From the NCBI GenBank assembly GCA_963204825.1, contig CAUJHN010000099.1, positions 1 through 42,898 of the forward strand: a DNA stretch of 42,898 nucleotides, in the 5' to 3' direction. The stretch is from Pseudomonadota bacterium. Lineage in GTDB: Bacteria; Pseudomonadota; Alphaproteobacteria; Micavibrionales; Micavibrionaceae. Positions 1-42,898 of the stretch are shown here, piece after piece; the stretch's first letter is position 1; every line of letters begins with the position of its first letter. The notes beneath the pieces are model-generated. The model was not told the origin of the DNA. It saw only the letters and a program-made list of their open reading frames with translations, and searched no databases. The translations under genes and the position numbers were made by a program.

Positions 1-385
1 GGAGCGCGCAGGCCGCCGCAAAAACAATCATCGCCATCCAGCCGACTTTGCCTGAATCTTCCAATATCCAGGAAAACAGAATGATAGAAGGGGCCACGCC
101 AAACGCGAGGAAGTCGGAGAGAGAATCCAGCTGCGCGCCAAATTCGCTCGTTGCCTTCAACAGGCGGGCCGTCGCCCCGTCAAGCGCATCGAGGACCACG
201 GCGACAAGGATGGCCAGCACCGCCCGCTCCCAATTGCTGTCCCAGGCAAGCTGAATGGCTGTAAGCCCCGCCGCCAGCGCGCAGAGAGTCATCACATTCG
301 GAATGAATTTGTTAAGCCCGACGACGCCGGCTCTCTGGTTCTGGCCTGATGGCGTATCCTTGGGTTTCAGCTCGCTGATGTTCAT
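1..385 (-). CDS. pssA: CDP-diacylglycerol-serine O-phosphatidyltransferase, 3' part cut by window edge
   Basis: This enzyme joins CDP-diacylglycerol and L-serine to make phosphatidylserine in the inner membrane. About 128 N-terminal residues are visible before the frame leaves the window. The CDP-alcohol phosphatidyltransferase signature is complete: D66, D69-G70, A73-R74, G83, D87 and D91 sit at the family spacing. Hydrophobic segments at about residues 30-47, 54-68 and 93-107 fit a multi-pass membrane enzyme. The ATG at 385 lies one base after the psd stop codon, so the two genes are probably translationally coupled; the next enzyme of the pathway, Psd, is encoded first. The catalytic motif makes the family certain, and the psd neighbour supports serine as acceptor over other CDP-alcohol enzymes. 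Confidence 0.9.
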   Translation of the reverse strand, partial: MNISELKPKDTPSGQNQRAGVVGLNKFIPNVMTLCALAAGLTAIQLAWDSNWERAVLAILVAVVLDALDGATARLLKATSEFGAQLDSLSDFLAFGVAPSIILFSWILEDSGKVGWMAMIVFAAACAL

Positions 386-386
386 A

Positions 387-1103
387 TTAAACAACCGCTC
401 CTATGCGGGGCGCTTCGCTGCCGTCCATGTCGGCAAAAACGGTTTCGCCCCCGATGGCGCGCTGACCGACACATACCAATGGCGAAATGCCTTCAGGCAA
501 ATACACATCGACGCGACTGCCGAACCGGATGATGCCGTAACGTGCGCCTGCGGTAACGTCCTGTTCCTCGCGTGCATCGTTTACGATGCGGCGCGCAACC
601 AGACCTGCGATCTGCACGACGCAGATTTTCTGCCCGCCCGGCGCTTCGATGATCAAGGAGCAGCGCTCATTGTCTTCGCTGGCCTTGTCCAGATCCGCAT
701 TTAGGAATTTTCCCGGCATGTAAACTTTGCGAATAATTTTTCCGGACAGGGGCACGCGCTGTATGTGGACATCGAAAACGGACAGGAACGTGCTGATCCG
801 CGTGTAACGCGTGTCATCGCCGCCGGCCATTTCCGATGGCAAGGAGACGTCATTGACAATGGCGCTGATAACACCGTCGGCGGGCGCGATCAAAAGAGAG
901 GATTTCTGCGCCGTGACGCGCTCAGGGTCGCGAAAGAAGAACAGGCAGAAAAGGGTGAACACCAGGGCAAGCGTCCCAAGGAATGAGGAGAATGTATAAA
1001 AAATGACCGCGGCCAGTGCGCCGCCGGCTATGAAAGGAATTCCTGCCGGATGCGGCGGCACAAAAACGGTTTTCTTTATGGTTTCGATAAGCGATTCGTG
1101 CAT
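387..1103 (-). CDS. psd: Phosphatidylserine decarboxylase proenzyme
   Basis: The enzyme converts phosphatidylserine to phosphatidylethanolamine using a pyruvoyl group made by self-cleavage. The 238-residue length fits the short PSD-A type. An N-terminal hydrophobic hairpin (about residues 22-52) is followed by FFRDPER, the family's conserved entry motif. The C-terminal RFGSRVDVYLP contains the Gly195-Ser196 cleavage pair, Ser196 becoming the pyruvoyl group. The histidine of SVFDVHIQR is also conserved in the family. It is the first gene of a psd-pssA operon; the pssA start follows after one base. It is transcribed divergently from the LOG-family gene, leaving 188 bp (1104-1291) in which I see no clear operator. 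Confidence 0.93.
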   Translation of the reverse strand: MHESLIETIKKTVFVPPHPAGIPFIAGGALAAVIFYTFSSFLGTLALVFTLFCLFFFRDPERVTAQKSSLLIAPADGVISAIVNDVSLPSEMAGGDDTRYTRISTFLSVFDVHIQRVPLSGKIIRKVYMPGKFLNADLDKASEDNERCSLIIEAPGGQKICVVQIAGLVARRIVNDAREEQDVTAGARYGIIRFGSRVDVYLPEGISPLVCVGQRAIGGETVFADMDGSEAPRIGAVV

Positions 1104-1291
1104 GGTGTGCGCTGTCCTTATGAAGGTCTGTTTGATCTGAAGAAGGGATTATACTGTTTTAAAGCCGCTTGCAAAGGCCTAAGTCGCTGGCGTACAAGGG
1201 TTGGCTTTCACGGGGGGCTGGAAAATCCTATCCCCTTGATGGTACAGTGAAATTGAATTGATAATCAGAAAAGATAGAAACAGAAATAGTC

Positions 1292-1876
1292 ATGACCAAA
1301 ATCAAGTCCGTTTGCGTATATTGCGGCTCCTCTTCCCGTGTAGACCAGGTGTACAAGGACGCCGCGGTAGAATTGGGGAAAACAATCGCTGGCCAAAAAT
1401 GGGATGTTGTGTATGGCGGCGGACGCGTGGGCCTGATGGGGCTTGTGGCGGATTCGGCCCTCGCGGCGGGCAGCAAGGTCGTGGGGATCATCCCGCGCCA
1501 CATACAGGCGCGCGAAATAGAGCACACTGATTTGACAGAGCTTCACATCGTCGACTCCATGCACATCAGAAAACAGATGATGGTGGACCGCGCGGATGCG
1601 TTCGTTATCCTGGCGGGTGGGCTTGGCACGCTTGATGAGTTTTTCGAGCTTCTGACCTGGAAGCAGCTGGGGCTGCACGACAAACCAGTTGTTATGGTAA
1701 ATATAAATGGCTACTGGACCAAAATGGTTGAGGCCATCAGATTTATCGCCAACGAAAAATTCATGCGCGACGAAGATCTGGGAATGTTTCAGGTCGTGAA
1801 TACGGTGGCGGAAGTTCCGTCTGCGCTGAATTCGGCGCCGCACGAACGTTTTGATCCCTCGACCAAGTGGATATAA
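1292..1876 (+). CDS. LOG-family (TIGR00730) nucleoside 5'-monophosphate phosphoribohydrolase
   Basis: LOG proteins cleave the N-glycosidic bond of nucleoside 5'-monophosphates, either cytokinin precursors or, in bacteria, purine or pyrimidine monophosphates. The 194-residue protein has the Rossmann-like family pattern: VCVYCGSSS near the N terminus, VYGGGRVGLMG for nucleotide binding, then HIRKQMM, and AGGLGTLDEFFELLTWKQLG for the catalytic region. The usual PGGxGTxxE has Ala in place of Pro, while the catalytic Glu is kept. Upstream is a divergent region shared with psd; a weak purine-rich stretch precedes the ATG. The family call is firm, but the physiological substrate cannot be read from sequence. 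Confidence 0.88.
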   Translation: MTKIKSVCVYCGSSSRVDQVYKDAAVELGKTIAGQKWDVVYGGGRVGLMGLVADSALAAGSKVVGIIPRHIQAREIEHTDLTELHIVDSMHIRKQMMVDRADAFVILAGGLGTLDEFFELLTWKQLGLHDKPVVMVNINGYWTKMVEAIRFIANEKFMRDEDLGMFQVVNTVAEVPSALNSAPHERFDPSTKWI

Positions 1877-2009
1877 CCCAAAGAGTATATGATTTTCATA
1901 ACCAATTAACCACGGCTTAAGAGGACACTGATAGGATGGGGCTGTATTATCTGGGATAAGCTCATTTTCTATTTAATATAATCACGAAACCCGCACTCAG
2001 GCTTTTTGC

Positions 2010-3068
2010 ATGCAATACGATCACGATTTAGATCTCGCAAAAAATGTGGCCGGCGAAGCTATCGCCCGCATGCAGAAGGATGGTATTGCGCCGGAGCCGA
2101 TGCATTTCGAAGTCTGGTACGCCTACTACTCCAATGCGCATCTTGAATTGAAAAAAGCGATGGATACGCTGATCAAGACAAAGGGCAAACTGACCAGCAT
2201 GGACTGCCGCGGTTTTTACGAACAGTTTTTAAGCGAAAAGAAGCAGCAGGAAGCTTATACGCGCGCAAGCGATCAGATTCACGCAACCCTGCACGACGTC
2301 TCCGGCTTGATGAGCAACGTTAAACAGGCGACAAGCGAATACTCCGACACGCTGGAAGGCGTGACGCAAAAAATTTCCAAAGTGAAAACGCCCGAAGAAA
2401 TGGCCGGCGTGCTGAAAAGCGTGGTTGAAGACACCAATCGCATGATGGAAAACAATAAAAAGCTGGAAGCGCAGCTCGATCGTTCCGCCATCGCGATGGA
2501 AGAATTGAAAAGAGATCTTGAGCGCGTGCGCCGCGAAGCGATGACGGACGGCCTTACCAGCCTTTCCAACCGCAAATCCTTCGATGAACAAATTGCGAAT
2601 ATTAGTAAAGAGTGCAATGCAACGGGCCGCATATTCACGCTTCTCATGCTCGACATCGACCACTTCAAAAGCTTTAACGACCATTTCGGCCACCAGGTCG
2701 GGGATCAGGTGTTGCGCCTGGTCGCCCGCACGTTGACGGATGGTATTAAAGGAAAAGACATGGCCGCGCGTTATGGCGGCGAAGAATTTGTCATTATCCT
2801 GCCTGAAACCAATCTCGACCATGGGATTATGGTTGCGGAATCGCTGCGCAAAGCTCTAGCCAATAAGGAAGTCATTAACCGCGCCAGCGGTGAACTGCTG
2901 GGACGCATCACCATGTCCGTGGGCGTTGCGCAATATTATCCGGACGAAAGCGTTGAAGAGCTGATCGAACGCGCTGACGCCGCCCTTTACACGGCAAAGC
3001 ACAATGGCCGTAACCAGGTTGCCGCGGCCCCGACCCCGCATGAACGCCATCTTTCGCAAACAAAATAA
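2010..3068 (+). CDS. GGDEF-domain diguanylate cyclase
   Basis: The protein makes cyclic di-GMP from two GTP and is probably cytoplasmic, as no membrane segment or signal peptide is visible. Residues 1-170 form a helical N-terminal region starting with a GIAPEPMHFEVWYAYY motif that occurs at the N terminus of many alphaproteobacterial GGDEF proteins, followed by a coiled-coil-like stretch at about 140-175. The cyclase domain starts at DGLTSLSNRKSF (about 180), contains LMLDIDHFKSFND and has an active-site GGEEF at 256-260. The inhibitory I-site position five residues upstream is K247-G-K-D250 instead of RxxD, so product inhibition may be weakened. No EAL domain is present. Cyclic di-GMP may influence the large secreted adhesins in this window, but nothing local links them. 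Confidence 0.93.
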   Translation: MQYDHDLDLAKNVAGEAIARMQKDGIAPEPMHFEVWYAYYSNAHLELKKAMDTLIKTKGKLTSMDCRGFYEQFLSEKKQQEAYTRASDQIHATLHDVSGLMSNVKQATSEYSDTLEGVTQKISKVKTPEEMAGVLKSVVEDTNRMMENNKKLEAQLDRSAIAMEELKRDLERVRREAMTDGLTSLSNRKSFDEQIANISKECNATGRIFTLLMLDIDHFKSFNDHFGHQVGDQVLRLVARTLTDGIKGKDMAARYGGEEFVIILPETNLDHGIMVAESLRKALANKEVINRASGELLGRITMSVGVAQYYPDESVEELIERADAALYTAKHNGRNQVAAAPTPHERHLSQTK

Positions 3069-3104
3069 ATTCGCTATATATATTCTTTGCGAAAAGGATA
3101 TCCC

Positions 3105-3818
3105 ATGACTGCGAAGCTGTTCCTCGAAAACCCTTATCAGACATCGATTGACGCCGTTGTTACGGCCGTTTCTGAAAACACCGTGCAGTTCGACAAGACG
3201 ATCTTCTACGCGACGTCAGGCGGCCAGCCGGGCGATACGGGCATGCTGCATGTGGCGAACCAGAATATTCCAGTCGTGACGACGAAAAAAGGCGAAGGGT
3301 TCGAAGACATATGGCATGTTCTGCCCGAAGGAACATCGCTCAATATCGGCGACGCCGTATCCGGTGAAATCGACTGGGAAACGCGGCATAAGCATATGCG
3401 CATGCATACGTGCCTTCATTTGCTCTGCTCCCTGGTTGTGGGCGATGTGACGGGCGGATCTGTCGGCGCGGACAAGGGGCGGCTTGATTTCAACCTGCCG
3501 GCGGGCGCCCTGGACAAAGACGACCTGATCGCAAAACTGAATGCCTTGATCAAGGCCGACCATCCCGTATCGACGGAATGGATCACGGATGCGGATCTGG
3601 ATGCGAACCCCAATCTTATCCGCACCATGTCCGTTAAGCCGCCTATGGGATCCGGAAAAATCCGCCTTGTTCGGATAGGCACGCGGGAAAATCTGGTGGA
3701 TTTGCAACCCTGCGGCGGCACGCATGTAAAATCCACAGGTGAAATAGGGCCCGTGACGATTACAAAGATCGAAAACAAGGGCGCGCAAAATCGCCGCGTC
3801 TCTCTGGCCTTTGCGTAA
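3105..3818 (+). CDS. Stand-alone alanyl-tRNA editing protein (AlaX type)
   Basis: AlaX proteins hydrolyse mischarged Ser-tRNA(Ala) or Gly-tRNA(Ala) in trans and are homologous to the editing domain of AlaRS. The 237-residue protein has the zinc-binding editing signature: H101 and H105 in RMHTCLH, and C203 and H207 in QPCGGTH. SGGQPGDTG near residue 38 is the conserved start of the fold. I chose the ATG at 3105 because AAAGGA lies 6 bases upstream; an in-frame TTG at 3087 would add six residues and lacks a ribosome site. The gene follows the diguanylate cyclase after 36 bases, perhaps on the same transcript. The length fits the longer AlaX-L class without a catalytic synthetase domain. Confidence 0.9.
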   Translation: MTAKLFLENPYQTSIDAVVTAVSENTVQFDKTIFYATSGGQPGDTGMLHVANQNIPVVTTKKGEGFEDIWHVLPEGTSLNIGDAVSGEIDWETRHKHMRMHTCLHLLCSLVVGDVTGGSVGADKGRLDFNLPAGALDKDDLIAKLNALIKADHPVSTEWITDADLDANPNLIRTMSVKPPMGSGKIRLVRIGTRENLVDLQPCGGTHVKSTGEIGPVTITKIENKGAQNRRVSLAFA

Positions 3819-3861
3819 ATAAGGCCTTGCCGGATACTGCGTAGAAGGCTACTTCTTTTGC

Positions 3862-6072
3862 ATGCAGCCAGCCCCCATACAAAGCACAGATTATCTGGAT
3901 TCCCTCAATCCGGCACAGCGTAAAGCCGTGGAAACAACCGAAGGACCGGTTCTTGTATTGGCCGGCGCCGGCACGGGTAAAACGCGGGTTCTAACGACGC
4001 GCCTTGCGTATTTGCTGCGCACGAACAAAGCCTTTCCGGGGCAGATGCTGGCGGTGACCTTCACGAACAAGGCCGCGCAGGAAATGAAGGAGCGCGTCTC
4101 CCATCTTCTTGGCGCGCCCGTGGAAGGCTGGTGGCTCGGCACGTTCCATGCGCTGGCCGCGCGCATGCTGCGAAGACATGCGGATTTGGTCGGTCTTACC
4201 TCAAGCTTCACTATTCTGGATCAAGACGATCAGGTGCGACTTATCAAACAATTGATGGAAGCTGAAAATATCGACGTAAAAAAATGGCCGCCGAAAATGG
4301 TCGCCGATAAAATTTCCGGATGGAAAGACAAAGGCCGTGTGCCCGCTGACATAAATCAGAATGATGTCGGGGACTTGGCCGGCGGAAAAATAGGATCGCT
4401 CTATGCGCAGTATCAGCAGCGTCTCAAAACGCTTAATGCTGCGGACTTTGGTGATCTTTTGCTGCATATGACCACGATCTTCAAGAACCCGCAGCATGCG
4501 GATGTACTGGCCGATTATCACCGCCGGTTCAAGTATGTGCTGGTCGATGAGTATCAGGATACGAACGTAGCGCAGTATCTATGGCTGCGCCTGCTGGCAA
4601 AGGGATCGGGCAATCTTTGCTGCGTTGGCGACGACGATCAATCCATCTATGGATGGCGCGGCGCAGAGGTCGATAATATTTTAAGATTCGAAAAGGATTT
4701 TCCGGGGGCTGTTATCGTGCGCCTCGAAGAAAATTACCGCTCGACGGGGCATATTCTTGCTGCGGCAAACGCGGTCATATCCAACAACGAAGGGCGGCTT
4801 GGCAAGGAACTGTTCACCTCCGAAGGCTCCGGTGAAAAAATCAAAATCCGCGGGCTTTGGGATGGCGAAGCCGAAGCCAGATGGGTCGGCGAGGAAATCG
4901 AATCTCTGCAGCATAAAAAATACAGCCTCAACGACATTGCCGTTCTGGTGCGCGCCGGTTTTCAGACCCGCGAATTCGAAGAACGTTTTATTCAACTTGG
5001 CCTTCCTTATCGCGTCATCGGCGGCCCCCGCTTTTATGAACGCATGGAAATCCGCGACGCGCTCGCGTACCTGCGCGTGGTGAACCAAAAGGATGACGAT
5101 CTCGCGCTGGAACGCATCATTAACACCCCAAAGCGCGGCATTGGCGATACGACGGTGCAAACGCTTTACGCCCATGCAAGGGCAAAAGGGATCAGCCTGT
5201 ACGCCGCGATCATAGATTTAACGCAAACCGATGAGCTGAAATCCAAAGCGCGCGGCACTCTGATGAAGCTCATAGACGACTTCGAACGCTGGCGCAGCCT
5301 CGCGGAAAACACGCATCACGCAACGCTTGCAAACCAGATACTGGATGAATCCGGCTATACCGATATGTGGAAGATGGATAAATCACCCGATTCTCCGGGC
5401 CGCTTGGAAAACCTGAAAGAGCTTGTTTCGGGCATGGAGGAATTTGAAAATCTTCCCGCGTTTTTAGAGCATGTATCGCTCGTCATGGAAAACCAGAATG
5501 ACGAAGCGGCGGAACAGATCACCATTATGACGCTGCATGGCGCGAAGGGGCTTGAATTCAAATGCGTCTTCCTGCCGGGGTGGGAAGAAGGGCTGTTCCC
5601 ATCGCAGCGCTCAATGGACGAAAACGGCCTTAAAGGGTTGGAAGAAGAACGCCGCCTCGCCTATGTCGGCATAACGCGCGCGCGGGAACGCGCTTACATT
5701 TCCCACGCCGCCAACCGCCGCATGTATGGCAACTGGATTTCGGCGATTCCCTCCCGCTTTGTGGACGAACTGCCCGAAGACCACACGGAAATACAGGCGG
5801 ATACCGGATTATACGGCAGCAATGCCGGCCGCTCCGCGCACTGGGATTCTTCCGGCTTCGGTCAAAATTTTGCGGTCCGTAAAGCCGTTGCCATGGAAGA
5901 AAAGATGGATTCGGGGACGAGCATTTCGGGCTACAGGCGCGGCGATGCCGTTTATCACGAAAAATTCGGACGCGGGAAAATCATCCATATCGACGGGCAC
6001 AAGCTTGATATCGCGTTCGAACGCGGCGGGACCAAACGCGTGATGGACAATTTCATTACAAAGGCGGAATAG
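3862..6072 (+). CDS. uvrD: ATP-dependent DNA helicase, UvrD/PcrA (SF1A)
   Basis: This 3'-to-5' DNA helicase acts in nucleotide excision and mismatch repair and clears replication blocks. All superfamily 1A motifs are visible in order: the Q-motif region LNPAQRKAV, Walker A GAGTGKT (35-41), TFTNKAAQEMKERV, Walker B LVDEYQDTN, GDDDQSIYGWRGA, LEENYRST, TLHGAKGLEF and RRLAYVGITRARE. The C terminus (about 690-736) carries the Tudor-like segment GDAVYHEKFGRGKI typical of PcrA/UvrD, which binds RNA polymerase in studied homologues. The length (736 aa) is normal. The gene ends 2 bases from the stop of the convergent DUF1223 gene. UvrD and PcrA cannot be told apart firmly by sequence alone in this lineage. 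Confidence 0.93.
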   Translation: MQPAPIQSTDYLDSLNPAQRKAVETTEGPVLVLAGAGTGKTRVLTTRLAYLLRTNKAFPGQMLAVTFTNKAAQEMKERVSHLLGAPVEGWWLGTFHALAARMLRRHADLVGLTSSFTILDQDDQVRLIKQLMEAENIDVKKWPPKMVADKISGWKDKGRVPADINQNDVGDLAGGKIGSLYAQYQQRLKTLNAADFGDLLLHMTTIFKNPQHADVLADYHRRFKYVLVDEYQDTNVAQYLWLRLLAKGSGNLCCVGDDDQSIYGWRGAEVDNILRFEKDFPGAVIVRLEENYRSTGHILAAANAVISNNEGRLGKELFTSEGSGEKIKIRGLWDGEAEARWVGEEIESLQHKKYSLNDIAVLVRAGFQTREFEERFIQLGLPYRVIGGPRFYERMEIRDALAYLRVVNQKDDDLALERIINTPKRGIGDTTVQTLYAHARAKGISLYAAIIDLTQTDELKSKARGTLMKLIDDFERWRSLAENTHHATLANQILDESGYTDMWKMDKSPDSPGRLENLKELVSGMEEFENLPAFLEHVSLVMENQNDEAAEQITIMTLHGAKGLEFKCVFLPGWEEGLFPSQRSMDENGLKGLEEERRLAYVGITRARERAYISHAANRRMYGNWISAIPSRFVDELPEDHTEIQADTGLYGSNAGRSAHWDSSGFGQNFAVRKAVAMEEKMDSGTSISGYRRGDAVYHEKFGRGKIIHIDGHKLDIAFERGGTKRVMDNFITKAE

Positions 6073-6074
6073 GA

Positions 6075-7010
6075 TTAAAGCTGCGGCGGTGCGCTTTCCG
6101 CTGGTCTTTCCGCGGGCGCTTCGGGTTTTTTTACATCGTTCGCCATCGGATAATCGCTGATTTTTCCGGCCGCTAATATGGGCGCGCCCATTAACTCTGC
6201 GACCAGAACGGCGTAACCGCCTTTTTCCTTGCCGCCTTTTGGCGGCGTGACATCGACATCGATGGCGCGCGCATCGCCGCGCCATTTCGCGATATGCTTA
6301 ATGTCCTGTATAATGTTGCTGAATCTCAGCACGCGTCCCGCGTTAATGCCGGTCTCTATCTTCTCCACGGCCATGTCCTTGTACCGGACCAGCCAGACGG
6401 ATGCGTTCTTCTTGTATACGTCGTTCCCTTCGGCCTGCGGCAAATGAATGGTCAAAGTATCTCCGTCCTTCCATTCGATCAGGGCTTCCAGCACGTGATT
6501 GTTTCCCGCGTAGTGATATTTATCGAGAACGGTATCGAAATATTTTTCTTCGATCGAATCGACCTGATCATATCCGTTGATGAAAAAGGTAGGTGCCCGC
6601 ACGGTTACGTCCTGTTCCATGGAATCGGCCAGATACGTCCATTGGCGGAAAGTGCACGGGTCCATGGGTTTGTTGGCGTTTTGCTGAATGACAACCTCAT
6701 GCGATCCCTGCTGCGTTGCTTTCATGTCCTTAATGTAACAGCTCAATCCGATGACGTTTTTGTCTTTCATGGAATCGTAAAGCATGCGGTCCGCGAAAAC
6801 GCACGCGCTGCAATCGGCCGTGGTGTACAACTCAACGACAATGGGAGCGTTGGATTTTACGTCTTCTCCTGTTGTGGGCGCGGGGCGTGCGCGGGCGAAA
6901 CCCTCGTCAGGAACCCCCGGTTTTTCCTGCGCGTAAGACGACGCTCCGGCGCTTAGGAAACCCAGCAGAAGCAGAAGACCCAAAGTTTTTTGTATGGAAA
7001 AACAAGTCAT
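6075..7010 (-). CDS. Secreted DUF1223 (thioredoxin-like) protein
   Basis: This 311-residue protein has an N-terminal signal peptide (residues 1-28, hydrophobic GLLLLLGFL, probable cleavage after SYA). The DUF1223 domain begins at VVELYTTADCSACVFAD, with a CxxC pair at C67 and C70 in a thioredoxin-like position, and continues with PTFFINGYDQV, which matches the family's 'Q-VNG' region. The C-terminal tail from about 285 is proline- and alanine-rich and probably disordered. The molecular function of DUF1223 is not established; the CxxC suggests periplasmic thiol chemistry. The gene faces uvrD convergently. A sigma-EcfG-type promoter at 7055-7080 suggests induction by general stress. Confidence 0.82.
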   Translation of the reverse strand: MTCFSIQKTLGLLLLLGFLSAGASSYAQEKPGVPDEGFARARPAPTTGEDVKSNAPIVVELYTTADCSACVFADRMLYDSMKDKNVIGLSCYIKDMKATQQGSHEVVIQQNANKPMDPCTFRQWTYLADSMEQDVTVRAPTFFINGYDQVDSIEEKYFDTVLDKYHYAGNNHVLEALIEWKDGDTLTIHLPQAEGNDVYKKNASVWLVRYKDMAVEKIETGINAGRVLRFSNIIQDIKHIAKWRGDARAIDVDVTPPKGGKEKGGYAVLVAELMGAPILAAGKISDYPMANDVKKPEAPAERPAESAPPQL

Positions 7011-7054
7011 TGTTTTATTATGCCTGAAAACACGTTAGAAATCACTTTTAAGAT

Positions 7055-7080
7055 AACGGCGGGCCAATTCTGCCCGTTCC
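7055..7080 (-). promoter_or_regulatory. Sigma-EcfG-type promoter of the DUF1223 gene
   Basis: On the minus strand GGAAC (7080-7076) is followed after 17 bases by CGTT (7058-7055), exactly the alphaproteobacterial general-stress sigma consensus. It lies about 45 bases upstream of the DUF1223 ATG, leaving a plausible 5' leader. Confidence 0.6.
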
Positions 7081-7096
7081 TGAAAAAGATGGTAAA

Positions 7097-8053
7097 ATGA
7101 AAACGCTTAATTACAAACAGGCATGTGTGTTCGGCGGGACTGGTTTTGTGGGCCGCCAGATTGTCCGCGCTCTGGCAGACCAGGGCTATACGATCAAGGT
7201 TGCGACCCGCGTCCCGGAAAAGGCGTACTTCCTGCGGACCGCCGGTAATGTCGGGCAGATCGTACCCTTTTATTGCGCGTACGGCGACGATGCGTCCCTG
7301 CGCGAAGCCGTGCGCGGCTGCGATGTGGTGGTGAACTGCATCGGCATACTCTATGAAAAAGGCAAATCGACCTTCACCAGGATTCACACGGAATTGCCCC
7401 GCGCCATTGCCAAGGCCTGTCGCGAAGAAAAGGTGGATCGTTTTATCCATTTATCCGCGCTGGGCTGCGAAGAATCTCATTCAAAATACGGAAAATCGAA
7501 GCGTAACGGCGAAATGGCCGTCCTGGAAAATTTTGCATCCGCCACTATTTTGCGCCCCGGCGTTATTTTTGGCGCTGAAGACAATTTCTTCAACATGTTT
7601 GCCCGGATGGCGGTCCTGCCACCGGCGCTGCCCCTGGTTGGCGGCGGCGAAACCAAATTCCAGCCGGTCTATGTCGGCGATGTCGCGCAGGCGTTGGCCG
7701 TGGCGGTATCAAATCAGGACTGCGCAGGGAAAATTTATGAATTGGGGGGGGGTGAAATTCTGACCTTCCGCCAGATATACGCCCGCCTTTTTGCGGAAAC
7801 CGGGCGCTCTCGCCTTCTTATCTCCCTGCCTTGGGGAATTGCGAAAATGCAAGGCATGCTGTTTTCACTCATGCCCCGGCCGCCCATGACGGCGGATCAG
7901 GTGGAAAGCCTGAAAACAGACAGTGTTGTCGCGCCCGGCGCCCTTACCCTTAAGGATCTTGGTCTTGCGCCTACGGGCATGGACGCCGTTTTACCGTCTT
8001 ACCTTGCCCGTTATAAACCCGGTGGCCGCTTTGGTGACAAGAAAAGGGCATAA
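7097..8053 (+). CDS. NDUFA9-like atypical SDR (complex I-associated family) NAD(P)-binding protein
   Basis: The 318-residue protein is an atypical short-chain dehydrogenase of the NDUFA9 group. Its nucleotide-binding motif is VFGGTGFVGRQ at residues 11-21. It continues with NCIGILYEKG, the family version of the central strand, and with HLSALGCEESHSKYGKSK and the ATILRPGVIFG motif conserved in this group. The catalytic Tyr is replaced by the SKYGKSK pattern as in relatives. Bacterial members are found in alphaproteobacteria and are linked by homology to a complex I accessory subunit, but their own reaction is unknown. The start ATG follows GATGG. It is divergent from the DUF1223 gene (86 bp gap) and followed by surA. 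Confidence 0.85.
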   Translation: MKTLNYKQACVFGGTGFVGRQIVRALADQGYTIKVATRVPEKAYFLRTAGNVGQIVPFYCAYGDDASLREAVRGCDVVVNCIGILYEKGKSTFTRIHTELPRAIAKACREEKVDRFIHLSALGCEESHSKYGKSKRNGEMAVLENFASATILRPGVIFGAEDNFFNMFARMAVLPPALPLVGGGETKFQPVYVGDVAQALAVAVSNQDCAGKIYELGGGEILTFRQIYARLFAETGRSRLLISLPWGIAKMQGMLFSLMPRPPMTADQVESLKTDSVVAPGALTLKDLGLAPTGMDAVLPSYLARYKPGGRFGDKKRA

Positions 8054-8056
8054 ATC

Positions 8057-8082
8057 CGCCGTGAACGGCGTCTAAAAGACGC
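8057..8082 (+). other. Two overlapping, mutually exclusive short hairpins upstream of surA
   Basis: CGCCG-TGAA-CGGCG (8057-8070) and GCGTC-TAAAA-GACGC (8068-8082) share bases 8068-8070, so they cannot both form. No T-run follows, so neither is a standard terminator. They end 9 bases before the first possible surA start. Confidence 0.4.
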
Positions 8083-8091
8083 GGAAAGACA

Positions 8092-9054
8092 ATGGAAAAT
8101 AAAATGAAACATATTCCTGCACTGATTCTTTCGCTTTTCATTGTGCTGGCGTGCATTCCCGTAAATGGGGCGCGGGCGCAGCAGGTGGCGGGCATCGCCG
8201 CCGTCGTAAACGACGAAGCCATTTCAATGATGGACGTGGTCGCCCGCATGAAGCTCGTGATTGTTTCTTCCGGCTTGCCGGACAATAACGAAATTCGCGC
8301 GAAGATCATGCCGCAGGTGATAGAAAGCCTGATAGAAGAACAATTGAAACTGCAAGAAGCGCAGCGCAATAAACTGAAAGTCACCGATGAAGAAGTCGAA
8401 GGCGGCTTGAAAACGATAGCAGAACAGAACAAATTCTCCCCCGAACAATTCAAGGCCATCCTTGAAAAGCAGGGCGTTCCCGAAAAAACGCTGCTCCGCC
8501 AGATTAAGGCGCAGCTTGCCTGGAACAAAGTTATTAAGGAAGTGCTAAAAAATCAGGTGGATGTGAGCGATATGGATGTCAAAAACCGTATCGAGCGTCT
8601 CAAAAGCAAAATAGGGCAGACCGAATATCTGGTCTCCGAAATTTTTATGCCCTTCGATGATCCTTCGCGCAGTAATGAAATGCGGCAGTTCGCAGGAAGA
8701 GTGGTGGCTGAGCTGCAAGCTAAAAAGGCGCCTTTCGGCGCTGTGGCGGCGCAGTTTTCAAAAGCGGCAGGCGCGGAAAAGGGTGGCAGCATCGGTTGGA
8801 TTCAGGAAGGCTATCTGGAAGATTCCCTGAACAAGGCGCTGGTGGACATGGTAGAAGGGGATATTAGCAACGTCATTGAAACCCCTGAAGGACTTTACAT
8901 TCTCTATCTGCAAAAGAAGCGTACCCTGACGGAAGAATCCATCCCGCCGCGTGACGAACTCACCAATATGATTGGTTTTGAACGTTTGGACCGCGTGCAA
9001 CAAAGGGCGCTGCTCGACCTTAAATCAGCTGCCTTCATAGACCGCCGTGTCTGA
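8092..9054 (+). CDS. surA: Periplasmic peptidyl-prolyl isomerase / outer-membrane chaperone, SurA type
   Basis: SurA-type proteins escort outer-membrane proteins through the periplasm and isomerise prolyl bonds. The 320-residue protein starts with a signal peptide (to about residue 30, ending ARA-QQ). A SurA N-domain follows (IAAVVNDEAISMMDVVARM), then a helical region, and one parvulin (PpiC) domain at about 180-280 with SEIFMPFDD, FGAVAAQFS and GGSIGWIQEG. E. coli SurA has two parvulin domains; this short form has one, as in many alphaproteobacteria. Two starts are possible, ATG 8092 or ATG 8104; GGA at 8095-8097 favours the second, and both give a good signal peptide. The last 8 bases overlap rsmA, so translation is coupled. 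Confidence 0.85.
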   Translation: MENKMKHIPALILSLFIVLACIPVNGARAQQVAGIAAVVNDEAISMMDVVARMKLVIVSSGLPDNNEIRAKIMPQVIESLIEEQLKLQEAQRNKLKVTDEEVEGGLKTIAEQNKFSPEQFKAILEKQGVPEKTLLRQIKAQLAWNKVIKEVLKNQVDVSDMDVKNRIERLKSKIGQTEYLVSEIFMPFDDPSRSNEMRQFAGRVVAELQAKKAPFGAVAAQFSKAAGAEKGGSIGWIQEGYLEDSLNKALVDMVEGDISNVIETPEGLYILYLQKKRTLTEESIPPRDELTNMIGFERLDRVQQRALLDLKSAAFIDRRV

Positions 9055-9901
9055 TATCGATTCTCTTCCGCCCCTGCGTGACATCATCCGCAATCATAAC
9101 CTGCGGGCGGAAAAATCATTGGGGCAGAATTTTCTTTTAGACCTTAATCTGACCGCGAAGATAGCGCGCGCCGGCGGAAATCTTGAAGGCGCGACCGTTT
9201 TTGAAATCGGCCCCGGCCCCGGCGGGCTTACCCGCGCCTTGCTGCAGGAAAAAGCCGCGCAGGTGATCGCCGTGGAATACGATCCCCGCGCCATCGCCGC
9301 ATTGGAAAGCCTGCAGCAGGCCTCATCAGGCAGACTGCATATCGTGCAGGCCGACGCGTTGCAGGCGGATCTTCCAACGCTTGGAAAACAACATGGCGCT
9401 GTGCCGCCCTATGTCATCGTCGCCAATCTTCCCTATAATATAGCGACGCCGCTGCTGACGGGCTGGCTTGAACAGATTCACAAAAACGAGGATCTTTATG
9501 TGCGTATGGCGCTGATGTTTCAAAAGGAAGTGGCGCAGCGCATTGTCGCAAAACCATCGTCAAAAGCCTATGGCCGCCTTTCCATCCTTTCGCAATGGCT
9601 GTGCGATACAAAACTGATGTTCGATGTTCCGGCCGCCGCTTTTACCCCGCCGCCGAAAGTCACGTCTTCCATCGTGCGTTTAACCCCGAAAGCGGGCGCC
9701 GCCGCAGGCATAGATTTTAACGTCATGGAAAAGCTCACCGCCGCCGCCTTCGGGCAGCGCCGTAAAATGATCCGCGGCAGTTTAAAGGAATATATGCCCT
9801 ACATTGAATCCTGCGGCCTTCGCCCCGAAGCCCGCGCGGAAGAACTGACGGTGGAAGATTATGTCGCGCTGGCGCGCGCCGTGACTAAAGACCCTCTTTA
9901 A
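9047..9901 (+). CDS. rsmA: 16S rRNA (adenine1518/1519-N6)-dimethyltransferase
   Basis: RsmA (KsgA) dimethylates two adjacent adenines in the 3' hairpin of 16S rRNA during small-subunit maturation. The 284-residue protein has the N-terminal SLGQNFLLD motif, SAM-binding motif I FEIGPGPGGLTRALL and catalytic motif IV NLPYNIATPL, plus FTPPPKVTSSIV in the C-terminal part. The start is GTG at 9047 inside the end of surA. In many proteobacteria surA, pdxA and rsmA are adjacent; here pdxA is missing between them. The 3' end overlaps the convergent gmk by 17 bases. Confidence 0.95.
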   Translation: MSDIDSLPPLRDIIRNHNLRAEKSLGQNFLLDLNLTAKIARAGGNLEGATVFEIGPGPGGLTRALLQEKAAQVIAVEYDPRAIAALESLQQASSGRLHIVQADALQADLPTLGKQHGAVPPYVIVANLPYNIATPLLTGWLEQIHKNEDLYVRMALMFQKEVAQRIVAKPSSKAYGRLSILSQWLCDTKLMFDVPAAAFTPPPKVTSSIVRLTPKAGAAAGIDFNVMEKLTAAAFGQRRKMIRGSLKEYMPYIESCGLRPEARAEELTVEDYVALARAVTKDPL

Positions 9902-10520
9902 GCCCGCGCACGAAATCGGACAGGCCGGACAGGCGGTGACGTTTTAACCGTTCTGAATCCAGAATATGCTGCGCCTGCTGAATCGCCATGTCGACGTTGT
10001 TGTTGATCAGGACGTAATCATATTCCGAATAATGCGTCATTTCATCGGACGCCTTGTCCATGCGCTGGCGGATGGTTTCTTCGGGGTCCTGCGCCCGGGC
10101 GCGCAAGCGGCGCTCCAATTCTTTTGCGTTCGGCGGAAGAATGAAGACGGTAACCAGATCGTCCCGCGCAATCTCGCGCAGCTGCTGTGTGCCCTGCCAG
10201 TCTATGTCGAAGATAACGTCGTTTCCGCGCGCCAAAGCTTCGTCAACCGGCAGGCGCGGCGTGCCGTAATAATTGCCGAACACCTTTGCGTGCTCCAGCA
10301 TTTCGCCGTTTTCGACCATGGCGTTGAATTCGGGAATATCGACAAAATAATAATCCTGCCCGTCCACTTCACCGGGTCGCCGCTGCCGCGTGGTCGCTGA
10401 AATTGAAATTTCAAGACCGGGGTTGTTTTTTAAAAGAGCGCGCGTGATCGTCGTCTTTCCCGCCCCCGAAGGGGACGATAACACGAACATCAATCCGCGG
10501 CGCGTAAGGGGGGTATCCAT
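9885..10520 (-). CDS. gmk: Guanylate kinase
   Basis: Guanylate kinase phosphorylates GMP to GDP and is essential for GTP supply. The 211-residue protein has P-loop SSPSGAGKTT (about 15-24), the GMP-binding stretch SISATTRQRRPGEVDGQDYYF and FDIDWQGTQQL for Walker B; the lid R-rich region RLRARAQDPEE follows. Length and motif order are standard. It is convergent with rsmA, sharing 17 bases at the 3' ends (stop TAG at 9887-9885), and divergent from the short-chain dehydrogenase. Confidence 0.95.
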   Translation of the reverse strand: MDTPLTRRGLMFVLSSPSGAGKTTITRALLKNNPGLEISISATTRQRRPGEVDGQDYYFVDIPEFNAMVENGEMLEHAKVFGNYYGTPRLPVDEALARGNDVIFDIDWQGTQQLREIARDDLVTVFILPPNAKELERRLRARAQDPEETIRQRMDKASDEMTHYSEYDYVLINNNVDMAIQQAQHILDSERLKRHRLSGLSDFVRGLKEGL

Positions 10521-10625
10521 CTACTATGTACTCTATCGTTAAATTTTTTATCTATCTTAACGGGCGATACGCGCCCTGCAAAGCCTGCATTTGTGTTTTT
10601 GTGCCGGGATGATAGGCTTGCCTTC

Positions 10626-11423
10626 ATGAAAACACCGCCCAAATCCATTCTGATCACGGGTGCCTCCAGCGGTATCGGGGAAGCGCTGGCGCTCCACTAT
10701 GCTGCGCCGGGGATATTTCTGGCCCTCTCAGGCCGTAACGCCCAGCGGCTGGATGCTGTTGCCGAAAGCTGCCGCGCCATGGGCGCCAGCGTGGAAACGA
10801 TTTTACTCGATGTTACGGACATGTCCGGCATGGATCGCTGGATTGTCGATATGGATGCAACGCGTCCTCTCGATCTGGTCATCGCCAACGCGGGCATTTC
10901 GGGCGGTACGGGCGGCGTTATGAACGGAGAACCGATAGACCAGGCCCGCGCCATTTTCGCGGTCAATTTGAATGGCGTTCTCAACACGATTGGACCGATC
11001 CTGCCGCGCATGCTGGCGCGAAAGGCTGGGCAGATTGCGATCATCAGTTCCCTTGCGGCCTATCGCGGCTTTCCCGGCGCCCCTGCTTACAGCGCATCGA
11101 AAGGCGCGGTTCGTTTTTATGGAGAAGCGTTGCGCGGCTCCCTGCGTCATACGGGGGTGAAGGTCAATGTCGTCTGCCCCGGATTTATTAAATCGCGCAT
11201 GACAGATGCGAATGACTTTCATATGCCGCTTTTAATGCCTGCGGATCGCGCAGCGGGCATCATTGCAAAGGGTTTAATGGCGAATAAGGGGCGAATTGCC
11301 TTCCCTCTGCCAACTCTCTTCGGATCATGGCTGCTGTCTGTTTTGCCGGATTGCTTGGCCCAAAAATTATTAGGGAAACTTCCTGAAAAAGGCTCAACAA
11401 TAATAGACGATAAAAAGCACTAA
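10626..11423 (+). CDS. Short-chain dehydrogenase/reductase
   Basis: This 265-residue classical SDR binds NAD(P) with TGASSGIGEAL near residue 13 and carries the NAG stabilising motif (IANAGISGG) plus the catalytic set Ser (ISSLAAYRG), Tyr-x3-Lys (YSASKGAV). CPGFIKSRMTD follows the active site as in other SDRs. I chose ATG 10626 since it directly precedes the first beta strand; an in-frame start at 10593 would add 11 residues with no homologous content. The substrate is unknown. The C-terminal segment SWLLSVLPDCLAQKLLG is hydrophobic and could touch membranes. It is divergent from gmk. Confidence 0.87.
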   Translation: MKTPPKSILITGASSGIGEALALHYAAPGIFLALSGRNAQRLDAVAESCRAMGASVETILLDVTDMSGMDRWIVDMDATRPLDLVIANAGISGGTGGVMNGEPIDQARAIFAVNLNGVLNTIGPILPRMLARKAGQIAIISSLAAYRGFPGAPAYSASKGAVRFYGEALRGSLRHTGVKVNVVCPGFIKSRMTDANDFHMPLLMPADRAAGIIAKGLMANKGRIAFPLPTLFGSWLLSVLPDCLAQKLLGKLPEKGSTIIDDKKH

Positions 11424-11614
11424 TATTTTTATGGGCGATTGATTAATTTAAAAAAATAGGCAATCTCTTTTTAAGAGTATGCAACCTATATTATTATTTT
11501 CTTATAGAAAGCTGGCTCTAATCCTTATTATTTCTTTTTCTATTATTTAGAACTAAAAAAGATTATTACTTATAGTTGTTCAAGTACGAGCGCATTTTTG
11601 ATAGGCGACAACAC

Positions 11615-11914
11615 ATGAATTTAAGCAAACTCGAAGAACATACAGAAAAAGCATCCGCTCTCCTTAAGGCGCTCGCTAACGAAAAAAGACTGCTGATTGT
11701 TTGCATACTTTGTCGCGGCGAAAAAAATGTCGGTGAGCTGGAGCAATTTGTGGGCTTAAGCCAATCCGCGTTATCCCAGCATCTTGCCCGTCTGCGCCGC
11801 GATGGAATTGTCGATACAAGACGCGAAGCCCAAACAATTTACTACTCTATAAAAGACAAGACTGTACCGGATCTTCTGGCATGCTTGTGCGCCATTTACG
11901 GCACGTTCTGCTGA
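11615..11914 (+). CDS. ArsR-family regulator, BigR/SqrR-like
   Basis: This 99-residue winged-helix protein has the ArsR core: LLKALANEKRLLIVCIL, VGELEQFVGLSQSALSQHLARLR (recognition helix) and the wing RREAQTIYYS. Cysteines C30 and C99 occupy the places of the two cysteines that form a persulfide-sensing pair in SqrR/BigR; C33, C90 and C92 are extra. The metal-binding ELCVCDL motif of classical arsenic sensors is absent. By family knowledge it may therefore sense sulfide or polysulfide stress, an inference. The start ATG 11615 has AGGCGA 6 bases upstream; an earlier in-frame start at 11576 is less likely. The preceding 191 bp (11424-11614) are strongly AT-rich with no certain operator. No sulfide-oxidation gene adjoins. 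Confidence 0.82.
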   Translation: MNLSKLEEHTEKASALLKALANEKRLLIVCILCRGEKNVGELEQFVGLSQSALSQHLARLRRDGIVDTRREAQTIYYSIKDKTVPDLLACLCAIYGTFC

Positions 11915-12834
11915 CTGATAAAAGCGGTATAGACATCTTTATCCTCCAATGCATCCAGCGGCGCATTTTGCAATGTTGCAACGTGGTCTCCCACCGGGGC
12001 ATGCCTGCTCGGTTTTGTTTTTCCTGAAAAAAGAACAAGGGTTTTACATCCTGTCGGGGCGATGATGTGCATCGGTCCGGTATCATTTCCGACGCAACCC
12101 GCCGCGCTCCGGCCCAAGGCCGCGATATCCTGCAACGTCGTCTGTCCGCACAAATTTCGCACGCCCGGAACATTGTCTTCTATGGCTTTTAAAATATTCT
12201 CTTCCGCCGTGCCGCCAATCAGGACCGGGTGGTAGCCGTCCGCGATAAGCCTTTTGCAAAATGCGATATAGCGTTCCTTAGGCCATCTTTTTTCAGGGTG
12301 GTTTGCGGCGGAACCGGGAACGATCAGCACATAGGGCTTTTGAATATCCGGAAAGTCTCTCCCCGCCATCCACGTCAAACGGTCTATTGCGACATCCTTA
12401 ATACCGGCCAGGGCCAGTGTCTGCACATGACCGTCGAATGCCTTGCCCGCTGTACGCTCCTTCGATGCGTTTTGATGCGACGCCCCTTTTGCGGCGCCAA
12501 CCCATTCCGGCCTGGAGGAAAACAGTTTGAAATAAAAACCTGTGCGGTCGTTGTTTTGCAGATCGTAGATGCGCACAAAACGCCCGTCGTTCAATCTGCG
12601 GCGCAAAGTCAGCCAGTCTTTTATGTTGTGCCATTTGGGTCGCGTGTCGATCCAGACGTCGTCCACATAGCCGCTCTGACGCGCCAAGTCTTCAAAAGGC
12701 GTCGTCGTCAGCAGAGTTATATGATCTTCCGGATGATGTCTGCGTATGGCGGCCATGGGGCCCAGCGCCTGGATAAAGTCGCCGAACGCACCCAGCTTTA
12801 TAATCAGGATTCGCGCTGGCTCTGCTGCGCCCAC
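11896..12834 (-). CDS. Glycosyltransferase family 9 (heptosyltransferase-like)
   Basis: GT9 enzymes transfer heptose to the inner core of lipopolysaccharide. The 312-residue protein opens with ILIIKLGAFGDFIQALGPM, the family's N-terminal motif with its conserved Asp, has LIVPGSAANHPEKRWP in the middle, where the nucleotide-sugar half begins, and GNDTGPMHIIAP, a GT9 hallmark. The start is GTG at 12834, two bases after the stop of the GT4 gene, so both form one transcription unit. The 3' end overlaps the ArsR gene by 19 bases. The exact sugar and acceptor are unknown; a role in envelope polysaccharide is likely. Confidence 0.87.
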   Translation of the reverse strand: MGAAEPARILIIKLGAFGDFIQALGPMAAIRRHHPEDHITLLTTTPFEDLARQSGYVDDVWIDTRPKWHNIKDWLTLRRRLNDGRFVRIYDLQNNDRTGFYFKLFSSRPEWVGAAKGASHQNASKERTAGKAFDGHVQTLALAGIKDVAIDRLTWMAGRDFPDIQKPYVLIVPGSAANHPEKRWPKERYIAFCKRLIADGYHPVLIGGTAEENILKAIEDNVPGVRNLCGQTTLQDIAALGRSAAGCVGNDTGPMHIIAPTGCKTLVLFSGKTKPSRHAPVGDHVATLQNAPLDALEDKDVYTAFISQQNVP

Positions 12835-12836
12835 CG

Positions 12837-14084
12837 TTATTCCGCCGCCTGCTTCATAGGTTCGGATGTTATATTGGCGGCAAAAGCCTGTGCCGGTTTT
12901 GAAAATTTTTCCTGCAGCAGTTCCGCATAGACATCCATTGTCTCATCTACCATTTTGCTGCGCGTGAAATTCTCCGCGACATGCATCATGGCGTGCGTGC
13001 CCATATAGGCGCGCTCTTCGGCGGTTAAGGACAACGCCTTTTCAATGGCTTTTGCCAGGGCGTCGGCATCGCCCGGCGGGACCAGCCATCCTGTTTTATC
13101 CGGCAATATCGTCTCCTTCGCGCCCCCGTGGTCCGTTGCGATGATGGATCTTCCCATTGCCTGCGCTTCGATCGGCACGCGCCCGAAACCTTCGGGATCG
13201 GTGGAGGCCGACACCACGACAGTCGAGAGCATATAGGCGGCGGGCATATCCGCGCAGTGACCGATAATCCGTACACGCCCTTCCAGGTTTCTGTCCTTAA
13301 TGGCGCTTTCGATTTCCGCGCGATAATCGCCGCGCCCCTGATCATCGCCGATGATGACGCAGAATACATCCTCGCGTTTTAATTTCGCCATCGCGTCGAT
13401 CAGAACAAGATGCCCTTTCCACCGCGTCAAGCGCCCTGGCATCATTACGATGGTGCAGCCGTCCGGCAGTCGCCATTGCTGCGAAAGCCGGATCAGATGC
13501 GCCGGCGCCACGGCGTTGGGATGGAATTTTTCAATGGCCACGCCGCGGTGAATGACGCGTATGTCCCGGTCTTCTATCTGATAATTGTTCAGTAAATATT
13601 CACGCACGTAATTCGAAATCGCAATAACGCGCTTTCCGCGCGCGATGGACGAATTGTAAAACCGCTTTGCCGTTCCAGAAATATTAAAGGGGGCATGGCA
13701 TGTCGTCATAAAAAGCGCCTTCGTACCATCGCATGCTTTTAAGGCGGACCAGGCAGGGGCGCGGGATCGCGCGTGCACGATATCAACGTCCATATCCTTG
13801 ATGATTTTGCGCAGCCTCGAGATGTTTCTCCACATAACAAGTGGATTTTTGCTGTCGACGGGAAGATTGATGTGGGTTGACCCTCCGCGCAATATTTCTG
13901 GAACCCTGTGGCCGCCGTTGCAAACGACGATCGACTTTGCCCCGGCCCTGACGAGCTCCGCGGCGACATCGATGCATCCCTGCTCCGCGCCGCCCGCGCC
14001 CAGCGATGGAATGATTTGCATCACCGTCGGCATTTTACGCGTCACGGAAATATCTTTTATAGGTTTCGATTTGTTGGGATGCAT
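12837..14084 (-). CDS. Glycosyltransferase family 4 (group 1)
   Basis: This is a retaining GT-B glycosyltransferase, probably building envelope polysaccharide or the LPS core together with the GT9 gene two bases downstream. MQIIPSLGAGGAEQG at the N terminus is the GT4 acceptor-side motif. HRGVAIEKFHP and MPGRLTRWKGH start the donor half, and EGFGRVPIEA is the EX7E catalytic motif, followed by ATDHGGAKETI. From ATG 14084 the product has 415 residues, normal for GT4. The frame stays open to 14384, but that extension lies over the divergent hydrolase gene and is Arg/Cys-rich shadow. ATG 14123 is a second option, with AAGG too close to it. Start confidence is moderate, family confidence high. Confidence 0.87.
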   Translation of the reverse strand: MHPNKSKPIKDISVTRKMPTVMQIIPSLGAGGAEQGCIDVAAELVRAGAKSIVVCNGGHRVPEILRGGSTHINLPVDSKNPLVMWRNISRLRKIIKDMDVDIVHARSRAPAWSALKACDGTKALFMTTCHAPFNISGTAKRFYNSSIARGKRVIAISNYVREYLLNNYQIEDRDIRVIHRGVAIEKFHPNAVAPAHLIRLSQQWRLPDGCTIVMMPGRLTRWKGHLVLIDAMAKLKREDVFCVIIGDDQGRGDYRAEIESAIKDRNLEGRVRIIGHCADMPAAYMLSTVVVSASTDPEGFGRVPIEAQAMGRSIIATDHGGAKETILPDKTGWLVPPGDADALAKAIEKALSLTAEERAYMGTHAMMHVAENFTRSKMVDETMDVYAELLQEKFSKPAQAFAANITSEPMKQAAE

Positions 14085-14167
14085 GATTTTTATCTTTTTC
14101 AGGTCCAGGGATAGACGTACCATATCCTTGCATCGACACACAAAAAGAAAACAAAAAGGGGCAAAAA

Positions 14168-14929
14168 ATGTCCGTATCATTTTTGAAGAGGGAAGGCGCC
14201 CCGGCGCTGGCCTATCGTCTGGAAGAGCGGCCCGGCACCGCTTTGCCGCCCATCGTGTTTTTAGGAGGATTCCGCTCCGACATGGAAGGCACCAAGGCCG
14301 CATATCTTGCCGCCATGTGCGAAAGAAAGGAACAGACGTACTTGCGGTTCGATTATCGCGGCCACGGGAAATCCGAAGGCGCATTCATGGACGGCACGAT
14401 CGGTTTGTGGCTGGAGGACGCGCTGGCTGCGATCGCGCTTGTATCCGCCCCTAAAATCGTCCTGATTGGTTCGTCTATGGGCGGCTGGCTTGGTCTTTTG
14501 GCGACATTGGCGCAGCCTGAAAAAATCGCGGGTTTCATCGGCCTTGCCGCCGCGCCCGATTTTACGCGCGATATGAAGGCGCATTTAAGCGAAGTCCAGA
14601 AAGAGGAACTTCTTTCCAAAGGCTTCATTCAAGTGCCCAGCGACTACGCCCCGGAGCCGTATAGCATCACGCAACGCCTGCTAGAGGAAGGAGAGGGGCA
14701 CTGCCTGATGGACGGACCCATAAACATTACCTGTCCTGTCCGCCTCGTGCAGGGAATGAAGGACACGGATGTGCCGTGGCAAACGGCGCATCGGCTTTTG
14801 AACCAGCTGCGAAGCGCGGATAAGAAAGTCTATTTGCGGGAGCAGAGCGATCACAGGCTTAGCGGCGCGGAAGATCTCGCGCTGCTGGAAACGCTGGCAT
14901 CGGAACTTTCTAGCGGCGTTTATATCTGA
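14168..14929 (+). CDS. Alpha/beta hydrolase, ABHD10-like
   Basis: The 253-residue protein is an alpha/beta hydrolase. It has the oxyanion region VFLGGFRSDMEGTKA, RFDYRGHGKSEG, nucleophile elbow GSSMGG with Ser103, acidic residue in GMKDTDVPW and catalytic His in QSDHRLSG. The arrangement resembles mitochondrial ABHD10, a thioesterase acting on palmitoylated proteins and acyl glucuronides, whose alphaproteobacterial relatives are uncharacterised. No signal peptide is visible. AAGGGG lies 8 bases before the ATG. It is divergent from the GT4 gene, and its 3' end overlaps the next minus-strand gene by 20 bases. Confidence 0.85.
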   Translation: MSVSFLKREGAPALAYRLEERPGTALPPIVFLGGFRSDMEGTKAAYLAAMCERKEQTYLRFDYRGHGKSEGAFMDGTIGLWLEDALAAIALVSAPKIVLIGSSMGGWLGLLATLAQPEKIAGFIGLAAAPDFTRDMKAHLSEVQKEELLSKGFIQVPSDYAPEPYSITQRLLEEGEGHCLMDGPINITCPVRLVQGMKDTDVPWQTAHRLLNQLRSADKKVYLREQSDHRLSGAEDLALLETLASELSSGVYI

Positions 14930-15341
14930 TTTTTGGGTTGTGGGTGTCGCGCACGGCCCGGATGCCGAATAATTGCCTGCCGATAACCGGCGCTTCGGTG
15001 AAGGGCCATACCTGCAGGATACGCGCGATCAGAAGCCAGATGCAGAACAGCGCCAGCGGCGCCAGCGCAACGATATAGGTATTGGACGCCAGAATGGGGT
15101 TGATCCATTTTGCCCAGGTTTCTTCCGCAAAGGACATTTTCAGCGCGTCATAAAGCTCCGGCTGGTATGTGACGATTAAATATCCAAGGTCGCTGGGCTG
15201 AAAGGTGGCCAGATTTATCTCTTCGATGCTGGTTGGCATCGCGCCGTCGGCTTTCTTGTAATTAACATAAATATCAAATCCCGCTGCCAGCAAAAAGGGG
15301 ATCAGGAGCAAAAAGCACAAAAGTTTGGCGCTGCTGGTCAT
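14910..15341 (-). CDS. Small membrane protein of unknown function
   Basis: I do not recognise the family. The 143-residue product has a first hydrophobic segment at residues 6-24 (LLCFLLLIPFLLAAGFDIYV), a periplasm-sized stretch of about 65 residues and a second membrane segment at about 90-112 (IVALAPLALFCIWLLIARIL), ending in a basic cytoplasmic tail. Both termini are therefore probably cytoplasmic. The codon usage and compact placement, with a 20-base convergent overlap with the hydrolase, support a real gene. No enzyme motif is present. Confidence 0.7.
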   Translation of the reverse strand: MTSSAKLLCFLLLIPFLLAAGFDIYVNYKKADGAMPTSIEEINLATFQPSDLGYLIVTYQPELYDALKMSFAEETWAKWINPILASNTYIVALAPLALFCIWLLIARILQVWPFTEAPVIGRQLFGIRAVRDTHNPKIRYKRR

Positions 15342-15399
15342 GGTATCGTCCTATTCTGGTTATGCTTGAATATCTTGGTCAGGCCAATAAAGGCCCGAA

Positions 15400-15509
15400 G
15401 GCCGTTCGTTACGCCGCCAAATCGTAACAGTTTCCTTGCCTTACGAAAAGCCCCGGATTTTAAGGTTTGGCGGGGTCTCTCGGAAAGGCTTGAACTTCCT
15501 TTCCTTTTT
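15400..15509 (+). ncRNA. Candidate small RNA (three hairpins, 3' terminator)
   Basis: The gap holds a possible promoter (TTGAAT 15366-15371, 16 bases, TAAAGG 15388-15393). Three inverted repeats follow: GTTACG/CGTAAC (15408-15428), CCCCG/CGGGG (15451-15475), and GGAAAGG/CCTTTCC (15482-15504) directly followed by TTTTT. The last is a good rho-independent terminator with no protein gene upstream on this strand. No known RNA family is recognised. The last hairpin also overlaps the -35 of the tRNA promoter. Confidence 0.3.
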
Positions 15510-15518
15510 GGCTAAGGT
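15490..15518 (+). promoter_or_regulatory. Promoter of tRNA-Ser
   Basis: TTGAAC (15490-15495) and TAAGGT (15513-15518) are separated by 17 bases, which would start transcription about 10 bases before the mature tRNA. Confidence 0.5.
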
Positions 15519-15535
15519 CCGGCGACTTTTGCAAT

Positions 15536-15626
15536 GGACAGGTGGCCGAGTGGTTTAAGGCGCACGCCTGGAAAGTGTGTATACGCTAATCCCGTATCGG
15601 GGGTTCGAATCCCCCCCTGTCCGCCA
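15536..15626 (+). tRNA. tRNA-Ser (anticodon GGA)
   Basis: Acceptor arms GGACAGG (15536-15542) and CCTGTCC (15616-15622) pair perfectly, with discriminator G and encoded CCA. The anticodon stem CACGC/GTGTG encloses CTGGAAA, giving anticodon GGA for UCC/UCU codons. A long variable arm (about ATACGCTAATCCCGTAT) and the TTCGAAT T-loop confirm a class II serine tRNA of 91 nt. Confidence 0.96.
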
Positions 15627-15687
15627 TCAACCCCCACGACAACTCTTGGGCGCGCTGTGCCCCGTCCGCTAAAGGAAGGTGTTGCCA

Positions 15688-16116
15688 ATGTCTGAAAAAA
15701 TTTTGGTTCTTTGCACGGGTAACTCCTGCCGTTCCGTGATGGGGGAGGCGTTATTCAACCATCTGGGAAAAGGTATGATTGAGGCCGTTAGCGCCGGAAG
15801 CCAGCCAGCCGGATATATTCATCCTAAATCCATTGAAACTTTACAACGTCACGGTGTCGATGTTGGAAGCCCGCGCAGCAAGTCATGGGATGAATTTGAA
15901 AATCAGAACTTTGATCTGGTTGTAACTGTCTGCGATTCTGCCGCGGCGGAAACTTGTCCTGTATTCTTCGGCGCCAAAAAGAAATTACATTGGAGCACAC
16001 CGGACCCTGCGAAGGCCACGGGAACGCAAGCGCAGATAGACGCAGCCTTTGATGAAGCCTTTTTCATGCTCAAAGAGAGAATTGAAAAATATCTGAGTGC
16101 ATCAAATCTGGAGTAG
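15688..16116 (+). CDS. arsC: Arsenate reductase, low-molecular-weight phosphatase fold
   Basis: The enzyme reduces arsenate to arsenite with thioredoxin or a similar donor. The 142-residue protein has the P-loop CTGNSCRS with nucleophile C9 and R15, and the two resolving cysteines C82 and C90 placed like the redox relay of the S. aureus pI258-type ArsC. TPDPAKATG supplies the conserved Asp. ATG 15688 has AAGGAAGG upstream at 15672-15679; a GTG at 15679 is inside that site. No arsenite exporter or arsR adjoins, so it stands alone just after the tRNA. A low-molecular-weight tyrosine phosphatase is the alternative, but the cysteine pair argues against it. Confidence 0.85.
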   Translation: MSEKILVLCTGNSCRSVMGEALFNHLGKGMIEAVSAGSQPAGYIHPKSIETLQRHGVDVGSPRSKSWDEFENQNFDLVVTVCDSAAAETCPVFFGAKKKLHWSTPDPAKATGTQAQIDAAFDEAFFMLKERIEKYLSASNLE

Positions 16117-16138
16117 CCCCGCGGATTTTAACCTGACG

Positions 16139-16156
16139 CCGGATCCCGGGTTTTTT
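16139..16156 (+). terminator. Weak terminator after arsC
   Basis: CCGG-ATC-CCGG followed by G and six T (16139-16156) could end the arsC transcript. The stem is only 4 bp, so this is tentative; the T-run also forms the edge of the FNR-type box. Confidence 0.3.
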
Positions 16157-16168
16157 GATATTTGTCAA
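16155..16168 (+). promoter_or_regulatory. FNR/CRP-type box upstream of host-attachment-family gene
   Basis: TTGAT-ATTT-GTCAA differs from the FNR consensus TTGAT-N4-ATCAA at one position. Its centre is 63 bases before the ATG at 16225. TATGGT (16194-16199) lies where a -10 would be if the box were near -41.5, the usual activating position. Confidence 0.6.
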
Positions 16169-16224
16169 ACGCTGGCTGGGCGAATTATGGCTGTATGGTG
16201 CGTGTGCAACCAGGAGGTTTCGGC

Positions 16225-16734
16225 ATGAAAACAATGGGTAAAATCACGCAGGAAAACTGGTCCGCCCTGGGGCAGGAGCATTATATGGCGGGCCATCACA
16301 AGATTCCACGCATATGGATTATTGCGGCCGATAGAAGCAGGGTCCGTATATTCAGGAAACCTGACGGGCATCTTGAACAGATCGGCGAGGCATATCCCGA
16401 TTACAAAAGCACTCACGTTTCCAGCCATGCGTTGGGGCGTATTGTCAGTACAGCTGGCACGTTTGTCCGTCACCGGCTGCAGCGCCATAAAAATCCATCT
16501 GAAGGCATGAACACTGAATTCGTCAAGGAACTGGTTCAGTGGCTGGACCGTGCCGTGCATGAGGATGCGTTCGACCGGCTTATCCTTGCCGCTTCGCCCA
16601 GAATGCTGGGTGACTTGAGGAGGAACTTAAGCGCCGGCGTGCAGGCAAGGGTCGTGGCCGAGGTGAACAAGGATTTGACCAAAATGAATGAGCGCGAACT
16701 CTGGGCGGAGCTCAAAGAGATCATCTGGTTTTAA
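16225..16734 (+). CDS. Host attachment protein-family protein (PF10116)
   Basis: The 169-residue protein matches the family named 'protein required for attachment to host cells'. WIIAADRSRVRIFR starts the fold, DRLILAASPRMLGDLRRNL is the most conserved block, and VNKDLTKMNERELW ends it, like eRF1/baeRF-type RNase-H-like folds. No signal peptide is present, so a direct surface role is doubtful; the biochemical role is not established. ATG 16225 has AGGAGG 7 bases upstream (16212-16217), which decides it over the in-frame start at 16162 that overlaps the FNR-type box. The box suggests control by oxygen or nitric oxide. The gene meets the Crp/Fnr gene convergently after 5 bases. Confidence 0.82.
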   Translation: MKTMGKITQENWSALGQEHYMAGHHKIPRIWIIAADRSRVRIFRKPDGHLEQIGEAYPDYKSTHVSSHALGRIVSTAGTFVRHRLQRHKNPSEGMNTEFVKELVQWLDRAVHEDAFDRLILAASPRMLGDLRRNLSAGVQARVVAEVNKDLTKMNERELWAELKEIIWF

Positions 16735-16739
16735 ACCGA

Positions 16740-17513
16740 TCAGGAATTTGCGCGCGTTTTCGCTTTTACCGGGCATGCGCCTTCACAGCAGGATTTTCTT
16801 TTTGCGCCCTGGCAGTCATCCAGCTCTGCGGAGCAATGGCCGCAGCAGTAGTCGGCCAGGCGCTGAAAATTGTCGATCGTAATTTCAGGTCCTTTGACGG
16901 TTACGCCAAACGGTTTTAATTGGGCGAGAGCCCTTGAAAATGTTTCCGTCTGCATGCCCAGGCGGGCGGCGGCGAGCGACTTATCGTAAGGAAAAGAAAA
17001 TGTTCCCCCTTTGCCAATCATGCCGGAGCTCAGCTGAAGGAGCAGGCATCCCGCGCGCTGGGGCGTACTCATGATCGCCATATGCTCGTTTTCCATCTGA
17101 AGCTTGTGCATCTCCCGCGACATAGAAGCCATCATCCGGGTTAAAAGCTCCGGGTGCGCTTTCGCGTGTTCTTTGATAAATGCTGCCGGGATTTCGAGAA
17201 TGCGGCTTTCCTCTGCGGCAACGGCTGAAAAAGGATAACCGGTATTGCCGAAAACAGCGGCCTCTCCGAAAACATCGCCCCGCGTGAACAGGGCGACAAC
17301 GGATTCTTCGCCCTGATCCGTCATCCGGAAAAGTTTCACCCAGCCGCTGATAATCGCAAAGAACCGTTCTGCCCTGTCGCCCTGATGCAGGACGGTTTTA
17401 CCTTTTGCGTAGTCTTTTAAAATGGAAGATTGAAGGATGGCGCTGAGTTCGGTGTCCGACATGCCTTTGAAAAAGGGGAGTGCGGAAAGAATGGGGGTTG
17501 CGATTTCAGCCAT
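16740..17513 (-). CDS. Crp/Fnr-family regulator with cysteine-rich C-terminal tail
   Basis: The 257-residue regulator has a cyclic-nucleotide-binding-like beta barrel (about 10-120; VLHQGDRAERFFAIISGWVKL, GDVFGEAAVF), a dimerisation helix (about 120-148) and a Crp-type winged helix at 150-215 with LAARLGMQTETFSRALAQL, whose E190 and SR at 193-194 are the bases-contacting residues of FNR-like proteins recognising TTGAT. FNR's N-terminal cysteines are absent. Instead seven cysteines fall within residues 223-247 (C223, C224, C227, C234, C242, C243, C247), after the DNA-binding domain. This tail could bind a metal or iron-sulfur cluster, an inference. FNR-type boxes lie before both flanking genes. 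Confidence 0.87.
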   Translation of the reverse strand: MAEIATPILSALPFFKGMSDTELSAILQSSILKDYAKGKTVLHQGDRAERFFAIISGWVKLFRMTDQGEESVVALFTRGDVFGEAAVFGNTGYPFSAVAAEESRILEIPAAFIKEHAKAHPELLTRMMASMSREMHKLQMENEHMAIMSTPQRAGCLLLQLSSGMIGKGGTFSFPYDKSLAAARLGMQTETFSRALAQLKPFGVTVKGPEITIDNFQRLADYCCGHCSAELDDCQGAKRKSCCEGACPVKAKTRANS

Positions 17514-17606
17514 GGCCTTAGTTCCTGGTCATTTGCGCCAGACTATAGGATTTTTAAATGAAAACGGCCAGAAAAAACGCAAATGTATGCCGGTTGTTTT
17601 GCAAGA

Positions 17607-18185
17607 TTATAGCGCCTTTTTGCCAAGCGCCCGCATCTCCAACAAATAGCCCTCCCGCCTTTTATCGCTCGGGTTTTCGACCAGGCCGCAATAGGTGGTG
17701 CGGATTGAGCCAAGACCTATGAAATGTAAAATAGAAATCAAGGACTTAATGGCATGCCGTCCAAAAATCCATTTATAGGCGAAAGCGGGCATGCCCATGG
17801 TCTGGACCAGGCGCGCGCTTTTACCTTTCAAAAGCGGGATGGCCTTGGCTCCGGAAAGATCATAGGCGAAGCCCTGTGTGAGACACCGTTCAAAAAATCC
17901 TTTCAGAAGAGCGGGGATCATGAATTGCCAAAGGGGATAAACGATAACCCAGTGGTCGCACTCTAGCATATATTGACGCAGAAGAAGAATGTCCTGCTCT
18001 GCCTCCTGCTGGCCGTGATAGCCCTCGTGCAGAATGGGGTCGAAAGATAAATCCGCAATTTTAATCAGCCTGACGGTATGCCCGCCTTCCTTCGCGCCTT
18101 CGGCATAGGCGCGGCCAAGGGCTTCACAAAAACTTATACGCTTCCTCGCAGGGTTGCCGATTAAGATCAGAATGCGCCGTTTCAT
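17607..18185 (-). CDS. NAD(P)H:quinone-oxidoreductase-like flavodoxin-fold protein (KefF/MdaB type)
   Basis: The 192-residue protein has the flavodoxin-like fold of NAD(P)H dehydrogenases (quinone). RILILIGNPARKRISF is the FMN phosphate loop region, and WVIVYPLWQFMIPALLKGFFERCLTQGFAY is the family's best conserved block, giving flavin and substrate contacts. Such enzymes reduce quinones with two electrons, or activate Kef channels (KefF). I chose ATG 18185, since the earlier ATG at 18233 overlaps a perfect FNR box. The gene is thus probably controlled by the neighbouring Crp/Fnr protein or another FNR homologue. A KefB-like antiporter gene lies 2 kb away but is not adjacent. Confidence 0.83.
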   Translation of the reverse strand: MKRRILILIGNPARKRISFCEALGRAYAEGAKEGGHTVRLIKIADLSFDPILHEGYHGQQEAEQDILLLRQYMLECDHWVIVYPLWQFMIPALLKGFFERCLTQGFAYDLSGAKAIPLLKGKSARLVQTMGMPAFAYKWIFGRHAIKSLISILHFIGLGSIRTTYCGLVENPSDKRREGYLLEMRALGKKAL

Positions 18186-18219
18186 CGCTTTGTGTTCGCA
18201 CGGTCTTGTGGAAGACTCC

Positions 18220-18233
18220 TTGATTTCCATCAA
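18220..18233 (-). promoter_or_regulatory. Perfect FNR box upstream of the flavodoxin-fold oxidoreductase gene
   Basis: TTGAT-TTCC-ATCAA matches the FNR/Anr consensus exactly, and a further inverted TTGAT (18239-18243) makes CCATCAAG-TTT-CTTGATGG at 18227-18245. The box centre is 41.5 bases before the A of ATG 18185, so an activated transcript would be nearly leaderless, or the site acts from another register. Confidence 0.7.
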
Positions 18234-18266
18234 GTTTCTTGATGGTTGCCGTGGGAAGTAAGATGT

Positions 18267-18833
18267 CTATTCCGAAACAATGTAGGAAACGGACAGAATT
18301 TCAATCGTCTCGCTTTTGCCTTCGGTGCGCACGGTCACGGCATCGCCAACGCCGTTTTTCATTAGTGCTTTCGCGACGGGGGACAGCCAGTTAATTTTGC
18401 CTTTGTCCATGTCGGCCTCATCTACACCGACCAACTGTACGGTTATTTCCGTAGCGTCTTCTTTCACGTAAGTGACGGTTGCTCCGAAAAAAACTTTCTC
18501 AATGCCCTGCTGGCGCCGTGGATCCACCACTTCGGCGCTTTCCGTCCGTTTGGTGAGATACCGCAGGCGCCGGTCAATTTCCCGCAGACGCTTCTTGTTG
18601 TAAAGATAATCGCCATTCTCTGATCTATCTCCGTTTCCTGCCGCCCAGGATACGATCTCCGTGATACGCGGACGCTCCTCTTTCAATAGCCAGCGAAGCT
18701 CTTCCGCCAGGGCGGCATAACCCGATGGCGTCATCAGATTTTTAACGGAAGGCGGCAGCGCGTCCTGCTCTTCAAAATCGTCGTCGTCTCCGCCGTCTGT
18801 TCCGTCGGGCTCTTTCGTAAAGGCTTTGCTCAT
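18267..18833 (-). CDS. greB: Transcription elongation factor GreB
   Basis: GreB rescues backtracked RNA polymerase by stimulating transcript cleavage. The 188-residue protein has the N-terminal coiled coil with the tip acidic pair in NGDRSENGDY, the GreB-type NKKRLREIDRRLRYLTKR and KVFFGATVTYV at the start of the C-terminal FKBP-like domain; ARALL-like AKALMKNGVGDAV follows. ATG 18833 is chosen. Residues 1-32 form an acidic extension (DGTDGGDDDDFEEQD) common in alphaproteobacterial GreB and absent in E. coli. It is divergent from the MFS gene. GreA is not in the window. Confidence 0.92.
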   Translation of the reverse strand: MSKAFTKEPDGTDGGDDDDFEEQDALPPSVKNLMTPSGYAALAEELRWLLKEERPRITEIVSWAAGNGDRSENGDYLYNKKRLREIDRRLRYLTKRTESAEVVDPRRQQGIEKVFFGATVTYVKEDATEITVQLVGVDEADMDKGKINWLSPVAKALMKNGVGDAVTVRTEGKSETIEILSVSYIVSE

Positions 18834-18939
18834 GGGGACGAACGTAAAGTGGCTTTCTTCGCCAGACAATGAAAAAATCGTTGTAACCCGCTCCGCAAGG
18901 GGCCACACTCCCCCTGCATATTCAGCCGGGCCTTGTTAC

Positions 18940-20220
18940 ATGAGTAAAACAAATCTTTCTTTTACCGTCCTTAAATCGCGCGATTTCCGCTTGCTGCTGT
19001 TCACGCGCATGTTCAGCCTTTCAGCGCTGCAGGCGCAAGCCGTGATCATCGGCTGGCAAATCTACACCATGACGAAGGACCCGTTACTCCTGGGGCTTAC
19101 GGGTCTGGCGGAAGCCGTGCCCGCCATCGCCTGCGCCCTGATCGCGGGGCACATCGTCGACATCAGCCGGCCCCAGAGAGTGTATCTCTATTGCCTTTTG
19201 GGGCTTACATTAAACACGCTGATCCTGTTTCTGATAGGCGGCGGTTTCGTCCCGCTTTCCACCCACCAGTTTTTGTGGCTCGCCTATGCCGCGATTTTTA
19301 TGTCCGGCTTCGCCCGCGCCTTTATCATGCCTTCGTCCTTTTCTCTGCTGGCGCAAATCGTCGCGCGAAAAGACATTCCTTCGGCGTCCGCATGGATGAG
19401 CAGCGGGTTTCAAGCCGCCTCCATCATTTCACCGGCCGTTGCAGGCATTATTTATGGCGGGTATGGCGCGCTGGCGGCCTGGCTGATGCCCATGTCTCTG
19501 ATGGCGGCTGCGGCCTTCATGATGTTCTTTATAAAGGCGGCGCCTTATCAGCGCCCCTCGCAAGTGCGCGAATCGGCCATAAAAAGCATTAAGGAAGGCT
19601 GGGCTTTCATCTTAAGGACCCCCGTTCTTCTGGGTGCTATGGCGCTCGATATGCTGGCGGTGCTTTTCGGGGGCGCTATCGCGCTTCTTCCCGCGTACGC
19701 TACCGAAATTCTGCATGTCGGTTCCGAAGGGCTAGGCGCGTTGCGCGGCGCTCCGGCGGCGGGCGCGGTCATCATGGCGCTGATACTTGCGGTCCGTCCC
19801 ATGAAAACCATTCCGGTCACGCGCCTTCTTTGGGTCGTCACCGGCTTTGGCGTCTCCATGATCGGCTTCGGGCTCAGCACGGTGTTCTGGCTTTCCATCG
19901 TCTTTTTGGTTTTAAGCGGGGTGTTCGATTCCGTTTCCATGGTCATCCGCCAAACCCTGATGCAATTGATGACGCCCGATCATATGCGGGGCCGCGTGTC
20001 TTCGGTGAACAGCATGTTTATTATTTCATCGAACGAAATCGGCGCGTTTGAATCCGGCGCGCTTGCAAAATTGATGGGGCTTGTGCCTTCGGTCGTGATC
20101 GGCGGCGTCGGCACGCTGGCGGTTGCGGGCGGGGCCGCGCTTCTATCGCCTGAAATGCGTAAAACGGTGATTTATCCCGACCAGGCTGATATGCCCAAAG
20201 ATAAAAAAGAAGCCGCCTGA
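18940..20220 (+). CDS. MFS exporter (EntS/MFS_3-like)
   Basis: This is a 426-residue major facilitator with about 12 membrane segments. LLLFTRMFSLSALQAQAVIIGWQIY at the N terminus and the GLTGLAEAVPAI segment, with cytoplasmic GHIVDISRPQRVYLY (motif A region), are typical of the EntS-type drug and siderophore exporters. MRGRVSSVNSMFIISSNEIGAFESG in the second half is the corresponding hallmark. I chose ATG 18940, as sequence before it overlaps greB's 5' region and is non-hydrophobic. The substrate is unknown. Its TGA directly abuts the stop of the convergent antiporter gene with no spacer. Confidence 0.87.
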   Translation: MSKTNLSFTVLKSRDFRLLLFTRMFSLSALQAQAVIIGWQIYTMTKDPLLLGLTGLAEAVPAIACALIAGHIVDISRPQRVYLYCLLGLTLNTLILFLIGGGFVPLSTHQFLWLAYAAIFMSGFARAFIMPSSFSLLAQIVARKDIPSASAWMSSGFQAASIISPAVAGIIYGGYGALAAWLMPMSLMAAAAFMMFFIKAAPYQRPSQVRESAIKSIKEGWAFILRTPVLLGAMALDMLAVLFGGAIALLPAYATEILHVGSEGLGALRGAPAAGAVIMALILAVRPMKTIPVTRLLWVVTGFGVSMIGFGLSTVFWLSIVFLVLSGVFDSVSMVIRQTLMQLMTPDHMRGRVSSVNSMFIISSNEIGAFESGALAKLMGLVPSVVIGGVGTLAVAGGAALLSPEMRKTVIYPDQADMPKDKKEAA

Positions 20221-21876
20221 TTATGCGGAAAGATGCGTCACCATGCGGCGCGCTATTTCTTCCGTTCCGCTGACAAGCAGTTCCACATTCTGCGCCCGCA
20301 AAAACTCTGTCTCTTCATCGTTGTGCGAACGGACGAACAGCCGAGCTTCGGGTCGCAATTTCTGCACGAGTTCAACAATCCGCCGCGCATCAAATGGGTC
20401 CGGCACGGTGACCAAAACCGTATCCGCTCTTTCGATGCCGGCTTCAATCAATGTCTCTGCTTCTGTCGCATCGCCAGCAATGGCGCGGTATTGACCGCGG
20501 CGCAGCTGTTCAACCTTCTCACGATTTTCATCGACGATGACCAGATCGTTATGACTGAAGTTCATCATATCCGTAATCGATGTGCCGACACGCCCGTGAC
20601 CTATCAGAACGATCAGGTTTTTCAGCGTGGTTTTTTCTTCGGCTTCCAAGTGGGCCAGCCTGTCGTCTTCTGCGGCGGGGGATGAACAGTGTTTTGCCAC
20701 CCATTTCTGGCACAGTCCGAACAACGCAGGATTAACGCTGATGGATATCAATGCACCGGCCAGAATCAAGTTACGCGCCTCGTCATTCATCATGCCCAGA
20801 TCATTCCCCAGCGCCAGAAGGATGAACGAAAACTCGCCAATCTGCGCAAGCCCCACCGCGACTTTCAGTGCCGTGCGCAACGGGTAACGGAAAGTCATAA
20901 GGATAAGGAACGTGATGACCGCCTTGCCTATGATGATCATGGCGACAATGGCCACGACTTTCATTGGTTCCTGCATCAAAATGGCGGGATCGAACAACAT
21001 GCCGACCGATACGAAAAACAGAACGGCGAACGCATCCTGGAACGGAAGCACGCGGTCCGCGACTTCGTGGTTTAAATCCGATTCCCTTATCATCATCCCT
21101 GCGAAGAAAGCCCCCAGCGCGATGCTGACACCAAAAAGAATGGCGGCGCCGAAGGCAATGCCCATCGCCATGGATATGGCGGCCAGCGTAAACAATTCTC
21201 TCGATCCCGTGCGCGAAACAGCGGTCAGCAGCCATGGCAGGACGCGTTTGCCTGCAACCACCATGATGGCGGCAAACAAACCAACCTTGCCAAAGGCTAT
21301 GGCCAGCTGCATCCAGAGCGGATGGTGCGATGCGCCGTCCATAGCCTGTTCAACGGCAAGGGCGGGGATGATAACGAGCGCCAGAACCATCGCCACGTCT
21401 TCGACGATCAGCCAGCCGATGGAAATTTTGCCGACCATGGTTTTGGTCATGTTTGCGTCTTCCAGGACGCGCAGCAAAACGACCGTACTGGCAACCGCAA
21501 GAGCAAGCCCCAGGAGAACGCCCGTGGCCGTGGGCCAGCCCCATAGACCGGCAATGCCTATGCCGCCCAGTATCATGATGCCGATGCGCACAAGCGCCCC
21601 GAAGGATGCGATTTTACGCACCTCCATGAAATCCTGAATGGAAAAGTGAAGCCCGACGCCGAACAGGAGAAGAGCGATGCCGATTTCCGATAATTGCTCG
21701 GCGATATGGATATCGGCCTCATACCCCGGCGAGTAGGGGCCTATGAGAATGCCCGCGATGATATAACCGACCAGCGGCGACAAGCGGAATTTGGAGGCTA
21801 TAAACCCACAGGCGAAGGCGGTGGAAATACCTATGGCGATTGTGGAGACAAGGGGGAGTTCGGCGATAATGGACAT
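20221..21876 (-). CDS. CPA2 cation:proton antiporter with RCK domain (YbaL/KefB type)
   Basis: The 551-residue protein has an N-terminal Na+/H+-exchanger domain with about 12 membrane segments (residues 1-385). It has LSPLVGYIIAGILIGPYSPG and the core GIALLLFGVGLHFS, and ends with a TrkA-N (RCK) regulatory domain at about 415-530 with the Rossmann motif LIGHGRVGTS and VIVDENREKVEQL, ending in SGTEEIARRM. This is the YbaL arrangement of potassium or sodium efflux systems that respond to nucleotides or glutathione adducts in relatives. It is 43 bases from the next minus-strand gene. The transported ion cannot be fixed from sequence. Confidence 0.9.
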   Translation of the reverse strand: MSIIAELPLVSTIAIGISTAFACGFIASKFRLSPLVGYIIAGILIGPYSPGYEADIHIAEQLSEIGIALLLFGVGLHFSIQDFMEVRKIASFGALVRIGIMILGGIGIAGLWGWPTATGVLLGLALAVASTVVLLRVLEDANMTKTMVGKISIGWLIVEDVAMVLALVIIPALAVEQAMDGASHHPLWMQLAIAFGKVGLFAAIMVVAGKRVLPWLLTAVSRTGSRELFTLAAISMAMGIAFGAAILFGVSIALGAFFAGMMIRESDLNHEVADRVLPFQDAFAVLFFVSVGMLFDPAILMQEPMKVVAIVAMIIIGKAVITFLILMTFRYPLRTALKVAVGLAQIGEFSFILLALGNDLGMMNDEARNLILAGALISISVNPALFGLCQKWVAKHCSSPAAEDDRLAHLEAEEKTTLKNLIVLIGHGRVGTSITDMMNFSHNDLVIVDENREKVEQLRRGQYRAIAGDATEAETLIEAGIERADTVLVTVPDPFDARRIVELVQKLRPEARLFVRSHNDEETEFLRAQNVELLVSGTEEIARRMVTHLSA

Positions 21877-21919
21877 ACTCCGATTGTCACCGAAACCTCC
21901 TGCGAATGCCAGTTTTTTG

Positions 21920-22684
21920 TTACGGCTTGATCAGCGCGCGGGCGGAAACTGTTAACGACACATCCGTCTCGCCGGCGTCGGCAACGGGCGCCGCCATCGC
22001 GTCTGCTGGAGCGCCCGCCATTTCAGCCCGCGCCATCATGGTTTTATACATCGGCACAACGGGCCCGCCTGCGTCTACATTGACATCCACCAGATCCGCC
22101 TTGGATTTGCCCAGCGTTTTGGCGATCAGCTCGGCTTTCGCGGATAATTTTTTAAGCGCCGCCACCATCAGCTCATCCCGCGCCTTTTCGGCAACGTCCG
22201 GGGACAAGGTGTAGGCCAGATTGTTCATGGCGAAGCCCATGCCCTGAATCTTGCCGACGACGTCCAAAAGCTTCGCGGCTTCTTTGGATTCGATATCGAT
22301 TGTCTGCGATCCGCGCCATGTGCTGCGCGTTTCATGTTCGCCGGTCTTTTGGTTTACGATGACGTTCTCATCGTACTTATAAACGGAATAGGCGCCCGTC
22401 GAAACCTTGAAGGATTTTTCCTTTTTGGCAAGGTCTAACGCCTTCGTCATCGCTTCGTTGATTTTTGTCTGCACGGCCGCGGCGTCATTCCTGTCGTCGA
22501 TCTCGATGCGCAAAGACGCAATCAACAGGTCCTGCGGCATCGTGCGCTTTTCTGTGGCGGACAGGTTTATGATCGTCGTGCCTTCGGGCGGCAGGTTCAA
22601 TCCGGAATCCTGCGCAGCAACCGGAAGTGTCATCACAGGAAGTATCAGCATACTCAGGGCGACAAGAGAACGGATTGATGTCAT
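21920..22684 (-). CDS. Periplasmic SIMPL-domain (DUF541) protein
   Basis: The 254-residue protein has a signal peptide (residues 1-24, cleavage probably after PVAA), then the SIMPL domain: the start INLSATEKRTMPQDLLIASLRIE, the middle NDAAAVQTKINEAMTKAL and the end QGMGFAMNNLAYTLSPDVAEKARDELMVAALKKLSAKAELIA. SIMPL members include BP26/OmpW-like periplasmic proteins linked to oxidative stress tolerance and oligomer formation; the molecular role is unclear. ATG 22684 has AAGGAG 8 bases upstream, better than the TTG at 22690. It precedes the antiporter and follows the MATE gene on the same strand. Confidence 0.87.
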   Translation of the reverse strand: MTSIRSLVALSMLILPVMTLPVAAQDSGLNLPPEGTTIINLSATEKRTMPQDLLIASLRIEIDDRNDAAAVQTKINEAMTKALDLAKKEKSFKVSTGAYSVYKYDENVIVNQKTGEHETRSTWRGSQTIDIESKEAAKLLDVVGKIQGMGFAMNNLAYTLSPDVAEKARDELMVAALKKLSAKAELIAKTLGKSKADLVDVNVDAGGPVVPMYKTMMARAEMAGAPADAMAAPVADAGETDVSLTVSARALIKP

Positions 22685-22729
22685 AAACAATCTCCTTATA
22701 ATTATATCCGGAATAGAGATACTATAGAT

Positions 22730-24097
22730 TTATGACGCTTTGAGGGCAAGCTTCGCTTCTGTTTGCATACACACGCGCCGGCTCCATAGGTGAAATCCTA
22801 TGCCGGTCGCGATATTGACAAGCGAAATTGCTGCAAAAATCCCCATCACGCCGCCGATATGCGATCCGATTATCACAGCCGGGATCATCAAGGCAATCAT
22901 GCGAATGACGGTCATGATCAAAGACATTTGCGGTTTGCCCATCGCATTAAAGGCGGAAGACCATCCGTTAATCAGGTTGTTGAACATATAGCACGGGGCG
23001 ATGATCATAAAACTCATTGCGGCGTAATATACGACGATCGGATCGTTGGAAAAAATGGAAGCTATCGGCCTTGCCAGGACAAATAGAACGGTCGCTGTGC
23101 CCATTGACCAGAGAACGCTGAAACCGATGGCGCTGCGTAATGTTTCATGCACGCGTTCAAAATTGCGCGCGCCAAAATTCTGTCCGATGATCGGCCCCAT
23201 GCCGACGGCCAGCGCCATTAAAATGATAAAGGCAAAGGCCTCTATCCGCGTCGCAATGCCGAACGATGCCACTGCCTCCGGCCCGAACTTCGCCAGAAGG
23301 CCGATGATGATCGAATTGACAAACGGGTTGATCGCGCTTGTGAGCCCTGCGGCCAGAGCAATAAAAATCAAACGCTTCATGGAATCGCCAAAGAAAGAAA
23401 AATGAAGATCGGAAAGTGGCAAAAGCATTTTGTTGCGCTTTGCCAGTACGAACAGGCAGGCGATGCTTGCGATGATCTGTGAAAAGACGGTTGCAATCGC
23501 CGCCCCTTGCAATTCCATGCGCGGAAATCCAAACAGCCCGAACACCAGAACGGGGGCGAGCAGCGCATTCAGGACTGCCATACCGACCATGATCATCGCG
23601 GGCGTCGCCGCGTTTCCAGCCGCCCGCATCGCGGCGTTGCCAACAAAAGGAATCGCCAAAAACGGCGCGCCCAGAGACCATATTCCCATATATTGATAGA
23701 TCAGGCCGCGCATCTTTTCGTCCGCGCCCATCGCTTCGTAAATAAAATCATGCAAACTGTGACCGATAAGGCCCATCGCGGAACCGACGATAAAGACAAT
23801 CATCAACCCATGCGTGGTCACCCGCCGCACGTCTTCCTCGCGGCCTTCGCCGATCAGGCGCGCGGTGACGGAGGACATGGCGATACCGAATCCCATGATA
23901 ATGCTGAAAATAAAAAACGTGACCGGGAAGGTGAAGCTCATGGCCGCAAGCCGGTCCGTTCCCAGAAGCGATACATAATAGGTATCAACCAGCTGTAAGC
24001 TGACGATGGCCGCAATGCCCCAGATCATGGGGATCGTCATCCGCACCAGATGGGCGCGAATGCTGCCGGTTTTTAAATCGACGCGGGCCTGGCTCAT
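22730..24097 (-). CDS. MATE-family multidrug exporter
   Basis: This 455-residue protein has 12 membrane segments in two six-helix halves, each starting with the MATE pattern: IPMIWGIAAIVSLQLVDTYYVSLLG near the N terminus and a second in FGIATRIEAFAFIILMALAVGMGPIIGQNFGAR, where the GQNxGA motif is typical. MATE proteins export cationic compounds against Na+ or H+. The sequence is of the NorM/DinF class. The gene is separated by 263 bp from the divergent RTX gene and by 45 bp from the SIMPL gene, so it may start a MATE-SIMPL-antiporter transcript. Confidence 0.9.
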   Translation of the reverse strand: MSQARVDLKTGSIRAHLVRMTIPMIWGIAAIVSLQLVDTYYVSLLGTDRLAAMSFTFPVTFFIFSIIMGFGIAMSSVTARLIGEGREEDVRRVTTHGLMIVFIVGSAMGLIGHSLHDFIYEAMGADEKMRGLIYQYMGIWSLGAPFLAIPFVGNAAMRAAGNAATPAMIMVGMAVLNALLAPVLVFGLFGFPRMELQGAAIATVFSQIIASIACLFVLAKRNKMLLPLSDLHFSFFGDSMKRLIFIALAAGLTSAINPFVNSIIIGLLAKFGPEAVASFGIATRIEAFAFIILMALAVGMGPIIGQNFGARNFERVHETLRSAIGFSVLWSMGTATVLFVLARPIASIFSNDPIVVYYAAMSFMIIAPCYMFNNLINGWSSAFNAMGKPQMSLIMTVIRMIALMIPAVIIGSHIGGVMGIFAAISLVNIATGIGFHLWSRRVCMQTEAKLALKAS

Positions 24098-24168
24098 AAT
24101 TCTTTGGAATTCCTCGTGAAAACGTAAATCGGTTTATCCGCCAATCCCGTCTCGAAAGCAAGGTTTCT

Positions 24169-24256
24169 ATAATTTTCGTAAAATTATGATGGTTTTTAAC
24201 CTTTTGTTAGCAGATCATAATGTAATAAAGGTGCATTAAATTTACATAAAATTTAA
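24169..24256. promoter_or_regulatory. AT-rich inverted repeats between MATE and RTX genes
   Basis: The 263-bp gap holds two perfect 8-bp inverted repeats: ATAATTTT-CGT-AAAATTAT (24169-24187) and TTAAATTT-ACATA-AAATTTAA (24236-24256). Between them is CTTTTGTTAG (24201-24210), which recurs upstream of the second giant gene (39503-39512). They are candidate operators for the RTX gene. A weak GGGGA site lies 9 bases before the RTX ATG. Confidence 0.35.
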
Positions 24257-24360
24257 CTTTAATGGGTAAAATGGTTGAATGGGCCGTGTGTGTGGTTTGG
24301 GAAAGGCTCAGGCAGACCAATAAGTAAGAACTAAGTACTGCCATTTGGGGAATACGTACA

Positions 24361-27300
24361 ATGCCATATACGAACGTCAACGGGACGAGTGCGAACAATA
24401 TTTTATTGTTTGTTGGAACGTCCGCGTTTTACAACCAGACGCTGATTAATCCATACAGCGGCTATACGGTCACCGTCACCGGCACAAAAAACATCAACAA
24501 CGGAATATATGACGGCCTGGGCGGTACGGACACATTGTCCATGACGACGCTGGGCGATGTCCTGACGCTGGTGGATTCCTCCGGCACGATCATGGTGAAA
24601 AACATTGAAATCATCAATGCGGGTTTCGATGGCGACGTAGTCATCATGGCGAATGCGGTTTTCACCTATGGCAATATTACGATCCGCGGCTCCGATGGAG
24701 ATGATGTTCTGTGGTCCAATAACGGAAACGATTTGGTGCAGGGCGGCGCGGGCCGCGACATTATCGATGGCGGCGGCGGTAATGATTTGATGTTTGGCGG
24801 CACGGGCGACGACTATGTTTCCGGCGGTCTGGGAACGGATACTCTCGCCGGCGGTGAAGGCAACGACACGCTGGTATATACGGTGGACGGGACTTGGTCC
24901 GGCGGCAATACGCTGGCCACGCTGGGCTCTTCTCTCTCCTTTGCTGCTATGATCAACCTCGATGGCATGAACCGCAGCTTCGATACATTCAACGGCGACG
25001 CCGATGATGATCTTCAGGTTCCCACTATCGGAACCGACACGCTGCTCATGACGTCCGGCGATGACGTGCTGGTGCTCAGCGATGCACTCAGCCCCACAAA
25101 CAATCTTTTGTCCCCGCGTGTTTCCTACATGGAAGTCATCGATGCCGGCGATGGCAATGACATTGTAGATCTGTCCGGCGGGGCGCATCAGGACGTTACG
25201 ATCCGCGGCGGCAACGGCGCAGATATATTGGCGGGCAGTTCCGGGAACGACACGATTTACGGTGACGCGGGCAACGATAAAATTTCCGGCGGCGGCGGTA
25301 ACGATACGCTCTACGGCGGCACCGGCAACGACACCTACTATTACAATTTGGGACAAGGATCGGACACGATCATTGAAAACACGGGTACGGATTCCATCGT
25401 CTTTGGCCCGGGGATTACCTTTGCAAATCTGACGCTCTCCGCCTCCGGTCTTGATTTGATTGTGGGTATTGGCGCCCAGACGATCACCATTCAAAATCAT
25501 TTTGCCGCCGATGCTGCAGGGCGCGTTGAAACCTTTGTCTTCAACGACAATTCCACGTTTGATGCGGGTTCGTGGTATCCAAACGAAAACCCGAACGCGG
25601 TAAACGATACATTCTCCGGCGATGAAGATGCGCTTATAACGGGCAATGTTCTGGCGAACGATACGGACCATGTCGGCGAAACGCTTTCGGTTACGCCCGC
25701 TTCAATCACCACGGCGAACGGCGGCACTGTAACGCTGAATGCGAACGGAACATTCTCGTATCTGGGCGCCGCAAACTATAACGGCACAGATACGTTTTCC
25801 TATACGGTTAATGATAACCGGGGTGGCTCTTCCATTGCCAATGTTACGCTGAATGTCGCTGCCGTAAACGATACGCCTGTGGCGATCGATGATTCTTTTG
25901 GCGGCAACCGCTTTTCTAATGTCACGGGCAATGTTCTTGCCGATAACGGCCTTGGCGCTGATTCCGACATTGATGCGGATGTTTTAAGCGTGCAGTCCGG
26001 GACGATCGCAACGGTGCACGGCGGCAGTGTCGTCATGAACGCGGACGGTTCTTTTACATACACATCGGCGCCCGGCTTTTATGGAACCGATAGTTTTGAA
26101 TATACCCTGCTGGATGGCAACGGCGGTTCCGCTGCTGCGACCGCAATGCTGGACATCGCCTTCGTCAATGTCGCGCCGGATGCGCAGGACGACGCCTTCT
26201 CCGGCGATGAAGACACGGTCATCACGGGCAATGTCCTGGCGAACGACACGGACGAAATCGGTGAAACGCTGACGGTTACGCCGGCGACGATCACCACCCT
26301 GCACGGGGGAACGGTGACGTTAAATGCGGACGGAACCTTCTCCTATCTGGCTGCGCTGAACTACCATGGCATGGACAATTTCTATTATACGGTGAGCGAT
26401 AACAACGGCGGCGTTTCCATTGCGGCGGTTGCGCTGACGATAGCTTACGTGAACGATGCGCCTGTCGCGGCGTATGATGAATTCTCCGGCCTTCGCAATG
26501 AATCTATCACCGGCAATCTTTTAAACGACAATGGCTCAGGCGTGGATTCCGACATAGACGGCGATACGCTTTCCGTGCAGGCGCAAACGATTGCGAGCGC
26601 GCATGGCGGCACGGTCGTTGTCGCATCGGATGGCTCCTTCACCTACACGGCGAAGGCCGGATTTTATGGTGATGATACATTCTCCTACACGCTGCTGGAT
26701 GGCCAGGGCGGCAACGATACGGCCACTGTATCGCTGCATGTAAACCTGGACGCCTCTACCGCGATCATAGGCACAAGCAGCGCTGAAACCATTACAGGCA
26801 CAACCGGCGCGGATCAGATCTTCGGGCTTGACGGCGATGATATTCTGTACGGCGATGACGGTGTTCTGACAGGCTCAACGCTCGATAAGATTTTTGCAGA
26901 CAATATCGTAATCCCGGAACTGCAGGAACGTGTCAACATCGCGGATCTCAGGCCGCCGGGGACACCCGCGCTCGGTATTGCGGACGGCAATCTCAGCGTC
27001 TCTTACGATGCAACGGCAACGCTGACATTCAGAAAAGGATTTGCCGGTTATGATAACAGCCTTGGCACCTTTGCCATCGCGGCGGACGGCACGCTCAAAT
27101 CGGCCTCCATCGAATGGGGCAACACCAAAACGGCGGGCATCGATGTCGCGCATCAAATAGACCTGCCGACAGGCGCAACAGGCGGCGATTTCGGATTCTT
27201 CATCATCGCGAACGGCAATAACGAAAACCAGGGCTATGCCGGCCTTAACATCGGCGGCGAAGGCAATATCCGTTTCATTTACGACTACGGCAAGGCAACG

Positions 27301-28461
27301 CAGCGCGATGCAAAAATCACCGACGCCGGAAGCAAGGTTTCCATCGTCTACAATGACGGCGTAACGGTAAAAGTTTTAAAAGGGCACACATACTTCACGA
27401 CGGACCGCGGCGAAGCTGCGCCGATCAACAGCGACGGAAAGGTGCATGTCGTCTCCGGCCTTCGTGACTTAAACAACCTGCAACTTGACGTCAAAGCTTC
27501 CGACCTTTCGGGGCAGCCCGCGACCTATACGAAAAACGACATCACGCTTACGGCCTTAACGGGTACGTTGATTTCCACGGCGGACAATCGCGTCGGCATT
27601 AAAACCACAAACGCCAACGGCGGCGATATGATCGGCGGCTCGGAAACGCTGCGCGTAGGTTTCACGGATTCGGAGAAAGTGGTCGTCAGCCTTTCCAACC
27701 TGTCCGCAAACAAAGGGATCGATTTCAAGGTCTATCTGAACGGCGATATGGATCATCCGGTTGCGTATGAATATAAAACCGCCGGCGGGCAGGAAGACAT
27801 TCTCCTTGATTCTTCCATGTTCGGCGGCGCTCTCATATCGGCGATCGATATTTCTTCGGTTTCCAACTCTGCGCTCGGTACCGATAAATTCTGGCTGACC
27901 GACATCCGCGCTTTCGTTCCGGGTGGTCTGGATACGGATCAGATCCGCATCGGCTTTGAAGATCTATACAATACGGGCGACGCGGACTTCGAAGATGTGC
28001 TTTTTGATATAAATATCAATCCCGTTCACATCGGCGATATCGGCGGCGGCAACGATCTTCTGGACGGCGGCGCAGGCAATGACGCGCTTTACGGCGAAGG
28101 CGGCAACGACATCCTCGTCATAGGCCTCGGCGGCGACCATGCGTATGGCGGCGAAGGCGCGGATACGTTTGCGGTCACGCTCATCGATAATCTTGTTGAT
28201 ACGATCCATGATTTCAGCGCGGCGCAGGGCGATGCCATCAATATCGCGGACGTGCTGGAAGGCTATGATCCGCTTTCGGACAATATCGCGGACTTCATCA
28301 AGCTGGTGCAGGTCGGCTCCGATACGCAAATTCAGATCAATGCGGACGGGCAGGGCGCGGATTTCGCGGTTGCCGCGCTGGTCCTGGGCGGCACGGGCGC
28401 AGATCTTGCAACGATGGTCGCCAACGGCTCTCTGGTCGTGGATCACACGGCTCTGGCTTGA
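24361..28461 (+). CDS. Giant type I secreted RTX protein with cadherin-like repeats and DUF4114-like region
   Basis: The 1366-residue protein is probably exported by a type I (ABC/HlyB) system, as it has no signal peptide and ends in a C-terminal secretion region (about 1276-1366, with GDAINIADVLEGYDPLSDNI, resembling the VCA0849-type target domain). Calcium-binding GGxGxD nonapeptides appear at about 110-174, 283-325, 801-834 and 1224-1274. Four Ig/cadherin-like modules fill residues 412-797 (GNVLANDTD, GTFSYL, GTDTFSYT). Residues about 850-1220 end with IGFEDLYNTGDADFEDVLF, the DUF4114 hallmark. Such proteins act as adhesins or biofilm matrix components. No HlyB/HlyD/TolC genes are nearby. 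No enzymatic domain is recognised. Confidence 0.9.
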   Translation: MPYTNVNGTSANNILLFVGTSAFYNQTLINPYSGYTVTVTGTKNINNGIYDGLGGTDTLSMTTLGDVLTLVDSSGTIMVKNIEIINAGFDGDVVIMANAVFTYGNITIRGSDGDDVLWSNNGNDLVQGGAGRDIIDGGGGNDLMFGGTGDDYVSGGLGTDTLAGGEGNDTLVYTVDGTWSGGNTLATLGSSLSFAAMINLDGMNRSFDTFNGDADDDLQVPTIGTDTLLMTSGDDVLVLSDALSPTNNLLSPRVSYMEVIDAGDGNDIVDLSGGAHQDVTIRGGNGADILAGSSGNDTIYGDAGNDKISGGGGNDTLYGGTGNDTYYYNLGQGSDTIIENTGTDSIVFGPGITFANLTLSASGLDLIVGIGAQTITIQNHFAADAAGRVETFVFNDNSTFDAGSWYPNENPNAVNDTFSGDEDALITGNVLANDTDHVGETLSVTPASITTANGGTVTLNANGTFSYLGAANYNGTDTFSYTVNDNRGGSSIANVTLNVAAVNDTPVAIDDSFGGNRFSNVTGNVLADNGLGADSDIDADVLSVQSGTIATVHGGSVVMNADGSFTYTSAPGFYGTDSFEYTLLDGNGGSAAATAMLDIAFVNVAPDAQDDAFSGDEDTVITGNVLANDTDEIGETLTVTPATITTLHGGTVTLNADGTFSYLAALNYHGMDNFYYTVSDNNGGVSIAAVALTIAYVNDAPVAAYDEFSGLRNESITGNLLNDNGSGVDSDIDGDTLSVQAQTIASAHGGTVVVASDGSFTYTAKAGFYGDDTFSYTLLDGQGGNDTATVSLHVNLDASTAIIGTSSAETITGTTGADQIFGLDGDDILYGDDGVLTGSTLDKIFADNIVIPELQERVNIADLRPPGTPALGIADGNLSVSYDATATLTFRKGFAGYDNSLGTFAIAADGTLKSASIEWGNTKTAGIDVAHQIDLPTGATGGDFGFFIIANGNNENQGYAGLNIGGEGNIRFIYDYGKATQRDAKITDAGSKVSIVYNDGVTVKVLKGHTYFTTDRGEAAPINSDGKVHVVSGLRDLNNLQLDVKASDLSGQPATYTKNDITLTALTGTLISTADNRVGIKTTNANGGDMIGGSETLRVGFTDSEKVVVSLSNLSANKGIDFKVYLNGDMDHPVAYEYKTAGGQEDILLDSSMFGGALISAIDISSVSNSALGTDKFWLTDIRAFVPGGLDTDQIRIGFEDLYNTGDADFEDVLFDININPVHIGDIGGGNDLLDGGAGNDALYGEGGNDILVIGLGGDHAYGGEGADTFAVTLIDNLVDTIHDFSAAQGDAINIADVLEGYDPLSDNIADFIKLVQVGSDTQIQINADGQGADFAVAALVLGGTGADLATMVANGSLVVDHTALA
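25594..26751 (+). repeat. Four cadherin-like modules as two A-B pairs inside the RTX gene
   Basis: Modules start at 25594 (A), 25867 (B), 26167 (A') and 26452 (B'), each about 91-100 residues. A and A' share FSGDED-ITGNVLANDTD; B and B' share GADSDID or GVDSDID and GSFTYT-GFYG-DSF. Similarity is A to A' and B to B', not A to B, so a two-module unit of about 580 bp was duplicated. Confidence 0.8.
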
Positions 28462-28491
28462 TCTTCAGGGAATATCTGCTAGACAGAAAAG

Positions 28492-29508
28492 GTGCTTCCC
28501 GCTCTTCAAACATTATTCGCCCCGCTGGAACGCGGCGATCTACCGGTTTCCACGCCCGTCCTGTTCATGGGCGCGGCCTTCCATCCGTATCTGAAAAGCA
28601 TCGACGTTCTGGACGCGTGGCAACCTTTTTACCCGCTTGCGGCGCAACTGGAAATGAACGGCATTCCAAATCCGGCGCAGCTCGCCTCCGGTAAACGCTA
28701 CACTCTTGCGCTCGTGCAAATCCCTAAACAGGTGGACGAAGCAAAATTCTGGATCGCCACCGCGCTCGAATCCCTTGCGTCTGGCGGCCATGTTCTGGCC
28801 TGCGCCGCGAACGACGCTGGCGGCGGACGCATAGAAGGCTGGTTCAAAGAAGCAGGGCTGGAACCCCAATCCTATTCCAAAAACAAATGCCGGGCCGTGT
28901 GGGCGGAGCGCCCCGAAATTCTTTCGGGCAATGTAAAGGATTGGTATGACGCGGGCATCCCGCGCATGGTGGATATGGAGGCCGGATTGCCGCTGATGTC
29001 ACAACCGGGCTTGTTCTCCTGGGATCGCATAGATGCCGGCTCCCGCTTGCTCGCCGCGCATATTCCTCCCGACTTAAAAGGCGTAGGCGCGGACTTCGGC
29101 TGCGGCATAGGGTATTTAACGCACGCCGCTCTGCGTGGTTGCCCGGCTATAAGCTCCATGCACTGCCTGGATGCGGATATGCGCGCGCTTTCCTGCGCCG
29201 CAACCAACCTTGGGTCCGACGGCAAATCTTTCTCCTTCTACTGGAAAGACCTTTCACAGCCCGTGCCGGAACTCCCGCCGCTTGATTTCATCCTGATGAA
29301 TCCACCCTTCCATGAAGGCAAGAAGACGGATATTGCCCTTGGCTGCGCTTTTGTACAAAACGCGGCGGCCGCCCTGAAAAAAGGCGGGCAGCTTCTCATG
29401 GTTGCCAACCGTCAGCTGCCCTATGAAGAGCCTTTGCAGAAATCTTTTACAAACGTACGGATGATTTGCGATAAAGACGGCTTCAAGATTCTGAAAGCCG
29501 TAAAATGA
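28492..29508 (+). CDS. rsmC: RsmC-like class I SAM-dependent methyltransferase
   Basis: RsmC methylates N2 of G1207 in 16S rRNA. The 338-residue protein has a two-half architecture like RsmC: residues 1-160 form a degenerate methyltransferase-like half, and residues about 175-338 the catalytic half with SAM motif ADFGCGIGYLTHAAL, HCLDADMRALSCAATN and the catalytic NPPF in ILMNPPFHEG, which marks N-methylation of guanine or adenine. It starts with GTG at 28492, 30 bases after the RTX stop, with AGGGA some way upstream, so the start is moderately sure. Its stop overlaps the HAD gene start (ATGA), so the two are co-translated. RlmG is an alternative by homology. Confidence 0.82.
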   Translation: MLPALQTLFAPLERGDLPVSTPVLFMGAAFHPYLKSIDVLDAWQPFYPLAAQLEMNGIPNPAQLASGKRYTLALVQIPKQVDEAKFWIATALESLASGGHVLACAANDAGGGRIEGWFKEAGLEPQSYSKNKCRAVWAERPEILSGNVKDWYDAGIPRMVDMEAGLPLMSQPGLFSWDRIDAGSRLLAAHIPPDLKGVGADFGCGIGYLTHAALRGCPAISSMHCLDADMRALSCAATNLGSDGKSFSFYWKDLSQPVPELPPLDFILMNPPFHEGKKTDIALGCAFVQNAAAALKKGGQLLMVANRQLPYEEPLQKSFTNVRMICDKDGFKILKAVK

Positions 29509-30215
29509 GCCACGCTAAACTCGCGCACATACGCGCTGTTATCTTTGATTTGGATGGTACGCTCTATCAATATGGCGAAGATTTTCATCAGGCCTGCAGC
29601 GTGGCGGCTGCGCGTACAGTGATGAAAATGGGTTTTGCGCTAGGGGAAGCCGAAGCCATCCGCCTTGCTTACGAATCCCAGATAAACCACGGCAGTTCTT
29701 TTTATCTTTTTAAGGCCCACGGTCTCCAGTACAGGGATTTTCACGAACCCTATCATGCGGAAGTGGATATAAGCAGCCTTGTCGCAAATCCCGAAATTAC
29801 GGCGGCGTTACAGGGCTTGGATATGCCGATGGCCATTTTGACCAACGCGTCTCGGGTCTGGGCTAACAGGGTTATGAAACATGTAAATATCTTCCATATA
29901 TTCGGGGACGGGAAAATAATATGTCTGGAAGACAATGATTTCATCTCTAAATCCCAAGGGCCGGATGGTTTCATAAAAGTGCTGGACCTTCTGGGTGTGC
30001 CGCCGCATCAGGTGCTGATGGTCGAAGACCTGGCGGCCAATCTCACCCACGCCAAAAAACTCGGCATGACAACCGCGCTCGTTCATGCGCGGGCAATTCC
30101 TGCCGGCATGGAAACGGCGGTTGATTATGTTTATGAAAAAATCGTGGATCTTGTACGTGACCTGCCCCACCAAGACCCGGTTCCGACTTATTCGTCCGTT
30201 CCGGCTTCCCCGTAA
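29505..30215 (+). CDS. HAD-family phosphatase, pyrimidine 5'-nucleotidase-like
   Basis: The 236-residue protein is a HAD hydrolase with motif I FDLDGTLY (D15, D17), motif II TNAS in AILTNASRVWAN, motif III lysine in SKSQGPDGFIK and motif IV MVEDLAANL. The cap is helical, as in yeast SDT1-type pyrimidine 5'-nucleotidases, the usual annotation of this group in alphaproteobacteria. Substrate is not certain. It overlaps the rsmC stop by 4 bases, and its 3' end overlaps the AAA gene on the other strand by 28 bases. Confidence 0.82.
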   Translation: MSHAKLAHIRAVIFDLDGTLYQYGEDFHQACSVAAARTVMKMGFALGEAEAIRLAYESQINHGSSFYLFKAHGLQYRDFHEPYHAEVDISSLVANPEITAALQGLDMPMAILTNASRVWANRVMKHVNIFHIFGDGKIICLEDNDFISKSQGPDGFIKVLDLLGVPPHQVLMVEDLAANLTHAKKLGMTTALVHARAIPAGMETAVDYVYEKIVDLVRDLPHQDPVPTYSSVPASP

Positions 30216-31192
30216 CGCTGTCCGCCTTCGGTGTCCTCGAAATTCTTCGCGCCGATCTGTACGCTCATTTTTGTGGGGTCGAAGGCATCGTTTTTGCCGT
30301 ACTTCACATCGGACAGGGCGCCCGGATGCAGGCCGGTTTCCCGGGCCACCGTCATGTGCACGGCTTCCATGGTCAAGGTGCGGTTGTCGCTACGATACAT
30401 ATTCTGCCACGCACAGGCGGCGTCCATCGTGATGATGGATTTATCCGGCTGGTTGCGCTTTCGCATATATTCTTCGGTCAGTTTAACGACTTCCAGTATG
30501 CACTCGTCCGGGATGCTCATTTTGTGGTGACGCTCATAATTGGGGCGTACGCCCTTTAAAATATTGATCGTCTCCTCAGTGTTCGGCACCTTCAGCATCA
30601 CCTTCTGGAAACGGCGGTCAAGCGCGGGGTCCACCGCAACATAGGTCCTGAATTCGTCCAGTGTGGTCGCGCCGATAACATGCAGGTCGCCCACCGTCAG
30701 ATATGGTTTCATCACTTCGGAAAGGCCGGCGTAGCCGGACCCCGTGACGGTCGGCATGATCGTGTGAATCTCGTCGATAAAGAGAATGTAGCGCGGAAAT
30801 TCCGGATGATGGTACCGCTCGGCGATGCCGCGGCAGATCGGAATAAACCGCTCCTGAAATTCTCCGGGGGAATTCGTCCCCGCCGCCATCGCGGGCATAT
30901 CCAGTTCCAGAACATGCGCGTCCTTTAAATAATCCGGCACGCGTCCGGCCGCAATCGCCTGCGCCAGCCCTACGACCAGCGCGGTTTTACCAACCCCGGC
31001 GGGCGCCAGAAGACAGGCGTTCTTTCTGTTTCTTTGCAGAAGGATCAATACGACGTTATCGACCTCGGCGTCGCGGCCCACAATCGGGTCGAACCTGCCC
31101 TGCCTCGCCAGATCGGTGAAGTTCCGGCAATACAGGTGCAGCAGAGCATCAAGCTCTTCCTGCGGGACTTTAAAATTATATTTCTTTGACAT
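30188..31192 (-). CDS. Solitary ClpA/ClpB-D1-like AAA+ ATPase
   Basis: The 334-residue protein consists of one AAA+ module similar to domain D1 of ClpA/ClpB. DPIVGRDAEVDNVVLIL starts the domain, APAGVGKTA (63-71) is Walker A, ILFIDEIHTI (136-145) Walker B, and LDRRF (191-195) the Arg fingers. The Clp N-domain and D2 are missing, as is an IGF loop for ClpP. The pore-loop-1 motif KYRG of Clp proteins is replaced by NSPG (107-110) and pore loop 2 is short, so threading of protein through the pore seems impaired. It may be an adaptor or regulator, an inference. ATG 31192 has AAGG 7 bases before it. A promoter with palindrome lies upstream at 31231-31258. Confidence 0.82.
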   Translation of the reverse strand: MSKKYNFKVPQEELDALLHLYCRNFTDLARQGRFDPIVGRDAEVDNVVLILLQRNRKNACLLAPAGVGKTALVVGLAQAIAAGRVPDYLKDAHVLELDMPAMAAGTNSPGEFQERFIPICRGIAERYHHPEFPRYILFIDEIHTIMPTVTGSGYAGLSEVMKPYLTVGDLHVIGATTLDEFRTYVAVDPALDRRFQKVMLKVPNTEETINILKGVRPNYERHHKMSIPDECILEVVKLTEEYMRKRNQPDKSIITMDAACAWQNMYRSDNRTLTMEAVHMTVARETGLHPGALSDVKYGKNDAFDPTKMSVQIGAKNFEDTEGGQRYGEAGTDE

Positions 31193-31230
31193 TTCAAGGC
31201 CTTATGTGGGGAAGGGGTCTTCTCCAACAT

Positions 31231-31258
31231 AATATAGTGTACCTATATTGGTTAACAA
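31231..31258 (-). promoter_or_regulatory. Promoter with palindromic operator candidate of the AAA gene
   Basis: On the minus strand TTGTTA (31258-31253) and TATATT (31236-31231) are 16 bases apart. Between and over the -10 lies AATATAG-TGTAC-CTATATT (31231-31249), a 7-bp-arm inverted repeat, as expected for a repressor site. The -35 overlaps the serB stop. Confidence 0.45.
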
Positions 31259-32040
31259 TTCGCAAACAGGCCCTGCACATACAGAACGCCGGTCAGGTCG
31301 GCGTATTTCAGAACGTTCAAAAGGGATTCTTCCAGAACAGGCTTCGGGCGGTATCCGATGCCAAGCCCCGCCGCCGTGAGCATCGGTAGGTCGTTCGCGC
31401 CATCGCCGATAGCCACGGTTTCGGATAGATCAATACCGAGTTCGCCTGCATATTTTTTCAGGAAAGCGAGCTTCGCGTCTTTGTCCAGAATAACGCCGCT
31501 CACCGTGCCGACCAGAACATTGCCGTCATGCTCCAGTTCATTGCCGTGATGATGGTGAAACCCTGCTTGCTCCGCGATGGCGCTCGTGAAAAATGTGAAC
31601 CCGCCGGACACCAGTACGCAGGTCGCGCCATTCTCCCGCATTCCATGGACGAGTTTATCCGCGCCCTCGCACAGCTCCGTTTCGTCGAGTGTTTCATGCA
31701 GCGCTGTCACGGGCAGATCTTTCAAAAGGCCCACGCGCTCACGCAAGGCCGCATGAAAATCCAGCTCCCCGTTCATCGCGCGCGCCGTGATGGCGGCGAT
31801 TTTGTCTTTGATGCCGGCTTTGCCCGCAAGTTCATCCAATGTTTCGGTGGTCACAATGGTTGAGTCCATATCGGCCAGCAGCAGTTTCTTTTTCCGCCCC
31901 TCTCTGGGCACGCACAAAACATCGATCCTGTCCGCAGCAAAAACCGCGCGCAGGGCTTTCATCTGTTCCATGTTTACGCAGTTCTGAACCGGGATATCCG
32001 CGGCCTTATGCTGCGCCAGCCACTGCGGCTTTCCGTTCAA
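31252..32040 (-). CDS. serB: Phosphoserine phosphatase (N terminus interrupted by nonsense codon)
   Basis: SerB hydrolyses O-phosphoserine to serine, the last step of the phosphorylated serine pathway. The HAD domain is intact: nucleophile motif LLADMDSTIV, VLVSGGFTFF, lysine in LDKDAKLAFLKK and GDGANDLPML. Upstream in the same frame an ACT-like N-terminal piece starts at ATG 32136 (MTHIITLIASDVPL) one base after the pdxJ stop with AAGGAAGG before it. Codon 23 (32070-32068) is TAA; then homology resumes (KFIEDKAIG). The coordinates given start at TTG 32040, the first possible restart. The catalytic part lacks no residues, so reinitiation could keep activity, or the gene is a recent pseudogene, or the TAA is a sequencing error. 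It follows pdxJ in an operon. Confidence 0.8.
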   Translation of the reverse strand: MNGKPQWLAQHKAADIPVQNCVNMEQMKALRAVFAADRIDVLCVPREGRKKKLLLADMDSTIVTTETLDELAGKAGIKDKIAAITARAMNGELDFHAALRERVGLLKDLPVTALHETLDETELCEGADKLVHGMRENGATCVLVSGGFTFFTSAIAEQAGFHHHHGNELEHDGNVLVGTVSGVILDKDAKLAFLKKYAGELGIDLSETVAIGDGANDLPMLTAAGLGIGYRPKPVLEESLLNVLKYADLTGVLYVQGLFANC

Positions 32041-32136
32041 ACCAATCGCCTTGTCTTCTATGAATTTTTACAACTTTTCGATATGGTTAATCGAAAGCGG
32101 AACATCGGAAGCGATCAGGGTGATAATATGCGTCAT
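32041..32136 (-). other. Disrupted 5' end of serB, in-frame TAA at codon 23
   Basis: The frame from ATG 32136 runs 22 codons to TAA (32070-32068) and then continues in the same frame into the SerB catalytic domain. A single CAA-to-TAA change would explain it; the surrounding residues keep the expected SerB N-terminal pattern on both sides. Confidence 0.8.
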
Positions 32137-32137
32137 G

Positions 32138-32911
32138 CTATGCAACCTTCCTTGTTTTCTGGCCATAGTCGATGGCGGTTAAATACGCGCTCACCGCGCC
32201 GTGCCATCCCATCTTGAGCGCGTCCGCGGTGATGGCATGACCGATGGAGACTTCCTCGCAATCGGGCACCGCGGCAATAAACCGCGCGAGATTTTCAAGG
32301 CTCAGATCATGGCCTGCATTCACGCCCATTCCGGCGTTTTTTGCTGCAGCGGCCGCCTCGCTATAATCTTTCAATGCTGCAGCATTTTGCGCGTACGGAC
32401 CCGTGTATAGCTCCACTCGGTCCGCGCCAATTTCGGCGGCGGCGTCCGCCATTGCGGGATCGGGATCGATGAACAAAGACACGCGCCGTCCGGCATTTTG
32501 CAATGCGCGTACAGCATCTTTCAAAAAACTTTTCCGCGCAGGAATATCCCACCCATGGTCCGACGTGCGCTGTCCCGGCGCGTCCGGCACCAATGTCACC
32601 TGATGGCACGCGTTCTCAAGCGCCAGCTTCAGGAAATCTTCGTCCGGATACCCTTCGATGTTGAATTCCACATCGCCGATTTTTTCCATCATGAAGGACG
32701 GGAACGGCGAATTGATATCCGCAATAAACGCCGCCAGAACCGGCACATCCGCCCGCCGTATGTGCCGCTCGTCGGGTCTCGGATGCACGGTGATGCCGTG
32801 CGCCCCCGCCTTCAAAACCATCTTCGCGGTTTCGATCAGGTCCGGGTACGGCAAATCCCGCTGGTTTCGCAGCAGCGCGACCTTGTTCAGATTGACGGAC
32901 AGGCGTGTCAT
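32138..32911 (-). CDS. pdxJ: Pyridoxine 5'-phosphate synthase
   Basis: PdxJ condenses 1-deoxyxylulose 5-phosphate with 3-amino-2-oxopropyl phosphate to form pyridoxine 5'-phosphate. The 257-residue TIM-barrel protein has the family's start RLSVNLNKVALLRN, HPRPDERHI (phosphate and substrate contacts), VTLVPDAPGQRTSDHGWD and GVNAGHDLSLENL, then EVSIGHAI at the active site. I chose ATG 32911; earlier in-frame sequence lies over the serC leader. The gene shares a 47-bp divergent region with serC, whose product also serves in pyridoxal phosphate synthesis by transaminating 4-phosphohydroxythreonine. It starts a pdxJ-serB operon. Confidence 0.95.
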   Translation of the reverse strand: MTRLSVNLNKVALLRNQRDLPYPDLIETAKMVLKAGAHGITVHPRPDERHIRRADVPVLAAFIADINSPFPSFMMEKIGDVEFNIEGYPDEDFLKLALENACHQVTLVPDAPGQRTSDHGWDIPARKSFLKDAVRALQNAGRRVSLFIDPDPAMADAAAEIGADRVELYTGPYAQNAAALKDYSEAAAAAKNAGMGVNAGHDLSLENLARFIAAVPDCEEVSIGHAITADALKMGWHGAVSAYLTAIDYGQKTRKVA

Positions 32912-32958
32912 TGCGTATGGTCTAACCCAAATTTCATTAAACGCCAAAAGGTATAGAC

Positions 32959-34134
32959 ATGAACAAGCCGACATCCAAGCCCAAAAACCCCTGTTTTTCG
33001 AGCGGCCCCTGCGCCAAGCGCCCGGGCTGGAGCTTCGATCATTTGAAGGATGCGTTTCTGGGCCGTTCCCACCGCGCCGCGACCGGCAAGGCGAAGCTGA
33101 ATGAAGTGTGCGACCGTCACCGCAAATTGCTCGGCATCCCTGCGGACTATCATATCGCGATTGTTCCGGCGTCGGACACGGGCGCGGTCGAAATGGCCAT
33201 GTGGTCGATGCTCGGCCCTCGCGGTGTGGATTTGGTGTACTGGGAAGCGTTCGGCCTTGATTGGTCGAAGGATGTCACGGACCAGCTGAAACTCGAAAAC
33301 TGCACGATTCATAAAGCTGCGTACGGCGAAATCCCGGATCTTTCCAAGGTCAACACCAAGGAAAACGATGTGGTCTTCACCTGGAACGGCACAACCTCCG
33401 GCGTACGCTCGCCAAATGGCGACTGGATCGCGGCGGACAGAAAAGGCCTTACCATTTGCGATGCCACATCGGCCGTTTTCGCGTACGACATGCCCTGGGA
33501 CAAACTCGATGTTACGACATGGAGCTGGCAGAAGGTTCTGGGCGGTGAAGCCGCACACGGGATGCTGGTGCTAAGCCCCCGCGCTGTCGAACGACTTGAA
33601 TCCTTTAAACCGAACCGGGCGCTTCCCAAAATCTTCCGCATGACAAAAGGCGGCAAATTCGCGGACGGAATATTCAAGGGCGAAACCATCAACACGCCCT
33701 CCATGATGGCGGTGGAAGACTGCCTCGACGCGCTGAAATGGGTTGAATCCATCGGCGGCGTTGCGGCCACCATCAAACGCTGCGAAGCCAATATGCAGGC
33801 GATCGGTAAATGGGCGCACGCCTCCAATACATGGGCGTTCCTCTGCGAAAACGACGCTGTGCGCTCGCGTACATCCATCTGTCTGAAAAACAACGATCCG
33901 TGGTTTAACGCCATGGGCGATGAAGAAAAACAGGCTTTCATCAAAACGATGGTCAAACCGCTCGATAAAGATGGGATTGCGTACGACATTGCGTCTTACC
34001 GCGATGCGCCTGCCGGTCTTCGTATCTGGGGCGGCGCCACGGTGGAAACGTCCGATATCGAAGCTTTGTGCCCATGGCTCGACTGGGCTTATGAGACCGC
34101 CAAGGGCGAAGAACAAGCGAAAAAAGCGGCTTAG
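32959..34134 (+). CDS. serC: Phosphoserine aminotransferase
   Basis: SerC transfers an amino group to 3-phosphohydroxypyruvate to make phosphoserine, and in the pyridoxal phosphate pathway to 3-hydroxy-4-phosphohydroxybutanoate. The 391-residue PLP fold-type I enzyme begins with [15 protein letters not shown], a start typical for the archaeal/alphaproteobacterial SerC branch. [15 protein letters not shown] precedes the PLP lysine K192 in [15 protein letters not shown] lies 8 bases before the ATG. The stop codon is inside a strong terminator hairpin, so transcription ends here before serA. The TAG stop is at 34132-34134. Confidence 0.94.
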
Positions 34135-34145
34135 GCCGCTTTTTT
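34120..34145 (+). terminator. Rho-independent terminator of serC
   Basis: AAAAAAGCGGC (34120-34130), loop TTAG and GCCGCTTTTTT (34135-34145) form a perfect 11-bp stem. It overlaps the serC stop codon and ends in a T-run. Confidence 0.85.
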
Positions 34146-34157
34146 ATACCGATTTCC

Positions 34158-34186
34158 TTGACTTTATAGGAATAAAAGCATATCGT
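34158..34186 (+). promoter_or_regulatory. Promoter upstream of serA region
   Basis: TTGACT (34158-34163) and TATCGT (34181-34186) are 17 bases apart, which would start RNA near 34193. This coincides with the ATG at 34192 and leaves about 490 bases before the serA start. Confidence 0.5.
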
Positions 34187-34191
34187 GTGGG

Positions 34192-34683
34192 ATGTTTGTT
34201 ACGACATCCACCGCCACCAAGCCCGCCCCGCATATCCAAACTGCGCCCATTGAAATCATTGGGAAATCTGGCGCGATAGAAAAAATTTCGCAAAACGAAC
34301 TGATAAATCGCAACGCGCCCATCCCCTTAAAACGGAAACGCGGCCAGAGATCCTGGACCGCCGAACAACGGGAACAGGCCGCTTCCCGCGCCCGCCGTCA
34401 TAAGCCTTGGCGTTATTCCACTGGCCCGAAAACGGTTGAGGGCAAGGCGAAGTCTTCCAAAAACGCCACTACGCACGGCCTCTATACAGGCATAGATCTT
34501 GTCTTTCGCTGGTATATGCGCGAACAGGCGAAATTTATTCGCGCCGTCAATTGTTATACGGATACTTACCGCAAATGTTATCTGCTCGGCCTGCCCGAAC
34601 CCAAATTCGCTTTTGCTTTTGAACCCTACTCCTGCTATCAAGGCCGTCTGTTTTCCCGAACAAGACAAAATCAGGAGTTAAAA
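34192..34683 (+). CDS. Small-protein-like frame without stop, open into serA
   Basis: The frame from ATG 34192 runs 164 codons without stop into serA. Residues about 76-100 contain KPWRYSTGPKTVEGKAK and NATTHGL, which resembles a short conserved motif (STGP-T-GKA-S-NA-HGL) seen in small proteins of unknown function in alphaproteobacteria. So the frame is probably coding or a decayed gene rather than chance. A TAA at 34679-34681 lies in the +1 frame directly before serA, so one indel would restore a normal end. The promoter would give a nearly leaderless start. Whether a fused SerA of 691 residues is made is open. Confidence 0.45.
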
Positions 34684-36267
34684 ATGACCAAACCCAAAGT
34701 CCTAATTTCCGACGAAATGAATGATCTGGCGGAAAAAATCTTCCGCGAAAAAGGCTGTGATGTCGATGTCATCACCGGCAAAAAACCAGAAGAACTGAAA
34801 GCGATCATTGGCCAGTATGACGGCCTCGCCATTCGCTCCTCCACCAAAGTTACGCCAGAAATTCTGGAAGCCGCGACAAAACTGAAAGTGATCGGCCGTG
34901 CCGGTATTGGCGTCGACAATGTCGATATTCCGGTGGCGACGAACAAAGGCGTTATCGTCATGAACACGCCGTTCGGCAACTCCATCACGACGGCGGAACA
35001 TGCCATCGCCATGATGTTTGCCTTGGCCCGTGACATCCCACAGGCGTCGGCATCCACCCATGCCGGCAAATGGGAAAAGAACAAATTCATGGGCGTTGAA
35101 CTCTATAACAAAACGCTCGGGCTTATCGGCTGCGGCAATATCGGCTCCATCGTTGCTGACCGTGCTGTGGGACTAAAAATGAACGTGCTGGCCTATGACC
35201 CGTTCCTGACCAATGAGCGCGCCGTCGAACTCGGCGTGAAGAAAGTGGAACTCGACGAACTCTTCGCCCATGCGGATTTCATCACGCTCCATGTACCGAA
35301 AAACGAAAAAACGAAGAACATCATCAATAAGGATTCCATCGCCAAGATGAAAAAAGGCGTGCGCATCATCAATTGCGCGCGCGGCGGTCTGATCGTGGAA
35401 TCCGATTTGAAAGACGCGCTTGATTCCGGCCATGTCGCGGGGGCCGCGCTCGATGTGTTCGATGTGGAACCGGCAAAGGAAAACATCCTTTTCGGTCATG
35501 AAAAACTCATCTGCACGCCGCACCTCGGCGCATCGACGGATGAAGCGCAGGTGAATGTGGCAATCCAGGTCGCGGAACAGATGGCTGATTATCTGACGAG
35601 CGGCGCGATCACCAACGCGCTGAACATGCCGTCCATCTCGGCGGAAGATGCGCCGCGCCTGAAATTCTACATGAAACTCGCGGAACAGCTCGGCAGCTTC
35701 GCAGGGCAGATCACGGAGAACGCGATCAAGAAAGTCGACATCTCTTTCGAAGGCTCGGTCACGGAACTGAATGTGAAACCGCTGGTGCAGGTGCTGGTGG
35801 CGAATCTGCTGAAACCGCAGATGGAAACGGTGAACATGGTGAATGTGATGGCGATTGCGGAATCGCGCGGCATCAAAATCACCGAAAGCCGTTCCGCGAC
35901 ATCGAAAGAACACCGCTCGCTGATCGCACTCACGGTGGAAACGGATCAACGCACGCGCACCGTGTCGGGCACGCTCTTTACGGGACGCGAACCCCGCATC
36001 GTCAATATCGAAGGCGTGCCGATCGAAGCCGCGCTCTCGAAAGACATGCTCTTCATCCGCAACGAAGACAAGCCGGGTCTGATCGGCGCGCTTGGAACAA
36101 TTCTGGGGAATGCGAAACAGAATATCGCGGACTTCCGTCTGGGGCGCGCGGAAGGCGGGGACTCTGCTGTCTGTCTCGTATCGCTGGACGCGCCGCTCTC
36201 CGATGCGCTGTTCAAGGAAGTTTCGAGCCTGCCGCAGGTGAAGACGGCGAAGAGGCTGACATTTTAG
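34684..36267 (+). CDS. serA: D-3-phosphoglycerate dehydrogenase
   Basis: SerA oxidises 3-phosphoglycerate with NAD+, the first step of serine synthesis. From ATG 34684, with AGGAG 6 bases upstream (34673-34677), the product has 527 residues, the normal length of the long PGDH type. It holds the substrate domain, the NAD-binding motif LGLIGCGNIGS, catalytic Arg in NCARGGL, Glu in DVEPAKE and His in TPHLGAST, then the intervening ASB domain (about 320-450) and a C-terminal ACT domain (DMLFIRNEDKPGLIG), which gives serine feedback in relatives. The open frame continues upstream to 34192; I take the internal start because of the ribosome site and length. It ends just before a strong bidirectional terminator. 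Confidence 0.94.
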   Translation: MTKPKVLISDEMNDLAEKIFREKGCDVDVITGKKPEELKAIIGQYDGLAIRSSTKVTPEILEAATKLKVIGRAGIGVDNVDIPVATNKGVIVMNTPFGNSITTAEHAIAMMFALARDIPQASASTHAGKWEKNKFMGVELYNKTLGLIGCGNIGSIVADRAVGLKMNVLAYDPFLTNERAVELGVKKVELDELFAHADFITLHVPKNEKTKNIINKDSIAKMKKGVRIINCARGGLIVESDLKDALDSGHVAGAALDVFDVEPAKENILFGHEKLICTPHLGASTDEAQVNVAIQVAEQMADYLTSGAITNALNMPSISAEDAPRLKFYMKLAEQLGSFAGQITENAIKKVDISFEGSVTELNVKPLVQVLVANLLKPQMETVNMVNVMAIAESRGIKITESRSATSKEHRSLIALTVETDQRTRTVSGTLFTGREPRIVNIEGVPIEAALSKDMLFIRNEDKPGLIGALGTILGNAKQNIADFRLGRAEGGDSAVCLVSLDAPLSDALFKEVSSLPQVKTAKRLTF

Positions 36268-36289
36268 GGCTTCTTGCATATACGGATAA

Positions 36290-36324
36290 AAAAATCCCGC
36301 TTCCACCACAGAAGCGGGATTTTT
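36290..36324. terminator. Bidirectional rho-independent terminator between serA and csbD
   Basis: AAAAATCCCGCTTC (36290-36303) and GAAGCGGGATTTTT (36311-36324) form a perfect 14-bp stem around a 7-base loop, with A-run and T-run on both sides. It serves serA (plus) and csbD (minus). Confidence 0.9.
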
Positions 36325-36338
36325 GTCTTTGGGACAAA

Positions 36339-36530
36339 TTACATTTTGTCTACGGCGTCTTTCACCGCGTCTTTGGTCTTGCCCGCGAACTGCTGGGTTT
36401 CGCCCTTGCGCTCCTGCGCGATGCCTTCGCCATACAGGCCGGGACTGTTGGTTGCCTTGCCTACGCCCTGCTTGGCTTTGCCTACGCCTTCGTTTACAAG
36501 GCCTTTCGCTTTATCGGTTGTGCTGCCCAT
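36339..36530 (-). CDS. CsbD-family stress protein
   Basis: The 63-residue hydrophilic protein has the CsbD pattern of Lys/Gly repeats: [20 protein letters not shown] and [17 protein letters not shown]. CsbD proteins accumulate under general stress, but their molecular function is unknown. ATG 36530 has AAGGAG 7 bases upstream; the longer frame to 36707 is non-coding. A sigma-EcfG-type promoter lies 41-66 bases upstream, which explains stress control. It ends at the bidirectional terminator shared with serA. Confidence 0.88.
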
Positions 36531-36570
36531 GGTTATTCTCCTTTTGGTAGGGTTGCATTGTACCCCCACC

Positions 36571-36596
36571 AACGGTTTGGCCATCACGGCGGTTCC
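36571..36596 (-). promoter_or_regulatory. Sigma-EcfG-type promoter of csbD
   Basis: GGAAC (36596-36592) and CGTT (36574-36571) on the minus strand are separated by 17 bases, matching the general stress consensus exactly. It sits between csbD and the stop of the 170-residue gene, giving a leader of about 30 bases. Confidence 0.75.
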
Positions 36597-36606
36597 ATCG
36601 CGATTA

Positions 36607-37119
36607 TTAGGCTTTATTGGCTTCTTTGCCGAATTTCTTATGGTAGTAGCGGTCGCAGGCCTGCCGCAGCTCCTGTTCCAGGTGCTTGCCGGCTTCGCCG
36701 CCATCACCCTTCATGCCGCGCACCAGGATCATATGGAGGGACTTGTGGTGGGCTTTGACGATCTCGATCGCGTCGTTGTCGAGAACCAGGATTGCCTCAA
36801 GGAAGCTCAGCATGATGTTGGCAAGATTGCCTATGAGCGCATAACCGAAGATTCCGGCATTGGCTTTGAGCTCCATGATCGGCGCGGTCAAAATCGTCTT
36901 GATCTCCTGCATGGTGACGCTGGGGTCTTTGGCACGCTCCAGGGCTGCGGCCAGCTTATCCAGAATGGCGACGCCGATGGGTCCGAAATCCACTTCATTG
37001 GTTTCGATCACCTTTTGGCATTCCATAACAGCCTTTTCATCGAGCGGGCCGGAACCAACCTTTTGCTGGAGTTTGTAATTGGCCTTAATGACATTGGCCT
37101 TTTTTTGTTCTGTGCTCAT
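36607..37119 (-). CDS. All-helical protein of unknown function next to CheY-like regulator
   Basis: I do not recognise a named family. The 170-residue protein is predicted mostly helical, lacks signal peptide and membrane segments and has charged ends. Its N-terminal half [20 protein letters not shown] and the [13 protein letters not shown] segment look like a conserved core. [21 protein letters not shown] and the basic C terminus [10 protein letters not shown] are further features. AGGA lies about 8 bases before the ATG. It follows the receiver gene after 19 bases on the same strand, so the two are probably one operon and may act together, for example as receiver partner. No histidine kinase or HPt motif is certain. 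Confidence 0.72.
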
Positions 37120-37138
37120 GCTCTAAGTCCTACACATC

Positions 37139-37678
37139 CTACTTCTGGCTACCACGCATTTCCAGGTCGAGCTTTCCGTTCTTGCGGTCTTCGTCGCGCC
37201 GCAGCGGTCCTGTATAGGTGCTTGTTCCATCGCGTCGTCTGCGGCGATCGGGCCCGAAAAAGTCATAAGTTTCGATAAAATCCCTGGGCTTGTTAATCAC
37301 ATGGGCAATCCGGCGCGCAAGATCATGGGCCGTGAAAGGTTTAACCAGGAATTCAGTCACGCCGGCGTCTCTGGCTTCTGCCACGCGGGGCCAGGCGCTG
37401 AAACCCGTAATAAGGATCACCGGGACCAGCTTGTTTGGGGATGCAGGGCTTTTGCGTATGAGACGGGTGAGTTCTATCCCGTCCATCGGGGCCATATACC
37501 AGTCGCTTAAGACGATGTCATGGTTGCTGTGACGGAATAAACGGAATGCGTCTTCTCCATCTACAGCGGTCTGGATATTTCGAATCCCGAGAGTTTCCAA
37601 GACCGAAACCAGAAGCTTTTGCATGGGTTGTGTATCTTCGACAACCAGCATGCTCAGTTTTTCAAATTTAAACCCCAT
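37139..37678 (-). CDS. CheY-like response regulator with basic C-terminal tail
   Basis: The 179-residue protein has a receiver domain (about 5-128) with acidic pocket E14-D15, phospho-acceptor D59 in VLSDWYMAPMDG, T91 in LITGFS and K113 in FLVKPF. No DNA-binding output domain follows. The tail of about 50 residues has FFGPDRRRRRDG and GPLRRDEDRK, a pattern repeated in alphaproteobacterial CheY-like proteins; its role is unknown. It precedes the 170-residue gene. The 277-bp gap upstream (37679-37955) is shared with the divergent aldehyde dehydrogenase gene and holds a palindrome and a sigma-EcfG promoter for the latter. Confidence 0.88.
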   Translation of the reverse strand: MGFKFEKLSMLVVEDTQPMQKLLVSVLETLGIRNIQTAVDGEDAFRLFRHSNHDIVLSDWYMAPMDGIELTRLIRKSPASPNKLVPVILITGFSAWPRVAEARDAGVTEFLVKPFTAHDLARRIAHVINKPRDFIETYDFFGPDRRRRRDGTSTYTGPLRRDEDRKNGKLDLEMRGSQK

Positions 37679-37818
37679 CGGCCTATCCAGTGTACTTTAA
37701 AAATATTAGAAATGTATGAATTTACAGCGCATTACGCCTACTCAAGTATTCATGTTACACGTAAAAGAACCAATGTCAAAGCGTCCATTGCAGTCGTAGA
37801 CAGTCTCTTATGATCATA

Positions 37819-37834
37819 CTAACCCTAAGGTTAG
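37819..37834. promoter_or_regulatory. 16-bp inverted repeat between the receiver and aldehyde dehydrogenase genes
   Basis: CTAACC-CTAA-GGTTAG is a perfect 6-bp inverted repeat with a 4-base spacer. It lies 34 bases upstream of the -35 of the EcfG-type promoter and might be a regulator site for either divergent gene. Confidence 0.3.
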
Positions 37835-37867
37835 GCCACAATGCGAATATTAAAAAAGAATGTTTAT

Positions 37868-37892
37868 GGAACAAAATCCTCTGTAATGCGTT
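37868..37892 (+). promoter_or_regulatory. Sigma-EcfG-type promoter of the aldehyde dehydrogenase gene
   Basis: GGAAC (37868-37872), 16 bases, CGTT (37889-37892) fits the general stress sigma consensus. It is 64 bases upstream of the ATG at 37956. Confidence 0.7.
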
Positions 37893-37955
37893 TAAGGGTG
37901 CTGTGGTAATATTCTGTTCGTTCTTCTTAATAGATAGTTAAAGTCCCGGCATACA

Positions 37956-39437
37956 ATGAACGCCCGAGAAACAAAATATAGTCGCCAGGACAGTCCCATT
38001 CCACCGCTTGTGAAAGATGCGTCTCTTGTGGGCGGCAACTGGATCGCATCTTCAGAAGGTCTTTCTTTTTCAGTTTTTAATCCGGCAACAGGATCAAAAA
38101 TCGCAGACGTACCCAATATGGGGGAGAAGGACGTTGTCCGCGCCATCGACGCGGCGGATGCTGCATTCTTGAAATGGCGCTCCTTATTGCCTTCGGACAG
38201 GGCGAAAATTCTCACGCGGTGGGCAAATCTTATCGAGGCGCAGGCGGATGACCTCGCCATGCTTATGACCTGTGAGCAGGGAAAGCCGCTTTCCGAGGCG
38301 CGGGCAGAAATTCTCGCAGGAGCCGGCACGATACAATGGTGCGCCGAAGAAGGGCGCAGATTATATGGCGAATTTCTAGAAGGTCCGAAATCCGGGTCCA
38401 AAATTATTGTGAGCCGTCATCCGGTTGGCGTGATCGGTGCGATTACGCCCTGGAATTTTCCTGCCAGTATGATCACGCGGAAAGTCGGGCCTGCGCTGGC
38501 CGCCGGTTGCACCGTCGTGCTCAAACCGGCGGAAGCGACGCCTTTAACGGCTCTTGCGCTCGGCGCCCTGGCGCAGGAAGCGGGGTTGCCAGACGGCGTA
38601 TTAAACATTCTGACCTCTGCCCGTGCTTCCGAAGTGGGCAAAACATTAACATCCGACCCGCGCATAAAGAAGATATCCTTCACCGGCTCCACGGAAGTTG
38701 GAAAAATCCTTATGTCGCAAGCGGCGCAGCATATCCAAAAAATTTCTCTCGAACTGGGGGGTAATGCGCCTTTTCTGATTTTTCCATCCACCGATCTGGA
38801 AAAGGCGGCGGCGGGGGTCATTTCTTCCAAATTTCGTAATGCCGGGCAGACATGCATCTGTGCCAACCGCATCTTTGTCCATGCCGATATCATGCAGGAA
38901 TTCACAGATATCGTATTGGATAAAATCAAAAAAATGAAAGTCGGCGCGGGCTGGGAACAAGACGTTGCGATTGGTCCCCTAATAGAGGAGAGGGCCATTG
39001 AAAAAGTTAAGCGATTGGTCGCGGATGCCGCGCAGTCCGGCGCAAAAATATTAACGGGCGGTTCAGTGCACGCGCTTGGCGGGACCTTTTATGAGCCAAC
39101 GCTTATCACGGGCCTTAAAGATGAAGCGCCTATCGCCCGCGAGGAGATTTTCGGCCCGGTGGCCTGCCTTTATAGCTTCGAGGACGAGTCGGATGTAATC
39201 CGGAGGGCAAACGACACGCCCTATGGTCTTGCCGCATATCTTTACAGCGCAGACCTGGCCCAGGTCTGGCGGGTCAGTGATGGCCTTCATTATGGAATGG
39301 TGGGCGTAAACGAACCGCTTCTGGCCACCGATCTTGCGCCCTTTGGCGGCGTTAAGGAATCTGGCATAGGCCGGGAAGGGGGCAAATACGGGCTGCTGGA
39401 ATATACGGACATCAAATATAGATTGTTCGGCGCATAA
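37956..39437 (+). CDS. gabD: NAD(P)-dependent succinate-semialdehyde dehydrogenase-like aldehyde dehydrogenase
   Basis: The 493-residue ALDH-superfamily enzyme oxidises an aldehyde to an acid, most likely succinate semialdehyde (GABA catabolism). The motifs are GAITPWNFPASMITRK (cofactor site), VLKPAEATP, GSTEVGK, catalytic E266 in LELGGN and nucleophile C300 in NAGQTCICANR. APIAREEIFGPV and FGGVKESGIGREG close the fold as in GabD. Length is typical. The promoter fits sigma-EcfG, so the enzyme may serve in stress. No GABA aminotransferase gene adjoins, so glutarate semialdehyde or another substrate remains possible. Confidence 0.88.
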   Translation: MNARETKYSRQDSPIPPLVKDASLVGGNWIASSEGLSFSVFNPATGSKIADVPNMGEKDVVRAIDAADAAFLKWRSLLPSDRAKILTRWANLIEAQADDLAMLMTCEQGKPLSEARAEILAGAGTIQWCAEEGRRLYGEFLEGPKSGSKIIVSRHPVGVIGAITPWNFPASMITRKVGPALAAGCTVVLKPAEATPLTALALGALAQEAGLPDGVLNILTSARASEVGKTLTSDPRIKKISFTGSTEVGKILMSQAAQHIQKISLELGGNAPFLIFPSTDLEKAAAGVISSKFRNAGQTCICANRIFVHADIMQEFTDIVLDKIKKMKVGAGWEQDVAIGPLIEERAIEKVKRLVADAAQSGAKILTGGSVHALGGTFYEPTLITGLKDEAPIAREEIFGPVACLYSFEDESDVIRRANDTPYGLAAYLYSADLAQVWRVSDGLHYGMVGVNEPLLATDLAPFGGVKESGIGREGGKYGLLEYTDIKYRLFGA

Positions 39438-39498
39438 CTATTTGAAATTAAACAAGGAATCGCATCTCCTGAAAAGATAATAAATATTAACATAACGT

Positions 39499-39527
39499 TT
39501 GACTTTTGTTAGGAAAGGCTGTAAAAA
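39499..39527 (+). promoter_or_regulatory. Promoter of second giant secreted protein
   Basis: TTGACT (39499-39504), 17 bases, TAAAAA (39522-39527). The spacer holds CTTTTGTTAG, shared with the upstream region of the RTX gene. RNA would start near 39534, giving a leader of about 80 bases. Confidence 0.5.
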
Positions 39528-39544
39528 CAAGCACCCCATTAATA

Positions 39545-39580
39545 AAAGATTAATCTTTCAGTGCTGCGTCGCGAGGCAGC
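39545..39580 (+). other. Leader with palindrome and hairpin before the second giant gene
   Basis: AAAGATTAATCTTT (39545-39558) is a perfect palindrome, and GCTGC-N8-GCAGC (39563-39580) forms a hairpin 22 bases before AAGGAG. No T-run follows. It may affect RNA stability or translation. Confidence 0.35.
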
Positions 39581-39614
39581 CATCTAGTGTACGAGAATTA
39601 CAAGGAGTAGTCGT

Positions 39615-42600
39615 ATGGCATCTACCAACATCATTCTTGCTGTTCCAAGCGCGAACTCGTCTGTCAATTACGAGCTTCCGCAGAACGAGTCCGCAAAGCT
39701 TTCTTTCGCTCCTGAAGATATAGACGGCCTTAAGCTTGATGGCGCGGGCGGTTTGAATATCAGCTTTGTGGAAGGCGGAAATGTTACAATCACCAACTTT
39801 CAGGCTTTCATCGATAACGGGAATACGCTCTCGCTTGCAGACGGAACCACCGTTGATCCCAAGCTTTTGTTCAATGCGCTGAAAGGTGAGAATGATAATC
39901 CTTTCCCTGCGCAAGATGTCACGAAGATAGGTATTCCGGCAGAAGGCGTGCAAAGAGAAATCACGCTGGAGCCAGGTAAAAAATATTTATTCAACTTTGA
40001 CCTGTCAGAAACAAAAGGCGCGGACGTTAAAGACGGGAAAATGATTGTCGGCTTCGGAAACGGCAGCCAGATCATCATCGCCAATTACGAAACGGCCATG
40101 GCGGATAAAAATCCTCCGGAGTTAAGCCTTGCCAGCAAAACCTGCGTCGTGACGGGCGATGAGCTTATTACGGACATTCAAAAACTTGCCCAGACGGCAC
40201 CTCTTGAAGAAACCCCTCTTGTCGTAGAAGAAAAGCCTGAGCACAAGCACAAGTCAAAAATCGCTGACGCCGACATGCACGGCAAGGCGGATATCGGACC
40301 TGGCGATCAAACAAAATTGGCGTACAGCGAAGATGATCTGGCCAAGAAGCTGGCTGCGATTGAAACCGCCGCTGGTGGCGCGACAGCCGGCGGCCGTCGT
40401 TCCGGTTATGGCTTTGAAAGCAGATTCACGCCCGATCCATTCAACGGCAAGCCAGACATCGGGCCAATCAACCCAACCGAGCTTGGCTACAGAGCGCCGC
40501 GTCTGACGCCGAGCGAATTCGTTGCGCTCGACACGCCGCCTCCGCCGGCTGATTCAAACCCTATCGCTATAGGTCCCGCAGCCCGGCTGCTGGATGAAAC
40601 AAATCTGGCGGGCGGACCCATAAGCACTTCCGGCGCCATCACGATTGATTTCGGTGCCGACGGCAATGGAGGCATTCGCCCAAATGGGAATTTTTCTGTT
40701 AGTGGCTCCGTCGACAACAATGTGCTGTCTTCGAACGGCGATCCGATTACTGTAACCGTTGTCGGCAACAGCTACATAGGAAAAACTTTCAGTGGTGATG
40801 TCGTTTTTGACCTGGTCATAGATACGAACACCGGCAATTTCGTCTTTACGCAATATCTTCCGCTGGATCACGCAAACGGGAACGATCCAAACGATAAAAT
40901 CGTCATGGATTTTGGTGTCGTCGCAAGAGATGGTGACGGCGATTCCGTATCCACAAGAGTGGAAATCATCATTGCCGATGACGGTCCAAATGCTGCGGGC
41001 GGATCCGGCAGCGTAGATGAGACCGATTTCGGAACAGCAATCTCCACATCTGGCAATATCACCGTTGTCTTTGGCCAGGACGGCCCGGGCCGCGTTCAGG
41101 CGGACGGCACTTTTTCTGCCGGAGGATCGCTGAAGAACGGTGCCCTGACAACGGGCGGCGTGCCAGTTGTCGTTACATCCACACTCAATGGATATGAAGG
41201 AAAAGCCAACGGCGTGACGGTGTTCACGCTTGTTTTGAATCCCGCAACAGGCGCGTTTACGTACACCCAATTCAAGCCGCTTGATCATGGCGACATAAAC
41301 GATCCTAACGATGTTATCCAGTTGACGTTCGGCACGAATGTCGTCGACTTTGACGGTGACAGCGCGCCTGCGCCGATTGTCATTTCCATCTTTGACGACG
41401 TTCCCGAAATCCAATCATGCGGCTGCGGTCCCAAACCCGATGTTGGAATGGAAACGGTCGACGAATCAAATCTTGGGCCTATCGTCGAAACCGGAAAGCT
41501 GGATGCAGATTTCGGATCGGACGTTCCGGGATCTTACGTTTTGAAACCAGGCAGTTTTGTATCCACTGGATCCAAAGCGAACGGCGCGCTCACACATATG
41601 GGTGTGCCCGTGGTGGTCACACTTGAAAACGGTGTTTATGTGGGCAAGGCGGGGACGCTGACGATCTTCACTCTGGAAGTGACGGCGTCTACGGGCGATT
41701 ATAAATTTACTTTGTTCAACACGCTGGATCATGCGGACGCAAGCAACCCTGACGATGTCATCGTGCTCGATTTTGGCGTTATTGTTTATGATTACGAAGG
41801 CGATTCCGCAGAAGGCCTTATCCGTATCAATGTTAAAGATGATGCGCCTGTCGCAAACGACGACAGCAGAAGCCTGCCTGAAGGCGGCGGCACCGTCACC
41901 GGAAACGTGACGACGAATGACGTATCCGGTCAGGATACGCCAGCGGTTGTTACCCAGATTGTTTTCCAGGGCGTTACATATACGCTTCCTGCGAACGGCA
42001 ATAATGTGACGATTCCGGGCGCGCACGGAACGCTCGTCATTAATAAGGACGGCGTATACACATACACCTCCAATCCTAACGCGACGGGCATTGATCAATT
42101 CACCTATACGCTGCGTGATTTTGATGGTGACAGCGATACCGCCATTCTTTCGATCACCGTAACGGACACGGATACTATTCCTGATATCATTAAACCTGCG
42201 GACGAGATCGTGGATGAAACGAATCTTGTCAGTGGTGTAATCACGGAGACGGGAACGATTGTCGCAGACTTCAAAGACGACGGTCCCGGCACAATCAGCG
42301 GGAACGGCAACTTTGCGTCGTCGGGTTCTAAGCTGAACGGTGCTCTGACCTCGAACGGTCTTGCCGTTGTCGTTACTTACGCAAACGGCGTTTACACAGG
42401 AAAAGCTGGGGCAACGACCGTGTTTACACTGGAGATTGCTACAAACGGTTCCTATACGTTCAAGCAGTTTGAACAGCTGGATCACGCCGACGGGGCAAAC
42501 CCGAACGACGTGATTGCTCTGGATTTCGGTGTCGTTGCAACGGATGCCGACGGTGATATCGCAACGACGACCGTGACGGTACGCGTCCTCGATGACGCAC

Positions 42601-42898
42601 CGGACGCACGCGACGACGGATCAAGCGTTGCGGAAGGCGGCACAGTATCCGGCAACGTTACAAGCAATGACGTTTCCGGTCAGGATGTCCCCGGAAAAGT
42701 GACAAAGGTGACATTTAATGGCGTTAGCCAGGATGTGCCTTTATCCGGTCAGCTGAGCGTAGTTGGCACGTACGGAACGTTGAAGATAGACCAATCCGGC
42801 GCCTGGACCTACACGGCGAACGCGAATGCGGATGGTATAGATAACTTCACCTATACGCTGCGTGATTTTGATGGAGATATCGATACCGCCATTCTTTC
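39615..42898 (+). CDS. Giant type I secreted repeat protein, 3' end beyond window
   Basis: The frame starts at ATG 39615 with AAGGAG 7 bases before it and runs open through the right edge (at least 1094 residues), without signal peptide. Residues 1-95 and about 111-195 are two related copies of an N-terminal module (strand pattern ISFVEGGNVTITNF and VGFGNGSQIIIANY). A charged linker follows with TAAG at 251-254 and GGRRSGYGFESRF. From about residue 324 come T1SS-143-type repeats, each starting DET/DES and ending LDHADxxNPxDVI-LDFGV-DxDGD, starting at about 40587, 41017, 41457 and 42210. Ig/cadherin-like modules follow the third and fourth (GNVTTNDVSGQD). This is a LapA/BapA-like adhesin type. 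The C-terminal RTX and secretion signal would lie beyond the window. Confidence 0.88.
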   Translation, partial: MASTNIILAVPSANSSVNYELPQNESAKLSFAPEDIDGLKLDGAGGLNISFVEGGNVTITNFQAFIDNGNTLSLADGTTVDPKLLFNALKGENDNPFPAQDVTKIGIPAEGVQREITLEPGKKYLFNFDLSETKGADVKDGKMIVGFGNGSQIIIANYETAMADKNPPELSLASKTCVVTGDELITDIQKLAQTAPLEETPLVVEEKPEHKHKSKIADADMHGKADIGPGDQTKLAYSEDDLAKKLAAIETAAGGATAGGRRSGYGFESRFTPDPFNGKPDIGPINPTELGYRAPRLTPSEFVALDTPPPPADSNPIAIGPAARLLDETNLAGGPISTSGAITIDFGADGNGGIRPNGNFSVSGSVDNNVLSSNGDPITVTVVGNSYIGKTFSGDVVFDLVIDTNTGNFVFTQYLPLDHANGNDPNDKIVMDFGVVARDGDGDSVSTRVEIIIADDGPNAAGGSGSVDETDFGTAISTSGNITVVFGQDGPGRVQADGTFSAGGSLKNGALTTGGVPVVVTSTLNGYEGKANGVTVFTLVLNPATGAFTYTQFKPLDHGDINDPNDVIQLTFGTNVVDFDGDSAPAPIVISIFDDVPEIQSCGCGPKPDVGMETVDESNLGPIVETGKLDADFGSDVPGSYVLKPGSFVSTGSKANGALTHMGVPVVVTLENGVYVGKAGTLTIFTLEVTASTGDYKFTLFNTLDHADASNPDDVIVLDFGVIVYDYEGDSAEGLIRINVKDDAPVANDDSRSLPEGGGTVTGNVTTNDVSGQDTPAVVTQIVFQGVTYTLPANGNNVTIPGAHGTLVINKDGVYTYTSNPNATGIDQFTYTLRDFDGDSDTAILSITVTDTDTIPDIIKPADEIVDETNLVSGVITETGTIVADFKDDGPGTISGNGNFASSGSKLNGALTSNGLAVVVTYANGVYTGKAGATTVFTLEIATNGSYTFKQFEQLDHADGANPNDVIALDFGVVATDADGDIATTTVTVRVLDDAPDARDDGSSVAEGGTVSGNVTSNDVSGQDVPGKVTKVTFNGVSQDVPLSGQLSVVGTYGTLKIDQSGAWTYTANANADGIDNFTYTLRDFDGDIDTAIL
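41457..42898 (+). repeat. Super-repeat of 143-type module plus Ig-like module
   Basis: A unit of 753 bp (251 residues), a T1SS-143-type module followed by an Ig-like module, starts at 41457 and again at 42210 and runs to the edge. Bases near 42101-42150 and 42847-42898 are almost identical (for example ACGCTGCGTGATTTTGATGG in both), so the duplication is recent or homogenised. Confidence 0.75.

Follow-up and report, generated by a model that had tools for sequence, protein, structure and literature searches.

A C-terminal cysteine set conserved in a clade of alphaproteobacterial Crp/Fnr regulators, candidate FNR-type oxygen sensors

The regulator and its neighbours in the window

The window, by which we mean the whole 42,898-nt stretch of DNA that was analysed, belongs to a small assembly of 1.94 Mb from an alphaproteobacterium, which is 90% complete. 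It contains a Crp/Fnr regulator gene with a predicted target on either side, and the following features are located at or around this gene.

16740–17513, minus strand: Crp/Fnr regulator coding sequence, 257 aa (ATG at 17513, stop at 16740–16742)
17169–17417, minus strand: cNMP_binding (effector-type) domain, residues 33–115, free of cysteine (Pfam PF00027, E 5e-23)
16848–17048, minus strand: HTH_Crp_2 DNA-binding domain, residues 156–222 (Pfam PF13545, E 9e-9)
16932–16946, minus strand: FNR-type recognition-helix residues E190..S193-R194
17607–18185, minus strand: Flavodoxin_2 / NAD(P)H-dependent oxidoreductase gene (PF02525, E 4e-34), a predicted target from the position of its box
18220–18233, no strand: perfect FNR box, TTGATTTCCATCAA, with its centre 41.5 bp upstream of the ATG at 18185 of the flavodoxin-fold gene
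16225–16734, plus strand: Host_attach / baeRF-family gene (PF10116 / PF18856), convergent with the regulator, a predicted target
16155–16168, no strand: FNR box, TTGATATTTGTCAA, which departs from the strict consensus at one position and has its centre 63.5 bp upstream of the ATG at 16225

The succession of PF00027 and PF13545, both above cut-offs, together with Foldseek matches to Crp/Fnr structures, identifies the protein as a member of the Crp/Fnr superfamily. The closest solved structure is that of Ruegeria pomeroyi SPOA0323 (PDB 3fx3 and 3h3z; phmmer E 1e-38, first in Foldseek), which differs in having no cysteine tail and a Glu at the position of C156. In the region of the DNA-binding domain, AlphaFold2 places helices at residues 150–161, 178–184, 189–197 and 216–224. 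Both AlphaFold2 models have low confidence in the tail. For residues 240–257, the final 18 of the protein, pLDDT is below 50 and the model shows disorder. The tail is real sequence and not the product of a frameshift, because relatives at 55–63% identity align to about residue 250.

The regulator is the only full Crp/Fnr protein detected in the window genome, although a second one could have been missed because the assembly is 90% complete. Named carriers of the gene are chiefly Micavibrio or unclassified alphaproteobacterial assemblies. The first-pass annotation of this DNA had described a recognition helix with the FNR-type E and SR residues and had named a box at 18220–18233; E190, S193 and R194 are indeed invariant among relatives, and the box is a perfect FNR box. 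For the Host_attach/baeRF gene, the ATG at 16225, with AGGAGG just before it, is the best start. Elsewhere in the window (24361–28461) lies a large repetitive ORF of 1366 aa, resembling, by eye, a secreted adhesin of the RTX/VCBS type.

Four invariant cysteines and their likeness to the cluster loop of FNR

The cysteines of the regulator are residues 156, 223, 224, 227, 234, 242, 243 and 247. The first-pass annotation had counted seven cysteines within the last 35 residues and none at the N terminus, and both statements are exact in the ORF translation, where the first cysteine of the protein is C156. At a background of 1%, seven or more cysteines in 35 residues would occur by chance with P ~5e-8. 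The codons concerned are as follows.

17046–17048, minus strand: Cys156, proposed as fourth ligand, in helix 1 of the DNA-binding domain (48 of 48 relatives, compared with 7% of other Crp/Fnr rows)
16842–16844, minus strand: Cys224, candidate ligand, conserved
16833–16835, minus strand: Cys227, candidate ligand, conserved, followed by Ser228
16812–16814, minus strand: Cys234, candidate ligand, conserved
16773–16790, minus strand: codons 242–247, including Cys242, Cys243 and Cys247, variable extras in the tail, unconserved and modelled as disordered

C156, C224, C227 and C234 are invariant in 37 homologues with 35–63% identity to the query, and with the sample widened to the class and phylum, C156 accompanies every C-x2-C-[S/T] tail found. 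Specifically, 17 positions are invariant across the 48 tail-bearing proteins, among which only these four cysteines are rare elsewhere, with frequencies of 4–13% in other Crp/Fnr rows, while the remaining 13 are found at moderate to high frequency in other Crp/Fnr proteins. A Ser or Thr directly follows the second tail cysteine in 50 of 50 tails. In two members of the clade (L050 and L075), the triad is lost and C156 is kept.

The first-pass annotation had proposed a metal or iron–sulfur site behind the winged helix and had called for a comparison of the tail cysteines in homologues, with poor conservation as a result that would speak against it. The comparison did not give that result, and conservation and genome context lend good support to such a site, but with a different ligand set: C224, C227 and C234 are kept, whereas C223, C242, C243 and C247 vary, which rules out a single site made of all seven. 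In addition, C156, which that annotation did not mention, is conserved as strongly as the three tail cysteines. The variable cysteines and the disorder modelled for the end of the protein would also suit a functionless, cysteine-rich tail peculiar to the window protein. This reading is barely credible and already contradicted, as three tail cysteines are invariant in 48 proteins from several alphaproteobacterial families.

The arrangement can be compared with that of E. coli FNR, which has an O2-labile [4Fe-4S] cluster and a dimer–monomer switch and whose ligands are N-terminal plus remote (C20, C23, C29 and C122). The window regulator has neither the N-terminal C-x2-C-x5-C nor the sensory-domain cysteine of canonical FNR, and an N-terminal C-x2-C-x(3-7)-C was found in none of the relatives examined, only in the E. 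coli FNR control. In the distant subclade, however, the tail C-x2-C-[S/T]-x4-C with its remote cysteine has the spacing of C20-x2-C23-S24-x4-C29 with C122 in E. coli FNR. For example, distant-subclade tails read CAACSSEFPC or CNFCSISEEC, compared with the N-terminal CQDCSISQLC of E. coli FNR (from the MG1655 genome); CGHCSAELDDC of the window protein has one residue more before the last cysteine. The Ser or Thr after the second cysteine corresponds to Ser24 of FNR, the residue that determines how its cluster reacts with O2 (PMC4771820).

Comparison with Bacillus Fnr and the phylogeny of C-terminal cysteine sets

Bacillus Fnr has an O2-sensing [4Fe-4S] cluster on three C-terminal cysteines and Asp141 (PMC3520743, PMC12937710), and the cluster of Gram-positive Fnr, located in the C-terminal domain, acts with no dimer–monomer change (PMC12937710). 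The window regulator resembles Fnr of B. subtilis and B. cereus in its Crp/Fnr fold, in the three cysteines behind the winged helix and in its putative role as an anaerobic regulator. The spacing is different, C224-x2-C227-x6-C234 in the window protein and x5-6 in the clade, compared with C227-x2-C230-x4-C235 in B. subtilis and x4 in Bacillus. Furthermore, the position of C156 is occupied by Ser153 in Bacillus, and that of Asp141 by His144 in the clade.

His144 aligns gap-free to Asp141 of B. subtilis Fnr, for which we used a sequence that fits the published numbers of its cysteines and of Asp141. Located at the Asp141 position and nearly invariant (43 of 48 tail-bearing proteins, compared with mostly Gln in other Crp/Fnr proteins), H144 could be the fourth ligand of an iron–sulfur cluster, leaving C156 with another role. 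We regard this arrangement as unlikely: five members have Q, N, S or R in place of H144 and retain all four cysteines, whereas C156 is never replaced. C156 is a new candidate for the fourth ligand, and we prefer a site formed by four cysteines.

The relationships were examined in a maximum-likelihood tree (quick search) with the tail and position 156 left out of the alignment. The four-cysteine proteins form a single clade (SH-aLRT 97, 50 rows), whose members come from several alphaproteobacterial families and mostly from the order of Micavibrio. B. subtilis Fnr joins a Cys-free Aneurinibacillus protein with a support of 100, far from the four-cysteine clade. Deep branches are long, that of E. 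coli FNR most of all, and exact placements are unsure. With these long branches and a B. subtilis sequence matched to the published one by residue numbers only, the tree gives no support to a shared origin with Bacillus Fnr. The C-terminal layout seems, as judged from the sequences compared, to be of separate evolutionary origin from its counterpart in Bacillus. A search for Bacillus Fnr in plasmids found only distant, Cys-free relatives. We found no published report of the four-cysteine clade in the open-licence literature.

C156 and the triad each change only three to four times on the tree. Their co-variation was considered as an independent sign of contact and rejected, since a paired test is powerless with so few changes. 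C156 and the triad share one origin, so that their co-occurrence reflects common descent and long retention, and not repeated co-evolution.

Two further kinds of Crp/Fnr protein with C-terminal cysteines occur in the same order. A second type has the tail C-x2-C-D-x(6-7)-C-x(7)-C, often with a fifth cysteine, and no C156; its members (L042, L043, L045, L088, L090, L168, L169, L171, L173, L174, L177, L179–L183 and L187) form a clade of their own (support 97), usually have an FNR box near, and adjoin ccoN in two genomes (G048 and G051). A third group (L030, L078, L083, L172, L175, L176 and L184) ends in FCD-x(n)-C, has one or two tail cysteines and an Ala or Thr at the C156 position, and several of its members have FNR boxes nearby.

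Because the four-cysteine tail, the second-type tail and Bacillus Fnr fall in separate clades, it appears that sets of C-terminal cysteines originated on three or more occasions. On balance, we lean towards the view that the lineage of the window regulator rebuilt the FNR cluster loop behind the DNA-binding domain as its main O2 switch, apart from Bacillus, and that the second clade did so a third time, which would make this layout a recurrent solution in the superfamily. A C-terminal cluster as such is already known from Bacillus; new here are a fourth cysteine, a spacing that looks like a copy of that in FNR, and an origin that appears to be independent.

Linked genes, FNR boxes and the proposed switch

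The known FnrN targets in Alphaproteobacteria are cco, hemN and the regulator's own gene (PMC4999443), and the surroundings of the four-cysteine regulators contain the same genes. In particular, of 28 relatives with a full-length ccoN, 21 have the regulator gene no more than 10 kb away from it, usually divergent from safE-ccoNOP-ccoG, and two further relatives have a second-type regulator near ccoN. In the close subclade, copies of the gene lie next to hemN and nrdD-nrdG, where boxes are also present. Each of the 19 distant-subclade genes whose upstream region was long enough has an FNR box within 100 bp upstream of its start; none was found upstream of the window regulator gene. In the window genome, two FNR boxes are located between hemN and safE-ccoN.

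The Host_attach/baeRF-family neighbour recurs beside close-subclade regulators in L153, L154, L155 and L158. Tandem duplicates of the regulator (L003, L004 and L006; L154 and L158) occur with a Host_attach/baeRF gene between them. In the second copy, C156 and the triad are retained but the additional tail cysteines are missing, and its gene is preceded by an FNR box.

The window genome has 14 FNR boxes, compared with one for a reversed-pattern control. Such genome-wide counts are weak as proof of regulation: several relatives in which no regulator was detected are box-rich as well, so that counts alone do not show which protein binds. Two genomes (G018 and G032) have 27 and 41 boxes, respectively, compared with none for the control, and the search there yielded no Crp/Fnr protein related to the query; either the regulator was missed or another factor uses the sites. 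We therefore base the argument for regulation on the linkage between regulator and targets and on the upstream position of the boxes.

In its recognition residues, its TTGAT-N4-ATCAA boxes at anaerobic or microaerobic genes and its targets cco, hemN and often itself, the clade is like E. coli FNR and like the alphaproteobacterial FnrN, FnrL and FnrP. Taking conservation, linkage and boxes together, we consider it probable that the regulator is the functional FNR of its Micavibrio-like host, an O2-responsive protein with a predicted [4Fe-4S] cluster on C224, C227, C234 and C156 that controls microaerobic and anaerobic genes.

The four invariant cysteines, as C-x2-C-x(5-6)-C with a remote cysteine, fit zinc as well. 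A Zn(Cys)4 site, structural or thiol-redox, could lock the tail onto the DNA-binding domain of a regulator that answers another signal or is constitutive. Such a site is rather improbable, as targets and synteny point to an O2-responsive FNR, the spacing and the Ser after the second cysteine match the FNR cluster loop, and the one studied C-terminal Crp/Fnr cysteine site, that of Bacillus, holds [4Fe-4S].

A further comparison is with FixK and FixK2 of Rhizobiales and Caulobacterales, which, like the window regulator, have no N-terminal cluster cysteines. They act on cbb3 oxidase genes through FNR-type boxes, as predicted for the window regulator too. FixK has no cluster cysteines at all and depends on FixLJ, whereas the clade described here has four invariant ones. 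FixK2, a cluster-free Crp/Fnr regulator of cbb3 genes, has an oxidisable Cys183 in its DNA-binding domain (PMC12937710). This precedent would allow a cluster-free thiol switch, in which cysteines of the tail and domain are oxidised to a disulfide or sulfenate and DNA binding is disturbed. We consider such a switch very unlikely, because control of the FixK2 type takes one cysteine, and here four are invariant in the spacing of metal ligands.

We thus favour a cluster-based mechanism, whose metal, ligands, O2 response and sign of regulation are all predicted from sequence. A dimer would recognise TTGAY-N4-RTCAA boxes by means of its recognition helix, which is of the standard FNR kind, and the regulon would include the cbb3 oxidase, hemN, the flavodoxin-type oxidoreductase and the baeRF-family gene. 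Cys224, Cys227 and Cys234 of the tail, together with Cys156 in the first helix of the DNA-binding domain, would hold a [4Fe-4S] cluster. When O2 is scarce, the cluster would hold the tail against the DNA-binding domain, and the protein could bind DNA. Exposure to O2, or perhaps to NO, would destroy the cluster and free the tail. Since the four ligands would tie the tail to the first helix, loss of the cluster could alter the DNA-binding domain directly, with no N-terminal cluster involved, as expected for Gram-positive Fnr. The regulator would then work like FNR and be laid out like Bacillus Fnr; differing from the former in the position of its cysteines and from the latter in the candidate fourth ligand and in phylogeny, it is most aptly described as a variant among Crp/Fnr regulators of the cluster type.

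Alphaproteobacterial O2 regulators are sorted by N-terminal cysteines only, into FnrN, with cysteines and cluster, and FixK, with neither (PMC4999443). By this rule, the four-cysteine clade would be called cluster-free, despite its adjacency to cbb3 genes and its invariant cysteine set elsewhere in the protein. If confirmed, the clade would represent a third arrangement among these regulators and, next to Bacillus, another lineage for studying how a cluster can control the DNA-binding domain and leave the dimer interface untouched. It would also provide an O2 switch for predatory or epibiotic relatives of Micavibrio.

A small conserved protein of about 125–140 aa (L142 7469–7834, L160 11376–11798 and six more) is encoded convergently with the distant-subclade regulator. 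Its gene has an FNR box of its own, and the one member compared with Pfam gave no match. From this position and box, the unannotated protein likely belongs to the regulon.
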